DNA of 64,000 bases, taken from Alphaproteobacteria bacterium (GTDB taxonomy: Bacteria; Pseudomonadota; Alphaproteobacteria; Micropepsales; Micropepsaceae). Made by a program: the position numbers and the translations under genes. Location: assembly GCA_021325375.1 (NCBI GenBank), contig JAJPHG010000024.1, positions 62,001 through 126,000 of the forward strand, given 5' to 3'. The notes under the pieces are model-generated. The model worked only from the letters and a program-made list of their open reading frames with translations, was not told where the DNA came from and ran no database searches. Below, in pieces: positions 1-64,000 of the stretch. The stretch's first letter is position 1. Every line of letters begins with the position of its first letter.

Positions 1-249
1 GAGGCGTGACGGCGGCTCCCAGACGCGCACCTTGCCGTTGTCGCACTGCGAGCCATCGGTCGCGACCTGGTACCAGCGTCCGCCGATATGCGGCTCGATG
101 ATCGTCGCTTTGTAGGGCGCCTTGAGGAGCGTGTGCGACGCCGGCCACCAGCGCGCGATGTCCGTGGTGAAGACCTCGAAGGCGCGCGCGGGGGACACGT
201 TCACGCGCACGGATCTGCGCACCGGGGCGAGCGTGATGGTCTTGGTCAT
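1..249 (-). CDS. SRPBCC/AHSA1-family protein, 5'-terminal part only
   Basis: The reading frame begins at 249 and runs off the left edge, so only the first 83 codons are present. The visible part has the layout of the START-like SRPBCC (activator of Hsp90 ATPase homologue 1-like) fold: a first strand, the helix motif FEVFTTDIARWWP, then GGRWYQ and a later VRVWEPP strand. These domains form a hydrophobic ligand-binding cavity; the ligand is unknown here. Its ATG overlaps the stop of the ArsR gene (ATGA), so the two are translationally coupled. ArsR-SRPBCC pairs are common in proteobacteria and the regulator normally controls the pair. Family call is firm; specific role unknown. Confidence 0.85.
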   Translation of the reverse strand, partial: MTKTITLAPVRRSVRVNVSPARAFEVFTTDIARWWPASHTLLKAPYKATIIEPHIGGRWYQVATDGSQCDNGKVRVWEPPSRL

Positions 250-569
250 TCCCCCTCCTGCGGCTTCTCAGGCGCCTTTTCGGCCTCGGCGGCGAAGGCG
301 GCAAGCGCCTGGTCCCAGAACTGGTCCAGATAGCGGCGCACGGCGGCGAGGCCGTGCGGGTCGATGCAGTAGACGCGGCGCGTCCCTTCGGCGCGATCCG
401 TCACCAGACCTGCCTCCTTGAGCACCTTGAGATGCTGCGACACCGCCGGGCGGCTGACCGGCATGCCCTTGGCGATCCGCCCGACCGGTTGGGGCCCGTC
501 CAAAAGCCGCTCGAACACCGAGCGTCGCGTCGGATCAGCCAGGGCACCGAGGGCATTTTGGTAGGCCAT
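246..569 (-). CDS. ArsR-family winged-helix transcriptional regulator
   Basis: A 107-residue protein, the usual size for the family. The winged helix-turn-helix covers roughly residues 5-75, with the recognition helix at VSRPAVSQHLKVL and the wing at GTRRVYCID. The metal-sensing ELCVC motif of true ArsR/SmtB sensors is absent, so it is probably a non-metal regulator. The tail (about residues 95-107) is charged and low-complexity. The gene is first in a two-gene operon with the SRPBCC gene (4-nt overlap). Three half-sites of a GTAAGTT/AACTTAC palindrome sit immediately upstream, which suggests autoregulation. Confidence 0.92.
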   Translation of the reverse strand: MAYQNALGALADPTRRSVFERLLDGPQPVGRIAKGMPVSRPAVSQHLKVLKEAGLVTDRAEGTRRVYCIDPHGLAAVRRYLDQFWDQALAAFAAEAEKAPEKPQEGE

Positions 570-570
570 G

Positions 571-604
571 ACTTACGGTAAGTTAAAACTTACAAAACTG
601 TCAA
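571..604 (-). promoter_or_regulatory. Promoter and probable ArsR operator
   Basis: Reading on the minus strand, a perfect -35 TTGACA lies at 604-599. The DNA between it and the start codon holds a perfect inverted repeat, GTAAGTT (578-584), AA, AACTTAC (587-593), plus a third half-site ACTTAC (571-576) that pairs with GTAAGT (578-583). Normal spacing from the -35 would place transcription start at or next to the A of the ArsR ATG at 569, giving a leaderless or nearly leaderless message. The -10 match is weak, as often seen in regulated promoters. Confidence 0.6.
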
Positions 605-631
605 GCCCGGAAAACTAGGAATCCTATAGCG

Positions 632-1987
632 CTACACATTCAGCAGCAGATGCTGCCGTTCCCAGGGGGAGATGACCTGCTGGTAGGCGTCGTGCTCCGA
701 CGCCTTCACGTCGCTGTAGAGGGAGACGAATTCCGCGCCCAGCATGTCCTTGAGATCCGCGCAGCCGCGGAAGCGGCCGACGGCATCGAGGATATGGCGC
801 GGGAGCTGGTAGCGCGAGGATTCATACGCGTTGCCCTCCATCGCCTTGGTCGGCACGAGGTTCTCGATCATGCCCAGATAGCCGCAGGCGAGCGACGCCG
901 CGATCGCCAGATACGGATTGGCGTCGGCGCCGGGCACACGGTTCTCGACGCGGCGGTTCTTCGCGTCCGAGATCGGCACGCGCAGGCCCACGGTGCGGTT
1001 CTCGTGGCCCCAATGGGTGTTGATCGGTGCCGACAGGAACCGCACCAGCCTGCGATACGAGTTCACGAACGGCGCGATCATCGGCATCGCCGCGGGCAGG
1101 TATTTCTGCAAGCCCCCGATATGGGCGAGGAACAGGCGCGTGTCCTTGCCGTGCTTGTTGGCGAACAGGCTCTTGCCCTTGTGGTCGACGACGCTCTGAT
1201 GGATGTGCATCGCCGAGCCCGGCTCCTGCTCGTAGGGCTTGGCCATGAACGTCGCGTAGATGTCGTGGCGCAGCGCCGCCTGGCGCACCGTGCGCTTGAA
1301 CAGGAAGGTCTGGTCGGCGAGCGCGAGCGGATCGCCGTGGTTGAAGTTCATCTCGACCTGGGCGACACCCTCCTCGTGGATCAGGCTGTCGATGCCGATC
1401 TCCTGCGCCTCGCAATAATCGTAGACGTCCTCGAACAAGGGATCGAACTCGTTGACCGCGTCGATGCCGTAGGCCTGGCGCCCCGATTGCGGACGGCCGT
1501 TCTTGCCCGCCGGCGGCTGCAGCGGATAGTCGGGATCGATGTTCTTGGCGGCGAGGAAGAATTCGAGCTCGGGCGCCACCACCGGCCGCCAGCCCTTGTC
1601 CTCGTAGAAGCGCAGCACGCGCTGCAGGATCGCGCGCGGCGCATAGGGGATCGCCTCGCCGTTCTGGCGCGCGCAATCGCAGATCACCTGCGCCGTCGGC
1701 TCCTTGTACCAGGGCACGATGCGCAGCGTGTCGAGATCGGGCGACAGCGCCATGTCCGGCGCCTGATAGGTGAGGATCTCCGTCTCCGCGTCGGCGCCGG
1801 TGACCATCTGGCCGAAGATCGATTCCGGCAGGCGCAGCGTGCCCCCGCGGATCGCGCTCAGGAATTTCGTCGTCGGCAGGATCTTGCCGCGCGCGATCCC
1901 GCCCATGTCCGAGACCAGGCACTCGACCTCGCCGACGCGGCGCTCCTTCAGCCAGTCGGCGATCTCTTCGTAAGTCTCGCGGTTCAT
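632..1987 (-). CDS. puuA: Glutamine synthetase-family protein, probable gamma-glutamylputrescine synthetase
   Basis: 451 residues from the ATG at 1987. An upstream in-frame extension lies inside the preceding gene and is rejected. The glutamine synthetase fold is clear: N-terminal beta-grasp region, then GSAMHIHQS and NRTVGLRVP of the ATP/glutamate site and RVENRVPGADANPYL near the C-terminus. Members of this branch ligate glutamate to amines such as putrescine rather than to ammonia. The gene overlaps by 4 nt the upstream class I amidotransferase-like hydrolase, the pairing found in the Puu polyamine-degradation pathway. Substrate is inferred from family and context; another amine is possible. 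Cytoplasmic. Confidence 0.85.
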   Translation of the reverse strand: MNRETYEEIADWLKERRVGEVECLVSDMGGIARGKILPTTKFLSAIRGGTLRLPESIFGQMVTGADAETEILTYQAPDMALSPDLDTLRIVPWYKEPTAQVICDCARQNGEAIPYAPRAILQRVLRFYEDKGWRPVVAPELEFFLAAKNIDPDYPLQPPAGKNGRPQSGRQAYGIDAVNEFDPLFEDVYDYCEAQEIGIDSLIHEEGVAQVEMNFNHGDPLALADQTFLFKRTVRQAALRHDIYATFMAKPYEQEPGSAMHIHQSVVDHKGKSLFANKHGKDTRLFLAHIGGLQKYLPAAMPMIAPFVNSYRRLVRFLSAPINTHWGHENRTVGLRVPISDAKNRRVENRVPGADANPYLAIAASLACGYLGMIENLVPTKAMEGNAYESSRYQLPRHILDAVGRFRGCADLKDMLGAEFVSLYSDVKASEHDAYQQVISPWERQHLLLNV

Positions 1988-2733
1988 CGAACCGCCTCCT
2001 GTAAGCTTTCCGCGAATGCGCCGAAGATCGCGCGGCTGAGCTCGTCCTGCGACCAATGCCACTCCGGATGCCACTGCACGCCGAGCAGGAAGCCCTTTGC
2101 GGACGGCATCGACACCGCCTCTATCTGTCCGTCGGGCGCGACCGCATCGGCATGCAGCGCGGGCGCGAGCTTGTCGATGCCCTGGCTGTGCAGCGAGTTC
2201 ACCTGGAACGAGCCCGCGCCGACGATGTCGGCGAAGAGGCAGCCGGGCTCGATCTGCACCGCATGCACCGGGGCGTATTGCGTCTCCAGCGGCGCGTCGG
2301 TGTCCTCACGGTGGTCCATGCGGCCAGGGATTTCCTGGATGTGCTGATGGAGCGTGCCGCCGAACGCGACGTTCAACTCCTGGAAGCCCCGGCACACGCA
2401 CAAGACCGGCTTGCCCGCGGCGATCGCCGCCTTGAGCAGCGGGATCGCGGTGTCGTCGCGGCGCTCGTCCTGCATCACGCCCTCGCGCGGCGCCGTGCCG
2501 CCATAGAGCCTGGGCGAGACGTTCGACGGCGATCCGGTGAACAGGAATCCGTCGACGCTTGCGACAAGCTCCTCGACCGGGATCGGCGGCGAGAGCACGG
2601 GGACGAGCAGCGGCAGCGCCTGGGCGCCGTCGCGCACGGCCGCGATGTACTTCTCGCCGACCATGTGGAAGGGGTGCTTGCCGACCATGCGATGGTCGCA
2701 AGGGATGCCGACAATGGGGGCGCGGGGATGCAT
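1984..2733 (-). CDS. puuD: Gamma-glutamyl-gamma-aminobutyrate hydrolase family protein
   Basis: 249 residues from the ATG at 2733. It is a class I glutamine-amidotransferase-like hydrolase: the nucleophile elbow is LCVCRGFQ (Cys-Arg-Gly pattern) and the catalytic His-Glu pair is in GVQWHPEW near the C-terminus. Family members cleave gamma-glutamyl-GABA to glutamate and GABA, the last step of the pathway started by PuuA. Its stop overlaps the start of the glutamine synthetase-like gene, so the two form an operon. No puuB/puuC homologue or PuuR regulator lies next to it in this window. Confidence 0.87.
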   Translation of the reverse strand: MHPRAPIVGIPCDHRMVGKHPFHMVGEKYIAAVRDGAQALPLLVPVLSPPIPVEELVASVDGFLFTGSPSNVSPRLYGGTAPREGVMQDERRDDTAIPLLKAAIAAGKPVLCVCRGFQELNVAFGGTLHQHIQEIPGRMDHREDTDAPLETQYAPVHAVQIEPGCLFADIVGAGSFQVNSLHSQGIDKLAPALHADAVAPDGQIEAVSMPSAKGFLLGVQWHPEWHWSQDELSRAIFGAFAESLQEAVR

Positions 2734-2964
2734 GGGTAGGGCTCTTTGATGGGCTTGGCCTAGCACGCCCTTTCGCGGGGCGGCAAGCACGCCGCAAACA
2801 CCCCCCTCTTGACAAAAACGAGGCCCGACGCGGCCTAGGCAATTTTGTTGCCGGACGCGCATAAAGTGCCCAGAAATGGGACTTTAAGGACTGCGGGCGA
2901 AGCTGTTCCCTAGAGACTCCGTAGGCGGATGAATTTCAGTTCGCCGTGAAAAATAAATTTCGGA

Positions 2965-3216
2965 ATGCTTGACAACAAGCGCAGCAATCAGGTTCGTCGT
3001 ATACCTCTTGACCGATTGGCTAACGAGCGTGCCGTGAGCAAAGTTCAGCGAATTGAATCAGAAGCCGACTATGGTCGGGCGCTCAAGGAAATCGAGCGCT
3101 ACTTTGTGTACGAACCCGCGCTCGGCTCACGCGAGGGCGATCACTTCAACATGCTTGCCGCACTGATCGAAAGCTACGAAGAGAAGTACTGGCCGATCGC
3201 AGGTGTTCAGACATAA
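2965..3216 (+). CDS. HigA-like antitoxin N-terminal fragment (truncated)
   Basis: An 83-residue reading frame, visibly less GC-rich than its surroundings. The segment IESEADYGRALKEIERYF followed by an acidic GD...LAALIESYEEKYWPI matches the N-terminal part of HigA-type antitoxins, in which an XRE DNA-binding domain normally follows. Here the frame stops right after that motif, with no helix-turn-helix downstream and no HigB toxin adjacent. It may be a remnant or a stand-alone short protein. A GTG at 3034 would give a 60-residue version that starts just before the conserved region. Expression is uncertain. Confidence 0.55.
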   Translation: MLDNKRSNQVRRIPLDRLANERAVSKVQRIESEADYGRALKEIERYFVYEPALGSREGDHFNMLAALIESYEEKYWPIAGVQT

Positions 3217-3222
3217 CCGCGC

Positions 3223-3298
3223 TGCCCTCACGCTTCGACAGGCTCAGCATGAGGGTGTGCTACAAGCCCTCACCCTGAGCTTGTCGAAGGGTGAGAGA
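3223..3298. repeat. Paired REP-like palindromes (CTTCGACAAGCTCA family)
   Basis: Two inverted copies of a short repeat, one reading CTCACGCTTCGACAGGCTCAGCATGAG and the mirror copy with core CTGAGCTTGTCGAAGG, lie between the HigA-like ORF and the LolA-like gene. The same pair occurs at 48991-49063. Such bacterial interspersed mosaic-like palindromes are non-coding and common in alphaproteobacterial intergenic DNA. Here the pair sits after two convergent stop codons, where it could also protect or end transcripts. Confidence 0.7.
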
Positions 3299-3307
3299 CA
3301 GTGATCG

Positions 3308-3925
3308 CTACTCGTCCTTCTTGTGCGCGAAGGGGTTCTTGTCGGGGAGGACGAAGAGCGAGGCCGGGAGGTCGACGCCGGTCTGCACGTCGCGCAGCGC
3401 CACCGTCGTGGACAGGCCCTGGTTGTCGATCACCGTCCATTGCCGCAGCTCCAGGCTCGGCATGGCGAAGGTGAGCGCGATGTCGGCGTGGACGCCGAAA
3501 TTGCTCGAGCGCGCTCTTACGATGAGCGCGTCCTGCTGATGCTCGACGCCGACGATCTCATGGTTGCGCTTGAGATCGATCGTGTCGGCCAGGATGAGGT
3601 CGAGCGGCGTCTGCGACAGCGGATAGCGGTCGACCGTCTTTAGCTTGATGTTCTCGATCGCGACCGTCGAGCCGTCGGAGACGATCAGCGTCGGCGCCGG
3701 CGCCTCGTACTGGAAGCGCACGCGCCCGGGCTTCACGAGCGAGATCTGCCCCTGGTCGACCTGCCCGTCCGGCCCGATCTGCACAAAGCCGCCTTTCAGC
3801 GTACGGATCGAGTTCAGATAGGCGCTGACGCGGTCAAGATCGGCGCGGTCCGCGTCGCTGAGCGTGCGTGCGGCGGCGGGGGTGGCGGCGGCGAGCAAAG
3901 CTGCCGCAACCATTCCCAATGTCAT
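3308..3925 (-). CDS. lolA: LolA-like outer-membrane lipoprotein carrier
   Basis: 205 residues from the ATG at 3925. Features are a hydrophobic export signal (VAAALLAAATPAAA), the LolA segment LNSIRTLKGGFVQIGPDG, then FQYEAPAPTLIVSDG and YPLSQTPLDLIL. LolA proteins carry lipoproteins across the periplasm from LolCDE to LolB. The start is debatable: the ATG at 3925 sits in the end of a palindromic repeat and is directly preceded by its GGCCCGC hairpin, and the short form lacks a basic n-region. A start at 4003 (231 residues) would translate the repeat into a basic n-region. Family call good, exact N-terminus uncertain. Confidence 0.83.
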   Translation of the reverse strand: MTLGMVAAALLAAATPAAARTLSDADRADLDRVSAYLNSIRTLKGGFVQIGPDGQVDQGQISLVKPGRVRFQYEAPAPTLIVSDGSTVAIENIKLKTVDRYPLSQTPLDLILADTIDLKRNHEIVGVEHQQDALIVRARSSNFGVHADIALTFAMPSLELRQWTVIDNQGLSTTVALRDVQTGVDLPASLFVLPDKNPFAHKKDE

Positions 3926-4043
3926 GGCCCGCAAATGCGGGCCACCCAGGTGACGCTTGCCCGCGCGCCCCAAACAATTTCTCAAAGAACCTTGCAGCAT
4001 CATGCACAGTCCAACTGGGTGGCCCGCATTTGCGGGCCATGAC
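3921..4043. repeat. Composite palindromic element, copy A
   Basis: The left end is GTCATGGCCCGC followed by its hairpin mate and CCACCCAGGTGAC (3921-3954). The right end is the mirror image, CTGGGTGGCCCGC...GGGCCATGAC (4015-4043). About 60 bases separate them. Three further copies are at 26438-26614, 52102-52270 and 61504-61581. This copy overlaps the 5' end of the LolA-like gene. Confidence 0.8.
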
Positions 4044-4083
4044 AGTTTTGATTGCTAGACAGCCATTACGGCGGAAAGAAGAA

Positions 4084-4689
4084 CTACGCCGCCTGCGCCC
4101 GCATCTTGGGGCACAGACCGTTGATCAGGAGCTGGATCACGCCTTCCAGCTCGCGCTCGAGCTTGGGCAGGGTCAGCTTCGACCACAGCTGCGGATAGCG
4201 GAACTTCATGGTCGCGGCCTGGATCATCTCGGCGGTGAATTCCTTGTCCTCGGGCACGAACTCGCCGCGGCGCTCGGCCTCGAGCATCAGCTCGACCAGG
4301 ATCTTGCGCTCCTCGCGCAGCATCCAATTGGCGAATTCGGGGCGCTCGCGCGAGATCACCAGCGCCATCTCGTAGGCGCGCGGGTCCTTCTCCAGCTTGT
4401 GATAGGTGCGGCGCAGTTCCTCGAACAGCAGGTCGTGCAGGCGCTGGCGGGCGTCCTTGCCCGCCGTCACCGCGAGCTTGCGCATATGGTCGAGATGCTT
4501 GGAATAGTCCTCGGTCGCGATGGCCTCGGCGATGTCGAGCTTGCCGGGATAAAAGCGGTAGAGGTTGCCCGGCGACATCGTGCAGTCGGTGGCGATCTCG
4601 GCCATCGTGGTCTTGGCATAGCCGAAATGCGAAAAGCGCTTCTTGGCGGCTTGAACGATCTGTTCGCAGATGGTGTCTTTTTCAGCCAT
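4084..4689 (-). CDS. TetR-family transcriptional regulator
   Basis: 201 residues, typical for TetR. The N-terminal helix-turn-helix occupies about residues 10-56, with KTTMAEIATDCTMSPGNLYRFY as turn and recognition helix. The all-helical C-terminal half is the ligand/dimer domain and gives no ligand clue. An SD-like GGGAAAG lies upstream of the ATG. The gene is divergent from gpsA with about 120 bp between them, so it may act on that shared region, but no convincing long palindrome was seen there. Confidence 0.9.
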   Translation of the reverse strand: MAEKDTICEQIVQAAKKRFSHFGYAKTTMAEIATDCTMSPGNLYRFYPGKLDIAEAIATEDYSKHLDHMRKLAVTAGKDARQRLHDLLFEELRRTYHKLEKDPRAYEMALVISRERPEFANWMLREERKILVELMLEAERRGEFVPEDKEFTAEMIQAATMKFRYPQLWSKLTLPKLERELEGVIQLLINGLCPKMRAQAA

Positions 4690-4809
4690 GAACGCTTTCC
4701 CGGGCGCCGCTCTTGGGCGGCTGTTGTTATCGATTCCACGACAAACGTAATGGATATTTCTGAATAATCAATGATCCGTTCAATCTTTTGCACCGCAGCA
4801 CAGGCCAAG

Positions 4810-5793
4810 ATGAAAGAAAATACAGAAAACTCAAAAGCTTATGAGACGGTCGGGGTGATCGGCGCGGGAGCTTGGGGTACGGCCCTGGCCTTCGCCGCCG
4901 CCCAAGCCGGCCGCCAAGTGACCTTATGGGCGCGCGAGAGCGAGGTCGTGGACCAGATACGCGGCAGCCGGGAAAACCGCATGTTCCTGCCGGGCGTGAC
5001 GCTGCCGGACACGATCGAGGCGACCGACGACATGGCGAAGGCCGCGAGCGCTGAGGCGCTGCTCGTCGTCGTGCCCGCCCAGCATCTGCGCGAGAGCGTG
5101 AAGGGCCTGGGCCAGGCAAAGCCGCTGGTGCTCTGCGCCAAGGGCATCGAGAAGGCGACCGGCAAGCTGCTCACCGAGGTGCTTGCCGAGGCAGCGCCGG
5201 AGTGCGAGCCCGCGATCCTCTCGGGTCCATCCTTCGCGCGCGACGTGGCGCGCGGGCTGCCGACCGCCGTCACCATCGCCGCGCGCATGGACATCGCGCT
5301 GCGCCTTCAGGCGACGCTCGGCCATGCGACGTTCAGGCCCTATGCGAGCGACGATCCGGTCGGCGTCGCGCTCGGGGGCGCGGCGAAGAACGTCTATGCC
5401 ATCGCCTGCGGCATCGTCGACGGGCTGGGCTTGGGTGAAAGCGCGCGCGCGGCGCTGATCGCGCGCAGCTTCGCGGAGCTGACGCGGCTCGGCCAGGCGC
5501 TCGGCGCGCGGCCCGACACGCTGATGGGGCTCTCCGGTCTCGGCGATCTGGTCCTGACCGCGACCAGCACGACCTCGCGCAATTTCAGCTACGGCCGCGC
5601 GCTCGGCGAGGGCCGCGAGGCGGGCCACGCGCTCGCCGAAGGCGTCGAGACCGCGCCCGCCCTCGTCAAGCGCGCGCGCGCCGAAGGCGTTGAGCTTCCC
5701 GTCGCCGAGGCCGTGGCGGCGGTGCTCGACGGTACCCTGCCGCTCGGCGAAGCTGTGCTACGCTTGATGAGCCGCCCGCTGAAGCCCGAATAG
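4810..5793 (+). CDS. gpsA: NAD(P)-dependent glycerol-3-phosphate dehydrogenase
   Basis: 327 residues from the ATG at 4810, the usual length; an ATG at 4771 would add 13 residues without homology. The Rossmann motif is GVIGAGAWGTALA at about residues 15-27, followed by LSGPSFARDVA, the catalytic lysine in AAKNVYAIACG, and GLSGLGDLVLTATS. The enzyme reduces dihydroxyacetone phosphate to sn-glycerol 3-phosphate, the backbone for phospholipids. It is followed at short spacing by YciI and EVE genes, probably one transcript. Confidence 0.95.
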   Translation: MKENTENSKAYETVGVIGAGAWGTALAFAAAQAGRQVTLWARESEVVDQIRGSRENRMFLPGVTLPDTIEATDDMAKAASAEALLVVVPAQHLRESVKGLGQAKPLVLCAKGIEKATGKLLTEVLAEAAPECEPAILSGPSFARDVARGLPTAVTIAARMDIALRLQATLGHATFRPYASDDPVGVALGGAAKNVYAIACGIVDGLGLGESARAALIARSFAELTRLGQALGARPDTLMGLSGLGDLVLTATSTTSRNFSYGRALGEGREAGHALAEGVETAPALVKRARAEGVELPVAEAVAAVLDGTLPLGEAVLRLMSRPLKPE

Positions 5794-5811
5794 CCCAAAT
5801 AGGAGAATCCC

Positions 5812-6102
5812 ATGCTCTTCGTCGCGACCTGCATCGACAAGGAGAACGCGCTCGCCCTGCGCATGGCGACGCGCGACGCGCATTTCGCCTATGTGCGCGA
5901 CACCGGCGCGGTGCGGCTGGGCGGACCGTTCCTCGACGCCAAGGGCGACATGGCGGGCAGCCTCATCATCTTCGAGGCGGAGGATCTCGACGCGGCGCGC
6001 GCGTGGCACCAGAACGATCCCCACAAGAAGGCCGGGCTGTTCACGCATTCCGAGGTGCGGCCGTGGAAGGCGACGGCGAATTTCTGCGAGGCGAAGCTGT
6101 GA
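5812..6102 (+). CDS. YciI family protein
   Basis: 96 residues with a good SD (TAGGAG) before the ATG. It has the ferredoxin-like YCII fold: N-terminal MLFVATCIDKENAL, a conserved histidine in RDAHFAYV, GGPFLD, and the GSLIIFEAEDLDAARAW strand-helix. YciI proteins are small dimers of mostly unknown function, related to enzymes such as muconolactone isomerase-like proteins. The frequent alphaproteobacterial order gpsA-YciI-EVE is seen here, with the stop overlapping the EVE start codon. Confidence 0.88.
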   Translation: MLFVATCIDKENALALRMATRDAHFAYVRDTGAVRLGGPFLDAKGDMAGSLIIFEAEDLDAARAWHQNDPHKKAGLFTHSEVRPWKATANFCEAKL

Positions 6103-6515
6103 GCACCTGGCTCTTCAAGACCGAGCCCGAGACGTTCTCCTGGGAGATGCAGAAGACGCGCGGGGCCAAGGGCGAGCCGTGGAGCGGCGTGCGCAACTAC
6201 GCCGCCGCCAAGCACATGAAGGCGATGAAGAAGGGCGACCTCGGCTTCTTCTACCACACCGGCGACGAGAAGCAGATCGTGGGCATCGTCGAGGTCATCG
6301 CCGAATACAAGCCCGACCCGACCGACGAGACCGGAAAGTTCGGCCTCGTCCACGTCAAGGCGGTGAAGGACGTCCCAAAGCCCGTGACGCTGGCGCAAGT
6401 GAAGGCCGATCCCAAGCTGAAAGACATGGTGCTGGTGCGCGAGCCGCGCCTGTCGGTGCAGCCCGTGAGCGAGGCGGAGTGGAAGCACATCTGCAAGCTC
6501 GGCGGGGTGAAGTAG
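6099..6515 (+). CDS. EVE domain-containing protein
   Basis: 138 residues from the GTG at 6099, which overlaps the YciI stop (GTGA). The PUA-like EVE domain is complete: start STWLFKTEP, the turn WSGVRNYAA, KGDLGFFYHTGDEKQIVGI and the C-terminal RLSVQPVSEAEW. EVE/ASCH domains bind modified bases or RNA; the role of this stand-alone family is not established. It lies in an apparent operon with gpsA and YciI and is convergent with the vapC gene, with a 1-nt gap between stops. Confidence 0.9.
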   Translation: MSTWLFKTEPETFSWEMQKTRGAKGEPWSGVRNYAAAKHMKAMKKGDLGFFYHTGDEKQIVGIVEVIAEYKPDPTDETGKFGLVHVKAVKDVPKPVTLAQVKADPKLKDMVLVREPRLSVQPVSEAEWKHICKLGGVK

Positions 6516-6516
6516 G

Positions 6517-6924
6517 TCAAGCCCGCATTATGCGAAGGCCGGCGTAGCGGGCAAAGGTGCCGTCGCTGCTGATCAGCACCATGTTCTCTGCAAGCGCCTG
6601 CGCGATCATTACGCGATCGAACGGGTCCTTGTGATGCTGCGGCAACGCCGCTGACGCCAGGGCATGGTGCAGTTCCACGGGAAGCAATTCGAGGTTCGAG
6701 GACTGCAGCGCGGCCGTGATTGGAGCCGAACCATAGGCGGTCATCGAGGCAAAATACGGCAGCTTTCCCTTGGCAGCCTTGATCGCCATTTCCCAAATCG
6801 AGGCCAAGCTGACGAAGAGTTCATTCGATGGGTCTTCTATCGCTTGGCGCGCTTCTTGGCGGAGCGCTTGCGGCTCGTTTTCGAACCTGATGAACGCGTT
6901 GGAGTCGAGGAGGTAGCGGGCCAT
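6517..6924 (-). CDS. vapC: VapC-type PIN-domain toxin
   Basis: 135 residues. The PIN ribonuclease acidic residues are visible: Asp in YLLDSNAF near the N-terminus, Glu in SIWEMAIK (about residue 45), Asp in KDPFDRVMIAQA and Asp in ISSDGTF. VapC toxins cut tRNA or rRNA when released from antitoxin. Its start lies 88 nt inside the 3' part of the upstream Phd-type antitoxin frame, so the two are strictly coupled. Probably functional; all four acidic positions are intact. Confidence 0.9.
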   Translation of the reverse strand: MARYLLDSNAFIRFENEPQALRQEARQAIEDPSNELFVSLASIWEMAIKAAKGKLPYFASMTAYGSAPITAALQSSNLELLPVELHHALASAALPQHHKDPFDRVMIAQALAENMVLISSDGTFARYAGLRIMRA

Positions 6925-7226
6925 GTCGGGTCATACTCCCTCGGTTCATCCTGAAAGGCCTTGAAATCGCGCAATATCTCCTCGTCCCATTTTTTCGAGT
7001 CGATATCGAATTGCGGAGAACTGTAATAAGCGCGCTCCTCCGGCGTCATGAATTTCGCCCATTGGCCGCCAACGCGCTTCTTGGGTTTTTCCTCGCTAGC
7101 CACGACCACCAGCTTGACCATCGGCTTGCCGTTCTTGGCGATGATGATCTCCTCGCCCTTCGCAGCGTCTTCGACGAGCTGCGAGAGCTTGGTCTTGGCT
7201 TCGTAGAGATTGACCTGACGCGACAT
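6837..7226 (-). CDS. Phd/YefM-type antitoxin with extended basic C-terminus
   Basis: 129 residues from the ATG at 7226. The N-terminal DNA-binding domain is typical: VNLYEAKTKLSQLVEDAAKG and IIIAKNGKPMVKLVV. It neutralises the VapC encoded downstream and represses the operon. It is unusually long: the last ~29 codons overlap vapC in another frame and encode a Ser/Thr/Arg/Lys-rich tail. The part before the overlap (DEEILRDFKAFQDEP) would by itself make a normal toxin-binding segment. Upstream lie a strong promoter and an inverted repeat over the start codon. Confidence 0.88.
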   Translation of the reverse strand: MSRQVNLYEAKTKLSQLVEDAAKGEEIIIAKNGKPMVKLVVVASEEKPKKRVGGQWAKFMTPEERAYYSSPQFDIDSKKWDEEILRDFKAFQDEPREYDPTWPATSSTPTRSSGSKTSRKRSAKKRAKR

Positions 7227-7261
7227 ACTGGGAGTATATAAAAGTTGGTCAAGTTGGTCAA
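7224..7261 (-). promoter_or_regulatory. Promoter and operator of the phd-vapC pair
   Basis: On the minus strand -35 TTGACC (7261-7256), a 17-nt spacer and -10 TATACT (7238-7233) form a near-consensus sigma-70 promoter. The -35 is part of a direct repeat TTGACCAAC-TTGACCAAC. An inverted repeat ATACT-CCC-AGTAT (7225-7237) covers the -10 and reaches into the ATG (7226-7224), a natural autorepression site. Spacing places +1 at the A of the start codon, so the transcript should be leaderless. Confidence 0.7.
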
Positions 7262-7270
7262 GCGCGACGG

Positions 7271-7837
7271 TCAGACCGCATGCCGCATCCGCGTCAGCGC
7301 GCCGTAGGTCGAGCACCAGATCAGCAGCCAGGTCGTGCCCGCGACGAAGGCATCGAGCGCGTGGGCGGCGAGGCCGAAGGACGTCCGCGCCGCATGCGCG
7401 TGGTCGTGGTGCCCGACCTCTTCGTCGCGCACGGCGCGGATCGCTTCGCTCAGGACGGGATCGCGCGTGCCCAGGAACGCGAGCTGCTTGTTCAGATGCG
7501 CGTGGACCGTGCGCTCGACCGCTTCGGTGCAGATCATGATCGCATTGACGCCCAGAAGACCGGTGAAGAGGCCAAGCAGCGTGCCTACCACGCCCCAGAG
7601 CGGCATCGCGCGGCAAGGACGCGTGCCGCGCGGCCACATCAGCTCGCGGAACGTCGCGGCGTGGCGGCGCTCATGCGCGACGGTCTCGACGAGGAACGGC
7701 ACGACGGCGGGATGAAGCCGCCGCGCGACCAAGATCTGCGCGCCATAGATGCGGATCGCGCCGTATTCGCCGGCATGGTCGACGCGCAGGATGCGCGACA
7801 CGGTCCGCGAGAACGACGGCTCGCGGAAGAGCAGCAC
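7271..7837 (-). CDS. coq7: Coq7-family demethoxyubiquinone hydroxylase
   Basis: 188 residues. The di-iron ligand motifs of Coq7 are present: RVDHAGEYGA near residue 20, the E-x-x-H pair in AHERRHAATF, a Glu in ICTEAVERTVHAH and DEEVGHHDHA. A hydrophobic hairpin (LWGVVGTLLGLFTGLLG) and a C-terminal hydrophobic stretch suit membrane association. The family hydroxylates demethoxyubiquinol in the penultimate step of ubiquinone synthesis. It begins 7 nt downstream of the mmsA stop, so it may share that transcript although the functions differ. Confidence 0.9.
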   Translation of the reverse strand: MLLFREPSFSRTVSRILRVDHAGEYGAIRIYGAQILVARRLHPAVVPFLVETVAHERRHAATFRELMWPRGTRPCRAMPLWGVVGTLLGLFTGLLGVNAIMICTEAVERTVHAHLNKQLAFLGTRDPVLSEAIRAVRDEEVGHHDHAHAARTSFGLAAHALDAFVAGTTWLLIWCSTYGALTRMRHAV

Positions 7838-7843
7838 TTGGCC

Positions 7844-9343
7844 CTACTTCATCGTCGGGATGACGAAGCTCGCGTTCTCGCGCACCCCGCCCTTGGGCCA
7901 GCGCTGGGTCACCGTCTTGACGCGCGTATAGAAGCGCACGCCCTCGGTGCCGTGCTGGTTTACGTCGCCGAAGGCCGAGCGCTTCCAGCCGCCGAACGTG
8001 TGATAGGCGAGCGGCACGGGGATGGGCACGTTGATGCCGACCATGCCGACCTGCACCTTCGCCGCGAAGTCGCGCGCCGCGTCGCCGTCGCGGGTGAAGA
8101 TCGCCACGCCGTTGCCGTATTGGTGCTTGGAGGGAAGCGAAATCGCCTCGTCGTAATCCTTGGCGCGCGCGATCTGCAGCACGGGGCCGAAGATCTCGTC
8201 CTGATAGGTCTGCATGGCGGGCGTCACGCGGTCGAACAGCGAGCCGCCGAGATAGAAGCCGTTGTCGTAGCCCTGCATCTTGAAGCCGCGGCCGTCGACG
8301 ACGAGCTCCGCGCCCTCCTTCACGCCCATCTCGATGTAGTTCATCACCTTGGCGCGATGTTCCCGCGTCACCATCGGGCCGTAATCGGCATCGGGGTCGG
8401 TGGCGAGGCCGACGCGCAGCGACTCCACGCGCGGCTTCAAACGCTCGACCAGCGCGTCGCCGATCTTGTCGGTCACCGGCACCGCGACCGAGATCGCCAT
8501 GCAGCGCTCGCCCGCCGAGCCGTAGCCCGCGCCGATCAGCTCGTTCGTCACCTGGTCGAGATCGGCGTCGGGCATGATGATGGCGTGGTTCTTGGCGCCA
8601 CCCATCGCCTGCACGCGCTTGTTGTTCGCCGTGCCGCGCGAATAGACGTAATGCGCGATCGCCGACGAGCCCACGAAGCTCACCGCCTGGATGTCGGGAT
8701 CGTCGAGGATGGCGTCGACGGCTTCCTTGTCGCCGTTGACAACCTGGAGCACGCCGGCAGGGCCGCCCGCCTCCATGAAAAGCTCGGCCAGGCGCAGCGG
8801 GACGCTCGGGTCCTTCTCGCTCGGCTTGTTGATGAAGCAGTTGCCGCAGGCGATGGCGACGCCGAACATCCACATCGGGATCATCGCCGGGAAATTGAAC
8901 GGCGTGATGCCGGCGACGACGCCGAGCGGCTGGCGCATCGAATAGATGTCGATGCCCGGCCCGGCGCCTTCGGTGTACTCGCCTTTCTGCAGATGCGGGA
9001 TGCCGCAGGCGAACTCGATCACCTCGAGCCCGCGCTGGACGTCGCCGCGCGAATCCGCCAGCACCTTGCCGTGCTCGCTCGAGAGCATGTGCGCGAGCTC
9101 GTCCATGTTCTTCTCGACGAGCGATTTGAAATTGAACATGACGCGTGCGCGGCGCTGCGGATTGACGCTCGCCCATTCGGGGAAGACCTTGAGCGCGGCC
9201 TCGACGGCGCCGCGCATCTCGCCCTTGGTTGCGAACGGCACCCTGGCCTGGACCTCGCCGGTCGACGGATTGAACACGTCGCCGAAGCGGCCCGAGGCGC
9301 CCTTCACATGTTGGCCTGCGATGAAATGGGTGAGCTCTTTCAT
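7844..9343 (-). CDS. mmsA: CoA-acylating methylmalonate-semialdehyde dehydrogenase
   Basis: 499 residues from the ATG at 9343, with GAGAAG as SD. It is an aldehyde dehydrogenase: NAD-binding FVGSSAIAHYVYSRGT, the catalytic cysteine in GSAGERCMAISVAV, and GVVAGITPFNFPAMIPMWM, all characteristic of the MmsA branch. MmsA oxidises methylmalonate semialdehyde (valine degradation) or malonate semialdehyde to propionyl- or acetyl-CoA. The C-terminal HGTEGVRFYTRVKTVTQRW is typical. No other valine-pathway genes lie nearby. Confidence 0.93.
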   Translation of the reverse strand: MKELTHFIAGQHVKGASGRFGDVFNPSTGEVQARVPFATKGEMRGAVEAALKVFPEWASVNPQRRARVMFNFKSLVEKNMDELAHMLSSEHGKVLADSRGDVQRGLEVIEFACGIPHLQKGEYTEGAGPGIDIYSMRQPLGVVAGITPFNFPAMIPMWMFGVAIACGNCFINKPSEKDPSVPLRLAELFMEAGGPAGVLQVVNGDKEAVDAILDDPDIQAVSFVGSSAIAHYVYSRGTANNKRVQAMGGAKNHAIIMPDADLDQVTNELIGAGYGSAGERCMAISVAVPVTDKIGDALVERLKPRVESLRVGLATDPDADYGPMVTREHRAKVMNYIEMGVKEGAELVVDGRGFKMQGYDNGFYLGGSLFDRVTPAMQTYQDEIFGPVLQIARAKDYDEAISLPSKHQYGNGVAIFTRDGDAARDFAAKVQVGMVGINVPIPVPLAYHTFGGWKRSAFGDVNQHGTEGVRFYTRVKTVTQRWPKGGVRENASFVIPTMK

Positions 9344-9350
9344 ATTCTTC

Positions 9351-9785
9351 TCACAGTTGCTCGATCTGATAGGTGACGGTGCCGTCCTCGCGGCGGACGC
9401 TGTCGAGGGTGAAGCAGGTCTTCGCATCGGAGTTCGGGCAGGTGAGATCGATGCTCAGCGTGTACTTGCCGTCCGCGCCCTGCGCGTCGCAGGTGTAGTG
9501 GCCTTCGCGCTCGCCCGCCTTCGCCTCGCTGCTCGCAAGGCTCGCCCCCGGCGGCAGGGCGCCGAAGGAGAGCCCGCGCGCGAGCGAAGCCTCGCACAGC
9601 TTGTCCTGGTCAGGTGCCGTGTTGTCGAGCTCGGTCGCGTTGTCGCCCAGCATGCCGATCAGGTGCGGATGCGATCCGGCCGCCACCGTCTTCTTCGACG
9701 CATGATGGAGCCACCAATATCCACCGCCCACGAGCACCAGCGCCAGAACGACCGCGCCCGCGATGACCATCCAAGACCGCTGCAT
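9351..9785 (-). CDS. Signal-anchored hypothetical protein with paired cysteines
   Basis: 144 residues from the ATG at 9785. It has an N-terminal membrane anchor (VIAGAVVLALVLVGGGYWW) after a short basic start, and a periplasmic domain of about 110 residues. Four cysteines (KLCEAS, YTCDAQ, LTCPNS, KTCFTL) could make two disulfides. No family recognised. It ends 7 nt before mmsA, whose SD lies in the gap, so the two may be cotranscribed. Confidence 0.65.
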   Translation of the reverse strand: MQRSWMVIAGAVVLALVLVGGGYWWLHHASKKTVAAGSHPHLIGMLGDNATELDNTAPDQDKLCEASLARGLSFGALPPGASLASSEAKAGEREGHYTCDAQGADGKYTLSIDLTCPNSDAKTCFTLDSVRREDGTVTYQIEQL

Positions 9786-9887
9786 GAAAATCTCCGTAAA
9801 AACACACGCGTGAGGCGCGAGAGAATAGACGGGCGCGCGCCCTATCGCCAACGCGAAATTGTCGCGGCGGACCAATAGGTTAAAGCG

Positions 9888-10238
9888 TCAGAACTTCTCC
9901 TCGCCCTCCTGGCGGACGGGATCGGGGAAGTCGCGGTAGAGCGCGATCTTGAGATTCTGCACATGGGCGTTGACGCCGAAATGGACGCTTTCGACGGGCT
10001 CGCGGCGCGTGGCGACGTGGTTGAAGGCGGCGTCGAGCTGGGCCAGGTCCCTGGTCTCCATCACGATATGGAACTCGCCGAGCTCGGACGGCCCGAAGCC
10101 CAGCTTGCGCCGCGTCAGCCGCCAGGCCTCGATCAGCCCCTTCTCCTTCAGGTGATCCATGTAGCGCGCCATGTTGCGCGCGAACTCGGCGTCCTTGGTG
10201 CCGGGCTTCAAGTCGAACCAGGTGTGATAGTGATTCAT
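9888..10238 (-). CDS. Small conserved protein, DUF6614-like
   Basis: 116 residues from the ATG at 10238. The composition suggests a dimeric alpha/beta-barrel-type fold: MNHYHTWFDLKPG at the start, a helix with MDHLKEKGLIEAWRLTRRK, then GEFHIVMETRDLAQLDAAF. It resembles short proteins annotated as DUF6614. No catalytic motif is evident and neighbours give no clue. The gene stands alone between the signal-anchored protein and the CPBP protease gene. Confidence 0.65.
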   Translation of the reverse strand: MNHYHTWFDLKPGTKDAEFARNMARYMDHLKEKGLIEAWRLTRRKLGFGPSELGEFHIVMETRDLAQLDAAFNHVATRREPVESVHFGVNAHVQNLKIALYRDFPDPVRQEGEEKF

Positions 10239-10302
10239 GCGCGCGAGACTACGGCGGATGCGGCCTCGCGCGCAGCGAATAAGGCGCATGGCCGGCCTGC
10301 GC

Positions 10303-11190
10303 TCACCGCTGCGCGGCGGCCGGGCGATAGCGCAGCGTGATATAGATCCACACCAGCGCGATCAGGGGATACATCAGCCAGCTCGCTTCGGTGCCGAGCA
10401 CGCCGCCGGTCAGCCAGGCGCGGCCGTTGAAGGTCGCGTCCAGCATGCGCCCCTGCGGGATCAGATTGCCGTTGGGCGTGCCGATGACGAAGAACTGCAT
10501 GAAGTCGAACGCGACGTGGAAGCCGACCGCGAACCACAGCGCGCCGGTGCGCTTCACCGACCAGCACAGCATCATGCTGATCGAGACGAGCGTGATCACG
10601 TCCCAGACATTCTCGCCCTGCTTGAAGAAGTAATGCAGCGCCGCGAAAATCGCCGCGATCACGATCGCCGCCGGCCAGAAGCCGATGCTCTTCCACAGCG
10701 ATTGCAGGAAATAGGCGCGGAACCACGTCTCCTCCGCCAGTCCCACGAGCACGTTGGCGCCGAGCCAGGCAAGCCCCGACCACGCCAGCGCCGCGCCCGT
10801 CAGCGCCAAGCCATGGATTTGCATTCCGCCCAGCAGGTACATCCCCAGGGCGACGGAGCCCGCCATGACGATGCCGGCCGCGAAGCCTTCCCATGTGCGC
10901 CCGCCGAAGGCGCGGCCGAGAGGCAGGCCGTAGGCGCCAAGGCCCACACGTTCGTAGACCATGAACGGCAGCGTGCAGAGGAGCGCGGCGGCGAGATTGA
11001 CGGCTTCCTCGAAGCCGATGCTCGCCGCGCTGAGATCGTCGGGGATATGCCAGGCTCTCGCAAGCGGCGCGGCGGCCATGAAGGCAAGCGGCGCGACGGC
11101 GTACTGGAACAGAAGGACGAAGATCAGCGCCCGCCAGATGTAGCGAAGCCGGCGGTCCTCACCCAGGAAAATTCTTGCGATGATGCTCAC
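10303..11190 (-). CDS. CPBP-family intramembrane metalloprotease
   Basis: 295 residues with about eight hydrophobic segments. The three CPBP (Abi/CAAX) motifs are in order: EETWFR (Glu-Glu-x3-Arg) after the mid-point, FAALHYFF with the metal-binding His, and GFHVAFDFMQFF with the last His and Asp. Such proteins cleave prenylated or other membrane substrates, or act as immunity proteins; the substrate here is unknown. It stands alone. Confidence 0.88.
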   Translation of the reverse strand: MSIIARIFLGEDRRLRYIWRALIFVLLFQYAVAPLAFMAAAPLARAWHIPDDLSAASIGFEEAVNLAAALLCTLPFMVYERVGLGAYGLPLGRAFGGRTWEGFAAGIVMAGSVALGMYLLGGMQIHGLALTGAALAWSGLAWLGANVLVGLAEETWFRAYFLQSLWKSIGFWPAAIVIAAIFAALHYFFKQGENVWDVITLVSISMMLCWSVKRTGALWFAVGFHVAFDFMQFFVIGTPNGNLIPQGRMLDATFNGRAWLTGGVLGTEASWLMYPLIALVWIYITLRYRPAAAQR

Positions 11191-11234
11191 GTGCGTCCCC
11201 CGACGTTGAACGCATTTATAGCAGATGGAAGGGG

Positions 11235-11675
11235 TCAGAATACTTCGCTGATCGCGGCAGCTCCAAGAAGGACGATCGACAGAAAGGTCATATAGAACGC
11301 GATGTTGAACCGGATCATGCGTGAAACCAGCAGATCGAAGGCCCTCCGCGAGATTTTGCCGCTTTCGTGCGTGAATGGAGAAGCCGTGCTGCGCAACATC
11401 GATATGGCCAGCAACGCGCCGATCAGCAAAAGCAATATGGCGGGGATCGAGAGAATCTTGGGCCAGCCATGATCGATCCCGTAAGTGCAGGCGACGGCGA
11501 ATATACCCTGCGCGGCGAGCAGCGCGCCGGCCTTTTCGGTGTTGTGCTGCATGCCGCCGAGAATCCGCTCGAACGCGCGCATTTCGTCGAGGTCGCCGAC
11601 GATGCTCGAATAGGCGCGATCACGCGCGGCCCGCGAAGGCGGCACGCCGAACACCGTGGCAAGAAGGTTCGACAC
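11235..11675 (-). CDS. Membrane protein of unknown function with three hydrophobic segments
   Basis: 146 residues. An N-terminal helical part is followed by a motif GGMQHNTEKAGALLAAQG, a hydrophobic segment (about 50-67), a second (about 72-93) and a third near the C-terminus (about 122-143). This layout, with a polar/charged helix entering the first membrane segment, recalls the membrane part of Pycsar-effector-like (DUF5706) proteins, but no cyclase is adjacent, so that is only a weak suggestion. It begins immediately after the pntB stop (3-nt gap to its own stop), probably an independent gene on the same strand. Confidence 0.55.
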   Translation of the reverse strand: MSNLLATVFGVPPSRAARDRAYSSIVGDLDEMRAFERILGGMQHNTEKAGALLAAQGIFAVACTYGIDHGWPKILSIPAILLLLIGALLAISMLRSTASPFTHESGKISRRAFDLLVSRMIRFNIAFYMTFLSIVLLGAAAISEVF

Positions 11676-11678
11676 GGC

Positions 11679-13076
11679 TCAGCCGAGCGACTTCACGATC
11701 TCTTCGGTCATCTTCTTGGCGTCGCCGAAGAGCATCATCGTGTTGTCGCGGAAGAACAGCTCGTTCTCCACGCCGGCATAGCCCGAGCCCATGCCGCGCT
11801 TGACGAAGAGCACGGTCTTGGCCTTCTCGACGTCGAGGATCGGCATGCCGAAGATCGGCGATTTGGGATCGGTCTTGGCGGACGGATTGGTCACGTCGTT
11901 GGCGCCGATGACATAGGCGACGTCGGCCTGCGCGAACTCGCTGTTGATGTCCTCGAGCTCGAACACCTCGTCATAGGGCACGTTGGCTTCCGCGAGCAGA
12001 ACGTTCATGTGGCCGGGCATGCGCCCCGCGACGGGATGGATGGCGTAGGAGACCTTCACGCCTTCCTTCTTGAGGACGTCGGCCATCTCGCGCACGGCGT
12101 GCTGGGCCTGCGCCACCGCCATGCCGTAGCCCGGCACGATGATCACGCTGCCGGCGTTCTTCATGATGAAGGCCGCGTCCTCGGCCGAGCCCTGCTTGAC
12201 GGGACGCGCCTCGGTCTTGGCGCCCGCGGCCGCCGTCTCGCCGCCGAAGCCGCCCAGGATCACGGCGATGAAGCTGCGGTTCATCCCCTTGCACATGATG
12301 TAGGACAGGATCGCGCCCGACGAGCCCACCAAGGCGCCCGTGATGATCAGCGCGGTGTTCTCCAGCGTGAAGCCCATCGCGGCCGCGGCCCAGCCCGAAT
12401 AGGAGTTGAGCATCGAGACCACGACCGGCATGTCGGCACCGCCGATGGGGATGATGAGCGTGATGCCGAAGACGAAGGAGAGGCCCGCGATCGCCCAGAA
12501 CATCCAGGGCTGCTGATCCATCACGAACCACACGATCAGCGCCACGATGCCTGCGAAGATGAGGATGTTGAGCGCATGCCGCGCGGGCAGCAGGATCGGC
12601 GCGCCGCTCATGTTGCCGTTGAGCTTGGCGAAGGCGATGATCGAGCCCGCGAAGGTGATCGCGCCGATGGCGACGCCGATGCTCATCTCGATCAGGCTTT
12701 GGGCGTGGATCGCGCCGGCCGCGCCGATGTGGAACGCTTCCGGCGAATAGAACGCCGCGCCCGCCACCAGCACCGCTGCCAGGCCGACGAGGCTGTGGAA
12801 CGCCGCAACGAGCTGCGGCATCGCGGTCATCGAGATGCGCCGCGCCATGACCGCGCCGATGCCGCCGCCGATAACGAGGCCGCCGGCGATCAGGCCCCAT
12901 GTCACGGGATCGCTGATGCCCGCGACCCAGAGCGTGGTCAGGACCGCGATGGTCATGCCGATGATGCCGTTGCGGTTGCCCGCGCGGCTGGTGGCGGGGC
13001 TCGAAAGCCCGCGAAGTGCCATGATGAAGAGGACACCCGAGACGAGATAGAGAACCGCGGCGAGATCGGCTTTCAT
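11679..13076 (-). CDS. pntB: NAD(P) transhydrogenase subunit beta
   Basis: 465 residues. The first ~270 residues contain the proton-translocating helices of domain II; the last ~190 are the NADP(H)-binding domain III with VIIVPGYGMAVAQAQHAV, YAIHPVAGRMPGHMNVLLAEA and the loop VIGANDVTNPSAKTDP. With the alpha subunits it couples hydride transfer from NADH to NADP+ to proton entry and supplies NADPH. Its ATG overlaps by 4 nt the stop of the inserted SnoaL-like gene. Confidence 0.96.
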   Translation of the reverse strand: MKADLAAVLYLVSGVLFIMALRGLSSPATSRAGNRNGIIGMTIAVLTTLWVAGISDPVTWGLIAGGLVIGGGIGAVMARRISMTAMPQLVAAFHSLVGLAAVLVAGAAFYSPEAFHIGAAGAIHAQSLIEMSIGVAIGAITFAGSIIAFAKLNGNMSGAPILLPARHALNILIFAGIVALIVWFVMDQQPWMFWAIAGLSFVFGITLIIPIGGADMPVVVSMLNSYSGWAAAAMGFTLENTALIITGALVGSSGAILSYIMCKGMNRSFIAVILGGFGGETAAAGAKTEARPVKQGSAEDAAFIMKNAGSVIIVPGYGMAVAQAQHAVREMADVLKKEGVKVSYAIHPVAGRMPGHMNVLLAEANVPYDEVFELEDINSEFAQADVAYVIGANDVTNPSAKTDPKSPIFGMPILDVEKAKTVLFVKRGMGSGYAGVENELFFRDNTMMLFGDAKKMTEEIVKSLG

Positions 13077-13522
13077 GGCTGCGATCCGCGCGTGAGCTGT
13101 TCCCGCGAGGCGGCGACTTGCGAGTCCGGCGGCAGGTCCATGTTGGTGAAAGCCGCGATCTGCCAGGTTCCGTCATCATCGACAGCAACGAAGTGCATCA
13201 CGCCGCGGCGGTCCGGCCAAGGCGCGCCTTGGGGGTCGTAGGCGCCGCTCATTTGCCAATGCGCACCCACCCAGGCGAGGCCCTCGCCGAGCGGCGTGAC
13301 TTTCGGTGTATCAAGCCGCAGCGTGCTGTCGCGGAACATGCCGGCGAAGATCTGCGCGTGGCCTCGCGCGATGGCTTCGCGGCCCAGAAGTTCGATCCCG
13401 AAGACATTGGTGAAGTTGGCGTCGACGCGGAAAACGGCCGCAAAGGCCTTCGCGTCATGCGCATTCCAGCCATCCGTCAGTGAGTCGATGATAGCCTTCG
13501 CCCCTTCCTCAGCCGGTATCAT
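13073..13522 (-). CDS. SnoaL-like/SgcJ-family NTF2-fold protein inside the pnt operon
   Basis: 149 residues from the ATG at 13522. The fold is NTF2-like: helix [30 protein letters not shown], the [13 protein letters not shown] segment and strands ending [14 protein letters not shown]. Such proteins are small-molecule enzymes or binding modules; no catalytic assignment is possible. It overlaps pntAB upstream and pntB downstream by 4 nt each (ATGA at both ends), so it must be translated together with the transhydrogenase. This insertion is unusual for the operon. Confidence 0.82.
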
Positions 13523-13833
13523 GAGCTCTTCTCTTTTTTCTTGTACATCGCCAGCATGCGCGCTGTGACGAGGAAGCCGCCGAAGATGTTGACGCTGGCG
13601 AGCACCAGCGCGCCGAAGCCGAGCAGCTTCGACGTCCAGGCAGCCGCGCCGATGGTCTCGACCGACACCGCGATCAGCGCGCCGACCACGATCACCGAGG
13701 AGATCGCGTTGGTCACGCTCATCAGCGGCGTGTGCAGCGCGGGCGTCACGCTCCACACCACGAAATAGCCCACGAAGATCGCCAGCACGAAGATCGAGAG
13801 GCGGAACACGAAGGGATCGATGACGGTTTCCAT
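13519..13833 (-). CDS. pntAB: NAD(P) transhydrogenase subunit alpha, membrane part
   Basis: 104 residues, the separate C-terminal half of the alpha subunit found in alphaproteobacteria. Three hydrophobic helices are clear ([53 protein letters not shown]). The family motif [17 protein letters not shown] is intact. It lies 2 nt after pntAA and overlaps the SnoaL-like gene by 4 nt. Confidence 0.95.
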
Positions 13834-13835
13834 GG

Positions 13836-14966
13836 CTATCCCTTCAGGCTCGGATGCACGATCTCGCCGTCGCGGGTCAGGCCCGCGCCTTTGACGATCT
13901 CGTCGTCCCAGTTGAGGTTCAGCGCCCCCGTCTTCTTGTCGACGATCAGGCTGACGAAGTTGAACAGGTTGCGGGAATAGAGCGAGGAGGTGTCGACCGC
14001 GAGCCGCGCCGGAAGGTTGGTATAGCCCATGATCGTCACGCCGTTCGTCTCGATCACCTTGTCGGCGCAGGTGAGCGGACAGTTGCCGCCCTGCTCTGCC
14101 GCGAGGTCGACGATCACCGAGCCCGGCTTCATCGTGCGTACCATCTCCTCGCTCACGAGCACGGGCGCCTTGCGGCCCGGGATCAGCGCGGTGGTGATGA
14201 CGATATCCTGCTTCTTGATGTGCTCGGCGACGAGCGCCGCCTGCTTGGCCTGGTACTCCGCCGACATCGGCTTGGCGTAGCCCGCGGCGGTCTCGGCCTG
14301 CTTGAACTCGTCGTCGATAACCGCGACGAAGGTGGCGCCGAGCGACTCCACCTGCTCTTTGGTGGCTGGGCGCACGTCGGTCGCCGAGACGATGGCGCCG
14401 AGGCGCCGCGCCGTCGCGATGGCCTGGAGGCCCGCGACGCCGACGCCCATGATGAACACGCGCGCCGGCGCGATCGTGCCCGCCGCCGTCATCATCATCG
14501 GCATGGCGCGGCCGAAGGTGGCGGCGGCGTCGAGCACCGCCTTGTAGCCGGCGAGATTGGCTTGGCTCGAGAGCACGTCCATCGCCTGGGCGCGGCTGAT
14601 GCGCGGGATGAACTCCATCGCGAAGGCGTTCACGCCCTGGGCCGCGAGGTTGGCCGGCGTGTCCTTATCAGTATACGGAGCAAGGAGCGCGGCCAGCACC
14701 GCGCCCTTCTTCATGCCCGCGATCTCTTCCGCCGAGGGGCTGCGCACCTTGAGGACGATGTCGGCGTCCTTGAGCGCCGACGCCGCGTCGGGCGCGATCG
14801 TGGCGCCCGCGGCGGTGTAGTCCGCATCGGCGATCCGCGCGCCAAAGCCCGCGCCCGTCTCCACCGCGACCTCGAGGCCGAGGCCCTTCAGCTTCTTTGC
14901 GGTTTCGGGCGTTGCGGCGACACGCGTCTCGCCGTCGCGGCGTTCCTTGAGGATCGCGAGTTTCAA
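13836..14966 (-). CDS. pntAA: NAD(P) transhydrogenase subunit alpha, NAD-binding part
   Basis: 376 residues. The N-terminus [20 protein letters not shown] and the NAD-binding [18 protein letters not shown] followed by VSATDVRP are diagnostic of domain I. The start codon is TTG at 14966: the homology begins exactly there and no ATG or GTG fits. The SD is weak, which suggests coupling to the coxIV-type gene ending 4 nt upstream. The product binds NAD(H) in the cytoplasm and docks on PntAB/PntB. Confidence 0.95.
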
Positions 14967-14970
14967 GATG

Positions 14971-15120
14971 TCAGCCGTGGGTGCGGAAGAGCATGAGGAC
15001 GAACATCAGAATGCCGATGAGGGCGATCGACCAGCTCGTGAAGCGCACGAAGCCGGCCCAGGTCTTTTTGTGCTGGGAGATGTCCATCGTCCCCGGCTCA
15101 TAGCCGTGTCCGCCCGCCAT
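14971..15120 (-). CDS. aa3-type cytochrome c oxidase subunit IV
   Basis: 49 residues: a short polar N-terminus (HGYEPGTMDISQHKKTW) and one membrane helix (SIALIGILMFVLMLF). This matches the small bacterial oxidase subunit IV (COX4_pro_2). In many alphaproteobacteria this gene precedes pntAA, as here, with the pntAA TTG 4 nt after its stop. It would be the first gene of the transhydrogenase operon. Its role in the oxidase is structural. Confidence 0.85.
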   Translation of the reverse strand: MAGGHGYEPGTMDISQHKKTWAGFVRFTSWSIALIGILMFVLMLFRTHG

Positions 15121-15224
15121 ATGTCGATTCCCTCAAAGCCGATTTCGAAGCGGGCGGACTATAGCAAAGGGCGGTCAGGGCTCAACCCACCCATTTCGCG
15201 GATTTCCAGGCCATCGCACGCTGA

Positions 15225-15791
15225 TTACGCAGCCTTCTTCTTTGGTGCCTTGGCCATCTGCCCGGCGAATTGCCCCCTATAGCCGCGCTCGGGCGTGCCG
15301 AGCGTAGTCTCGAATATGAGCTGGCAGATCCTCATGCCCGCGCGCAGCCGAATGGGCACCGCGCCGTGGTTGACCATTTCCAGTTGGATTTGTCCGGCGA
15401 ACCCGGCGTGAATGGTGGGAGCAGTAACATGTACGCCCAGGCCGAAGCGCGCCAGGGAACTCTTCCCTTCAACCCGAGCCGCGATCCGCGTCTCGACGTT
15501 GCGTTCCACATACTCCTGGTCCAGGCCAAAACGAGAGTCTTCGGCGGAAGGAGGAACCCGTCCTTCGGGATTTTGCGCCGTTTCGTGATCGCCTGCAGGA
15601 TATCGGCTGCCGATGCCAGGCTTGGATCGATGGGTTCGATACCCTGCGTGCTGCTTGAACATGCTCAGAGTGGAATCGAGCGTCAGATCGACGGCAGTAG
15701 AGCTGAATGCCGCTTTTTCATCGGGCGCGGGATCGATTTGAATCAGTCCCCGTCCCAGCGCGATTCTTATCTCGCGGTCGGTGAGGATCAC
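15225..15791 (-). CDS. dcd: dCTP deaminase/dUTPase-fold protein
   Basis: 188 residues. The N-terminus (MILTDREIRIAL, STAVDLTLD) and the active-site block EGKSSLARFG, VHVTAPTIHAGF, QLEMVNHG (catalytic Glu) and GMRICQLIFE are those of Dcd-type proteins. These deaminate dCTP to dUTP, or in bifunctional members on to dUMP. The segment between about residues 50 and 85 is poorly conserved relative to standard Dcd. It overlaps by 4 nt an unknown gene upstream. Besides nucleotide metabolism, Dcd enzymes in accessory DNA can act in phage defence by draining dCTP; the AT-rich neighbourhood makes that worth noting but it is not shown. Confidence 0.85.
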   Translation of the reverse strand: MILTDREIRIALGRGLIQIDPAPDEKAAFSSTAVDLTLDSTLSMFKQHAGYRTHRSKPGIGSRYPAGDHETAQNPEGRVPPSAEDSRFGLDQEYVERNVETRIAARVEGKSSLARFGLGVHVTAPTIHAGFAGQIQLEMVNHGAVPIRLRAGMRICQLIFETTLGTPERGYRGQFAGQMAKAPKKKAA

Positions 15792-16048
15792 GCAGCGCGG
15801 ACCTTGGAATCTTCAAGCAGATGCGTGGATTTCACCCACACGCGCCACGATCCCGTCACCGTCTCTCGCGGCAGTTCGACGAGCCAAAAATCTCCGTTCC
15901 GTGAAATGGGAAAGCCGATGGAAAGAGAACCGTTTTCGATCGAACGCTTGTCGACGATCAGACGTTCTTTTCCGTCGGCGGTATCGACTTCGACGATCCG
16001 CTCACTGGGATGAAGCGCAGTGCCGATCGAGTGAATCTTCACGCGCAT
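15788..16048 (-). CDS. Unknown 86-residue protein coupled to dcd
   Basis: Begins at the ATG at 16048 (KIHSIGTALHPSERIVEV) and ends overlapping the dcd start (ATGA). Composition is mostly beta: repeated short strands such as ERIVEVDTADGKERLIVD and GDFWLVELPRETVTGSWRVWV. No family recognised. The tight overlap says it is made with Dcd and may be a partner or regulator. Codon use is less GC-biased than the surrounding core genes. Confidence 0.6.
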   Translation of the reverse strand: MRVKIHSIGTALHPSERIVEVDTADGKERLIVDKRSIENGSLSIGFPISRNGDFWLVELPRETVTGSWRVWVKSTHLLEDSKVRAA

Positions 16049-16362
16049 GAGCCCTCTCCGATCGCAACCCGTGGCTACACATGGCAACCGACTCGCGGCA
16101 GCTTGGGAATCCCATTGGTAAACTTAAACATACAATCTCACCTTTGGTCCCCAAGAAGAACATAGAGAGAACAATATAAAAAGGCAAGCAAACCGGGGCT
16201 GTCCGAACTAGGACAGCTCCTCGGCAAACAAAGACAATCGGCACCTATAGTAGGGACTCGCGGCCGTGCCTCCAGAACAAGGTTTCGTTGATTGAGATCC
16301 GTCCGACTACCATTGCGGGAAACAGCAAAAAGGGGAATATTGGATCAAAATCGGAGGGGGCC
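16049..16362. other. AT-rich intergenic region between the dcd pair and the divergent ORF
   Basis: 314 bp without a gene and visibly AT-rich in its middle. It holds an inverted repeat GCTGTCC (16198-16204), six bases, GGACAGC (16211-16217), which could be an operator or a small hairpin. A purine-rich SD (GGAGG, 16354-16358) precedes the ATG at 16363. No confident promoter can be named on either strand. Confidence 0.5.
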
Positions 16363-16701
16363 ATGTCAGAAATACTTTCGCCGAAGGTTTTTCTTGTGCG
16401 CCGAACACCTTCAAAGCTTTCTCCATACGAGCAAGGAGCGATCGAATCTTATTTTGGAGATCGCAAGCCCCAATTAATTCGCATGGAAATAGAAGATGCC
16501 CATTCCCATCTGAGCTACTGCAAAAAGAATGTGGACAGGGAGTCAGACATTGTTTTTCTCCCAAGGTGCTTAGACTTCGAGGCGTTGGCGGGGTTCTCGC
16601 TATTGGCCGTCGAAAGTGGATATGTCCACGCATTCTTTGGAAAGGAAGGGCTGGACCTTCGAAAGCTCACCGGCGTAACAATTGCGAGCGAAAAACTATA
16701 A
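16363..16701 (+). CDS. Unknown 112-residue protein
   Basis: Starts at the ATG at 16363 behind a strong SD (GGAGGGGG). Soluble, mixed alpha/beta prediction; it contains PSKLSPYEQGAIESYFGD and a middle segment HSHLSYCKKNVDRESDIVFLP, suggesting a Rossmann-like strand-turn. No family recognised. It is AT-rich compared with neighbours and divergent from the dcd pair, so it probably belongs to the same acquired segment. Confidence 0.55.
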   Translation: MSEILSPKVFLVRRTPSKLSPYEQGAIESYFGDRKPQLIRMEIEDAHSHLSYCKKNVDRESDIVFLPRCLDFEALAGFSLLAVESGYVHAFFGKEGLDLRKLTGVTIASEKL

Positions 16702-16782
16702 TGCATTTAGGACCCCACAGAACAAACTAGGACACTAAGGGGCCAATTGGGGCAACACCGGCAAACAACCGGGAACTCCGGC

Positions 16783-17787
16783 TCAAACCCGTCTCGTCGC
16801 CACCGAATGGTTCCAGTCGGCGAGCAGCGCGCGCAGGGCGGCGACGAAAGCCAGGGGCTGGTCCAGCATGATGTGATGCTGGGCCTGGGGGATCTCGACC
16901 ACCGGCGCCGAGCGGCCCAGCAGGTTGAACATGTATTCGCCGATCTCGGGCGGCAGCAGGATCGAATGCTCGCCGCGGAACACCGCTATGCGGCATTTTG
17001 TTTCGCGCAGCCGCGCCGCCGTGTCGCCGATGGAGAAATGCCGCCAGATCGCCGGATCGAACTTCCAGGTGAACCCGCCTTCAACCTCCTTGAGCGAGGT
17101 GCGGGCGACCCAGTCGACCAGATAGAGGTTCTCCGCCGGCTGCGGCGGCATCAGGCGGAACCGGGCGAGCGCGGCGGCCAGCGTCGGATAGACATGATGC
17201 GGCTTGATCACCCGCTGGGGCGGGCTTCCCTGGCGCTCGGGCGGGTTGACGGGCGAATCGACGATCACCGTCCCCGCCAGCCGCTCGCCATAGAGCGCGC
17301 CGGTCAGGATGGTGACGAAGCCGCCGAAGGAATGACCTATGATGATCGGCGGCTCGGTGGGCACGAACATGCCGCAATCCTCGCAGACCGCGATCTCCTC
17401 GCGCGCGAAACGCTCCATCGAATAGAAATCCGTGCGCCAGTCGCTGTCGCCCATGCCCGACAGGTCGAGCGCGGCCACGTGATAGTCGCGCGCCAGCATC
17501 GGCGCGATGAAATCCCACCAATGCGCATGCGCCGCGTTGCCGTGGACGAGCAGCAGACCCGGCCGCGCCGGATCGCCCCAGCGGCGATAGTGGATGCGCG
17601 CGCCCTCGACCGTGATGAAGCGGTCCTCGGGCGTGTCCGCAACCGCCTCCCGGAACCATTTCGGCGACGGCGGCGGCGAGCCCGCGAGCGGGGTGAGCGG
17701 CCCCTGGTTCTCGTTGACCGTGAACATCTCGGGCTCGACGCCCTGAACGGGCGGGACGGGCGGCAGGTCGTCGTCGTCGTTGCTCAT
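16783..17787 (-). CDS. Alpha/beta-fold hydrolase
   Basis: 334 residues. After a proline-rich acidic N-terminus (about 45 residues, with DDDDLPPVPPV) comes an alpha/beta hydrolase: oxyanion loop LLVHGNAAHAHWW, nucleophile elbow GHSFGG, a possible acid near AVFRGEHS and the catalytic His in QAQHHIML. Probably an esterase, lipase or epoxide-hydrolase-like enzyme; substrate unknown. No export signal is evident. Next on the same strand, after a palindromic repeat, lies DUF2332. Confidence 0.85.
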   Translation of the reverse strand: MSNDDDDLPPVPPVQGVEPEMFTVNENQGPLTPLAGSPPPSPKWFREAVADTPEDRFITVEGARIHYRRWGDPARPGLLLVHGNAAHAHWWDFIAPMLARDYHVAALDLSGMGDSDWRTDFYSMERFAREEIAVCEDCGMFVPTEPPIIIGHSFGGFVTILTGALYGERLAGTVIVDSPVNPPERQGSPPQRVIKPHHVYPTLAAALARFRLMPPQPAENLYLVDWVARTSLKEVEGGFTWKFDPAIWRHFSIGDTAARLRETKCRIAVFRGEHSILLPPEIGEYMFNLLGRSAPVVEIPQAQHHIMLDQPLAFVAALRALLADWNHSVATRRV

Positions 17788-17823
17788 GCCAGCGCTCTCT
17801 GAGCCCTATTCCTAGACATGCAC

Positions 17824-17928
17824 CAAATTGTCATCCCGGCCGAGCGCAGCGAATGCCGGGCCCCAGGGTGCAACCGGCGCAATGGGTCCCGGGCCTCGCG
17901 CTGCGCGCTCACCCGGGATGACAATTTG
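17824..17928. repeat. Inverted-repeat element with 16-bp perfect ends
   Basis: CAAATTGTCATCCCGG (17824-17839) is matched perfectly by CCGGGATGACAATTTG (17913-17928). The interior is GC-rich with partial pairing (GGCCCCAGG and GGGTCCCGGGCC). No ORF of its own. It fills the gap between the hydrolase and the DUF2332 gene and looks like a small interspersed palindrome. Only one copy occurs in the window. Confidence 0.75.
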
Positions 17929-17935
17929 AGCACGC

Positions 17936-18973
17936 TCATGCCAGCCACTCGATCCAGGCGCCGTGCGGCTGGGTATTGGCGAGAAGCCGCTCCTCCTGCG
18001 CGCCGTCGCGATAGCGCCGAAGGGTGAGAGGATTGCGGTTGTCGAGGAAGCCTTCATTGCCCAGGCACCACACCTCGCGCCGCAGTCCCGCAACCGTCAG
18101 CATGTCCGTGAGGGCACGGCGCATCGCATTCGAGAATTGATAGGTGACGAAGGTGTGATAGACGCAGACGACGCCGTCCTTGGGCACGGCGGCGAGCGCG
18201 TCGGGCAGCAGATCGAGCGCGCTGCCGATGCGGATCTCGGGCTTGGCATCCTTGTAGGCCGCAAGCGCGGCGTCGAGCCGCGTCAGGCGTTCGACGCGAT
18301 CGGGGAACACCAGCGCGCGCAGCCAGTCGCGGTCGTCGGGATTGGAAAGATCGACGGGATTGAGCTCGAGCCCCACGCGGCTCGCCACGCGCGGCGCCGG
18401 ACCGTGCGGCGGGACGCGCTCGCCGCGAAGCTCGACATCCAACGTCAATGAAGCATCCGGCACGTCGGTGACGAATTCCTCGCCGCCGCGGCGATAGCGC
18501 ACGCGATAGCGATCCCAGATGAGATTGAGCCCGGCGCTCGGCCCGAGCTCGATCAGATGCAGCGGCTCGCCGGCCTGCGCCGCGAGCGCGCGGAAGCCTG
18601 CGTTCAAGGTCGCGGAACGGCCGACCTCGTTGGTGTTGGTGATGCGCGTCCTGATCAGCGGCAAGAGCCCGTCGCGATGGCGCGCGCAGAAGTCCTGAAA
18701 CAGCGGGAACGGATCCTCGCCCTCGATGGGCACGCCGCCGTTCAGATCGGGATAGTGCCGGCGCAGCGGATGCTCGGCACCGCGCAGCAGGAGAAAATGC
18801 ACCGCGGCGAACAGGATGTTCGCCCAGGGCTGCTCCGGGCGCGCATTCGCGGCCAGCGCCTTGAGCTCGTCGTCGTCCGCGACGCCTTCGGCCAGCCGCA
18901 CGTAAAGCGGCGCGTTCGCGAGCCTGGCTTCGATCGCGAAATATTCCCAATAGCCGATCGGCTTGCCGCTCAT
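17936..18973 (-). CDS. DUF2332 domain-containing protein
   Basis: 345 residues covering the whole DUF2332 domain: ARLANAPLYVRLAEGVADD at the start, LRRHYPDLNGG, then LIELGPSAGLNLIWDRYRVRY and VVCVYHTFVTYQF. The GPSAGLNL loop and overall pattern resemble an AdoMet-dependent methyltransferase fold, but function is unknown. No partner gene is apparent; the gene diverges from the sigma-54 regulator with about 125 bp between them. Confidence 0.85.
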   Translation of the reverse strand: MSGKPIGYWEYFAIEARLANAPLYVRLAEGVADDDELKALAANARPEQPWANILFAAVHFLLLRGAEHPLRRHYPDLNGGVPIEGEDPFPLFQDFCARHRDGLLPLIRTRITNTNEVGRSATLNAGFRALAAQAGEPLHLIELGPSAGLNLIWDRYRVRYRRGGEEFVTDVPDASLTLDVELRGERVPPHGPAPRVASRVGLELNPVDLSNPDDRDWLRALVFPDRVERLTRLDAALAAYKDAKPEIRIGSALDLLPDALAAVPKDGVVCVYHTFVTYQFSNAMRRALTDMLTVAGLRREVWCLGNEGFLDNRNPLTLRRYRDGAQEERLLANTQPHGAWIEWLA

Positions 18974-19098
18974 CGCTTAACTCCGCATTCACCATCTCCT
19001 AGCGCCCCCCGGCTGTGCCGCGCAAGGACAGGTTTTAAATTCGCCCTTAACCTGTCGCGGGCGATCATCCGGGCCTCCAACGTCCCCAAGGGAACGCG

Positions 19099-20610
<1,512 letters not shown>

Positions 20611-20616
20611 AGCGGC

Positions 20617-23082
20617 TTACGCGAGCAGTCTCAGGAAGCATTTCTTGAGCTCATCCGCGTCGACGGCAGGCAGCGCACCGGTGCCGGGATCGCGCTCCTG
20701 GAAATCCCTCCAATGGTCCGCGGGCGTCCAGATGAATTTGTTCTCCAGGAAAGTCTGCAGCGAATGAAAGCCGAGCGCGCGATAGGCCTCGAACTGCTCT
20801 TCGCTGAAGAACTGATCGCCGGTCGATTCGTGGGGAAAGGCGGGATAGCGGGCCCTGTAGTCGAGCACATAGTCCGATTCGTCGCCCGTCGTGCACGCCT
20901 TCACATACAATAAGAGTCCCTTTTCTCCGTTTGGGTAGTCGATGATGCCGAGCGCGCAATGCGCCGCGCCGTCGGGACGGTCGACCGCGCCGTCGCCGTT
21001 CGGCTCGGGCTTTTCGGCCTGGCGCCGTCCGATCTGCTCCCAGGGCAGGTCTATGCGGATGCCGAGGTCGATGCGCGCATAGCGCTCGACGATCGCCAGC
21101 GCGCGGAACGAGAGCGTAGGGTCGGCTTCTGCGTCGACGACGATGACGGCACGGCAGCCGCGCTTGAGCAGCTGGTAAAGACCGAGATTCTCGATATGCC
21201 CGCCGTCGGTGACATAGATGAGAGGACTTCCTTCGTCGAGATTCCCTGAGATCTCCGACACCAGATAGTATTTCAGGATGCGCGACAGCAAGCGGCGCCA
21301 CAACGCGATGCGCGTCTTCTGCGGGATCACCAGGTCCGCGCCGCGCACCGCGCGCGGATTGACGAGCCAATAGCCCAGACGGACGTTGAGAAGCGCCAGC
21401 GTCGGCGCCAGGGCCGAAATCGTATTGCTGCCCATGTTCGCCGATACGGCGGCGCCCGAGATCGCCATGGCGGTGCCGAGATTGAGATGCTGATCGTCGC
21501 TTTCGAAATTCGCCGTCGGCGCGTAGCCGGTGCTGTCGCTGCCGACATATTCCGAGCTGAACAGAAAGAACGTCGCGTTGCGCCCGCGCCGATTGGCATA
21601 TTTCGAGTTTTGCAGGTTCAGGGCGGCATTGATCAACTGATAGGGACCGCCGGTGTCGGGCGAAATCTTGCTAAGCTTGAGATCGTCCCGTGCCTTCAGG
21701 TCCTGCCCGTCCCTTTCCGCCGGCCTGAACATGAACGCCTTGCTCAGCTTGTCGCGATAGAGGCGATGCAGCGAGTTGGCATTCGGCGCGAAAGCGGAAA
21801 GCAGGACGAAGAAAAGAACCCAAGCGAGAAAATAGGCCCGGTGCACGCTGATCCAGCCGACGACGATCACCCATATCCGCCCATCGTCGACGTGCCACGG
21901 CGCGAGAGGATATCCCCCCGCCATGCCCGCGGCGCAAAGCCAAAGGAAGACGCCATAGATCGCGAGCGGCATCACCAGCGCCGCGACCCAGATCGCAGCC
22001 TGGGTGCCGGCGCGCTGCAGGAAGACGGCGGTGCCCGGCCGGGACGCCGAGGTCTTGAGAAAACTGCCCAGCCGATCGCGAAAGAACACGATGACGGCGG
22101 AAAACGGCGCGAGCGCCGCCGAGACGAGCTTGACGATCTGCGCCAGCGATTGGTGGTCCTTGTCCGCGAACCAGTCGACGACGCCGAAGAAACACCACAC
22201 CGCGAGCGGCTGGGCCTCGACGGCCGCCACGACGGCGAGAACCACCAGCGTCCAGTGAACGACGCGGATGGTGCGCCCGACGACGTCGGATACCTGGGAG
22301 TTGATGAGCGAACGCATCGTCGCCCAACCCACCAGCAACAGCACCAGGACCCACACGACGGCCCTGGTGAACGCGAAGGGGCCGCTGATGCCGAGCAAGG
22401 CGAGATCGCCGGCGATGGGCAGCGACGCGAAATCGACATGGACGTTCACCGACGCCAGCGCCCGCTGGACCAAGTTCACGATCAGGTTCTGATCGGTGTC
22501 CAGCACCTTCCTGTCGGGAAAGGCGACGATCATGAGCCATGCGGGAAGCAGCAGCACGCCCAATATGAAGACCAGATTCGCCGCCCATCCGCGCAGCAGC
22601 ACGGTGATGACATCGATGAAGCTGCTGCCGCCTCGGGGCAGCAGGTAGTTGGAATAATCGCGAAGATGGCCGACCGCCTCGCGGTCCTCGAACTCCAGAG
22701 GCGCTCCGAAGGGAAATTCCTGCGCCCCCGCGCCGGTCGGTTCGGCCATGCAGGCGGTCATCGACGAACCGATATAGCCGCCGCCCGACACCGTGGAAAG
22801 GTAGTCGATACCTCCGATCAGCGACCTGGCACCCAAGGACTGCAGCACGCCAAGGCAGAACGCCGCCGAGCGGATGCCGCCGCCGGAAAGCGCGACACCG
22901 GTGGTGTCGAAAACCGGCCTGTTGTCCCCGTTCGGATTCGTGCCCTTGAATTCCTCGACCTGGGCCTTGTTTTTCCGTTCGTGACGTTGGCGTCGGGCCT
23001 CGATCTTGCGGTGTTCCGCGTCGCGGATCGTGGCGAACCTCTGGTCTTCGTTCGTGCCCGGCGCGGCGTGTTTCTCCAGCAT
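20617..23082 (-). CDS. Patatin-like phospholipase with central membrane domain
   Basis: 821 residues. The patatin oxyanion motif SGGGIRS is at about 66-72 and the nucleophile serine at 99 (STVSGGGYIGSS). About six to eight hydrophobic helices fill roughly residues 150-440. The catalytic aspartate of the dyad is at 626 in VTDGGHIENLGLYQLL. The active site is therefore split by a membrane insert of over 500 residues. Family members are lipid acyl hydrolases or signalling lipases; substrate unknown. A CRP/FNR-like palindrome lies about 60 bp upstream. Convergent with the sigma-54 regulator. Confidence 0.85.
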   Translation of the reverse strand: MLEKHAAPGTNEDQRFATIRDAEHRKIEARRQRHERKNKAQVEEFKGTNPNGDNRPVFDTTGVALSGGGIRSAAFCLGVLQSLGARSLIGGIDYLSTVSGGGYIGSSMTACMAEPTGAGAQEFPFGAPLEFEDREAVGHLRDYSNYLLPRGGSSFIDVITVLLRGWAANLVFILGVLLLPAWLMIVAFPDRKVLDTDQNLIVNLVQRALASVNVHVDFASLPIAGDLALLGISGPFAFTRAVVWVLVLLLVGWATMRSLINSQVSDVVGRTIRVVHWTLVVLAVVAAVEAQPLAVWCFFGVVDWFADKDHQSLAQIVKLVSAALAPFSAVIVFFRDRLGSFLKTSASRPGTAVFLQRAGTQAAIWVAALVMPLAIYGVFLWLCAAGMAGGYPLAPWHVDDGRIWVIVVGWISVHRAYFLAWVLFFVLLSAFAPNANSLHRLYRDKLSKAFMFRPAERDGQDLKARDDLKLSKISPDTGGPYQLINAALNLQNSKYANRRGRNATFFLFSSEYVGSDSTGYAPTANFESDDQHLNLGTAMAISGAAVSANMGSNTISALAPTLALLNVRLGYWLVNPRAVRGADLVIPQKTRIALWRRLLSRILKYYLVSEISGNLDEGSPLIYVTDGGHIENLGLYQLLKRGCRAVIVVDAEADPTLSFRALAIVERYARIDLGIRIDLPWEQIGRRQAEKPEPNGDGAVDRPDGAAHCALGIIDYPNGEKGLLLYVKACTTGDESDYVLDYRARYPAFPHESTGDQFFSEEQFEAYRALGFHSLQTFLENKFIWTPADHWRDFQERDPGTGALPAVDADELKKCFLRLLA

Positions 23083-23140
23083 CGTGCAATGTCCCCCAAA
23101 CCTCGCCTGGGAAGACTAGTACCACCGGCGGTGGAATAAA

Positions 23141-23156
23141 CGTGACGGCTGTCACG
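23141..23156. promoter_or_regulatory. CRP/FNR-type palindrome upstream of the patatin gene
   Basis: CGTGAC-GGCT-GTCACG contains GTGA-N6-TCAC, the exact half-site spacing of CRP/FNR-family operators. It lies 58 bp upstream of the patatin start codon, a plausible activator or repressor position. The regulator is not encoded nearby. Confidence 0.4.
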
Positions 23157-23197
23157 GTCCTGTGCATAACCGCGAGCGAATCGAGCCGGCCGCCGGC

Positions 23198-23443
23198 TTA
23201 GCTGCGCATTCCCAGCGCGCTGAGGTACAGGTCGAGCATCGCTTCCTGCTCCTGCAGGTCGGCCTTGTCGAGCTTACGCATGCGCACGACCTGGCGCATG
23301 ATCTTGCTGTCGAAACCCTGGCCCTTGGCTTCGGAATAGACCTCGCGGATGTCGGCGGTCAGCGCCGAGCGCTCCTCTTCCAGCCGCTCGATGCGGTCGA
23401 TGAAGGACCGAAGATGCTCTTTCGCGAAACCGGACTTTGCCAT
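23198..23443 (-). CDS. gapR: GapR-type DUF2312 DNA-binding protein
   Basis: 81 residues from the ATG at 23443 (MAKSGF). The family layout is a coiled-coil helix (HLRSFIDRIERLEEERSALTADIREVY), the motif AKGQGFDSKIMRQVVRMRK and an acidic C-terminal helix. GapR clamps overtwisted, AT-rich DNA ahead of replication forks in Caulobacter and stimulates gyrase and topoisomerase IV. It is conserved in alphaproteobacteria. It lies just downstream of the amidohydrolase fusion on the same strand. Confidence 0.92.
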   Translation of the reverse strand: MAKSGFAKEHLRSFIDRIERLEEERSALTADIREVYSEAKGQGFDSKIMRQVVRMRKLDKADLQEQEAMLDLYLSALGMRS

Positions 23444-23493
23444 GGCGGACAATTACGGGGATTGGCGGCGGCGCGCAACGCGCCCCGGCGCAC

Positions 23494-24582
23494 CTAGCTG
23501 TGGGTCTTTTTCTGCGCCGCTGTAAAGGCGGCTTGCTGCGCCGGCGTGGCTTCCTTCTGGTATTTCCTCTTCCACTCCGCGGGCTTCATGCCGTAGACGA
23601 CCTCGCGCGCTTCGTCCTTGTCGAGGACGATGCCCTTCTCGGCCGCCGCCTCGCGATACCAGTCGCCCAGGCAGTTGCGGCAGAAGCCGGCCAGGTTCAT
23701 CAGATCGATGTTCTGCACGTCGCTGCGCTCGCGCAGATGCGCGACAAGGCGGCGGAACGCGGCGGCTTCCAGGCTCTCGCGGGTCTTCTCGTCCATGGCC
23801 GTTGCTCCCAAGGGTCGTGTGAAACGGATATGCGCAGCGCCCATCCCGGCCAGCGCGGCTTCGATGATCGGCGCAAGCCGCAGCGCGAAGGCGCGCGCGG
23901 CGGCATCGTCCGCGATCAGGTCCTGGCGGATCTCGATCAGCGCGTGCGGCAGGCCGTTCAGCGTGCCGTGGCGATAGAGGCAGTCGTTCTCGAGCTCGCC
24001 GGAATAGGGCTCGTTGTCGCCCACGGTGAAGCCGGCGCGCTCGAGCCCCGCGATCAACGGCCGCGCCAGCCGCGCGTCGCGGTCCCACAAGACGCCGACA
24101 TGCCAGGGCCGCGCGCGGCCCTTCCACGCCGGCGTGAAGCTGTGCATCGAGATCAGCACCGGCGCGCCGTCCGACGCCGCGATCTCCTCGGCGATGCGCG
24201 CATGATAGGGCCGGTGGAAGCGCGCGATGCGCTCAGCGACACAGGCCGCGCGGTTGCCGGGGATGACGCTGCCGTCCGAGAGCATCATCACCAGGGTCGG
24301 ATCGTCCTCGCCGCGGTTGAGATCGACGAGGAGGCGCGACCAGCGCGCGAGCACCGCGCTCGCCCCGAAATGCGCGGCGAGGGTGCGCGTGACCTCGGCG
24401 GCGCCGATATCCGAGGCGATGTGGGTCGCAAAAAGCTCCGGCGCGAGACCGAGGTGGCCGAAGCCCGGGGGCAGGGCCCGCGACGCGTGGTCGCAAAGGA
24501 AGACGAGCCCGGCTCCGGCGCGCGGGGAAATATATTCGAAAGGTTCATCTTCGGTCATGGAAAAGCGATATTTGAACCGCAT
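23494..24582 (-). CDS. N-formylglutamate amidohydrolase fused to DUF1244
   Basis: 362 residues from the ATG at 24582; an ATG at 24558 is an alternative. Residues 1-262 form an N-formylglutamate amidohydrolase-like domain: FLCDHASRALP, VDLNRGEDDP, ISMHSFTPAW and ALIEIRQDLI. Without any stop the frame continues into a complete DUF1244 domain (about 263-362: NIDLMNLAGFCRNCLGDWY). These two are normally adjacent separate genes. An internal ATG at 23796, preceded by a GGGAG SD, could still make free DUF1244. The first domain hydrolyses N-formylglutamate (histidine pathway) or a related amide; DUF1244 has no known function. Confidence 0.88.
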   Translation of the reverse strand: MRFKYRFSMTEDEPFEYISPRAGAGLVFLCDHASRALPPGFGHLGLAPELFATHIASDIGAAEVTRTLAAHFGASAVLARWSRLLVDLNRGEDDPTLVMMLSDGSVIPGNRAACVAERIARFHRPYHARIAEEIAASDGAPVLISMHSFTPAWKGRARPWHVGVLWDRDARLARPLIAGLERAGFTVGDNEPYSGELENDCLYRHGTLNGLPHALIEIRQDLIADDAAARAFALRLAPIIEAALAGMGAAHIRFTRPLGATAMDEKTRESLEAAAFRRLVAHLRERSDVQNIDLMNLAGFCRNCLGDWYREAAAEKGIVLDKDEAREVVYGMKPAEWKRKYQKEATPAQQAAFTAAQKKTHS

Positions 24583-24599
24583 AGGCTCGCCCCGCAAGC

Positions 24600-24995
24600 A
24601 TGACGAAAACCGCCCTCGCCCTCCTCGCCCTCGCCGTGCTCGCCGCCTTCCCGGCGCAGGCGGCGCTGACCGTCTGCAACAAGGCGCGTAATCCTGCACG
24701 GGTGGCGCTCGGCCGCTTCGACGGGCGCGACTGGGGAAGCCAGGGCTGGTGGCTGCTCGCGCCCGGCCAATGTGCCGACGTGGTCACCGGCAAGCTCGAC
24801 GCGCGTTACTACTACCTCTACGCCACCGACGGCGACGCGGGGGTGTGGGACGGCAACACCAGCTTCTGCATCGGCGCCGCCCAAAAATTCGCGGTTTCCG
24901 GACGCGGCAATTGCGCGGGCCGCGGCTATGATCGCAAGCGATTCTTCCGCGTCGACACCAACGACAACCTGAACCAGATCCAGAACCTGCAATGA
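24600..24995 (+). CDS. Secreted DUF1036 protein
   Basis: 131 residues with a signal peptide (ALALLALAVLAAFPAQA). The mature part is the DUF1036 domain: LTVCNKARNPARVALG, SQGWWLLAPGQC, YYYLYATDGDAGVWDG and the C-terminal FFRVDTND. Conserved cysteines (VCNK, GQCAD, SFCIG, GNCAG) suggest disulfides. Periplasmic, function unknown. Its last codon overlaps the ATG of pyk (ATGA), a coupling commonly seen between DUF1036 and pyruvate kinase genes. Confidence 0.88.
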   Translation: MTKTALALLALAVLAAFPAQAALTVCNKARNPARVALGRFDGRDWGSQGWWLLAPGQCADVVTGKLDARYYYLYATDGDAGVWDGNTSFCIGAAQKFAVSGRGNCAGRGYDRKRFFRVDTNDNLNQIQNLQ

Positions 24996-26413
24996 GACAT
25001 CGCCGCAAGACCAAGATCCTGGCCACGCTGGGACCGGCCACATCGAGCCTTGAGAAGATCCGCGAGCTCTTCGCCGCCGGCGTCGACGTGTTCCGCATCA
25101 ACATGAGCCACACCTCGCACACGGCACTCGCCGAGCTGCGCGGGCATGTGCGCGCGCTGGAGCAGGAGACCGGACGCTCCGCCGGCGTGCTGGTCGACCT
25201 GCAGGGGCCCAAGATCCGGCTGGGCACCATCCCCGGCGGCAGGCGCATGCTCAAAGAGGGCGACCGGGTGCGGCTGGTGCGCAAGGTCGAGTCCGACAAC
25301 GACATCGACATCCCGATCCCGCACGCCGAGGTCTTCGCCGCGATGAAGCAGAAGCACGGCCTTCTGATCGATGACGGCCGCGTGCGGCTTCGCCTGTTCG
25401 GGGTGAAGGACGACAGCGCCGAGGCCTTCGTCGAGGTCGGCGGCGAGATCAAGGACAGGAAGGGCGTCAACCTGCCCGACACGCTGCTGCCGGTGCCGGC
25501 GATGACGCAGAAGGACCGGGCCGACCTCGACGCCGCGCTCAATCTCGGCGTCGACTGGATCGCGCTCTCCTTCGTGCAGCGGCCCGAGGACGTGGCCGAG
25601 CTCAGGAAGATCGTCGCCGGACGCGCCGGGGTGATGGCCAAGATCGAGAAGCCCAAGGCGCTCGCCTCGCTGCCCGAGATATTGGAGCTCGCCGACGCGC
25701 TGATGGTGGCGCGCGGCGATCTGGGCGTCGAGCTTCCGGCCGAAGCGGTGCCCGGCAAGCAGAAGCAGATCGTGCAGATGGCGCGCGCCGCGGGAAAGCC
25801 CGTGGTCGTCGCGACCCAGATGCTGGAATCGATGATCGCCTCGCCCACGCCCACCCGCGCGGAAGTCTCCGACGTCGCCAACGCGATCTTCGAGAGCGCC
25901 GACGCGGTGATGCTCTCGGCCGAGACCGCCTCGGGCGCGCATCCGATCGAAGCGGTCGAGATGATGGACCGCATCGCCGCCGCGGTGGAGGCCGATCCGC
26001 TCTATCAGTCGATCATCGAATCCCAGCGCACGCCGCCCGAGGCCACGACGCCCGACGCGATCATGGCCGCGGTGCACGAGGTCACGCGCACCATCCACGC
26101 CCGCGCCATCGTGTGCTGGACCGCGTCGGGCTCGACCGCGTTGCGCGCCGCGCGCGAGCGTTCCGAGGCGCCGATCGTCGTGCTCACGCCCAGCCTGCAG
26201 ACCGCGCGCCGCATGGCGATCGTGTGGGGCCTCTACTGCGTGCACACCGAGGACGCCCACGACATGGACGACGTCGTCGACCGCGCCTCGCAGTTCGCGC
26301 ACAAGGAAGGCTTCGCCGGCCCCGGCGAGCGCATCGTCATCACCGCCGGCGTGCCGCTCGGAACGCCCGGCGCGACCAACATGCTGCGCGTCGCGTTCGT
26401 GGGCGGGAAGTAG
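24992..26413 (+). CDS. pyk: Pyruvate kinase
   Basis: 473 residues, full length. Motifs are TKILATLGPATSS, FRINMSHTSH, the catalytic lysine region AKIEKPKAL, ARGDLGVELP with metal ligands, VVATQMLESM and MLSAETASG; the allosteric-type C-terminal domain follows. It converts phosphoenolpyruvate and ADP to pyruvate and ATP at the end of glycolysis. Coupled to DUF1036 upstream. A composite palindrome follows at 26438. Confidence 0.96.
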   Translation: MRHRRKTKILATLGPATSSLEKIRELFAAGVDVFRINMSHTSHTALAELRGHVRALEQETGRSAGVLVDLQGPKIRLGTIPGGRRMLKEGDRVRLVRKVESDNDIDIPIPHAEVFAAMKQKHGLLIDDGRVRLRLFGVKDDSAEAFVEVGGEIKDRKGVNLPDTLLPVPAMTQKDRADLDAALNLGVDWIALSFVQRPEDVAELRKIVAGRAGVMAKIEKPKALASLPEILELADALMVARGDLGVELPAEAVPGKQKQIVQMARAAGKPVVVATQMLESMIASPTPTRAEVSDVANAIFESADAVMLSAETASGAHPIEAVEMMDRIAAAVEADPLYQSIIESQRTPPEATTPDAIMAAVHEVTRTIHARAIVCWTASGSTALRAARERSEAPIVVLTPSLQTARRMAIVWGLYCVHTEDAHDMDDVVDRASQFAHKEGFAGPGERIVITAGVPLGTPGATNMLRVAFVGGK

Positions 26414-26437
26414 ACAGCGGTCAATACTTTCAAACTT

Positions 26438-26614
26438 GTCATGGCCCGCGACTGCGGGCCACCCAGGTGACATCCGCCAAATTCCGAAAAGTCTCACGCG
26501 GAGACGCGGAGTTCGCGGAGAAGAAAAGAACCTCCGTGTTCTCCGCGTCTCCGCGTGAATCACTTTCGGATGGCGCAGAACCCAGCTGGGTGGCCCGCAT
26601 TCGCGGGCCATGAC
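26438..26614. repeat. Composite palindromic element, copy B (long form)
   Basis: Left end GTCATGGCCCGC...CACCCAGGTGAC (26438-26471) and mirror right end ...GGGCCATGAC (26586-26614). Inside is a second perfect 17-bp inverted repeat, CACGCGGAGACGCGGAG (26495-26511) with CTCCGCGTCTCCGCGTG (26541-26557), flanked by a further pairing TCCGAAA/TTTCGGA. The whole 177 bp could fold into one long hairpin. It lies after pyk. Confidence 0.85.
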
Positions 26615-26647
26615 ACCGGAGTTTTCAATTGGCTCCGTCCCCGACAA

Positions 26648-26974
26648 TCACGCTCTGAGATCTCTCCCGGCCTTGTCCGCTGCGACCGGGGCGGAATCGA
26701 TCCAGTCGCCCACGATGCGACAAGCGAAGATTCCAATACCGGCGACCAGCAAGACTGCGACAATGATGCCGTCCATTTTCTGGGAATTCTGATAGTCGAT
26801 GGCCGATTTCGGCGCGCCGCTCTTGTCGCAATAGCCGGTCGGACTGTTACAGCGACGCATCGGCATGTCCCAATGCGCCGCATAGCCGGTGACGACAAGC
26901 CAAGAAACCATCAACGCCGCCGGACCGACGTAGTGAAACGTCCACACCAGCACCCGCCGCGCGACAGCCGTCAT
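26648..26974 (-). CDS. Small two-helix membrane protein
   Basis: 108 residues with two membrane segments (VGPAALMVSWLVVTGY and IIVAVLLVAGIGIFACRIV) separated by a loop that carries two cysteines (RRCNSPTGYCDKSG). No family recognised. Its start overlaps by 4 nt the stop of the TPR gene upstream, so the two are cotranscribed. Downstream there is only the palindromic element. Confidence 0.6.
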   Translation of the reverse strand: MTAVARRVLVWTFHYVGPAALMVSWLVVTGYAAHWDMPMRRCNSPTGYCDKSGAPKSAIDYQNSQKMDGIIVAVLLVAGIGIFACRIVGDWIDSAPVAADKAGRDLRA

Positions 26975-27525
26975 ATCCCCTGCCCTTCCACCGCCTTCTC
27001 CAGCTCATGCGCGTGCTTCGCCGCGCCTTCGAGCTGGGGGTCGAGGGCGAGCGCGCGCTTGTACATCGCGAGCGCGCCGTCCTTCCTGCCGTATTCCTCG
27101 AGCATGTCGCCCAGCTGGCTCAGCGCCTCGAACTGGCGCGGGTTAAGCGTGATCGTCTTCTGCAGCGAGATCATCGCCGCCTCGTCGTCGCCGGCCTGGG
27201 CCTGGAGCTGCGCCTTCTGGTGCCAGCCCTCGGCATAGCGCGGCGCCAGATCGGTGACGGAATCGAAAAGCTTCTTCGCCGTCTCGTCGTCGCCCGCGGC
27301 CAAGGCCGCCGTGCCGCGCGCCATCAAAAGATCGATGCTGGCGCTGCCCGACTGCTCGAACAGCGCGTAGATGCGCTCCTCGATCGGCTTGGCGTCCTCG
27401 GGCGACCCTGCCTGCGCGAGATCCGCGAAAAGCGCGTCGAGCGGCGGCTTCGGCGGCGGCTTGTGCGGCGCGGGCGCGGCGGCGACGGAAGCGAGGGCGA
27501 GACAGACGGCAAGGATGCGGCGCAT
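26971..27525 (-). CDS. Secreted tetratricopeptide-repeat protein
   Basis: 184 residues with a signal peptide (ILAVCLALASVAAAPAP) and a proline-rich linker (HKPPPKPPLD). Two to three TPR-like units follow: AEGWHQKAQLQAQAGDDEAA, PRQFEALSQLGDMLEEYG and ALAMYKRALALDPQLEGA. Probably a periplasmic scaffold protein. It lies 9 nt after the glcF stop on the same strand, so it may be read through from the glc operon, and it overlaps the small membrane protein gene. Confidence 0.8.
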   Translation of the reverse strand: MRRILAVCLALASVAAAPAPHKPPPKPPLDALFADLAQAGSPEDAKPIEERIYALFEQSGSASIDLLMARGTAALAAGDDETAKKLFDSVTDLAPRYAEGWHQKAQLQAQAGDDEAAMISLQKTITLNPRQFEALSQLGDMLEEYGRKDGALAMYKRALALDPQLEGAAKHAHELEKAVEGQGI

Positions 27526-27534
27526 GGCGCGATC

Positions 27535-28776
27535 TTAGCGTAGCCGGCAGGGCTCTGCACCACCACCATCCGCCCAATCGACCAGCTCGGCCCAATGCAC
27601 GATGGGCGGCGCGCCGGGGCCGGAGAGATGGTGCAGGCAGCCGATATTGGCCGTCGCCACGATGTCGGGCGCGAGCCCCGCGATATTGCCCAATTTGCGC
27701 GCCCGGAGCGCATCGGCGATCTCTGGCTGCAGGATCGAATAGCTCCCGGCCGAGCCGCAGCACAGATGCCCCTCCGGGATGTCGGCGACCTCATAGCCGC
27801 ACCCGGCCAGCAGCTTGCGGCCCTTGTCCGCGAGCTTGAGCGCGTTCTGCAGCGAGCACGGCGCCTGCCAGGCGACGCGCAAGCGGCGGGGTGCGGTGCC
27901 GCGCGCCTCGACCAGCTCGAGCGGATCGAGCGCCTTGGCGGCGAAGGAAGCGGCGCGCGGTGCCCAGGCGGGCTCGTCCACGAAGAGATGCGCGAGATCC
28001 TTCAGATGCGCCGAGCAGCCCGTCGCGGTGATGAGCACGCCGTCGCAGCCCGACGCCTCGAAGGCCCGGATGGCGCGCCTGGCGAAGGCCCTCGCCTCCT
28101 CGCCGCGGCCCAGGTGATGCACCAGCGAGCCGCAGCAGCCCGCGCCCGCGAGCGGCACGAGCGCGATATCGCGCCGCGCCAGCACGCGCGCCATGGCCTC
28201 GTCGATCCCGGGCGCGAGCGCGGCCTGCACGCAGCCCGGCATCAGCGCGATGCGGCGGTGCGCGGCCCCGACCATCGGCGGCGGCGCGGCTGCCGCGCGG
28301 CGTTTCGCCTTCGCGCCCAAGCGCGCCATCGCGCTCAGGCGCCCCGGCAGCACGCGTCCGAGCGGCGCAAGCGCAAGCCCGATGCGCACCAGACCCGGCC
28401 GCGTCATCACCTTGGCGATCAGCCAGCGCAACAGCCTGTCGCCGATGGGCCTGCGATAGCGCGTCTGGATATGCACGCGCGCGGTGTCGACGAGGCGCGC
28501 GTAGTCGACGCTCGACGGACACGCCGTGCGGCAGGCGAGACAGGAGAGACACCGGTCGATGTGAAGCACCGTCTCGGCCGTGGGCGTCGCGTTCTCCTCC
28601 AGCATGTGCTGGATCATCACGATGCGGCCGCGCGGCCCGTCGCGCTCGTCGCCGAGCAGCACATAGGTCGGGCACGTCGCGGTGCAGATGCCGCAATGCA
28701 CGCAGGTGCGCAGCGAGCGCTCGGCTTCCGCCAGATGCGGATCGGTGAGCTGCGAGGGCGTGAAGTTCGTGCGCAT
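27535..28776 (-). CDS. glcF: Glycolate oxidase iron-sulfur subunit
   Basis: 413 residues. Two [4Fe-4S] motifs are near the N-terminus (CVHCGICTATCP and CLSCLACRTACP), followed by two CCG domains with GAGCCGSL and HLCCGSAGSY. GlcF passes electrons from the GlcD/GlcE flavoproteins to the quinone pool. Its start overlaps the glcE stop by 1 nt (TGATG). Third gene of glcDEF. Confidence 0.94.
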   Translation of the reverse strand: MRTNFTPSQLTDPHLAEAERSLRTCVHCGICTATCPTYVLLGDERDGPRGRIVMIQHMLEENATPTAETVLHIDRCLSCLACRTACPSSVDYARLVDTARVHIQTRYRRPIGDRLLRWLIAKVMTRPGLVRIGLALAPLGRVLPGRLSAMARLGAKAKRRAAAAPPPMVGAAHRRIALMPGCVQAALAPGIDEAMARVLARRDIALVPLAGAGCCGSLVHHLGRGEEARAFARRAIRAFEASGCDGVLITATGCSAHLKDLAHLFVDEPAWAPRAASFAAKALDPLELVEARGTAPRRLRVAWQAPCSLQNALKLADKGRKLLAGCGYEVADIPEGHLCCGSAGSYSILQPEIADALRARKLGNIAGLAPDIVATANIGCLHHLSGPGAPPIVHWAELVDWADGGGAEPCRLR

Positions 28777-29951
28777 CAGACGTCTTTATACATGCGGCCG
28801 GGATTGAACAGGCCGAGCGGATCGAACGCGGCCTTGACCGCGCGGGTCAGCGCGGCGCGCGCGGGCTCTTCCGGCGGAAAGACATGCGAGCGCATGCGCG
28901 TCTCGACCGAGGCGCGCAAGAGCGCCGTGCCGCCGTCGAAGACAGGCACGCGGCCCGACGAACTTCCGGCCGTGTTGCTGCGCCAGACCAGCTGGCCTGC
29001 CCAATCGGCGATCCACAGCGACCAATCCTCTTCCTTCAGCGGCGGCTCGTAGCCGTCGTAGGGGGAAGGCATGGACGGCTCCAGCACCATGCGCGTGATA
29101 TCGAGCAAGGAGCCCGCGAATATCTCACCCGATCCGATCCTGCGGAATGAATCGGCGCCGGCATCGAGCGGCTCGGCGCCCGGCACGATGTCGCGCAGCA
29201 TCGCGCTCTTCTCGGCGAGCGACGCGGCCGTGCCTTCGACGCGGACGAGCGCCGCGCCATAGCCGCAATCGGCAACCTGCGCAAAGTGCTCTGCGGATTT
29301 GGGGGGAAGATAGGCAAGTCCGGTCGCATCGAGCGGGCTCGACCACACGCGCTTGAGCAGCCTGAGGCCTCGGCTCGGGACGAGATTGCGCACGGCGAAG
29401 CAAAGCGTCTCGGGCGGCTTGGGGAAGACGCGGAAGGTGAGCTCCGTCAGCACGCACAGCGTGCCCATCGCGCCGCAGACGAGCTTGGGAATGTCGAAGC
29501 CGGTCACATTTTTGACCACGCGCCCACCCGCCTTGAACGCCTCGCCGAATCCGTTCACGGCGCGGAACCCCAGAAGATGGTCGCGCACGCGGCCATGGCG
29601 GATCGCGGCCGGGCCGTCGGCGTTGCACGAAACCGCGCCGCCGATGGTGGACATGCCCGACGATCCGAGCAGCACCGACCAGTCCTGCGGATCGAAGCCG
29701 AGACGCTGGCCGTTCGCGGACAGGAGCGTCTCGATCTCCGCGAGCGGCGTGCCGGGCTTCAGCGTCAGGATCAGCTCTTCCGGTTCGTAGTTCACGATGC
29801 CGCTGAGCCGCGAAACGTCGAGAACGGTTTCGCATTCGATGGGCCTGCCGAAGGTCCTGCGCGTCCCGCCGCCGACGATCTCGAGCGTGGTGCGGCGCTC
29901 GCGCGCTTCGCGCACCGCCTCGACGACCTGGGCTTCGTTCTCGACGATCAT
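28776..29951 (-). CDS. glcE: Glycolate oxidase FAD-binding subunit
   Basis: 391 residues with the PCMH-type FAD-binding fold: LEIVGGGTRRTFGRP, LILTLKPGTPLAEIE and LLGSSGMSTIGGAVSCNADGP. It is shorter than GlcD and pairs with it. Starts directly after the glcD stop. Together the subunits oxidise glycolate to glyoxylate. Confidence 0.94.
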   Translation of the reverse strand: MIVENEAQVVEAVREARERRTTLEIVGGGTRRTFGRPIECETVLDVSRLSGIVNYEPEELILTLKPGTPLAEIETLLSANGQRLGFDPQDWSVLLGSSGMSTIGGAVSCNADGPAAIRHGRVRDHLLGFRAVNGFGEAFKAGGRVVKNVTGFDIPKLVCGAMGTLCVLTELTFRVFPKPPETLCFAVRNLVPSRGLRLLKRVWSSPLDATGLAYLPPKSAEHFAQVADCGYGAALVRVEGTAASLAEKSAMLRDIVPGAEPLDAGADSFRRIGSGEIFAGSLLDITRMVLEPSMPSPYDGYEPPLKEEDWSLWIADWAGQLVWRSNTAGSSSGRVPVFDGGTALLRASVETRMRSHVFPPEEPARAALTRAVKAAFDPLGLFNPGRMYKDV

Positions 29952-31421
29952 CTAAAGGCGCGGCAGGTTGGGATAGGGCACGCGGCCGCCCTTCACATGC
30001 ATGTGGCCCTGCTCGACGCAGGCCGAGAGCGTCGGGAACACCTTGCCGGGATTGAGCAGGCCGGCGGCGTCGAAGGCGCATTTGAGGCGCTGCTGCTGGG
30101 CGAGGTCGGCGTCGGAGAACATCTCGGGCATCAGGTCGCGCTTCTCCACGCCGACGCCGTGCTCGCCGGTGAGCACGCCGCCGACCTCGACGCAGAGCCG
30201 CAGGATATCGGCGCCGAACGCTTCGGCGCGGTCCAGCTCGCCCTCCTTCATCACGTCGAAGATGATGAGCGGATGCAAATTGCCGTCGCCGGCGTGGAAG
30301 ACGTTGCAGAAGCCCAGCCCGTATTCGTCCGCCATCTCGGCCATGCGCGCGAGCACCCTGGGCAGCATGCGGCGCGGGATCGTGCCGTCCATGCACAGCA
30401 TGTCGGGCGCGAGCCGCCCCATCGCGGGGAAGGCCGATTTGCGGCCCGCCCAGATGCGCGCGCGCTCCGCCTCATCCACAGCCTCGCGAACCTCGGCCCC
30501 GCAACCGCGCGCGATCGCGGCGATGCGCGCGATCGCTTCGTCGACCTCCGACTTGATGCCGTCGGCGTCGATGATGAGCACGCCCTCGGCGCCTCTCGGA
30601 TAGCCGGGCGCGCAATAGGCCTCCACCGCCTCGATGCAGCGCCGGTCCATGAACTCCATCGCGGCCGGCACGATGCCGCCCGCGATGACCTGCGCGACGC
30701 AGCGCCCGGCATCCGGCACCGAGGCGAACGCCGCCATCAGCGTGCGCGTCACGGGCGCCAGGGGAAGGATACGCACTTTCGCCTCGACCACGATTCCGAG
30801 CAGACCTTCCGATCCCGCGACCACGCCCAGAAGATCGTAGCCGCCGCGATTGTCCAGCCGCACCGTCTCGCCCGTGATCGTCACCAGCGTCGCGGAGAGG
30901 AGGTTGTTCGTCGTCAGCCCGTATTTCAAGCAATGCAGCCCGCCCGAATTCTCCGCGATGTTGCCGCCGATGGTGCAGGCGATCTGGCTCGACGGATCCG
31001 GCGCGTAATAGAAGCCGTGCGCCTCCACCGCGCGCGTGATCGCGAGATTGGTGACGCCGGGCTCGACGGTGACCGCGCGGTTCTCGAGATCGACGTCCAG
31101 GATCCTGTTCATGCGCGAGAGTCCGATCAGGATCGCGTCGCCCCTGGGCAGCGCGCCGCCCGACAGCGACGTGCCCGCGCCGCGCGGCACGATGGGCACG
31201 CCCGCCTCGCTCGCGAATTTCAAGACAGCCGCGACCTCTTCCTTCGTGCGCGGCAGCACGCAGACGAGCGGCGATTGGCGATAGGCCGTGAGCGCGTCGC
31301 CGTCGAACGCCTTCAATCCGGCACGGTCGCTGACCACGCCGTCGGGCACGAGCGCCTTCAGCCGCGCGACGATCTCATCGCGGCGGGAGAGAATGGAAGG
31401 ATCGTATAGTTCCGATTGCAT
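29952..31421 (-). CDS. glcD: Glycolate oxidase subunit GlcD
   Basis: 489 residues from the ATG at 31421. The FAD domain contains VPRGAGTSLSGGALP and IGGNIAENSGGLHCLKYG; the C-terminal cap ends with GVLTGEHGVGVEKRDLMPE, typical of the D-lactate/glycolate dehydrogenase family. It is the catalytic flavoprotein of glycolate oxidase. First gene of the glc operon. No glcC regulator is adjacent; upstream, divergent, is a K+ channel gene. Confidence 0.94.
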   Translation of the reverse strand: MQSELYDPSILSRRDEIVARLKALVPDGVVSDRAGLKAFDGDALTAYRQSPLVCVLPRTKEEVAAVLKFASEAGVPIVPRGAGTSLSGGALPRGDAILIGLSRMNRILDVDLENRAVTVEPGVTNLAITRAVEAHGFYYAPDPSSQIACTIGGNIAENSGGLHCLKYGLTTNNLLSATLVTITGETVRLDNRGGYDLLGVVAGSEGLLGIVVEAKVRILPLAPVTRTLMAAFASVPDAGRCVAQVIAGGIVPAAMEFMDRRCIEAVEAYCAPGYPRGAEGVLIIDADGIKSEVDEAIARIAAIARGCGAEVREAVDEAERARIWAGRKSAFPAMGRLAPDMLCMDGTIPRRMLPRVLARMAEMADEYGLGFCNVFHAGDGNLHPLIIFDVMKEGELDRAEAFGADILRLCVEVGGVLTGEHGVGVEKRDLMPEMFSDADLAQQQRLKCAFDAAGLLNPGKVFPTLSACVEQGHMHVKGGRVPYPNLPRL

Positions 31422-31479
31422 GCTCGACGATCGTATCACATGATAGAAGCAAGCCGCACTTTTGAAAGCGCCGCACAAT

Positions 31480-32085
31480 ATGCCCGCGACGTTCCATGAG
31501 ACGCTTTTCCGGCGAGAGAATATATCGCCTTTGATCTATCTGGTCTTGGCGCTCACCGCCATACCGGTCCTGGATATGACGAGTGTCGTACAATTCCACG
31601 ATATCGACACGTGGGGGCATTGCGAGCCGTTCTACCCCAGTGGCATCGATGCCTTGTTCAGACAGTTCGTCGAGTTTGGAACGACTGCTCTCATCGTTTT
31701 CGCGAATATCGGACTGTACAACTACCTGGTCGTGATCGGTGGGACGAAAGACGATCATCATCCAGAAGGGCAACGCGTCGCGGTGCTGATCTCGTTCGTA
31801 ATTTTTGCGTCGCTGATTTTCTTCTACGCAACTCTTTACTTTGTCGAATTGCCTTGCATTCACTTCATTTACCGCGACCGACACGGATGGTATCGTGTCA
31901 TTTCCGAGTTCGTACAGAACTCGTACTTTTCGACGATCACAATCACCACGCTCGGATATGGCGATATCAGCCCAAAAAATTACCTTGCTGGCGAAGTAAT
32001 CTGCGCGCTCGAAGCTGTGAATGGGCTTGTGACGTTCGGTATGTTCACCGGCGCGCTGGCGGGACTTATCGCAAAAAGCAAATAG
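31480..32085 (+). CDS. Two-pore-segment potassium channel (Ion_trans_2)
   Basis: 201 residues from the ATG at 31480. Hydrophobic segments are near the N-terminus (PLIYLVLALTAIPVL), around TTALIVFANIGLY, at LISFVIFASLIFFYATLYF and at the end (GLVTFGMFTGALAGLI). The selectivity filter TITTLGYGD precedes the last helix, the signature of a K+ channel pore. The loop between the third helix and the filter contains ELPCIHFIYRDRHGWYR. Base composition is less GC-rich than neighbouring genes. No regulatory RCK domain is present. Divergent from glcD with a 58-bp gap. Confidence 0.88.
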   Translation: MPATFHETLFRRENISPLIYLVLALTAIPVLDMTSVVQFHDIDTWGHCEPFYPSGIDALFRQFVEFGTTALIVFANIGLYNYLVVIGGTKDDHHPEGQRVAVLISFVIFASLIFFYATLYFVELPCIHFIYRDRHGWYRVISEFVQNSYFSTITITTLGYGDISPKNYLAGEVICALEAVNGLVTFGMFTGALAGLIAKSK

Positions 32086-32094
32086 CCTGGATGC

Positions 32095-32229
32095 CTAAAG
32101 CAGGCTCAACAAAGCAGGCCCATAGGTGAACAGCACCGCAAGGGCAGCAGAACCTATAGCCACCAAGCCAAACGCCTTGGGACCCGGATTGCGATGCATG
32201 GCGCGCTGAAGAAGCTGATAGTCCGTCAT
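32095..32229 (-). CDS. Small single-helix membrane protein
   Basis: 44 residues: MTDYQLLQRAMHRNPGPKAF, then a hydrophobic helix (GLVAIGSAALAVLFTYGPALL). A strong SD, TAGGAG, sits 6 nt before the ATG at 32229, which is the main support. It is convergent with the K+ channel gene, stop codons 9 nt apart. No family recognised; it could be a small accessory membrane protein. Confidence 0.55.
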   Translation of the reverse strand: MTDYQLLQRAMHRNPGPKAFGLVAIGSAALAVLFTYGPALLSLL

Positions 32230-32261
32230 AACGACTCCTACGAGCTAACTTAGGACTAAAC

Positions 32262-32280
32262 ACCCCAAAAGTTAAGGGGT
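32262..32280 (-). terminator. Possible terminator after rpmJ
   Basis: On the minus strand ACCCC, a nine-base loop and GGGGT form a short stem just after the rpmJ stop, followed by GTTT. The stem is short and the T-run weak, so this is tentative. Confidence 0.35.
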
Positions 32281-32284
32281 TGCC

Positions 32285-32410
32285 TCAGCCCTGGCGCGCC
32301 TTGAAGCGGGGGTTCTTCTTGTTGATGACGTAGGTGCGGCCGCGGCGGCGGATGACGCGGCAATCATTGTCGCGCTTCTTCAAGGATCTGAGGGAATTGC
32401 GGATCTTCAT
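32285..32410 (-). CDS. rpmJ: Ribosomal protein L36 (type B)
   Basis: 41 residues, the type without the zinc-binding cysteines: [40 protein letters not shown]. It is a basic component of the large ribosomal subunit. It stands alone, as is usual in alphaproteobacteria, where it lies outside the main ribosomal operons. Confidence 0.95.
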
Positions 32411-32561
32411 GGCCACACCGTTCGGCCCGAAGGCCTGTCGAAAGAGGGGCGGAACCTAGTGGCGCGGATATTTCCTGTCAACCCGCGGAAAACCGGCCAT
32501 TTCCGCCGCATTTCGGCCGCGCCGCACGTGGTACAAGGGCTGGAATCCAAAGAGGTAGCCC

Positions 32562-33779
32562 ATGGGGAAGGTCCTGACACGGTTGGCGGCGGCGTTCGTG
32601 GGCCTGGCGCTGATGGCGGCGGCCCCTCTCTCGTCCCAGGACCGGAAGTTCCAGGATTTCGTCCGCGACTTCCGAGCCGTGGCGCTCGCCCAGGGGATCA
32701 AGCCCGCGACCTACGACCTGGCGATGGCCAATATCGCCCGCAACCCGCGCATCGAGACGCTGAACCTGAACCAGCCCGAATTCGCGCGCGCGGTGTGGTC
32801 GTATCTGGACAGCGCCGTCTCCGACAAGCGCGTCGCCGACGGCCGCGCGGGGCTGGCCGCCAATCTCCAGACCTTGAACGCCATCGAGGCGAAATACGGC
32901 GTCCCGAAGGAGGTGCTGGTCTCGATCTGGGGCAACGAGAGCGATTTCGGCCACGGCCACGAGCCGTTCAACATGTTCGAGGCCTTGGCGACGCTCGCCT
33001 ATGACGGGCCGCGCGCCGATTACGCCAAGCCGGAGCTGATCGCGGCGCTGAAGATGATGCAGCAGCAGCACTATACGCCGCAGCAGATGACCGCGTCCTG
33101 GGCGGGCGCGTTCGGGCAGACGCAGTTCACGCCGACGACGTTCCTGGCGCATGCCGCCGACGGCGACGGCGACGGCGTGATCGATCTGTGGCATTCCGCG
33201 GCCGACGCGCTCGCCTCGACCGCGAACGTGCTCGCCGACGCGGGCTGGGAGCGCGGCAATGTCTGGGGCTACGAGGTGGCGCTGCCGCGGGACTTCCCTT
33301 ACGAGCTCGCCGATCCCGATCAGGCCAAGCCCGTCGCGGAGTGGAAGAAGCTCGGTATACGGACGATCGCGGGAAACGCCCTGCCGTCATCCGATGAGCC
33401 CGGCGCGGTGTTCCTGCCGGCGGGCGCGCGCGGGCCGGCATTCATGGTCTTCGACAATTTCAAGGTCGTGCTCAAATACAACAACGCGACGTCCTATGCG
33501 CTCGCGGTGTGCCTGCTCGCCGACCGCATCCGGGGCCTTGGTCCCGTCGTCTCATCCTGGCCGCGCGACGAGCAGACCCTGACCCGCGAGGAGCGCGTCG
33601 CGTTCCAGACCTATCTCACGACGCTCGGCTACGACATCGGCACCATCGACGGCGTCCTGGGCCGCAAGGCGCGCACCGCCACGCGGGCATGGCAGAAGGC
33701 GCACGCGCTCCCCGCCGACGGCTTCCCGACCGAAGACCTGCTGACCCGCATCGCGGTCGAGGCGCAGGGGAAGAAATAG
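32562..33779 (+). CDS. MltB-type lytic murein transglycosylase with peptidoglycan-binding domain
   Basis: 405 residues. A signal peptide (RLAAAFVGLALMAAAPLSS) is followed by the Slt_2/MltB catalytic domain with the glutamate in VSIWGNESDFGHGH and TASWAGAFGQTQFTPTTFL. The last ~70 residues are a PG_binding_1 domain (LTTLGYDIGTIDGVLGRKARTATRAWQ). It cleaves the MurNAc-GlcNAc bond in the periplasm. An ATCGGAG/CTCCGAT hairpin immediately follows the stop codon (33780-33799). Confidence 0.93.
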   Translation: MGKVLTRLAAAFVGLALMAAAPLSSQDRKFQDFVRDFRAVALAQGIKPATYDLAMANIARNPRIETLNLNQPEFARAVWSYLDSAVSDKRVADGRAGLAANLQTLNAIEAKYGVPKEVLVSIWGNESDFGHGHEPFNMFEALATLAYDGPRADYAKPELIAALKMMQQQHYTPQQMTASWAGAFGQTQFTPTTFLAHAADGDGDGVIDLWHSAADALASTANVLADAGWERGNVWGYEVALPRDFPYELADPDQAKPVAEWKKLGIRTIAGNALPSSDEPGAVFLPAGARGPAFMVFDNFKVVLKYNNATSYALAVCLLADRIRGLGPVVSSWPRDEQTLTREERVAFQTYLTTLGYDIGTIDGVLGRKARTATRAWQKAHALPADGFPTEDLLTRIAVEAQGKK

Positions 33780-34028
33780 ATCGGAGGCAGTTCTCCGATT
33801 GCGGCAGCAACCGACTTTCTCCAGCTATGCTTCGAGGAAGCTTGAAGTTGCATCATCCTGCGGCGAAATATTTCTTGCGAACCACAACCCTTCCATTTCT
33901 GCCAATAAGCACCGCTGGAAAATTGGGGCGTGACATGAGGCTACGGTTTCGCTATCTCTAGTTTCTCGTGAACAATTTTAACTTCCGATCGAACTGCTTA
34001 CAAACATTGCGACTCCACCGGGCGAGGC

Positions 34029-34781
34029 ATGCAAGAGATCAATAACTTACGGGATGTCTGCATTAGTTTAGCCGTGATAATCGTCACGCTAAGCGCTTTC
34101 ATCGCCTTTGTTCTCCAGGCCGCTTTGGAATTTGGGATGAGGAGTTTCGTAAACAATTTTTCGCTCTTGACTTGGACTCGCGTTAGACGAAAAGCGATCT
34201 TTGGGAACGACAAAAATGTTCCCAAAGAATTTCGACTCAGAATTTTGCTAAAGGCTTTTGGGGTAAGCATGTCACCGCTTATATCCCTTCCCTATCAGCA
34301 ACTCTGTTCCGTATTGGGTCAAGCGATTCCACGAACACTCGAATCTCCCGACCCGCCAGAACAGTTCGTACTTTTCACGGCGAATTCCACTGACGAATTT
34401 GAACGCGACAAAAAAGATTTGTTTCGTATACGCTCTTTCAATCAGGGAGACACGAACGCTTTCCCCAATGAGCAAGACGCAACACTCGCCAAGATAAGAC
34501 TTTCGTCTAACGCAACGAGAGCACTGGACGACCTCCAGGCCCAAATGGGCTCATTTGTTCCCAGAGCGGAATATTTGATGTCGCTGACCTTGATCATAGC
34601 TGTTATCGGTTACGCCTATGCGTTTCGACGGATCTATCCGAACGAATTTCGCATAGGATCCTTGATGCTAAATATCGACACCCCCTCGGAAGTCTCGATT
34701 TCGTTGTTTGTGACTGCCGGAGTCGCTGTCTTGGCGCCGTTTTTCCAACGAGTGCTGGACCGCTTCTTCTCTATCCGTTGA
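34029..34781 (+). CDS. Unknown membrane protein with three hydrophobic segments
   Basis: 250 residues, clearly AT-richer than the core genes. One membrane segment lies near the N-terminus (ISLAVIIVTLSAFIAFVLQAALEF) and two near the C-terminus (YLMSLTLIIAVIGYAYAF and ISLFVTAGVAVLAPFF). Between them is a soluble region of about 140 residues with charged helices (DEFERDKKDLFRIRSF). No family recognised. The stop is 1 nt before the start of a serine hydrolase, so the two form a compact pair. Base composition suggests acquisition by transfer. Confidence 0.6.
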   Translation: MQEINNLRDVCISLAVIIVTLSAFIAFVLQAALEFGMRSFVNNFSLLTWTRVRRKAIFGNDKNVPKEFRLRILLKAFGVSMSPLISLPYQQLCSVLGQAIPRTLESPDPPEQFVLFTANSTDEFERDKKDLFRIRSFNQGDTNAFPNEQDATLAKIRLSSNATRALDDLQAQMGSFVPRAEYLMSLTLIIAVIGYAYAFRRIYPNEFRIGSLMLNIDTPSEVSISLFVTAGVAVLAPFFQRVLDRFFSIR

Positions 34782-34782
34782 T

Positions 34783-35601
34783 ATGCGGCGGCACCACTAC
34801 GGCTCCGAAGTTCAGATCGGCGTGTCGGGTTCCTGGCTCTCCGGCGGCAGATACGTTGCCAGGTCGACGGCGTATGCAGTTGAACTGCACGACCTCACAG
34901 TACTCTTAGTTCACGGCTTTAACGTTTCGCCCTGGAATGCAAATGATGCGTATGACACCTTTCGGATCAATCTATTCGATAGTGGAGCGCCGGAAGAGCT
35001 GCATGTTGTCAGTGTCGGCTGGCCGGGCGACGTCGCTTACCCGAGTGCCCCAACAATCGCAACAGATGCAGCCTGTGCGCTTGCTGACTATATAGAGCAG
35101 TTGAATTCACCAGGCTTTGAAAGAGCCCTGTACATTGTCTGTCATTCGCTCGGGTGTAGGTACGTTCTGGAGGCATTGCGGTTACTTCAAAACAAACCCA
35201 ACGCCCGACTTCCACGGCAGGTTACGCTTTTTCTTCTTGCCGCAGCGGTGCCTGTTGAATTTGCCGATATCAATGGCAGACTTTCCGGCCTGTTACCTGC
35301 ACGTCTGCATACAACAGTTTTTTTCTCGGAGTCCGACTGGGTCTTGCGCTGGCTCTTTCCTCTAGGCCAAAAAGCCAGCGCAGATCGGCACACGGTCGCA
35401 ATTGAGGCGGTTGGGCTTCGGGGGAACCCCAAAGGCGTGTGGACCGGGGGCGCAATGAGGATGGCGAGATACGGTCATAGCGACTACTGGCGTTCGTGGG
35501 AAATTGCGAAGCAGTTGGGCGAGGCGCTCCGCAACGAGACGCGAGCAAGACCACTCTCCATTCCGGAACGACAAATCAAACGACGTCTTGTCGGTAGATG
35601 A
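34783..35601 (+). CDS. Alpha/beta serine hydrolase paired with a membrane protein
   Basis: 272 residues. An alpha/beta hydrolase core shows LLVHGFNVSP (residues 41-50), the nucleophile Ser122 in CHSLGC, a possible acid in FSESDWVL and a catalytic His in RYGHSDYW. The HGFN and CHSLG pattern resembles DUF900-type esterases. No signal peptide. It starts 2 nt after the stop of the membrane protein gene and shares its low GC. Substrate unknown; an envelope lipid or ester is possible. Confidence 0.75.
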   Translation: MRRHHYGSEVQIGVSGSWLSGGRYVARSTAYAVELHDLTVLLVHGFNVSPWNANDAYDTFRINLFDSGAPEELHVVSVGWPGDVAYPSAPTIATDAACALADYIEQLNSPGFERALYIVCHSLGCRYVLEALRLLQNKPNARLPRQVTLFLLAAAVPVEFADINGRLSGLLPARLHTTVFFSESDWVLRWLFPLGQKASADRHTVAIEAVGLRGNPKGVWTGGAMRMARYGHSDYWRSWEIAKQLGEALRNETRARPLSIPERQIKRRLVGR

Positions 35602-35656
35602 AAGAAATAAGCCTGTCGGGCATTGGAGATGAAAGCAGAAAATTTTAAGCACCAAT

Positions 35657-36922
35657 TCAAGCGTTCGGCACTTCCTCCGCCGCTTCGATCTGCGCCTCGC
35701 TGGGGGCTGCGAGGCCCGCGTTCTTCAGATGCGGCGACAGGAGCGCGAAAAGATAGCAGGCCAGCATCAATCCGCCGCCGAAGAGATAGGGGGCGCTCGG
35801 ATGCACGCGGTAGAGCGCGGTCGCGATCATCGGCCCGAAGATGAAGCCGGCGCCGCTGGTCGCGCCCGTCAGTCCCGCGATCGCGCCCTGCTCATGCGGA
35901 TCGACCGACAGCGACGCCGCCGCCGCATAGCCGGGCCTGACCATGCCGAAGCCCAGCCCGTTGATCATCAGCGCGAAGACGAGCGGGCCGAACTGGCGCC
36001 CGATGGCGAAGAGCACGAAGGACAGGATGCAGGTGATCGTGCCCCAGCGCATCAAGGTCCGCGCCGACAGATCGAAGCGCTGCACGACGACGAGCTGAGC
36101 GAAGAGCGCCGCCAGCGCGCCCGCCACCAGCCCGATGCCGGTATATTGCGGCGCCTGCTTGGGCGTGTAGTGCAGCACGTCGATGAAGAGATAGCCGATG
36201 GTCTGGATCGGCACCGCGCCCGCGGTCGAGATGCCGACGCCGAAGACGATGAACGGCCAGATGCGCCGGTCGTGCCATTTGAGCGTGCGCCGGTCGGCCG
36301 CATGCGCGTGCGGCCGCTCGTGCTCGGGCAGGAACCACCACACCGCCGCGGCGCTCGCGAACGCGACGAAGGCCGTGAAGTAGAACGGCGCGAACAGGCC
36401 GAACACGACGAGCACCGAACCGATGCCGGGGCCGATGGTCGTGCCCAGGCCGAACGCGGCGCCGATGGTGGCGACGCCCGAGGTGCGCTCCTCGCGCGTC
36501 GTGCGGTCGGCGACATAGGCCTGCGCCGCCGGCCCCGCGCCCGAGCCGAAGACGCCGTAGAGCGCGCGCGACGCGATCATCAGCGGATAGGCGATCGCGA
36601 CCGCCATGAACCCGTCGGTGCCGAGGTTGGCGATGCCGGCGAAGGACGCAAACGATATCCCGAACGCGACGAGCCCGAGCAGGATGACCGGCTTGCGCCC
36701 CAGCCGGTCGCTCTGCCTGCCCCAGAAGCCCGCGGTGAACAGCCAGATCGTGGCCGAGACGACGAAGGGCAGCGTCCCCTGGAACTCGCTCAAATGCAGG
36801 CGGCGCACGAGCGTGGGCAGGATCGCGAACATCACCGACTGCCCCACGCCGTTGCACATCAGGCTGAAAAAAAGAATGGTGAACGCGCGGCGGCGCTCGG
36901 CGGGGGAATGCAATTCGCTCAT
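35657..36922 (-). CDS. MFS transporter, drug:H+ antiporter-like
   Basis: 421 residues from the ATG at 36922. Twelve hydrophobic segments; the loop 2-3 motif GRQSDRLGRKPVILLG is the classic MFS signature and GAGPAAQAYVADRTTREER in loop 4-5 is typical of the sugar/drug transporter group. Substrate unknown. The gene is followed convergently by the low-GC pair and stands upstream of the divergent GLUG genes. Confidence 0.88.
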   Translation of the reverse strand: MSELHSPAERRRAFTILFFSLMCNGVGQSVMFAILPTLVRRLHLSEFQGTLPFVVSATIWLFTAGFWGRQSDRLGRKPVILLGLVAFGISFASFAGIANLGTDGFMAVAIAYPLMIASRALYGVFGSGAGPAAQAYVADRTTREERTSGVATIGAAFGLGTTIGPGIGSVLVVFGLFAPFYFTAFVAFASAAAVWWFLPEHERPHAHAADRRTLKWHDRRIWPFIVFGVGISTAGAVPIQTIGYLFIDVLHYTPKQAPQYTGIGLVAGALAALFAQLVVVQRFDLSARTLMRWGTITCILSFVLFAIGRQFGPLVFALMINGLGFGMVRPGYAAAASLSVDPHEQGAIAGLTGATSGAGFIFGPMIATALYRVHPSAPYLFGGGLMLACYLFALLSPHLKNAGLAAPSEAQIEAAEEVPNA

Positions 36923-37047
36923 CGGAGCCAAACCAGCGCAAACAGGCGGAACCGTCAATACGATTCCGCGCTTGTCTTGAACCACATTTCCTTGGCCGCA
37001 AGCACGCAAAACGCGTATCGTCGGCGGCGCAATCGGAGAGTGCGGCC

Positions 37048-38496
37048 ATGCTGAAGAAGCTGTCCGGCGTTGCCTTGGCGCTTGTGGCGACGCAGGCGCA
37101 TGCTGCGCTGGAGATCTCGTCGAACCCCACCTCCAATGTGAGCTGCTCCGGCGGCGTCTGCACCGCCACGGCGCAGAACGCGGTCCTCAACGTCTCCGAC
37201 CTCGCCTCCATGCTGGCCGGCGGAAATGTCACGGTCGCGAGCGGCAGCGTCGCCTCCGACATCGAGGTCGATGCCGCTCTGTCCTTTGCAAGCGCCACGG
37301 GGCTGACGCTCGATTCCTTTCATTCCATCACGTTCAACAATCCGGTCGAGGTCACCGGAACGCATGCCGCGCTCACCATCACCACCAACGACGGAGGCAC
37401 GAACGGCGACTTCCGCTTCTTCGGCAAGGGCCGCGTGCGCATGTGGGACACGAAGGACAAGCTCGTCATCAACGGCGCGTCCTACGTGCTGGTGAAGAAC
37501 CTCAAGAAGCTCGCACGGAAAGAGACCGGCACGGCGGTGAACGTCGCGCTGGTGCAAAGCGCCGATCTCGGCAAGCAGACGTTCGCGGCGCCCCCGCTCG
37601 CGAACGTCGACGGAACGCTCGAGGGGCTCGGCAATTCCTTCAGCCGTTTCACGATCAACGTCGTGTCGGGCCCGGCCGGGTTCGTCGGCATGCTGAAATC
37701 GACGGGCACGATCCGCGACCTGACGCTGACCTCGGCTTCGGTGACCACCTCCGCGGCGGGCCAGGACGCCGGCACGCTCGTCGCCGCCAATCTGGGAACG
37801 GTCGCCTATTGCTTCGCCGACGGTGCGGTGACGGCGAACGGCACCGGACAGTCCTATATCGGAGGGTTGGTCGGGAAGTCCGCGGGAGTGGTCTCGACCT
37901 CCGGCGCCGGTGTAACGGTGACGAGCCAGAGCTTCGACATCATCGGCGGGCTCATCGGCATAAATTTACCGCCTGCCGGGAATATCGCCGTCGTCGGGCA
38001 GAGCTACGCCACGGGCTCCGTCTCGGCGCCCACGGACAACGGCCATGTCGGCGGCCTCATCGGAGAGAACGATGGCGGCTTCGTCATCGGCTCCTATGCG
38101 CGCGGCGCGGTGACGGGAGGCGCCGGAACGAACTCCTTCATCGGCGGGCTGATCGGTTTTGAAGGGCCCAATCCGTTCGGCGGGCCGGACCCCGTCATCA
38201 ACACGAACTATGCGACGGGCGCCGTCGGCGGCGGCGCGAATGCCGTCATCGGCGGAGTGCTCGGGATCGATTTCGACAACATCGGGAACTCCGACAACTA
38301 CTGGGATGTCGACACCACCGGGATCGGCAATCACTCGCAGGGCGCGGGTATGCCGCCGAACGACCGGGGCCTGAAAGGGTTGACGACCTCCGCTTTCCTG
38401 AGTGCCCTGCCCACCGGCTTCGACCCAGCGACCTGGGGGCAGAAGCACAACATCAATGACGGCTATCCCTATCTTCTCGCGAACCCGCCGCGCTGA
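37048..38496 (+). CDS. Secreted GLUG-repeat protein, first of a tandem pair
   Basis: 482 residues with a signal peptide (LSGVALALVATQAHA). The N-terminal ~140 residues (ISSNPTSNVSC, VLNVSDLASMLAGGNVTV, LTITTNDGG) are haemagglutinin-like; GLUG-type repeats follow, including GGLVGKSAG, GGLIGENDGG and GGLIGFEG. The C-terminus has YWDVDTTGIGN and NINDGYPYL, shared with the next gene. Beta-helical surface or secreted proteins of this kind are often adhesins. No autotransporter or two-partner transporter is adjacent, and no membrane anchor seen. Confidence 0.85.
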   Translation: MLKKLSGVALALVATQAHAALEISSNPTSNVSCSGGVCTATAQNAVLNVSDLASMLAGGNVTVASGSVASDIEVDAALSFASATGLTLDSFHSITFNNPVEVTGTHAALTITTNDGGTNGDFRFFGKGRVRMWDTKDKLVINGASYVLVKNLKKLARKETGTAVNVALVQSADLGKQTFAAPPLANVDGTLEGLGNSFSRFTINVVSGPAGFVGMLKSTGTIRDLTLTSASVTTSAAGQDAGTLVAANLGTVAYCFADGAVTANGTGQSYIGGLVGKSAGVVSTSGAGVTVTSQSFDIIGGLIGINLPPAGNIAVVGQSYATGSVSAPTDNGHVGGLIGENDGGFVIGSYARGAVTGGAGTNSFIGGLIGFEGPNPFGGPDPVINTNYATGAVGGGANAVIGGVLGIDFDNIGNSDNYWDVDTTGIGNHSQGAGMPPNDRGLKGLTTSAFLSALPTGFDPATWGQKHNINDGYPYLLANPPR

Positions 38497-38673
38497 TCAT
38501 GCTTCCATTCGAGGATCGCGCTTCGTCGCGCCGCGCATGCACTCGAAGGTTGTGACGGTTCGGTTCACTCATCGGAAGCGAAATCCGCGCGATCCGTGCA
38601 GCTGCGTCGAGCCCGCTGGTCTATCGTCGCAACACGCGCCAGAATGAAGCGCATAGCGGGGAGATGCACGACG

Positions 38674-40392
38674 ATGACGACCGCAACGCGCCTTGCGCCG
38701 GTGCTCGCAGTTCTGTTTGCAGCCACGGCCGCGCAAGCCGAGATGGTGATCTCGTCGAAGCCGACATCGAATGTCGCTTGCGCGGCGGGCGTGTGCTCGG
38801 CGACCGCCGCGAAGGCGGTGCTGAACGCGACGGATCTTACGAACATGCTCGCCGGCGGCGACGTCACGCTCGTTCCCGGAACGACGGCCGAGGATATCCG
38901 GGTCGCAGCCGCGGTGAGCTGGGCGAGCGCACAGCGCCTGACCCTCGACTCCTATCATGCAATCGCGATCTGGGCGCCGGTCGTCGCCACGGGCGGCGGA
39001 GCGCTCACGCTCACGATCAATGACGGCGGCCGCGCCGGCGATCTCAGATTCTCCGGCGCAGGCTATGCCGGGTTCTGGGACCTGGAGAGTTCGCTGATCG
39101 TGAACGGGACGTCCTACACGCTGGTCGGCGACGTGAAATCGCTGGCCGCCGCGATCGAAGCCGATCCCACCGGCTCCTACGCGCTCGCGGCGGATTACGA
39201 CGCAACGGCGGACGGAACCTATACCGCCTCGCCCGTCAGGGTCGGGTTCCGGGGGAATTTCGAAGGCCTGGGCCACACGATCCGGAACTTGAGCATCCTC
39301 GACAGGCGGAAACAGCCAAACACCGCCGACGCGCTGTTCAAGAGGACCGGCCATCAGGCGGTCATCCGCGACCTGATCCTGGAAGCGGTCAGCGCGAGCG
39401 GCGGAGGCGAAGGATTTCTGGCGGGGTTGGTCGCCGTGAACTACGGCGCGATCCTCAACGTGCGGGTCGCAGGCCAGATAACCGGGCGTCCGCGGACCGA
39501 CATCATCGGCGGCGTGGCGGCCCAGAACTTCGGGCGTATCCGCGACGCCAGCTTCGCCGGAGACGTCAGCGGCTCCGGCGCGATGGGCGGCCTTGTCGGC
39601 TGGAACTACAACACCATCGACCATTCCCGCACGAGCGGCACGGTCAACCATATCTACCTTCGGCCGGGGGGCGATACGTTCGTCGGCGGCCTCGCCGGCT
39701 TCAACGGCTATATCCAGAACGGCTTCAGCGGCGGGATCATAATCGCGTCCCACAGCACCAGCGCCGTCGCCAGCAACGTCCCCGAGACGAGCGTCGGCGG
39801 GCTGGTCGGCGGCACGCGGGGATTCATCTGGAAATCATCGGCGTCCGGCAGCGTCACGTTCTCGTCCGACGCCGGAGCCGTCGGAGGCCTGGCCGGCCTC
39901 AACATCGCGCTGATCCAGGAGTGCCACGCGGAGGGGCCGGTCTCGGCGACGGGCGACGTCAACGCCGCCGGCGGATTCGTCGGAGACAACGGAAACGGCA
40001 CAGTCCAGGATTCCTATGCCTTGGGGGCCGTCCAGGGCGGAGACAACTCGGGCTATGCCGGCGGCTTTGTCGGAGCCAACGGGCGCGGCACCAGCGGCAG
40101 CGTCGTGACGTCCTATTCCACCGGCCAGGTCACCGCCGGCACGAAGAATCTGGGCGGCTTCGTCGGCTTCGAGCAGGGCGGCCAGGCGCAGACCTATTGG
40201 GATCTCGACACGAGCGGGATTTCGGATCCGAGCAAAGGCGCGGGCAACATCGCCAACGATCCCGGCCTCACCGGATTGACCGACAGCCAGCTGAAATCGG
40301 CGCTGCCGGCCGGCTTCGCTGCGAAAGTCTGGAGACAGAGCCCGTCGATCAACAACGGCTATCCCTTTCTGCGCGCGAATCCGCCGCAATGA
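38674..40392 (+). CDS. Secreted GLUG-repeat protein, second of a tandem pair
   Basis: 572 residues from the ATG at 38674 (an ATG at 38644 would also fit). Signal peptide TRLAPVLAVLFAATAAQA. It shares with the first copy the N-terminal ISSKPTSNVAC/MLAGGDVTL block, the GLUG repeats (GGLVGWNYNT, GGLAGFNG, GGLVGGTRG, GGFVGDNGNG, GGFVGANGRG) and the C-terminal YWDLDTSGI and NNGYPFLRANPP. The middle is about 90 residues longer. The two are diverged tandem duplicates, probably secreted beta-helical proteins. Confidence 0.85.
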   Translation: MTTATRLAPVLAVLFAATAAQAEMVISSKPTSNVACAAGVCSATAAKAVLNATDLTNMLAGGDVTLVPGTTAEDIRVAAAVSWASAQRLTLDSYHAIAIWAPVVATGGGALTLTINDGGRAGDLRFSGAGYAGFWDLESSLIVNGTSYTLVGDVKSLAAAIEADPTGSYALAADYDATADGTYTASPVRVGFRGNFEGLGHTIRNLSILDRRKQPNTADALFKRTGHQAVIRDLILEAVSASGGGEGFLAGLVAVNYGAILNVRVAGQITGRPRTDIIGGVAAQNFGRIRDASFAGDVSGSGAMGGLVGWNYNTIDHSRTSGTVNHIYLRPGGDTFVGGLAGFNGYIQNGFSGGIIIASHSTSAVASNVPETSVGGLVGGTRGFIWKSSASGSVTFSSDAGAVGGLAGLNIALIQECHAEGPVSATGDVNAAGGFVGDNGNGTVQDSYALGAVQGGDNSGYAGGFVGANGRGTSGSVVTSYSTGQVTAGTKNLGGFVGFEQGGQAQTYWDLDTSGISDPSKGAGNIANDPGLTGLTDSQLKSALPAGFAAKVWRQSPSINNGYPFLRANPPQ

Positions 40393-40395
40393 GCG

Positions 40396-42477
40396 CTATT
40401 GCATCCGCTTGAACCGCACTTCCGACGTGTCGCTGCGGCCTTCGGTGTCGACGACGGTGATGTGCGCGATGCCTTCACCGGGCGGGGCGTAGAGCACGGG
40501 CTGGAAGCGGTCGAAGGTGCCGACCAGCGCGCCGTTGACGAGCCAGGTCAGCGGTCCCTGCCCGCCATCGGCTTTGAGCATGATGGTCTTGTCCTTGGCG
40601 GCCGCGTCCGGCAGCGGCACGGTCGAGCCGTTCGGCGGGAACGAGATCGCGGGCGGCGGCACGACGGCTGCGGCTTGCGCCTTGGGCTCGGTCTCGCGCG
40701 TGAAGACGCGCAGCGACGGCGGAAGCTGCTCGTTGTTGTCGACCATGATCGCGCCCGCAGGGACCGGCGGCGCCTGGCGCTTGTCCGGCGGCAGAAGCTC
40801 GAACGTCTTGAGCAGGATGGGGCCTGCGATCTCGCGCCCGATGCGGCCGGGCCGCGGCGTGCCGTCGGCGCGCCCCACCCACACGCCCACGGTATAGTCG
40901 TTGGAAAAGCCGACCGACCACGCGTCGCGGAAACCATAGGACGTGCCGGTCTTGAAGCCGATGGTGCGGCCGCGCATCAGCCCCTGTCCCATCGCCCAGC
41001 CTTCGGGCAACGCCACGCCATCGAGGATGCCGCGCAGATAATACGCGGCGACCGCGCCGAACATCCGGTGCCGCGGCGCGCCGGGCGCGTCCGCGAGGAA
41101 GCGTAGCCCTTGTGCCTGCCCGCCTTCGGCGATGCCGGAATAGAGCATGGTGATGTCGGCGAGGCTGATGCCGAGGCCTCCGAGCGCCACGGGCAGGCTC
41201 GGGCCTTCCGCATTGTGCGCGGGGAAGACGAGCTTCGCGCCCGCGTTCTGCAGCATCAGCGTGAAGGCGAGCGGGCCGACGCGGTCGAGCACCATCACCG
41301 CCGGCACGTTGAGCGACATGCGCAGCGCGTCGCGCGCCGGTATCTGGCCCTGGAAGCCGCCGTCGAAATCCCTGGGCGCGTATTCGCCGAAATTCGTCGG
41401 CGCGTCCTCCATCATGCTGAGCGGATGCAGGATCAGGTCGTCGAAGGCGAGGCCATAGATGAACGGCTTCAGCGCCGAGCCCGGCGAGCGCGCGCGGTCG
41501 GCGAGGTCGATCTGTCCCGCCGGTCCCCAGTAATCCGTGCCGCCGACATAGGCGACGACGTTGCGCGACTTGTTCTCGACCACGACGACGGCAAGCGTCG
41601 CGCCGTCGTCGAAATAGGCGACCTCCTGCGCCGCCAGCCGCTCCAGCGCGCCCTGCATTTGGCCGTCGAGCGTGGTGACGATGCGCGGGCCGGGGTTGCG
41701 GCGCACGAGGCGGTCGGAGAGATGCGGCGCCGCGAGCGGCATCTTCTGCCGCGCGAACGGCACGCCCTCCTTCATCGCCACGCGCGCGTCGGAGAGCGTG
41801 ACGACGCCCTCCTCGACCATGCGGGTCAAGACCTTGTCGCGGCCCTTCGCGGCCCGGATGGCGTGGCGGTCGGGCCGCTGCTTCACCGGCGATTGCGGCA
41901 GCGCGACCAGGAGCGCGGCCTGCGCCAGGTCGATGCCCGACGGCTCCTTGCCGAAATAGGAGAGCGAGGCGGCGCGCACGCCTTCGAGATTGCCGCCGAA
42001 CGGCGCCAGCGTGAGATAGAGCGAAAGGATCTCGTCCTTGGAATAGCGCTCCTCGAGCTGTACCGCGCGCACCATCTGGAACAGCTTGGTGACGACGCCG
42101 CGCGGCCGCGGCTCCAGAAGACGCGCGACCTGCATGGTGAGCGTCGAGCCGCCGGAGACGATGCGCCTGTTGCTCGCGAGCTGCGCGGTCGCGCGCGCCA
42201 TCGCCAGCGGATCGACGCCGAAGTGATCGTCGAAGCGCTGGTCCTCATACGCCTTGAGCAGCGCGAGATAGCGCGGCGACACGTCGCGCACGGAGGTCTT
42301 GATGCGCCAATAGCCGTCCTTGGTGAGATAGGCGCGCAGCAGGCGCCCGTCGCGATCGGTGACCTCGGGCGACAGGTTGCGCGCCCGCGTCATGTCCGGC
42401 GGATTGGCGACGTCCGCGGCGGCGAGCGCGCAGACGAGGCCAAGGAGCGTGAAGGCGGTAACGACTAAACGACGCAT
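40396..42477 (-). CDS. pbpC: Penicillin-binding protein 1C
   Basis: 693 residues with an N-terminal membrane anchor (LVVTAFTLLGLVCALAA). The glycosyltransferase domain has AYEDQRFDDHFGVD (catalytic Glu) and GGSTLTMQVARLL; the transpeptidase domain has the SxxK motif in SPGSALKPF, SLN, and KTGTSYGFRD. A C-terminal PbpC domain follows. It lies downstream of the alpha-2-macroglobulin gene, the usual pair in which both act in the periplasm. Confidence 0.95.
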   Translation of the reverse strand: MRRLVVTAFTLLGLVCALAAADVANPPDMTRARNLSPEVTDRDGRLLRAYLTKDGYWRIKTSVRDVSPRYLALLKAYEDQRFDDHFGVDPLAMARATAQLASNRRIVSGGSTLTMQVARLLEPRPRGVVTKLFQMVRAVQLEERYSKDEILSLYLTLAPFGGNLEGVRAASLSYFGKEPSGIDLAQAALLVALPQSPVKQRPDRHAIRAAKGRDKVLTRMVEEGVVTLSDARVAMKEGVPFARQKMPLAAPHLSDRLVRRNPGPRIVTTLDGQMQGALERLAAQEVAYFDDGATLAVVVVENKSRNVVAYVGGTDYWGPAGQIDLADRARSPGSALKPFIYGLAFDDLILHPLSMMEDAPTNFGEYAPRDFDGGFQGQIPARDALRMSLNVPAVMVLDRVGPLAFTLMLQNAGAKLVFPAHNAEGPSLPVALGGLGISLADITMLYSGIAEGGQAQGLRFLADAPGAPRHRMFGAVAAYYLRGILDGVALPEGWAMGQGLMRGRTIGFKTGTSYGFRDAWSVGFSNDYTVGVWVGRADGTPRPGRIGREIAGPILLKTFELLPPDKRQAPPVPAGAIMVDNNEQLPPSLRVFTRETEPKAQAAAVVPPPAISFPPNGSTVPLPDAAAKDKTIMLKADGGQGPLTWLVNGALVGTFDRFQPVLYAPPGEGIAHITVVDTEGRSDTSEVRFKRMQ

Positions 42478-42489
42478 CCAACGACTTCC

Positions 42490-42518
42490 CCCTCGCCCCC
42501 ACGAAGTGGGGGAGAGGG
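42490..42518. repeat. Hairpin between the macroglobulin gene and pbpC
   Basis: CCCTCGCCCCCAC (42490-42502), GAA, GTGGGGGAGAGGG (42506-42518) is a near-perfect 13-bp stem. It lies in the 48-bp gap inside the operon and could stabilise the upstream message or attenuate read-through. A similar GC stem is at 49100-49123. Confidence 0.7.
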
Positions 42519-42525
42519 ATTCTTT

Positions 42526-45500
42526 CTATTTGATCGTCACGCTCCCCATGCTCGTGCGCGCCATGACGCCGGGGGCGTACATATCCTCGACGACGCCGGC
42601 GGGCATCGCGAAGGTGCCCGTCGTCACCGCGCGCGCGATGTAGGCGACGCGGAACGCCGGCGTCGGCTCGGGCTTCTTGTTGTCGCTCGGGCGGTATTGC
42701 GAGCCGACGCTGAACGCCGCGACGTAGCGGTCGTCGCGCGAGTCGCTCATCGACAGGTCCGCGAGGTTGCCGCCGATCCACGGATAGGCCTTGCCGTCGT
42801 CGCCGGCGAGCTTGAGCTCGACCTCGAGCCCCGCAGGCAAGAGGTCGATCATGCCCATCTGGTGATAGTAGTTGTTGGGCATCTGGCCGGAGAGCACGAC
42901 CAGCACGCGGTCGTTCTGGTGGATGTTGGAAAGATCGGCGGGCGTTCCGGCCATCGTCCACACAGACTTGTTGAGCGTCAGCCCGTTCGCCATCGCCGGC
43001 ATCGGAAGCGCGGGCGTGCCCTGCACCGAGGTCGTGCGCCACACGAGCGCGTCGCCCTTGTTGAGGAACGTCAGCCCGGACGCAAGCTGTCCGAGCGACG
43101 GCGACAGGCGGATCGCGCCGTCGCGCGGCATCTGAGGCTTGCCGTTGAGCAGGATGTTGAGCGGTGTCCTCTGGCGCGTCAGCTCATAGGCCGCGCGCAG
43201 CATCCACGCCTTCTCCTGCGTCGTCGTGGCGTTGAGGCGCATGTCGATCTGGTCGCTCTTCGACAGGAACGCTGGGACGAGCTGCGCCTGGCCGCTCTCG
43301 GCCGCGAGCGCGGTGGCGCCGGCGACGTCGCGCAGTAGCGAGCCGTAATCGGCCGTCGGGTATTTGCTCGGATCGGCCTTGATCGCGATCTCGCGGGCGC
43401 GCTCGAAGCCGTAGGCCGCGCGCGAACGGTCGCCCACTTCGGCCGCTGCGGCGCCCGTGAGCGCGGGCGCGATGGCCGTGTTCATCTCAGGCCCGCGCGT
43501 GTCGGAGAAGTAGCGCAGATCGGAGATGTTCACCTGGCCGATGCGCGCCAGCACGTAGAACGCATAGGCGCGCGTGTTGTCGTCGTTCTGGTCGGACGAC
43601 GCGGCCGTCTTCAGCCAGCTCGACCCGCGGCGCAGCGCGTCGTTCGGCACGACATAGCCCTTGGCCTTGGCCTGGTTGAGGAAATCGAGCGCGAAGACGC
43701 TGATCCAGGGCTCCGCATCCGTGCCCGGCGCCCACATGCCGAAATTGCCGGCATAGTTCTGCATGTCGAGCACGGCGTCGATCGCCTCCTGCTCGCGGTC
43801 GTGCAGCGCCTTGTCCTTGGGGAGCCCTGCGAGATCGGAGAGGTCGTTGAAGACGAGCAGCGGCATGGCGCGGCTCGTCGTCTGCTCGATGCAGCCATAG
43901 GGATATTTGTCGAGCCATTTGAGCAGGCCCGGCACGTCGGTGTAGCCGTGCGCCGACGAGACGGTCAGCGCCACGTTCTGCGTGCCCGGGATCAGGTCGG
44001 CGACGAGCGCCTTGTTGGCGGTGTAGCTCTGGTTGGGACCGAGGCCCACGACCTCGTCGCGCGCCAAATCGAGCTGCGGCGCGCGCGCCTGGATCTGCCA
44101 GCTGTGGGTGACGTTGAAGCCGTTCGGGCCCGTCACCTTCAGCACGACGTCGGAGATGCCGATGCTGTTGGCGCTCATGTCGACCGGCAGCAGCACGCGC
44201 TGGCCGACATTGATCGCGCGCGTGACGTTGGCGCTGGCGCCGAGCACGACCGGCGCGGTCGCCGTGACGGTCGCGGTATAGTTGCCGCTCGCGCCTTCGA
44301 CGTTGTTGATGTTGAGCGCCGCGAGCGCATGGTCGCCCGGCGCCAGGAACCTGGGCAGCACAATGTCGGCCACGACCGGATCGCGCACCGTGAGCGGCCG
44401 GTCGGCATGGCCGAGCTTGGTCTTGGTGACCGCGACCGCCATCAGCCTGAGCTCGCCGTTGAAGTCGGGGATGTCGAGCGGGACGTTGGCGACGCCGTTC
44501 GCGCCCACCTTCACCAGCCCCGAGAACAGCGCCACGGTCTTCACAGGCACGACGCTGAGCGAGCGGCCGCCGAAGCTGTCGCCGCCTTCGCGCATCGAGC
44601 CGACCGCGCCCTTCTCGGCCTTGATCAGCCGTCCGTAATCGTCGCGCATGTCGACGCCGAGGCGGCGCTTGCCGAAGTAATAGCCGTTCGGATCGGGCGA
44701 TTTGTAATCGGTGAGCTGGAGGATGCCTTCATCCACCGCGGCCAGCGTGAGATACGCGTCCTCGCCGGAATCGAGCCCCTTCACGGTGACGGGGATGCTG
44801 ATCTTCTGGCGCGGCGTGATCTTCGCCGGACCGCCGATGGCCACGTTCAGCGTGCGCGGCGAATTGTCGAGCGTCAGCCAGGTCAGGCCGATGGCGCGCA
44901 CCGGCTCGCGGCCGGTGGCTTCGGCAAGCGGCTTGTAGTCGGTGACGAGCACATAGGCGCCCGGGCCCCAATCGGCAGAGACGGGGATGTTCACCGTCGT
45001 CCCGCCCGCCGGCGCGTCGATGAGCTGCGATGAGAACACCTTGTCGCCCGCGACCACGACCAGCGCCTTGCCGCTCGAGGACGGCTTGATCGTGACCTTC
45101 GCGATATCGCCCGCGCGGTAGCTGGGCTTGTCGGAGCCGACCGGGATGCGGTCGGGCCTGTCGTTGTCGGCGTTCGCCGCCCAGCCGGAATAGAAGCGGT
45201 AGGACGACGCGGCGCCCGATTTCGGATCGGTGATCGTCAGGCGATAGTCGCCCCAGGGCAGCGTCTGCGCGAGCTTGACCGGCGCGCCCGCGCCGATCGC
45301 CATCGAGCCTGAGGTAATCAAACGGTCGCGCGTAACCGATTTGTATTTCCACTTCGAATCTTCCTGGAACCACTGATAGGTCGTCTCTTCCCGCACCCAG
45401 GAGAAGGTCAGCCCCGACAGCGCGATGCGCTTGCCGTCGGCGTCGAGCGCGACCGCCTCGAAGCCCGCACGCGTGTTCTCCGGCACGGCGCCGGTCTGGA

Positions 45501-47421
45501 AGTCGGGACGGATGCCGATCAGCACGTTTCGCGTGCGCACCGGCACGTCGACGGTCTTGGACGTCGTGCGCCCGCCGGGCTCGTGGATGTTGACCTTGAT
45601 CATCGCCTTGAGAGCCAAGGTCGTGTCCGCCAGCGCGCCGATGGTGGCTTTCGCCTCGGTCACGCCCGCGGCGTCGCTGTCGGGCACCGTCATGGTGATC
45701 GCGACGTCCGAGAAGCTGTCGTCGACGCGGCCGAAGAACCAGTCTTCGTATTGCGGGAACGGGTTCTGGTCCGCGACGATGCGCGCCTCGCCGTCGCCCG
45801 ACAATCCGCTGCCGGGCGCGCCGTAGAGGAATCGCGTCTCGGCCTTGACGAGAATGTCGCTGTTCGGGTGGCCGACCTTCGTCTCCGCGGTGAGCGTCAC
45901 CTTGAGCTTCTGCGGCACGAAATCCTGCACGTCGAACTGCACGCGGCCGACCGGCGGCGCATCCTTCGACGTGTCGACGTAAGCCGCGATCTGCCAGCGC
46001 CCATGCGGCGCGGTCTTCGACAATTGCAGCGGCCACACGCCCATGCCCGCCGCGAGCGACGCAGCAGGCACGGTGGTGCGCGCGAACTCCAGCCCGTCGG
46101 GACGCGTCGCGACCAGGGTCAACGGCGCCGACTGCTCCGCGCCGATGCGGTCGCGCAGCATCGCGGTCGCCTGCACCACCTCGCCCGGACGATAGACGCC
46201 GCGCTCGGTATAGAGGAACGCATCGATCGGGCCGGGCTGCTCGCGGCCGCTGACGCCGCGGTCGGTGAGGTCGAAGGCGGGACGGCGCAAATCCAAAAAG
46301 CTGAAATCGTCGCCCGCATAGGCCATCACCACGACCGGCTCCTCGCCGCCCGTGGCGTTCATCAGCCCGGATTCGAAATCGGCGCGGCCGTTGGCGTCGG
46401 TCGTGACCGTCGCCAGCTCGTTATTGTCGCGCGCGACGAGGCTGAGCTTGACGTTCTGCAGCGGCTTGGCGCTGCCGTAGGAGCGCGCGAAGACGCTCAT
46501 GCCGCTCGAGCCCTTGAACGTGGTGAGCGCGATGTCGGAATCGACGACCCATTGCGCGGCGATGTCGTCGGAATCGTAATCGCTGTCGTTGTCGGTCTTC
46601 TTCGACGCGTCCATCGCCAAGAGCACATAGGCGCCCGGCTTCTTGTCTTTCAGGATCTGGTTGATCGGGATCAGCGTGACGACGGAATCGTTCTTGACGA
46701 CGGTCACGTCCATCGTGCCTTCCCAGACGACCTTTCCTTGAGAATTCTGCAGGTCGTTGTCCTTCCAGGAATAGAGCGAGGTCTGGTCGACGACGCCGCT
46801 TTCGATCTGCGACAGCAGCCGGTCGCCGACATGGATCAGCTTGACGCGCAGCTTGGCGATGTTGACCGTCGTGACCGGCACGCCCTGCGCATTGTCGCGC
46901 GGCAGGATGATGCCGCCCGTGAAGCGCACCACCGACGGCTTGTCGCGCAGCTCGACCGGCACCGTCTCCTCGTCGAGCAGCTTGTCGCCCGCCGCGTCCG
47001 GCAGGCCCGCCTTCAGCGTGACGTTATAGGTCGTGTTGAAGTCGAGGCCCGAGACGCAGAGACGGGTATCCACGACATGCGCCACCGTCTTGGTCGCGGG
47101 GTCGATAGCGAGGTAGTCCTCGTAATGCGTTTTGCCCGAGGCATCGAGGTCGCGTGTGAAGACGAAGCAGGCCTCGGCCTGGGGCTTGGTGGTGTCGATC
47201 TCCAGCCGCTGGAAGGCGAATTCGGCGCCGTTCTGCGCCATCTTGCCCGGGGTGAGGCTGGCGGTCAGCGACTGGAAGCCGCTGGCGACGCGAGCCAGGA
47301 TGCCGCCCTGCTGGCCGGCCGGCGTGCGGCTGCCGATGACGTAAAGCCCTGCCAGACCTGCCAGAACGATCGCGATGACCGTGCCGCCGATGATCAGCAG
47401 CCGGCGCATACCCTGCCCCAT
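42526..47421 (-). CDS. yfhM: Bacterial alpha-2-macroglobulin (YfhM type)
   Basis: 1631 residues from the ATG at 47421, preceded by the SD GGGGGA. The N-terminus has a membrane anchor (LLIIGGTVIAIVLAGLAGLYVIG). MG-type domains follow, with the bait-like region in the middle (about residues 700-850) and the thioester site CIEQ at about 1177 (YPYGCIEQTTSRAMPL). It traps attacking proteases in the periplasm; PbpC, encoded next, repairs the wall. The C-terminus contains the receptor-like beta domain. No frameshift seen. Confidence 0.95.
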   Translation of the reverse strand: MGQGMRRLLIIGGTVIAIVLAGLAGLYVIGSRTPAGQQGGILARVASGFQSLTASLTPGKMAQNGAEFAFQRLEIDTTKPQAEACFVFTRDLDASGKTHYEDYLAIDPATKTVAHVVDTRLCVSGLDFNTTYNVTLKAGLPDAAGDKLLDEETVPVELRDKPSVVRFTGGIILPRDNAQGVPVTTVNIAKLRVKLIHVGDRLLSQIESGVVDQTSLYSWKDNDLQNSQGKVVWEGTMDVTVVKNDSVVTLIPINQILKDKKPGAYVLLAMDASKKTDNDSDYDSDDIAAQWVVDSDIALTTFKGSSGMSVFARSYGSAKPLQNVKLSLVARDNNELATVTTDANGRADFESGLMNATGGEEPVVVMAYAGDDFSFLDLRRPAFDLTDRGVSGREQPGPIDAFLYTERGVYRPGEVVQATAMLRDRIGAEQSAPLTLVATRPDGLEFARTTVPAASLAAGMGVWPLQLSKTAPHGRWQIAAYVDTSKDAPPVGRVQFDVQDFVPQKLKVTLTAETKVGHPNSDILVKAETRFLYGAPGSGLSGDGEARIVADQNPFPQYEDWFFGRVDDSFSDVAITMTVPDSDAAGVTEAKATIGALADTTLALKAMIKVNIHEPGGRTTSKTVDVPVRTRNVLIGIRPDFQTGAVPENTRAGFEAVALDADGKRIALSGLTFSWVREETTYQWFQEDSKWKYKSVTRDRLITSGSMAIGAGAPVKLAQTLPWGDYRLTITDPKSGAASSYRFYSGWAANADNDRPDRIPVGSDKPSYRAGDIAKVTIKPSSSGKALVVVAGDKVFSSQLIDAPAGGTTVNIPVSADWGPGAYVLVTDYKPLAEATGREPVRAIGLTWLTLDNSPRTLNVAIGGPAKITPRQKISIPVTVKGLDSGEDAYLTLAAVDEGILQLTDYKSPDPNGYYFGKRRLGVDMRDDYGRLIKAEKGAVGSMREGGDSFGGRSLSVVPVKTVALFSGLVKVGANGVANVPLDIPDFNGELRLMAVAVTKTKLGHADRPLTVRDPVVADIVLPRFLAPGDHALAALNINNVEGASGNYTATVTATAPVVLGASANVTRAINVGQRVLLPVDMSANSIGISDVVLKVTGPNGFNVTHSWQIQARAPQLDLARDEVVGLGPNQSYTANKALVADLIPGTQNVALTVSSAHGYTDVPGLLKWLDKYPYGCIEQTTSRAMPLLVFNDLSDLAGLPKDKALHDREQEAIDAVLDMQNYAGNFGMWAPGTDAEPWISVFALDFLNQAKAKGYVVPNDALRRGSSWLKTAASSDQNDDNTRAYAFYVLARIGQVNISDLRYFSDTRGPEMNTAIAPALTGAAAAEVGDRSRAAYGFERAREIAIKADPSKYPTADYGSLLRDVAGATALAAESGQAQLVPAFLSKSDQIDMRLNATTTQEKAWMLRAAYELTRQRTPLNILLNGKPQMPRDGAIRLSPSLGQLASGLTFLNKGDALVWRTTSVQGTPALPMPAMANGLTLNKSVWTMAGTPADLSNIHQNDRVLVVLSGQMPNNYYHQMGMIDLLPAGLEVELKLAGDDGKAYPWIGGNLADLSMSDSRDDRYVAAFSVGSQYRPSDNKKPEPTPAFRVAYIARAVTTGTFAMPAGVVEDMYAPGVMARTSMGSVTIK

Positions 47422-47551
47422 GGAATCCCCCAAACGGCCTTACCCGGCCGAAGCCTACGCCCACCCGCGAAGGGCGGCAATTCGGGGGAGATTCGCAGGC
47501 AAAAGCGGCGGCACGGTGACGGTGGCGCCCGAACGTTCGATGCCGCGGCCG

Positions 47552-48223
47552 CTAAGGCGCCGGCCGGGCGTTGATGACGGCCTGGACGGCGCTTGCCGAC
47601 GTGACCCAGTCGGCCGTGTCGCCGGACACCCAGTGGATCAGCCTCAACGTGTCTTGCAGCTTCCTGGACGGCGTTTTGTCGAAAATCGCCTTGTGGTGCG
47701 CGATGCGATTGCGCCAGCGCCGCACGCTCTCGATCAGATTGTGGAGTTCATCCCGAGTCCGCGGCGACGCAGGAGCATTGGGAAAATTATGCCGCACGCC
47801 GCGACTCCACAGCAGCCGTTCGAAACGCTTCGTCGTGAGATGTTCCCAGAAGCCGAAGTTCAAGGCGGAACATATGTGATGCGCCGTCATCGCGGCGCCA
47901 TGCTGATCGAATTCGGATGCCAAGCACGAAGCCAACTCGTCGCGGAACATCGCGCCGAGCAGGCCGACGAAGACGCGATCCTCGAACCAGCGCTGGCCGA
48001 GCCGAAACAGCAACGCCTTGTGGATCGCGTTCCGCGTCGCGATCTCGGCGATTTGGAGAGGAAAATAGAAAGTTTCGCAGAGCGCGAGGTTCCACATGTA
48101 GCATTCGAACAGTTTTTCGTCGCCCGCCGCGACACTTGGCGAATATCGCGCAAAGCGCTCGCTTCCCAGCACGCTCTTCACCGCGTGGAACTGATCGGGC
48201 CGCGGCGGGTTAGGTAGTTGCAT
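47552..48223 (-). CDS. Abi-like protein with HEPN ribonuclease motif
   Basis: 223 residues. The start region LFECYMWNLALCETFYFPLQIAEIATRNAIH and the later RNRIAHH (Arg171-His176, the R-x4-H HEPN motif) match the Abi_2/AbiD-AbiF-like group of abortive infection proteins. HEPN proteins in this group are RNases that can shut down infected cells. Here it stands alone without an obvious antitoxin, with a possible XRE-regulated neighbour upstream. Defence role inferred from family. Confidence 0.75.
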   Translation of the reverse strand: MQLPNPPRPDQFHAVKSVLGSERFARYSPSVAAGDEKLFECYMWNLALCETFYFPLQIAEIATRNAIHKALLFRLGQRWFEDRVFVGLLGAMFRDELASCLASEFDQHGAAMTAHHICSALNFGFWEHLTTKRFERLLWSRGVRHNFPNAPASPRTRDELHNLIESVRRWRNRIAHHKAIFDKTPSRKLQDTLRLIHWVSGDTADWVTSASAVQAVINARPAP

Positions 48224-48303
48224 ATTAAGGGATCAACCCTTACATTGCATTCGTGGGCTGCGGATAGGTTGAGCGAAAGCTCCCCTACCGCGGACAAAGA
48301 TCA

Positions 48304-48332
48304 GAGGGCGGGCCTTCACCGGCGCCGCCCTC
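48304..48332. terminator. Strong GC hairpin between the XRE and Abi-like genes
   Basis: GAGGGCGG (48304-48311) pairs perfectly with CCGCCCTC (48325-48332). On the plus strand ACTTTTT follows, and on the minus strand TGATCTTTG follows. It could end the XRE transcript (minus strand) before the HEPN gene; a rho-independent terminator is plausible but the minus-strand T-run is weak. Confidence 0.4.
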
Positions 48333-48390
48333 ACTTTTTCCAGGATAGCAGAATTTCAAATGTCGTTCAAGGACGACATTTATGCCAGCC

Positions 48391-48639
48391 CTATTTCCTG
48401 CCGGGTTTCTGCGCCGCTGTCTTTTTCAATTTCACCCCCGGCGCATCGCCATTTGTGAATTCGATGCCTTCGGCTTCCAATGCTGCTTGAATTTTGCGTA
48501 TCGTCGCCGCATGCCCGCCCGATTTGCCGTTTTCGAGTCTCGTGATCGTCATGGGAGCCAAGTCGGCAAGCTTCGCCAGATCGCGCACGCCCAACCGCAG
48601 GGCTGCCCGAGCCATTCGTATCTGGATATCTGATATCAC
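48391..48639 (-). CDS. XRE-family helix-turn-helix regulator
   Basis: 82 residues from the GTG at 48639; an ATG at 48615 is an alternative. The helix-turn-helix is RMARAALRLGVRDLAKLADLAPMTITRLENG, followed by ATIRKIQAALEAEGIEFTNGD, the typical tail of small XRE repressors. A lysine-rich end may aid DNA binding. It diverges from a 98-residue gene across a region with a near-perfect XRE operator, so it likely represses both directions. Confidence 0.85.
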   Translation of the reverse strand: MISDIQIRMARAALRLGVRDLAKLADLAPMTITRLENGKSGGHAATIRKIQAALEAEGIEFTNGDAPGVKLKKTAAQKPGRK

Positions 48640-48653
48640 GAGCGCTTTTTCTG

Positions 48654-48682
48654 TTGACGGTGTATCAAAAATTGGTACATTC
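48654..48682 (+). promoter_or_regulatory. Promoter and XRE operator for the divergent small gene
   Basis: On the plus strand TTGACG (48654-48659), a 16-17-nt spacer and TACATT or ACATTC form a promoter. Its spacer contains TGTATCAA-AAA-TTGGTACA (48661-48679), 8-bp arms with one mismatch and a 3-nt centre, a classic repressor site between the XRE gene and the small gene. Bound repressor would block the -10. Confidence 0.6.
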
Positions 48683-48718
48683 TCATCATAATCGATTCTA
48701 CCGTATCGGGAGAGACCC

Positions 48719-49015
48719 TTGCCGAAAGCGGCTGCTCGGGTTCGACGCATCAGTGCGCGCGAAAGGCAATTGCTGCAGACCGTCGAGCGGCTCGACGAGG
48801 AGATGGCGAGCGCTCTCGACGACGTCTTCGATCTTCTCTGGGTGCTCGATCTGGTGGGGCGTGGACAGAATTCCGTAGAACAACATTCCGGACAACCGGT
48901 GCTCGCCATCTCGGCCGCGATTTCGGAGCGCTACAGCGTTGCCTGCGAAGCGTTCAATCGCTTGCTTGGGCCTTGGCGCAGGTCGGCCGCTCACCCTTCG
49001 ACAAGCTCAGGGTGA
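48719..49015 (+). CDS. Unknown 98-residue protein, TTG start
   Basis: The frame begins with TTG at 48719, preceded by a clean SD (GGGAGAG). It is a soluble helical protein (RERQLLQTVERLDEEMASALDDVFDLLWVLDL), with no recognised family. The last codons (HPSTSSG, stop) come from the REP-like repeat at 48991-49063, so the repeat supplies the stop. Divergent from XRE and probably repressed by it. Confidence 0.5.
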   Translation: MPKAAARVRRISARERQLLQTVERLDEEMASALDDVFDLLWVLDLVGRGQNSVEQHSGQPVLAISAAISERYSVACEAFNRLLGPWRRSAAHPSTSSG

Positions 49016-49063
49016 GGGAAGTTGAGCACACCCTCACGCTGAGCTTGTCGAAGCATGAGGGCA
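48991..49063. repeat. Paired REP-like palindromes, second copy
   Basis: TCACCCTTCGACAAGCTCAGGGTGA (a palindrome) is followed by CCTCACGCTGAGCTTGTCGAAGCATGAGG, the same pair as at 3223-3298. The first half overlaps the end of the small 98-residue gene. Confidence 0.75.
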
Positions 49064-49099
49064 GCGCCGAATTCCCCCTCCGCCTCGCTACGCTCGGCA

Positions 49100-49123
49100 C
49101 CTCCCCCGTGAGTACGGGGGAGG
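49100..49123. repeat. GC-rich hairpin after the PKHD dioxygenase gene
   Basis: CCTCCCCCGT, GAGT, ACGGGGGAGG is a perfect 10-bp stem 6 nt from the stop codon of the minus-strand dioxygenase gene. It may act as its terminator, though no T-run follows. Confidence 0.6.
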
Positions 49124-49129
49124 ATGAGG

Positions 49130-49795
49130 TCAGCCATCGCTCCACATGCGTAGGAGGTTCTGCCGCACCAGCTCCAGCCGCACGCGGTTTTGCCAGTCCA
49201 TCTTGAGGCCTTCGAGCGCGCCGACCTCGTTCAGTTCGTAGAGCTGGTTGCGGCGGTGTTCGTCGGCGATGAGGCTTTCGATGAAGGTGATCGAAACCAG
49301 GCGCTGGCCGGAGCGCACGGGGCGGACTTCGTGCAGCATCGTGGAGGGGTAGACGATCGCCTCGCCGGGGCGGCCTTTGAAGACGACGGGGCGCGTGCCT
49401 AGGTGCGTGACCAGCTCGCCACCTTCATACGTCGACGGATCGGCGATGAAGACGGTGCAGGAGAGATCGCTGCGGATGTTGGTGTTGCCTACCGCGATCA
49501 ACGCGGCGTCGGCATGGGCGCCGTATTTCATGCCGGGCTCGTAGCGGGCGAGCAGCGGCGGGGCGATGCGCTTGGGGAACGCGAAGTCGCGGAACTCGCG
49601 CGAGCGCGCGAAGGCTGTGCTCACGATCTGCGTCGATTCCTGGTAGCGCGGATCGGCGAGGTCGGCCTGGAGGTTGTCCTTGGTCGTGTTCGCGGGGTTC
49701 GACGCCTTGCCGTCGACGAAGCGAAGCTCGCGGCTGAGCGCCACGAGCCGCGCGACCTCCTGGGCGTTCAACAGGTCCTTGATCTCGAGAAACAT
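49130..49795 (-). CDS. PKHD-type Fe(II)/2-oxoglutarate dioxygenase (YbiX/PiuC-like)
   Basis: 221 residues. The iron-binding triad appears as HADAAL (His, Asp) and the distal His in HEVRPVRSGQR, with the 2-oxoglutarate arginine just after (RLVSITF). The first half shows ARYEPGMKYGAHADAAL. These proteins are often induced by iron limitation and adjoin siderophore receptors, but none is adjacent here. Its stop is next to a GC hairpin, and it begins 10 nt after the metallophosphoesterase gene. Confidence 0.92.
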   Translation of the reverse strand: MFLEIKDLLNAQEVARLVALSRELRFVDGKASNPANTTKDNLQADLADPRYQESTQIVSTAFARSREFRDFAFPKRIAPPLLARYEPGMKYGAHADAALIAVGNTNIRSDLSCTVFIADPSTYEGGELVTHLGTRPVVFKGRPGEAIVYPSTMLHEVRPVRSGQRLVSITFIESLIADEHRRNQLYELNEVGALEGLKMDWQNRVRLELVRQNLLRMWSDG

Positions 49796-49805
49796 GCGCG
49801 CGCTC

Positions 49806-50990
49806 TCAGTTGGGGCAATCGACGTGGCGGCCGGTGAACAGGCAGCGCCGCGTGAACGTGCCGCTCGCGTCGTAGAGATCGACGTTCCAGTCGCGGCCGA
49901 CCTTGGTCATCAGGAAGAAGCCGAAGCCCGGCACCGACAGGCCCTGCTTCACGCGGATGGGCGTGCCGAAGACGGTCGGCGTCAGATCCGTGGGCACGCT
50001 GTCGAGCAGGTCGCCGCCATTGCCCGACAGCATCGCGGGCGGCTCGGCGTCGTTGTAGTTCAGCGCCTCGAAGACGTGGATGTGGCCGGCGAGCTGGAGC
50101 GCTACCGGCGCGGGCAGCGTGCTGCCGCCGAGTGCGGCGATCATCGTCTGGTTGCCGCCGACGGGAAGGCCGAGCGGACCCGTGAGCGCGCCCCAGATCG
50201 GGCGATGCATCAGAAGCCAGGTCGGCTCGGGCGCGTTCGCGAGGCTCGCGAACTCGGATTGATAGACGGGCACCGCGCTCGGATCGACGCTGGTGTCCTG
50301 CGCGCTCGCATTGTCCATCACCACGAAGTTCAAGCCGTCGAAGGGAATGGAATAGGACGCGACGTGATCGGCGCAAGGCGCGTTCGGATCGAACGCGACC
50401 GGGCCCAGCAGGCGCAGATAGCCGGGGCCGGAGCGATAACAGTCCTCGTGATTGCCGCGCACGATCACCCATGGCGCGGCGGCGAGAAGCGGCGCCGCGG
50501 GATCGAAGAAGTCCGCTTTCCACGTCGCCCAGTTGTCGCCGTAGGGCGTGCCGGCGCAGCCCGCATTGCCCGAGGGGCACGGCGTCTCGCGATAGAGATA
50601 GTCGCCGACATGGATGACGAGATCGGGCTTGAACTTCGCGGCCGATTGCGCGAGCGCGGCGAACGGCCACTGCACCGGATCGTTGCAGGGTTGCACCAGC
50701 GAGCCCTTGATGCGGCAGCCCGTATCGCCGAGCACCAGGATGCGCTCCGGCGCGTGCTTGGGCGCCGCGGCGGGCGCGGCGCACAGCAACGGGAAGTCGG
50801 CGCTCGCGGCGGCGCGCGGCTGCATTGGCGCGGGGCACGCGGTGCCTGAGACGACAGCGCGCGTCTCCGCGGCGCCGCCGGGGCCAAGTTGTACCCAGCG
50901 GGCGAGGACATTAGAGTCGTCCGCGCGTGCCGCGAACGGCACGAAGATCAGAGCAAGGCTCAGGAGGGCGAAGCGGCGCATGCGAGCCAT
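49806..50990 (-). CDS. Secreted metallophosphoesterase
   Basis: 394 residues from the ATG at 50990 (or 391 from 50981). Signal peptide FALLSLALIFVPFAARA. Calcineurin-like metal ligands appear in order: LVLGDTGCR, VIHVGDYLYRE, IVRGNHEDC, MHRPIWG and LAGHIHVFE. Cysteines (TGCRIKGSLVQPC, CPSGNAGC) suggest disulfides in the periplasm. Its start codon lies 1 nt from that of the divergent gene at 50992. Confidence 0.9.
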   Translation of the reverse strand: MARMRRFALLSLALIFVPFAARADDSNVLARWVQLGPGGAAETRAVVSGTACPAPMQPRAAASADFPLLCAAPAAAPKHAPERILVLGDTGCRIKGSLVQPCNDPVQWPFAALAQSAAKFKPDLVIHVGDYLYRETPCPSGNAGCAGTPYGDNWATWKADFFDPAAPLLAAAPWVIVRGNHEDCYRSGPGYLRLLGPVAFDPNAPCADHVASYSIPFDGLNFVVMDNASAQDTSVDPSAVPVYQSEFASLANAPEPTWLLMHRPIWGALTGPLGLPVGGNQTMIAALGGSTLPAPVALQLAGHIHVFEALNYNDAEPPAMLSGNGGDLLDSVPTDLTPTVFGTPIRVKQGLSVPGFGFFLMTKVGRDWNVDLYDASGTFTRRCLFTGRHVDCPN

Positions 50991-50991
50991 T

Positions 50992-52092
50992 ATGCCCCGA
51001 ACGAGGCGGACCTGCGAGGCCCTGAGCGCAGCGCTCATGCTCGCGACGGCGGCGTGCGCCGAACCGCGCTTCACCGTCGTCGATCCCTTGACGCCGTCCG
51101 AGCGCGCCACGTTCGACGCGCGCAGCGTCGAGACCGTGCCGACCTGGGGGCAGGAGTTCCAGGTCCGGGGCAAGACCTACAGCTACCGCTTCGTCGGCCA
51201 GGCGCCGTCGAGCGCCGTGACGACCTCGATCCCGACCGTGATCGTGCCGATCCGCCTCATCGTGCCGGACGCTGTGCATCCCGGCGCGCCGCCGACCGTG
51301 TTCGACGCGACGCCGATCGTGCCGCATATCGTCTCGAGCCCGCTGTTCAGCCCGACGCTGTCGGGCAATATGATTCAGCTCCACGACGCGATGCTGCGCG
51401 CCGAATTTCCGACCGCGCCGTCGGACTGGCACACGATCCTGACGCCGCAACCGGGTCCGACGCTCGACATCACCGTGCCGCCGGGGTCGGTGGAGATCAC
51501 CCGGGCGAAGTCGGGGAAGCTCTACGGCTTCATCGTGGACAGCGGCCCGGTGAACCGGGCGATCTCGGCCGCGCTGCACGCGGCACACGATCCGCAGCAG
51601 ATCATGATCTTCGTGACCTACAATTCGGTGGAGAGCTTCGCCTTCGGTTTTCATTCCTGGGTCTGGGGCGACCGCAAGCACGAATCCGCGATCATCTATA
51701 TGTATACGTCGTGGATGGAGGACATCGACGACGCGATCGGCTTCCCTTCGCCCGACGCCGCGACCTTGAGCCACGAGATCGTCGAGACCGTGCACGATCC
51801 GCTGCTCACCAGCGTCACGCGCGAATGGGGCAACCATTTCCGCGACAACAAATGCTTCCAATCGCTGATCGAGGTCGCCGACGCCGTCGAGGACGCGCCG
51901 CTGCGTCTCGTCTATGCGAAGGAGCTCGCCCTGCTCGACGGCCGCCCGTTCCTCTACACGCTGCAGAACGCGGCGCTGCTGCCGTGGTTCGAGCGCGAGA
52001 GCCCGTCGAGCGCGGCCGACGGCGCCTACAGCTTCCCGAGCCCAAGGCCCCTGCGCAAACCGGCGCCGATGAGGTGTGTGCCCAAAAACTAA
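50992..52092 (+). CDS. Secreted protein with HExxE motif, unknown function
   Basis: 366 residues with a signal peptide (EALSAALMLATAACAEP; Cys near the end could make a lipoprotein, but the lipobox is poor). The C-terminal half has SHEIVETVHDP (His261, Glu262, Glu265, Asp269), a pattern that resembles metal-binding sites of secreted metallopeptidase-like proteins. The N-terminal half is beta-rich. Function not assigned. The start codon is 1 nt from the divergent metallophosphoesterase start, leaving no intergenic promoter region. Confidence 0.6.
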   Translation: MPRTRRTCEALSAALMLATAACAEPRFTVVDPLTPSERATFDARSVETVPTWGQEFQVRGKTYSYRFVGQAPSSAVTTSIPTVIVPIRLIVPDAVHPGAPPTVFDATPIVPHIVSSPLFSPTLSGNMIQLHDAMLRAEFPTAPSDWHTILTPQPGPTLDITVPPGSVEITRAKSGKLYGFIVDSGPVNRAISAALHAAHDPQQIMIFVTYNSVESFAFGFHSWVWGDRKHESAIIYMYTSWMEDIDDAIGFPSPDAATLSHEIVETVHDPLLTSVTREWGNHFRDNKCFQSLIEVADAVEDAPLRLVYAKELALLDGRPFLYTLQNAALLPWFERESPSSAADGAYSFPSPRPLRKPAPMRCVPKN

Positions 52093-52101
52093 TACCAAAT
52101 T

Positions 52102-52270
52102 GTCATGGCCCGCGAATGCGGGCCACCCAGTTAGGCTCTGCACGATCTCACAAAGATTCACGCGGAGACGCGGAGTCGGGCTTTTCCTCCGCGTCTCCGC
52201 GCCTCCGCGTGATAGCCTTTTGACAGTATCGCAAATGTCACCTGGGTGGCCCGCATTCGCGGGCCATGAC
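52102..52270. repeat. Composite palindromic element, copy C (long form)
   Basis: Left end GTCATGGCCCGC...GGGCCACCCAG (52102-52130), right end GTCACCTGGGTGGCCCGC...GGGCCATGAC (52237-52270). The inner pair CACGCGGAGACGCGGAG (52159-52175) with CTCCGCGTCTCCGCG...CTCCGCGTG (52187-52211) is the same as in copy B, with a duplicated arm. It separates two convergent genes. Confidence 0.85.
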
Positions 52271-52286
52271 ATCTTTTGCTGAGGGG

Positions 52287-53903
52287 CTAAATCTCCCTTG
52301 CCGCCTTCAGGCCCGTCCGCACGGCGCCTTCTATGAAGCCTTGGAACTGGTAGGACGTGTGCTCGCCGGCGAAATGGAGGTTGCCTTCGCGCACGCCTTC
52401 GATGCCGCCGAAGCCGGTGTACTGGCCGATATTGTATTGCGACCACGCGCCCAGGAGATGCGGATCGCTGTTGCCGTCGTTCACCCAGGCGAGGCCGGGC
52501 CCTCTCGCCCAGGCGCGCGTGACGCCGGGCAGGATCGGCTCGAACTGCGCCAGCGCGTCGTTCACGAGCGCGGCGGGCGCGGGGCCCTGCACGCCGTCAA
52601 GTGCGTATTTCGCGGCCAAGCCCGCGCCATCCGCGCCGCCGGGCACGGCGATCAGGATCTCCGTCGGTGCGCGCTTGCCGCCGTTCTGATACGACGTGCC
52701 GTCCCAACTTCCGTCGAACGGGCCTTCGGTGAGCACGTCGCCGTCGAAGCCGTCCTTGGCCCATGGCCGGCCCGCGACCTGGATCTGGATCTTGACGTTG
52801 TTGCCGAGCGGAAGCTGCGCGATCGCCTGCTGCTTCAGAGGCGACAGCGTCACGCCGGAGAGATCGACGTTTCGCAAGGTCGTGAACGGGATCGCGATCA
52901 CGACGTGATCGGCGACAACCTGCGGCCCGCTCGCGAAAGTGAGCGTGAAGCTGCCGTCGGAGTTTTCGCCAAGCGCGGTCAATTGCCGCCCAAGCTGAAT
53001 CGTGCCGTCGGGCAGGCGCGACACCAGGCCGTCGATCAACTGGTCGTTGCCGCCCACGACGTGCCAGCGCTCGTCGCTGCCCGCGAGCATCGGATGCTCC
53101 GGCGACTGGAAGCCGCCCTTGTCGCTGTCGTTGTAGCCCAGGATATAGATGAGGTTGAGCGCCGACTGGTTCTCCGGCGGCCCGCCATATTCGCTGATGA
53201 CGTCGGAAGTGCACAGCTTGCCGAAGCGCCCGTTCATCCCGTCCGGCACATAGCGCTCGATCCATTCGACGACCGACATGGCGTCCCAGCGCCGCGCGGT
53301 ACGCGAGCTGTGCAGATAGGTCGCGCGCGGCGCCGCCAGCGCCGCGTCGTTGAACAGCTTCCAGCCGAAATCGCGCCAGTCCTTGTCGAGCGCGTGCTGG
53401 TCGTAGCGCCGGCCGGCGAACCAGTACGTATCACGCACGCCGCTCGGATCGGCATAGGTGCTCTCGAGGGCGAGCCCGAAGCGCCGCGCCATGCCGCGCG
53501 TCGCCGAATGCTCGGACGAAATGAACTCGGCATGCTGCTCGGTGGTCTGGCCGTTGGCGAAATAGGAGCGCAGCGTCTGGATGCGCCCGCCGACGCGGCT
53601 GTCCCACTCATAGACCTGCGCCTGGATCTGCTTCTGATGCCAAAGCTCGTTGGCGCAGGTGAGCCCGGCGATGCCGCCGCCCACGACCGCGACGCGCGGC
53701 TGGCCGATGGCAAGGGAGCGGCGCGGCAGGATCACGGCCGCCGTCGCCGCCGCGCCCGCAAGGACCTGACGCCGCGAGGGCGCCCGCGCGTCGCGCATCG
53801 CGCGCACCTCGTCCGGCGGCATGCCGGTGGCGCGCGCCTGAAGCCACGCCGCGCGCGCCTCGCGCAGCATCGCGGTCAGGGGAGAGCGGAAGGATTTGCG
53901 CAA
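52287..53903 (-). CDS. Flavin monoamine oxidase-like protein, probable Tat substrate
   Basis: 538 residues. The N-terminal SRRQVLAGAAATAAVIL at about residues 43-59 is a twin-arginine signal, unusually far from the start. Then comes the FAD dinucleotide-binding motif VAVVGGGIAGLTCANEL and the amine oxidase pattern EWDSRVGGRIQTL. The C-terminal GNLHFAGEHTSYQFQGFIEGAV is the typical FAD-binding end. It oxidises a primary or secondary amine, or a similar compound, probably in the periplasm. Substrate unknown. Confidence 0.85.
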   Translation of the reverse strand: MRKSFRSPLTAMLREARAAWLQARATGMPPDEVRAMRDARAPSRRQVLAGAAATAAVILPRRSLAIGQPRVAVVGGGIAGLTCANELWHQKQIQAQVYEWDSRVGGRIQTLRSYFANGQTTEQHAEFISSEHSATRGMARRFGLALESTYADPSGVRDTYWFAGRRYDQHALDKDWRDFGWKLFNDAALAAPRATYLHSSRTARRWDAMSVVEWIERYVPDGMNGRFGKLCTSDVISEYGGPPENQSALNLIYILGYNDSDKGGFQSPEHPMLAGSDERWHVVGGNDQLIDGLVSRLPDGTIQLGRQLTALGENSDGSFTLTFASGPQVVADHVVIAIPFTTLRNVDLSGVTLSPLKQQAIAQLPLGNNVKIQIQVAGRPWAKDGFDGDVLTEGPFDGSWDGTSYQNGGKRAPTEILIAVPGGADGAGLAAKYALDGVQGPAPAALVNDALAQFEPILPGVTRAWARGPGLAWVNDGNSDPHLLGAWSQYNIGQYTGFGGIEGVREGNLHFAGEHTSYQFQGFIEGAVRTGLKAAREI

Positions 53904-53951
53904 GCAGTGTCCTTTCGCGCAGCATCTTAAGACAAGAGCGGAGTTTCCTCC

Positions 53952-54701
53952 ATGACCCTATCCGGCCGAACCGTCCTCATCACCGGCGCCTCGTCGGGGC
54001 TGGGGCGCCATTTCGCGAAGATCGTGGCCGCGGCGGGCGCCAGGGTGGCCATCGCCGCGCGGCGCAAGGACAGGCTCGAGGCGCTGGCCGACGAGATCGG
54101 CGCGAACGCCTTCGCCGTCGAGATGGACGTCGAGGACGAAGCGTCGATCATCGCGGGCTTCGACGCGGCTGCGGCCGCGCTCGGCCCCGTCGACGGCGTG
54201 ATCGCGAATGCGGGCATGAACGCGCAAGGCATGGCGCTGGACCTGCCCGTGGAGGACTTCGACCGCGTGATGCGGGTCAATTTGCGCGGCGCGTTCCTGA
54301 CAGCGCGCGAAGGCGCGCGGCGCATGATCGCGGCAGGTTCCAAAGAAAGCGCGCGCGGGCGCATCCTGCTCACCGCTTCGCTCGGCGCGCACAAGGTGCT
54401 TCCCGGCCTCGCCGCCTATTGCGCGTCGAAGGCGGGCGTCGTGACGCTGGGCAAGGCCTTGGCGCGCGAATGGGCCAACCGCGGCATCAACGTGAATTCG
54501 ATCTGTCCCGGCTTCATCTCGACCGAATTGAACGACGCGTTCCTCGAGAGCGAAGCGGGCCGAAAGATGATCGCGGGCTTCGCGCGCCGCCGCCTGATGC
54601 GCGAGGACGACCTCGACGCCACCGTGATCCATCTCCTCTCCGACGCCTCGCGCGGCATCACCGGCGCCGCGTTCGACCTCGACGACGGGCAGGGGCTCTA
54701 G
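53952..54701 (+). CDS. SDR-family oxidoreductase
   Basis: 249 residues, classical SDR. The cofactor motif is TGASSGLGRHFAKI, the structural motif IANAG, and the catalytic triad Ser in TASLGAHK with Tyr-x3-Lys in YCASKAG. NADPH preference is suggested by the Arg-Arg pair in AARRKDRL. Substrate unknown; a 3-oxoacyl or alcohol dehydrogenase-type role is likely. Confidence 0.9.
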   Translation: MTLSGRTVLITGASSGLGRHFAKIVAAAGARVAIAARRKDRLEALADEIGANAFAVEMDVEDEASIIAGFDAAAAALGPVDGVIANAGMNAQGMALDLPVEDFDRVMRVNLRGAFLTAREGARRMIAAGSKESARGRILLTASLGAHKVLPGLAAYCASKAGVVTLGKALAREWANRGINVNSICPGFISTELNDAFLESEAGRKMIAGFARRRLMREDDLDATVIHLLSDASRGITGAAFDLDDGQGL

Positions 54702-54807
54702 TTGCATCGAAACGTTGAATGAACCGCATGCGATCTGTCGAGGACCGGCCTTGTGTGGTACTTTTTCCGGGCCCGGATCGATCGATCCGCAATGACGGAG
54801 GTGCCGC

Positions 54808-55086
54808 GTGCTCTTCATCGTCCTCTTCGGCATCATAGGCGGCGCGGTCTCGACGTGGCTCCTGCTGCACGACAACAGCACCAAGCGCATCGCGATCGCC
54901 TCCGTCTGCGGCCTGCTTGCCAGCTGCGCCGCGGGATTCCTCCCGACCGTCCTCGTCTACCGCGCATGGACGATCCCGGACGCGGCCCTGATCGGCGGCG
55001 TGCTCGGCCCCTTGATCGCGGCGATCATGTCGCGGCGCGGCTACGGCAAGGAAAGCCGCGGCCCCGGCGACATGCGCGATTCCTGA
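54808..55086 (+). CDS. Small membrane protein, unknown
   Basis: 92 residues from a GTG, with the SD GGAGG 5 nt upstream. Three hydrophobic segments (LFIVLFGIIGGAVSTWLLL, IAIASVCGLLASCAAGFLPTVLV, DAALIGGVLGPLIAAIM) and a basic, polar tail. No family recognised. Confidence 0.6.
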   Translation: MLFIVLFGIIGGAVSTWLLLHDNSTKRIAIASVCGLLASCAAGFLPTVLVYRAWTIPDAALIGGVLGPLIAAIMSRRGYGKESRGPGDMRDS

Positions 55087-55134
55087 ACGGGCGCGCGGGC
55101 TGAAATCGAATTAGGGCAGCGCCAGGAGCCACAC

Positions 55135-55320
55135 ATGTCCGACCTGTTCCACGAAGCCTTGGTGTATGTCTGGAACCTGACTAAGGCGCTGGAAGATTGC
55201 GACAAGCCGGAAGATCGCGCGCTTGTCGAAGAAGCGAAAGAGTTTTTGCGGCAGAACCCTTATTTAAACGAAGCGATCATGGAACGCGCCTGGCGAAATC
55301 GCCGCTCACCGTCAAACTAG
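55135..55320 (+). CDS. Small acidic helical protein, unknown
   Basis: 61 residues with a good SD (AGGAG, 7 nt before the ATG). It is rich in acidic and leucine residues (LVYVWNLTKALEDCDKPEDRALVEEAKEFL), consistent with a helical hairpin. No family recognised. Its stop codon lies within the 13-mer CAAACTAGGACAC that also occurs at 16723. Confidence 0.5.
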   Translation: MSDLFHEALVYVWNLTKALEDCDKPEDRALVEEAKEFLRQNPYLNEAIMERAWRNRRSPSN

Positions 55321-55555
55321 GACACCATCCCCTTGAACCGTCACGCTCGGATCGCCACCCGAGCCGAATCCCCCGAGGTGCGAAGGAACGGACGGCCCGC
55401 GCAGAGCAGGCCATAAATCCCGGCGCGGTCTTGCGGTACGCGTGAAACTTTTCGCCGCCTTGTACGGTAGATGTAACCAGGCTGCGACGTCGCGCGAATT
55501 GGCGTAGTGTCGGCCTAAGGCTCAAGCTTCCTGTCCGGCGGAAAGGAACCAACAC

Positions 55556-56101
55556 ATGAATTTCCCATCATCTTCGCGGCGCGGCTTCCTGGCGGGGGTA
55601 TCCTGCCTGGCTCTGGCGCCGGCCGCAGCGCTGGCGGCGCCGGCCACCGTCGCGATCGAGAACTTCGCGGCCTCGGGCAAGGACCTGGGCACGGTGCGCG
55701 TGCCGAAAGTCGTCAAGAGCGAGGCCGACTGGAAGAAGATGCTGCAGCCGCTGCAGTTCGAGGTCACGCGCCACGCCGACACCGAGCAGGCCTTCACCGG
55801 CATCTATGCCGAGAGCAAGGGCGACGGGCTCTATCGCTGCATCTGCTGCGGCACGGCGCTCTATGATTCGAGGACCAAGTTCGATTCCGGCACCGGCTGG
55901 CCGAGCTTCTGGCAGCCGATCGCCGAGAAGAACATCGTCAAGCAGAGCGACAACACCTTCATGATGGAGCGCACCGCGATCGCCTGCGCGCGCTGCGACG
56001 CCCATCTCGGCCACGTCTTCGACGACGGGCCGAAACCGACGGGCCTGCGCTTCTGCATGAACTCGGCGTCGCTGAAATTCGTGCCGCGCGCGCAGGCTTG
56101 A
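55556..56101 (+). CDS. msrB: Peptide-methionine (R)-S-oxide reductase with Tat-type signal
   Basis: 181 residues. The N-terminus SSRRGFLAGVSCLALAPAAALA is a twin-arginine export signal, so this MsrB probably acts outside the cytoplasm. The MsrB fold follows: zinc cysteines in CICCG and CARCDAHLGHVF, the conserved FDSGTGWPSFW, and the catalytic Cys in LRFCMNSASL. It repairs oxidised methionine. Next to MsrA with 14 nt between them. Confidence 0.94.
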   Translation: MNFPSSSRRGFLAGVSCLALAPAAALAAPATVAIENFAASGKDLGTVRVPKVVKSEADWKKMLQPLQFEVTRHADTEQAFTGIYAESKGDGLYRCICCGTALYDSRTKFDSGTGWPSFWQPIAEKNIVKQSDNTFMMERTAIACARCDAHLGHVFDDGPKPTGLRFCMNSASLKFVPRAQA

Positions 56102-56115
56102 GATTGGAGATACCC

Positions 56116-56799
56116 ATGCGTTCGCATCTGATCCCGCTTCTTCTGACTTCCGTCCTCGCCTGCGGCTGCGCCCGCGCCGGCGAGATCTCGAATGCCGCCC
56201 TGCCCGCGCCGGCGCAGGACGAGACCAACGCGCCCAAGAGCGAGATCGCGGTGCTCGCGGGCGGCTGCTTCTGGGGCATGCAGGGCGTGTTCCAGCACCT
56301 GAAAGGCGTGAGCCAGGTCGTTTCCGGCTTCTCGGGCGGAAAGAAACCCGACGGCGGTTACGAGGAAGTCTCCAGCGGCACGACCGGCAATGCGGAATCG
56401 ATCCGCATAACCTTCGATCCCAAGCAGGTCACGTTCGGCCAGATCCTGCGCGTCTATTTCTCGGTGATGGACCCGACCGAGCTCGACTACCAGGGCCCCG
56501 ACCGGGGCACGCAGTACCGCTCGGCGATCTTCACCACCAACGCCGCGCAGAAGCGCGTGGCGCAGGGCTACATCGCGCAGCTCGGCAAGGCGCACGCCTT
56601 CTCAGGCCCCATCGTCACCGAGGTCACGCCGTTCGGCGGCTTCTGGCAGGCCGAGGACTATCACCAGGACTACCTGATCCATCACCCCGACCAGCCCTAT
56701 ATCGCCTACAACGACCTGCCGAAGGTGGCTGCGTTCAAGAAGCTCTATCCCGCGCAGTGGCGCGAGCAGCCCGTGATGGTGTTTCCGGGGAGATCGTAA
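56116..56799 (+). CDS. msrA: Peptide-methionine (S)-S-oxide reductase, secreted
   Basis: 227 residues from the ATG at 56116, SD TTGGAG. An export signal (HLIPLLLTSVLACGCARA; Cys residues near the end may make it a lipoprotein) precedes the MsrA domain: catalytic GGCFWGMQGVF, GFSGG, and YRSAIF. The C-terminal PYIAYNDLPKV is typical. With MsrB it forms an envelope methionine-repair pair. Confidence 0.93.
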   Translation: MRSHLIPLLLTSVLACGCARAGEISNAALPAPAQDETNAPKSEIAVLAGGCFWGMQGVFQHLKGVSQVVSGFSGGKKPDGGYEEVSSGTTGNAESIRITFDPKQVTFGQILRVYFSVMDPTELDYQGPDRGTQYRSAIFTTNAAQKRVAQGYIAQLGKAHAFSGPIVTEVTPFGGFWQAEDYHQDYLIHHPDQPYIAYNDLPKVAAFKKLYPAQWREQPVMVFPGRS

Positions 56800-56805
56800 A
56801 AGCCC

Positions 56806-56935
56806 ACCCTCCCCTTGAGGGAGGGTCGACAATTTGCGAAGCGAAGCGGAGCAAATTTCGGGGAGGGGTAATCGTCCTGCTCACCCCTCCCCGAAAAATG
56901 CTCCGCATTTTTCGACCCTCCCTCAAGGGGAGGGT
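56806..56935. repeat. Large palindromic repeat after msrA
   Basis: A 24-bp perfect inverted repeat (56806-56829 and 56912-56935), with nested arms TTCGGGGAGGGGT (56857-56869) and ACCCCTCCCCGAA (56883-56895) and GCGGAGCA/TGCTCCGC. The 130-bp unit can fold into one long branched hairpin. It contains no gene of its own and sits after msrA, where it may end transcription. Confidence 0.85.
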
Positions 56936-56941
56936 CGTTTC

Positions 56942-56980
56942 TCACTCCACCCACGCATCCCCATTTCGCTCGGTCAGCGC
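56942..56980 (-). pseudogene. Remnant of a second zwf 3' end
   Basis: Reading on the minus strand, the 39 nt encode ALTERNGDAWVE and stop, identical in protein to the last 12 residues of zwf. The DNA differs from the real zwf end (57210-57248) at four positions, all third-base synonymous changes. Upstream the similarity fades and is out of frame. It therefore seems to be the tail of a diverged zwf homologue, not a fresh duplication. Confidence 0.75.
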
Positions 56981-57002
56981 ATCTCGGGTGCGGGTGGCTG
57001 GC

Positions 57003-57149
57003 CTACCGCGTCGTGCCGCTCTTGTCTCCGACCGCGCGGACGAATTCGCGCAAGACCGCCGTGACAGGCGTAAAGAACAGGACGGTAGACTCGATAAGGT
57101 TCGCCTTCAGGACATCGACGATCGTCTTCTTCTCGACCACGCGCGTCAC
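57003..57149 (-). CDS. Possible small protein (GTG start), 48 residues
   Basis: The frame starts with GTG at 57149 and encodes a hydrophobic mid-part (IESTVLFFTPVTAVLREFV) between charged ends. There is only a weak SD (CTGGG). It lies between zwf and the zwf-tail remnant. It could be chance, hence low confidence. Confidence 0.3.
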   Translation of the reverse strand: MTRVVEKKTIVDVLKANLIESTVLFFTPVTAVLREFVRAVGDKSGTTR

Positions 57150-57209
57150 TTACCCAGGGTGAGTGTAGAATTTAAGACAATTTAGGTAGGCAGTCAAAGC
57201 CGGCGGAGA

Positions 57210-58646
57210 TCACTCCACCCATGCATCCCCGTTGCGTTCGGTCAGCGCGTACTGCGCGGGCGGGCCGGAGCTGCCTGCCGCGTAGGGCAGCGGCTTCATC
57301 TCGCGGTCTTTCCAGCCGTCGGCGATGGCGTCGACCCAGGCCCAGGCGGTCTCGGTCTCGTCGCGGCGCACGAACAGGGTCTGGTTGCCCGCGAGCGCGT
57401 CGAGCAGGATGCGCTCATAGGCGATGCGGCGGCGCGTCTTCTTGTAGGCGTCGATGAGGTTCAGGTTCAGCGACAACGGCTTGAGCTGCATGCCGCCCTG
57501 GTCGAGGCTCGGCGTCTTGTTCATCAGCGACAGCGAGATCTCCTCTTCCGGCTGCAGGCGGATGGTCAGGCGGTTCGCGACCAGCCCGCGGCGCGAGAAG
57601 ATCGAATGCGGCACGGGCCGGAACTGGACGACGATCTGCGTGCTGCGGGAGGCCAGGCGCTTTCCGGTCCGCAGATAGAACGGCACGCCCGCCCAGCGCC
57701 AATTGTCGATATGGGCTGCGATGGCGGCGAACGTCTCGGTGTCGCTCTCGCCGCCGTCCTTCTCCTGCGTGTAGCCGGGCACGGCGGCGCCGTCCGTGTA
57801 GCCTTTGGTGTATTGCCCGCGCACGGTCTGGCTCTCCACCTCGCCCGCGCCGATGGGACGCAGCGAGCGCAGCACCTTGACCTTCTCGTTGCGCACGGAG
57901 TCGGGCTCGAGGTTCGCCGGCACCTCCATCGCGATCAGGCAGAGGAGCTGCAGCATGTGGTTCTGCACGATGTCGCGCAGCGCGCCGTAATGATCGTAAT
58001 ACGACCAGCGCCCGCCGGCGCCGACGGTCTCGGCGACGGTGATCTGGACGTGCTCGATCGAATCCTTGTTCCACAAAGGCTCGAACAGCGTGTTGGCGAA
58101 GCGCAGCGCCAGCAGGTTCTGCACCGTCTCCTTGCCGAGATAGTGGTCGACGCGGAAGATGCGGTCCTCGGTGAACGCCGTCTCCAGCGCCTGCTCGATC
58201 TTGAGGCACGACGGCAGATCGTGGCCGAGCGGCTTCTCGACCGCGATGCGCGCGCCTTTGTGGGCGAGGCCGGCGGCTTTCAGATGCAGCGCGATGGCGC
58301 CGAAGAAGTCGGGCGACACGGCGAGATAGAAGACGATCTCCTGCGCGCCTTTGAGCTTGGCGGCGAGCGCCTTGTAGAGGTCGTCCTGCTGGGCGTCGCC
58401 CGCGACATAATCCAGGCGCTTGGCGAACCGCGCCCAGGCCTGCTCCGAGAAATCCGCGCCCGCGCGCTCCTTGACCGAGGCCTGGACCTTGCCCGCGAAA
58501 TCGACCTCGCCCCGCGCAGTCCCTAAGATCGAGATGCCTTCCGGCAGCAGCCCGTCGGCCTCCAGGAAATAGAGCGAAGGGAACAGCATCTTCTGGGCGA
58601 GATCGCCCGTTGCCCCGAAAATCACCAATGCCTTGCTGTGGTTCAT
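57210..58646 (-). CDS. zwf: Glucose-6-phosphate 1-dehydrogenase
   Basis: 478 residues from the ATG at 58646. The NADP-binding motif IFGATGDLAQKMLFPSLY is near the N-terminus; the active-site segment RVDHYLGKET and VEKPLGHDL are intact. It oxidises glucose 6-phosphate to 6-phosphogluconolactone for the pentose phosphate and Entner-Doudoroff routes. No pgl, edd or gnd is adjacent. A partial copy of its end lies 230 bp downstream. Confidence 0.95.
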   Translation of the reverse strand: MNHSKALVIFGATGDLAQKMLFPSLYFLEADGLLPEGISILGTARGEVDFAGKVQASVKERAGADFSEQAWARFAKRLDYVAGDAQQDDLYKALAAKLKGAQEIVFYLAVSPDFFGAIALHLKAAGLAHKGARIAVEKPLGHDLPSCLKIEQALETAFTEDRIFRVDHYLGKETVQNLLALRFANTLFEPLWNKDSIEHVQITVAETVGAGGRWSYYDHYGALRDIVQNHMLQLLCLIAMEVPANLEPDSVRNEKVKVLRSLRPIGAGEVESQTVRGQYTKGYTDGAAVPGYTQEKDGGESDTETFAAIAAHIDNWRWAGVPFYLRTGKRLASRSTQIVVQFRPVPHSIFSRRGLVANRLTIRLQPEEEISLSLMNKTPSLDQGGMQLKPLSLNLNLIDAYKKTRRRIAYERILLDALAGNQTLFVRRDETETAWAWVDAIADGWKDREMKPLPYAAGSSGPPAQYALTERNGDAWVE

Positions 58647-58915
58647 CGCCCGTCCCGTCCCGCGGTTCCTGCATGACACTACGCAAAAGAGGCGGAACCG
58701 TTGCCTTTTTGCTTTTGGAGCCCTTGTGGTCTATGGCAGGCGCACCCAGATAAGGGGCGGAGCTAAGCGCCCGTATTACCTATGTTATTGCCGCAGTGTC
58801 ACGAAGTGAAACTTTTGTTTTGCGGCCCCGTAAAGGAACGGAGGCTAGAGCGCGTGAAATCCGCCTCTGAGGATGCGATGATCATACACGCTGCCTCCGA
58901 GGGCGGCACGAGGGG

Positions 58916-60055
58916 ATGATGCAGAACTGGTTCCACTGGACCGGCCTGGCGGTGACCGCGCTCGCGCTTCTCAGCGCAGGCTATGCGTTCGCGGCGGCGG
59001 CGCTGGCGGGCCGGTTCCGCGCCGCGCGGGGCCGGATGCCGGGAAAATGCCCGCCCGTGACCCTCCTCAAGCCGCTGCATTTCGACGAGCCGCGCCTGAA
59101 GCAGAACCTCGAAAGCTTCTGCGCCCAGGACTATGCCGGACCGGTGCAGATCGTCTTCGGCGTGCAGGATCCGCTCGACCCCGCCATCCGCATCGTCGAA
59201 AGCCTGAAGCGCGAGCATCCCGGCCTCGACATCGAACTCGTCGTCGACACGCGCATCTACGGCGCCAACCGCAAGGTCTCCAATCTCATCAATCTCGTGG
59301 CGCGCGCCAAATACGACGTGCTGGTCCTGAGCGACAGCGACATCGAGGCGGGGCCGGGCTATCTGCGCGCCGTGGCGCAGTCGCTCGAGGGCGGCGGCGC
59401 GGTGACCTGTCTCTATACCGGCACCGCGCTGGACAACATCTGGTCGCGGCTTGTGGCGATGGGGATCAACTACCAGTTCATCCCCAACGTGATCGTGGGC
59501 ACGTCCGCGAAGCTGGCCACCCCGTGCTTCGGCTCGACCATCGCGCTGCGCAAGGAATTGCTGCGCAAGATCGGCGGCATGGAGGCGTTCTCCAACCTGC
59601 TCGCCGACGATTACGAGATCGGGCGTGCCGTGCGCGGCCACGGCCATCGCATGGCCGTGGCGCCCGTCGTGGTCGCCCATACGTGCTGCGAGCAGAGCGG
59701 GCGCGAGATGCTGGCGCATGAGATGCGCTGGGCGCGCACGATCCGCATGCTCAACACCAGCGGCTATTGGGGATCGATCGTCACCCATGCCCTGCCGCTC
59801 GCCCTCATCGGCATGGCGCTCGGCGGCCTCACCGCGTTCAGCGGCGCGGGGCTCGCGGCGGCGCTGGCGGCGCGGCTGGCGGTGAAGTGGCGCATGGATA
59901 AGGTCCTGGGAACCAGCGCCGGGCCGTTCTATCTGCTGCCGTTGCGCGATCTTCTCTCATTTGCGATCTTCCTGGGATCGCTGTTCGGCGGCAATGTCCG
60001 CTGGCGCGGGTCGCGTTTCCTGGTCGCGCCCGGCGGCGTCCTTTCACACTGGTAA
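58916..60055 (+). CDS. hpnI: Hopanoid glycosyltransferase HpnI
   Basis: 379 residues. An N-terminal membrane helix (GLAVTALALLSAGYAFAAAALAG) precedes a GT2-type domain with the metal-binding VLSDSDIEA, then LADDYEIG and the Q/RxxRW-like motif EMRWARTIRML; C-terminal hydrophobic segments follow. HpnI adds N-acetylglucosamine to bacteriohopanetetrol. The SD GAGGGG directly abuts two in-phase ATGs (58916 and 58919), so the true start may be slightly downstream. Confidence 0.9.
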   Translation: MMQNWFHWTGLAVTALALLSAGYAFAAAALAGRFRAARGRMPGKCPPVTLLKPLHFDEPRLKQNLESFCAQDYAGPVQIVFGVQDPLDPAIRIVESLKREHPGLDIELVVDTRIYGANRKVSNLINLVARAKYDVLVLSDSDIEAGPGYLRAVAQSLEGGGAVTCLYTGTALDNIWSRLVAMGINYQFIPNVIVGTSAKLATPCFGSTIALRKELLRKIGGMEAFSNLLADDYEIGRAVRGHGHRMAVAPVVVAHTCCEQSGREMLAHEMRWARTIRMLNTSGYWGSIVTHALPLALIGMALGGLTAFSGAGLAAALAARLAVKWRMDKVLGTSAGPFYLLPLRDLLSFAIFLGSLFGGNVRWRGSRFLVAPGGVLSHW

Positions 60056-60070
60056 GGTATTGGAACTTCC

Positions 60071-61495
60071 ATGCGCACGCTTTTCCTGCAGGCACCTTCT
60101 TTCGACGGCTTCGACGGCGGCGCGGGCTCGCGCTACCAGGCCAAGCGCGAGATCAAGAGCTTCTGGTATCCGACCTGGCTGGCGCAGCCCGCCGCCCTGG
60201 TCGAGAACTCCAAGCTGATCGACGCGCCGCCGCACAAGACATCGCTGGGTGAGGTCGTGGCGCAGGCGAAGGATTTCGACCTCGTCGTCGCGCACACCTC
60301 CGTGCCGTCGTTCAAATCGGACGTGAAGGTGATCGAGGCGCTGAAAGAGGCGAATCCGAACCTCAAGGCCGGCCTGATCGGCGCCAAGGTCGCGGTCAAC
60401 GCGGAAGGCTCGCTGAAGGACGGCCCCGCGATCGATTTCGTCGCGCGCAACGAGTTCGACTTCACCATCAAGGAGGTCGCCGACGGCAACGACTGGTCCG
60501 CGATCAAGGGGCTGTCGTTCCGCAACAATCAGGGCGTCATCGTGCACAACGAGGATCGCGCGATCCTGCACGACATGGACAGCCTTCCCTGGGTCACGCC
60601 GGTCTACAAGCGCGACCTGGTGATGGAGAACTACTTCATCGGCTATCTGAAGCATCCCTACATCTCGATCTACACGGGCCGCGGCTGCAAATCGCGCTGC
60701 ACCTTCTGCCTGTGGCCGCAGACCGTGGGCGGGCACAATTACCGCACGCGCTCGGTCGGCCATGTGGTCGACGAGATCAAATGGGCGATGAAGGCGTTCC
60801 CGCAGACAAAGGAATTCTTCTTCGACGACGACACCTTCACCGACAATCTGCCGCGCGCGGAAGCGATCGCCAAGGAGCTGGGCAAGCTCGGCGTCACCTG
60901 GTCGTGCAATGCCAAGGCCAACGTGCCCTACGACTCGCTCAAGAAACTCAAGGACGGCGGCCTTCGCCTGCTGCTCGTGGGCTATGAAACCGGCAACCAG
61001 CAGATCCTGCACAACATCAAGAAGGGCATGCGCATCGAGGTCGCCGAGAAGTTCACCAAGGATTGCCACGAGCTCGGCGTCGCCATCCACGGCACGTTCA
61101 TCTTAGGGCTTCCCGGCGAGTCCAAAGAGACGATCCGCGAGACCGTCGAGTTCGCCAAGCGCATCAACCCGCACACGATCCAGGTGTCGCTGGCCGCGCC
61201 CTATCCAGGCACGTTCCTCTACGACCAGGCGGTGAAGAACGGCTGGCTGGACGCCGCGAACGCGGAGCTGGTGGACGACAGCGGCATCCAGATCGCCCCG
61301 CTGCACTACCCGCACCTCTCGCACAACGAGATCTTCACGTCGCTGGAGAGCTTCTACAAGGAGTTCTATTTCCGCCCGAGCAAGATCGCGTCCATCGTGG
61401 GCGAGATGCTGAGCTCCAGCCAGATGATGAAGCGTCGGTTGCGCGAGGGCGTCGAGTTCTTCCAGTTCCTGCGCGAGCGCCGCCACGCGGCTTAA
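60071..61495 (+). CDS. hpnJ: Hopanoid-associated radical SAM protein HpnJ
   Basis: 474 residues. A B12-binding-like N-terminal region (about 1-170) is followed by the radical SAM cluster motif CKSRCTFC (CxxxCxxC) and the core SAM region (FFFDDDTFTDN, GYETGNQQIL). HpnJ is required to convert the glucosaminyl hopanoid to the cyclitol ether form. It lies 15 nt after hpnI. Confidence 0.94.
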   Translation: MRTLFLQAPSFDGFDGGAGSRYQAKREIKSFWYPTWLAQPAALVENSKLIDAPPHKTSLGEVVAQAKDFDLVVAHTSVPSFKSDVKVIEALKEANPNLKAGLIGAKVAVNAEGSLKDGPAIDFVARNEFDFTIKEVADGNDWSAIKGLSFRNNQGVIVHNEDRAILHDMDSLPWVTPVYKRDLVMENYFIGYLKHPYISIYTGRGCKSRCTFCLWPQTVGGHNYRTRSVGHVVDEIKWAMKAFPQTKEFFFDDDTFTDNLPRAEAIAKELGKLGVTWSCNAKANVPYDSLKKLKDGGLRLLLVGYETGNQQILHNIKKGMRIEVAEKFTKDCHELGVAIHGTFILGLPGESKETIRETVEFAKRINPHTIQVSLAAPYPGTFLYDQAVKNGWLDAANAELVDDSGIQIAPLHYPHLSHNEIFTSLESFYKEFYFRPSKIASIVGEMLSSSQMMKRRLREGVEFFQFLRERRHAA

Positions 61496-61503
61496 CCCCC
61501 ACT

Positions 61504-61581
61504 GTCATGGCCCGCGACTGCGGGCCACCCGGCTGGGTTCTGCACCATGCCGCTGGTTGGCCCGCGGTCGCGGGCCATGAC
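61504..61581. repeat. Composite palindromic element, copy D (short form)
   Basis: A 78-bp unit with GTCATGGCCCGC...GGGCCACCC at one end and the mirror ...GGCCCGCGGTCGCGGGCCATGAC at the other. The inner hairpin module of copies B and C is absent. It lies between hpnJ and hpnK inside the operon, just before the SD of hpnK (GAAGAG). Confidence 0.8.
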
Positions 61582-61592
61582 ATAGAAGAGCA

Positions 61593-62438
61593 ATGGTGAA
61601 ATCCCTCATCATCACCGCCGACGATTTCGGCGCCGCGCGCGAGGTGAACGACGCGGTGGAGCAAGCGCACAGGAGCGGCGCGCTCACCGCGGCCAGCCTG
61701 ATGGTCACCGGCCCTGCCGCGGCGGACGCCATCGCGCGCGCCCGCGCCATGCCGTCCTTGCGCGTCGGCCTGCATCTGGTGCTGGTCGACGGACGCCCCG
61801 CGCTTCCGGCGGCGCAGATCCCCGGCCTCGTCGATGCGGACGGCTTCTTTCGCGACGGCATGGCGCGCGCGGGAGCTGCGATGTTCTTCCTGCCCCATCT
61901 GCGCCGCCAGCTCGGCGCCGAGATCGAGGCGCAGTTCCGGGCCTTCGCCGCGACCGGCCTTCCGCTCGACCACGTCAACGCGCACAAGCATTTCCACCTC
62001 CATCCGACCATCGCCTCGTTCCTGATCGCGACGGGCAGGCGCTACGGCCTGAAAGGCGCGCGCGCACCGTTCGAGCCGGGCGCGGTGCTCGCCCGGATAG
62101 AGCCCAATACGATGCGGACCGGCGCCTCGGCGCTCGTGCCTTTCGCACAAAGCCTCGGCCGCCGCCTGCGCCGCGCGGGGCTGCTCGTGCCCGACCGCGT
62201 GTTCGGCCTGCATTGGTCCGGCGCGATGACGAAGGAGCGGTTGCAGGCCCTCGTCGACCATCTGCCCGAGGGCTTGAGCGAGATCTACATGCATCCCGCG
62301 ACCGGTCCTTATCCCGGCTCTGCCGCGGGCTACCGCTACGCCGACGAGCTCGCGGCGCTGCAGACGGTGCGAATCCCCGGGGACATCCGCCGCGGCGGCT
62401 TTGTGGATTTCTCCGATCCTGCTAAATTGCCGTCATGA
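61593..62438 (+). CDS. hpnK: Hopanoid biosynthesis deacetylase HpnK
   Basis: 281 residues. It belongs to the YdjC/ChbG carbohydrate deacetylase family: ITADDFGAAREVNDAV with metal ligands near the start, and HVNAHKHFHLHP with the second metal-binding cluster. HpnK removes the acetyl group from the N-acetylglucosaminyl hopanoid made by HpnI. The stop overlaps the next small gene (ATGA). Confidence 0.93.
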   Translation: MVKSLIITADDFGAAREVNDAVEQAHRSGALTAASLMVTGPAAADAIARARAMPSLRVGLHLVLVDGRPALPAAQIPGLVDADGFFRDGMARAGAAMFFLPHLRRQLGAEIEAQFRAFAATGLPLDHVNAHKHFHLHPTIASFLIATGRRYGLKGARAPFEPGAVLARIEPNTMRTGASALVPFAQSLGRRLRRAGLLVPDRVFGLHWSGAMTKERLQALVDHLPEGLSEIYMHPATGPYPGSAAGYRYADELAALQTVRIPGDIRRGGFVDFSDPAKLPS

Positions 62439-62641
62439 GCAATCTGCTCCTCCTCACCGTGCAGGAAGCCGCAATGTCGCGCCGACGCCGGCTCGGCGCG
62501 ATGGCGCTTCAAGCCGTCGAGGGCAATCCCCTCACTTCGGAAGAGATCGCCATGTTCGAGATGTTCGAGCGCGAACGCTGGCCGCACGAACGCCGCCGCG
62601 CGTGGATTCTCGGCAAAGCGGCTGCTCTCGCAGCAGAGTGA
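62435..62641 (+). CDS. Unknown small protein coupled to hpnK
   Basis: 68 residues, mostly helical, with RRRRLGAMALQAVEGNPLTSEEIAMF and EMFERERWPHERRRAW. It overlaps the hpnK stop by 4 nt and precedes a REP-like region. No family firmly recognised; the helix with EGNPLTSEEI recalls short antitoxin-like regulators, but no partner is adjacent. A regulatory or accessory role in the hopanoid operon is possible. Confidence 0.5.
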   Translation: MSNLLLLTVQEAAMSRRRRLGAMALQAVEGNPLTSEEIAMFEMFERERWPHERRRAWILGKAAALAAE

Positions 62642-62715
62642 GCGGCTGAGCTAGTGCATTTCCCGGTCACGTCGAATTCTGAGCTTGCGGCCCGTCGCTA
62701 CGCTGTCGCTCGCGA

Positions 62716-62818
62716 CCCCTTCGAGGCTCGGCCTGCGGCCTCGCACCTCAGAGTGACGCGCCTAATGCAGCAGTAGGGTCATCCTGAGGTGCGAGCGTAG
62801 CGAGCCTCGAAGGATGAC
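62716..62818. repeat. REP-like palindromes between the hpnK end and hpnL
   Basis: Two mirror-image copies: CCTTCGAGGCTCGG...CTCGCACCTCAGAGTGAC (about 62716-62757) and GTCATCCTGAGGTGCGAGCG...CCTCGAAGGATGAC (62778-62818). This palindrome family is frequent in alphaproteobacteria. It separates hpnK and its small partner from hpnL and may partly uncouple their expression. Confidence 0.75.
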
Positions 62819-62864
62819 GCTCCGCGCGCTTCAAGCTCAGCGGAATTTGCTCTAAGTTCAGCGC

Positions 62865-63815
62865 ATGAAGCTCGGCGTCATCCTGGCAGGGCTCGCGGGG
62901 TTGGCGCTCGCGGTCTATTTCATCGTCCATGCGGGCCTCGGCTCGGTCGTCGCCGCCGTGACGTCGGTGGGATGGAGCGGGTTCGCGCTCCTGTGCCTCT
63001 ACCAGCTCGTCACGTTCGTGGTGCTGGGTTCGGCGTGGTTCGTGCTGATGCCCGAAGGCAGGTTCTGGTCGTTCGTCTGGGGACGCGTGGTGCGCGACGC
63101 GGCGGGCGAGGTGCTGCCCTTCTCGCAGCTCGGCGGCATCCTGATCGGGGTACGCGCGCTGATCCTGCGCGGCATCGCGGCGCCGCAGGCTTTCGCCTCG
63201 GCCATCGTCGACGTCACGACCGAGATGATGGCGCAGATCGTGTTCACCCTGATCGGCGTCGCCCTGTTCCTGGCGCATTCGACCCATGCGCTTCCGGCCG
63301 CGACGGTGAGCGGCATCGTCTTCGTGCTCGCCGGCGGCTTCGCCTTCGTCATGCTGCAGCGCAGGGGCATCGCGCTCGCGGGCACCCTGGCGGAGCGTTT
63401 CCTTCCCGCCGTCGCGCGCCAGACGCGCGCCTTCCATGCGGCGGTGAGCGCCATCTACGAGCATCCGGCGCGTCTTGCGGCATCGTCGGCGATCCATCTC
63501 ATAGGCTGGATCGCGAGCGGGATCGCGACCTGGATCTCGGTGCGGCTGATCGGCGGACATATCGACGTCGCCGGCGCGCTCGCGGTGGAAAGCATCCTGT
63601 GCGCGCTGCGCAGCGCCGCGGTCGTCGTGCCCGGCGCGCTCGGCGTGCAGGAGGCGGGCTATGCGATGCTGATGCCGCTGTTCGGGCTGACGCCGGATGT
63701 CGGCCTGGCCGTGTCGCTGCTCAAGCGCGCCCGCGAGATCGCCATCGGCGCGCCGGTGCTGCTGTTCTGGCAAGGGCTCGAGGGACGCCGCGCGTTCGCG
63801 GCGCCGGACGCATGA
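62865..63815 (+). CDS. hpnL: Hopanoid-associated membrane protein HpnL
   Basis: 316 residues with seven to eight membrane segments and a glycosyltransferase 2-associated/lysylphosphatidylglycerol synthase-like flippase fold: GEVLPFSQLGGILIGVRAL and VVVPGALGVQEAGYAMLMPLFGL are the family motifs. HpnL proteins are linked to hopanoid localisation or transport. Its stop overlaps the start of hpnA by 4 nt (ATGA). Confidence 0.88.
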   Translation: MKLGVILAGLAGLALAVYFIVHAGLGSVVAAVTSVGWSGFALLCLYQLVTFVVLGSAWFVLMPEGRFWSFVWGRVVRDAAGEVLPFSQLGGILIGVRALILRGIAAPQAFASAIVDVTTEMMAQIVFTLIGVALFLAHSTHALPAATVSGIVFVLAGGFAFVMLQRRGIALAGTLAERFLPAVARQTRAFHAAVSAIYEHPARLAASSAIHLIGWIASGIATWISVRLIGGHIDVAGALAVESILCALRSAAVVVPGALGVQEAGYAMLMPLFGLTPDVGLAVSLLKRAREIAIGAPVLLFWQGLEGRRAFAAPDA

Positions 63816-64000
63816 GCGACATCGTCCTCGTCACCGGCGCGTCGGGCTTCGTGGGCTCTTCCGTCGCCCGCGCCCTGATCGCGCGCGGGTTCCACGTGCG
63901 CGTGCTGATGCGGCCGACGAGCCCCAAGACCAATATCGCCGAGCTCGATGCCGAGCCGGTCCCCGGCGACATGCGCGACGAAGCCTCGATGCGCGCGGCG
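63812..64000 (+). CDS. hpnA: Hopanoid-associated sugar epimerase HpnA, 5' part
   Basis: Only the first 63 codons are in the window; the frame continues off the right edge. The NAD(P)-binding motif VLVTGASGFVGSSVARALIARG and the following VRVLMRPTSPKTNI are typical of the extended SDR HpnA proteins. In this order it follows hpnL by a 4-nt overlap. HpnA is an epimerase/dehydratase of the hopanoid cluster with undefined substrate. Confidence 0.85.
   Translation, partial: MSDIVLVTGASGFVGSSVARALIARGFHVRVLMRPTSPKTNIAELDAEPVPGDMRDEASMRAA

Follow-up and report, generated by a model that had tools for sequence, protein, structure and literature searches.

RESULTS

The lolA gene and the repeat element at its 5′ end

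The window, that is, the whole 64,000-nucleotide stretch of alphaproteobacterial DNA analyzed here, in whose numbering all positions are given, carries on its minus strand, in 5′ to 3′ order, a gene for a TetR-type regulator (4689 to 4084; PF00440 and PF17935), a 21-nt motif (4076 to 4056), 11 further nucleotides, a palindromic repeat element (4044 to 3920), and lolA, which extends to 3308. An earlier sequence-only reading had called the last gene LolA-like, and this is borne out by a match to PF03548 (E = 1.6e-29) that covers residues 65 to 218 of the 231-aa long form (3308 to 4003), the form favored here, and positions 2 to 163 of the 165 in the profile; the domain is complete. The short form of 205 aa (3308 to 3925) takes its start codon from the end of the repeat. 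The GC content at the three codon positions of lolA (0.67/0.42/0.90) is of the coding type, and both a protein search and a family search found this LolA to be unique in the genome, which was scored as 100% complete. LolA is essential in E. coli, and we therefore assume that the protein is made in this organism. Directly behind the lolA stop lies a second, different palindromic repeat (3217 to 3307) with CCTGAGCTTGTCGAAGGGTGAG, the 22-mer having 11 matches in the genome, and an 83-aa ORF on the plus strand (2965 to 3216) is without a Pfam match.

The element at the 5′ end of lolA (3920 to 4044, 125 bp, with no strand assigned) was defined from its arms and its copy number in the genome as a REP dimer, two inverted TGTC-tagged palindromes joined by a spacer. 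The lolA-proximal arm (3920 to 3952) and the promoter-proximal arm (4012 to 4044) are 33 nt each, 97% complementary, and separated by 59 nt (3953 to 4011), and each forms a hairpin of its own, TGGCCCGC-N4-GCGGGCCA. The CAT at 3923 to 3925 lies within the repeat end TGTCATGGCCCGC (3920 to 3932), and the minus-strand ATG 3925 is thus part of that end and constitutes its outward-facing ATG. The sequence-only reading was therefore right to place this codon inside a palindromic repeat end with a hairpin next to it, whereas the span it gave, 3908 to 4043, is slightly off at both ends. An Rfam search of window positions 2800 to 5200 returned no matches.

No stop interrupts the lolA frame anywhere in the element, and the ORF from 4003 contains GKRHLGGPHLRAMTLGM, in agreement with the proposal that reading through the repeat yields a basic stretch; the short form begins MTLGMVAAALLAAATPAAA and, as had also been noted, lacks a basic residue there. 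Such an open frame is ordinary: of 19 dimers of comparable length, among them the one in the window, 12 lack a stop in that frame, a count that gives no support for selection to keep the element open. Less often, in 2 of the 19 (the window and L040), the spacer holds an ATG in frame. A 68-aa ORF in another frame (3834 to 4040, minus strand) takes its ATG from the promoter-proximal arm and has its stop inside lolA.

Distribution of the repeat in the genome and the genus

Exact matches to the repeat end GTCATGGCCCGC number 148 forward and 148 reverse in the 4.77-Mb genome, and since the reversed pattern, used as a control, has 0 and 0, the occurrence of this end cannot be put down to chance. At least one match is present in 68 of 69 genomes of the genus (G024 has none), with counts from 1 to 190 outside the window's own genome, which has 296; G071 has 190 and G016 has 158. 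Because counts of 1 to 3 are near the control level, we do not claim the family for every genome of the genus. The spread of counts among species of one genus, from 0 to 296, implies that bursts or losses must be frequent.

Among the stretches read there are 76 pairs with the tags outside (two of them overlapping in L099), in which the spacer varies and the arms hardly change. The outward flanks of these pairs share A-N-T, followed by G/T-rich, C-poor sequence to about position +14 (C at 1 to 3% at positions 5 to 7), a pattern that may reflect either a preference for certain targets or an element whose end is degenerate. A search of the 76 pairs for target-site duplications found no excess of 5- to 9-base direct repeats at any symmetric offset from 0 to 7, and 4-base repeats at offset 0 numbered 3 against 1.4 expected. 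A palindromic target site is likewise unsupported, the mean identity of the two flanks being 0.363 compared with 0.371 after shuffling. In several copies (L037, L038, L045, L048, and L070) the dimer has a common longer outward flank, A-R-GTTTGTTTGT...TTCC, as if it belonged to a larger repeat or had been inserted into one. The RAYT-type Y1 transposase domain (Y1_Tnp, PF01797) had no match in the genome, in a search that was positive in 5 of 14 control genomes.

Upstream motif and probable ancestral start codon in the genus

A lolA match was obtained in 66 of the 69 genomes, and 64 loci were compared, the window and 63 others of the same genus. The motif upstream of lolA, TTCCGCCGTAATGGCTGTCTA (4056 to 4076, minus strand), was recognized without reference to frame or residues, with up to 3 mismatches, at 34 of the 64 loci; the remaining 30 include the window's own, whose motif falls beyond the stretch searched. 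The first ATG behind the motif is in the lolA frame at 31 of the 34 loci and stands 9 to 12 nt away at 30, while two loci have no ATG within 25 nt and one has it out of frame. The proteins so defined start with M-R-R or similar, and in all 31 position 2 or 3 is occupied by a basic residue. A second rule, which took the nearest in-frame ATG with no reward for basic residues, gave a basic residue within positions 2 to 10 at 56 of 64 loci; the eight exceptions are the window and seven loci at which the ATG seems, by eye, to be an internal or misplaced Met. At L135, L137, and L139, the lolA start seems to have moved upstream (MHDLNPISRRLAI) after loss of the ATG used by L020 and L134.

The motif is probably an old promoter. 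In 326 coding-like ORFs from the window, G071, and G016 stretches (window and L158 to L197), CTA ending 10 nt before the ATG occurs 10 times, compared with about 2 at other distances (highest other, 6), and from this and the genus comparison we infer that the motif is a promoter that would give near-leaderless messages in the genus.

In the closest relatives (L003, L002, and L031; 68 to 71% identical), 10, 11, and 11 nt, respectively, separate the motif from the ATG. In the window, the motif and 11 nt lead straight into the element, and because no ATG with arginine codons remains on either side, the element appears to sit on the old start codon. The short form can be aligned to the protein of L031 (MRFFAVALSLCLLAVPAAART) with no gap, but the arginine of that protein is missing from it. 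If the element were cut out precisely, the candidate starts behind the motif would be TTG 3919, 11 nt away, and ATG 3913, 17 nt away, and no basic codons come after either of them; either an additional small loss of codons or an already unusual ancestor therefore has to be assumed. Repeat-free orthologs that begin at the same residue below an unchanged upstream region were looked for and not found; the repeat-free orthologs compared have an equivalent start position but other codons.

Candidate start codons

The in-frame ATG and TTG codons available as starts are ATG 4003, ATG 4000, TTG 3985, and TTG 3973 in the spacer (minus strand), TTG 3934 and ATG 3925 in the lolA-proximal arm, and TTG 3919 and ATG 3913 beyond it; accessibility was computed exactly for ATG 4003, 4000, 3925, and 3913. 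In a leader transcribed from the old promoter, the two arms are predicted to pair into a 30-bp stem, with a folding energy of -104.9 kcal/mol, compared with -69.2 kcal/mol (SD, 4.6) for shuffled sequences. In that leader the predicted probability of being unpaired is 0.00 for ATG 3925, 0.53 for ATG 4003, and 0.61 for ATG 4000. In two nascent forms that lack the second arm, ATG 4003 is predicted to be unpaired at 0.99 or 0.71, and in a message that begins in the spacer, ATG 3925 would be unpaired at 0.19. Shine-Dalgarno pairing is weak for ATG 4003 (-3.0 kcal/mol) and ATG 4000 (-4.6 kcal/mol), weaker for ATG 3925 (-1.5 kcal/mol), and strongest among the candidates for TTG 3934 (-7.1 kcal/mol). 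Initiation at 4003 or 4000 would give ...GKRHLGGPHLRAMTLGMVAAALLAAATPAAA, with a basic part ahead of the hydrophobic core, whereas a start at ATG 3925 or ATG 3913 would give a leader with no basic residue.

Because the spacer codons would restore a basic n-region and are partly open in the predicted leader, in which ATG 3925 is fully paired, a translation start at ATG 4003 or ATG 4000 is favored, as an evenly balanced judgment. Speaking against it are the weak Shine-Dalgarno pairing of these two codons beside the better score of TTG 3934, the unusually long n-region of the long form, and the AUG at 4040, which ribosomes would meet first on a message made from the old promoter and which opens the 68-aa ORF in another frame.

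Reading frames opened by other copies of the repeat

A sample of all repeat ends, 260 hairpin-verified ones (165 from the window's own genome, 61 from G071, and 34 from G016), was read outward from the tag ATG. Coding-like frames of at least 60 codons were opened by 5 of 165, 5 of 61, and 0 of 34 of these ends, respectively. Two of the five in the own genome, L038 (62 codons) and L085 (171 codons, with odd codon GC), may not be real genes, and neither has an ATG a short way downstream. Seven others besides lolA (L076, with GTG and AAGGGG; L093, with ATGATG; and five of G071) have the usual start downstream, as judged by reading rather than from orthologs. With 10 of 260 ends opening such frames, mostly with the usual start downstream, the repeat does not appear to be a general supplier of start codons. 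A ccmE-like gene (L081) was dismissed as a further case, its 12-mer being a chance match without a hairpin. At lolA, the only downstream ATG (3913) would give a leader without a basic residue, and among the 260 ends read, this case looks like a one-off.

DISCUSSION

Origin of the present lolA start

Directly supported at this locus are the element with its copy number, the absence of a genus-type start, and an intact, single lolA gene. We propose that a TGTC-tagged REP dimer landed on the lolA start codon, that the ancestral ATG and arginine codons were removed or displaced, either with the insertion or later, and that 125 bp of repeat now separate lolA from its old promoter-like motif. Survival of the gene would be owed to the element's having no stop in the lolA frame and supplying fresh start codons. 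Ribosomes would most likely start at ATG 4003 or ATG 4000; both lie in the spacer, which is transcribed ahead of the second arm. Translation would then continue through that arm and produce a longer signal peptide with a repeat-encoded basic part, KRHLGGPHLR, a peptide that may still direct export. That the element replaced the original 5′ end of lolA is highly probable from the genus comparison, and the whole account, consisting of a REP dimer on the start codon, a start in the spacer, and a read-through signal peptide, is one in which we place moderate confidence. The sequence-only reading had suggested that a mobile palindrome replaced the 5′ end and is now translated or controls translation; the first part is well supported, as relatives keep the motif, an ATG 9 to 12 nt behind it, and M-R-R-type starts, whereas here the motif runs into the element after 11 nt and no ATG with basic codons behind it survives on either side, and the second part is only plausible, given the single LolA gene, the intact frame, and the predicted 30-bp stem that would pair ATG 3925.

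The strongest competing explanation is that translation starts in the lolA-proximal arm, at ATG 3925 (MTLGMV...) or at TTG 3934 (MRAMTLGMV..., with one basic residue), the repeat having replaced one start with another like for like. ATG 3925 does stand at the orthologous start position in the ungapped comparison with L031, and TTG 3934 combines the best Shine-Dalgarno pairing of the candidates with an arginine restored at position 2. However, ATG 3925 has hardly any such pairing, is fully paired in the predicted leader and mostly so in a message beginning in the spacer, and would give an N terminus with no basic residue, where 31 of 31 motif-defined orthologs have one, and TTG 3934 lies within the same paired arm. 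We consider a start in this arm rather unlikely.

An elaboration of the spacer start, which we regard as speculative and distinctly unlikely, is that the dimer turned a near-leaderless lolA message into a hairpin switch, in which translation from the spacer keeps the stem open and gives a long, repeat-tagged precursor, while the closed stem shuts ATG 3925. If so, a mobile palindrome would set both the signal peptide and the dosage of a protein of outer-membrane biogenesis.

It is also improbable that the repeat is a mere insertion into the leader and that lolA starts at a native downstream codon, ATG 3913 (MVAAALLAAATPAAA) or TTG 3919. This would match the other clear in-frame cases beside this repeat, in which the usual start was read downstream, and after exact removal TTG 3919 would fall inside the 9- to 12-nt spacing of the relatives. 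ATG 3913 would fall outside that spacing, is directly abutted by GGGA, and would leave a leader of about 15 residues with no basic one, against the basic residue of every motif-defined ortholog. An assembly error that joined unrelated pieces, or a broken gene from which LolA is no longer made, is very improbable: repeats of such copy number can break assemblies, and the genome is in 45 contigs, but motif, neighbor, and gene are ordered and oriented as expected, the unbroken frame has a composition of the coding type, and this is the sole LolA found in a genome scored as complete.

Held against 63 lolA loci of the same genus, this is a clean case: a single LolA gene was found in the genome, a REP dimer lies on its start codon, and the rest of the gene is intact. 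When a REP overlaps the 5′ end of a gene, misannotation is often blamed; here both the old motif and the M-R-R start typical of the genus can be mapped. The conserved repeat end has an ATG that faces outward and encodes a basic peptide in the frame of that ATG, features that would ease the accidental repair of a signal peptide.

Comparison with known repeat systems

Except in its second stem pair and its tail, the element fits by structure the HH dimers formed by CGTC-tagged REPs, in their TGTC variant. According to PMC3733652, CGTC-tagged REPs are a class common in alphaproteobacteria and without a transposase of their own; units have the tag CGTC, or TGTC or CCTC in many repeats, at one end, a stem of 8 to 9 bp with A-T pairs at positions one and two, a loop of 4 to 5 bases, and an unpaired tail that is mostly CCA, and HH dimers have the tags outside and a spacer of 20 to 100 bp. 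The element at lolA has TGTC at both outer ends (3920 to 3923 and, as its complement, 4041 to 4044), an 8-bp stem with a 4-base loop (TGGCCCGC-AAAT-GCGGGCCA), the tags-outside pairing, and a spacer within the described range; it differs slightly from the consensus in that one A-T stem pair is followed by G-C and in that its tail is CCC. As to an associated transposase, the genome was searched for the Y1 family (Y1_Tnp) and had no match. A GTAG-type REP or REPIN with its RAYT was rejected, as the tag is TGTC and PF01797 has no matches, and a MITE of an ordinary insertion sequence was rejected on the target-site duplication result for the 76 pairs.

Rickettsia palindromic elements are similar in that a palindromic repeat shares an open frame with a conserved gene, and here, too, the frame runs open through the element into the gene (ORF 3308 to 4003). 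According to PMC10969869 and PMC2229807, those elements lie mostly inside ORFs and their translation is documented, whereas the element at lolA sits on the start codon and its read-through is a prediction. In PMC2759123, an RU-2 repeat in YPO1552, a putative exported Yersinia protein of unknown role, contributes hydrophobic residues, whereas the repeat here would contribute basic residues ahead of LolA's native hydrophobic core. A literature search found no REP on a start codon beyond the cited cases; others may be in print. As an instance of genome tinkering, the case is a good example of its kind, and that kind is known, not new. Some CGTC-tagged REPs do lie at the N-terminal ends of ORFs, and PMC3733652 suspects that most of these are misannotated leaders; the present locus adds an example for which the other loci of the genus argue against misannotation pure and simple.
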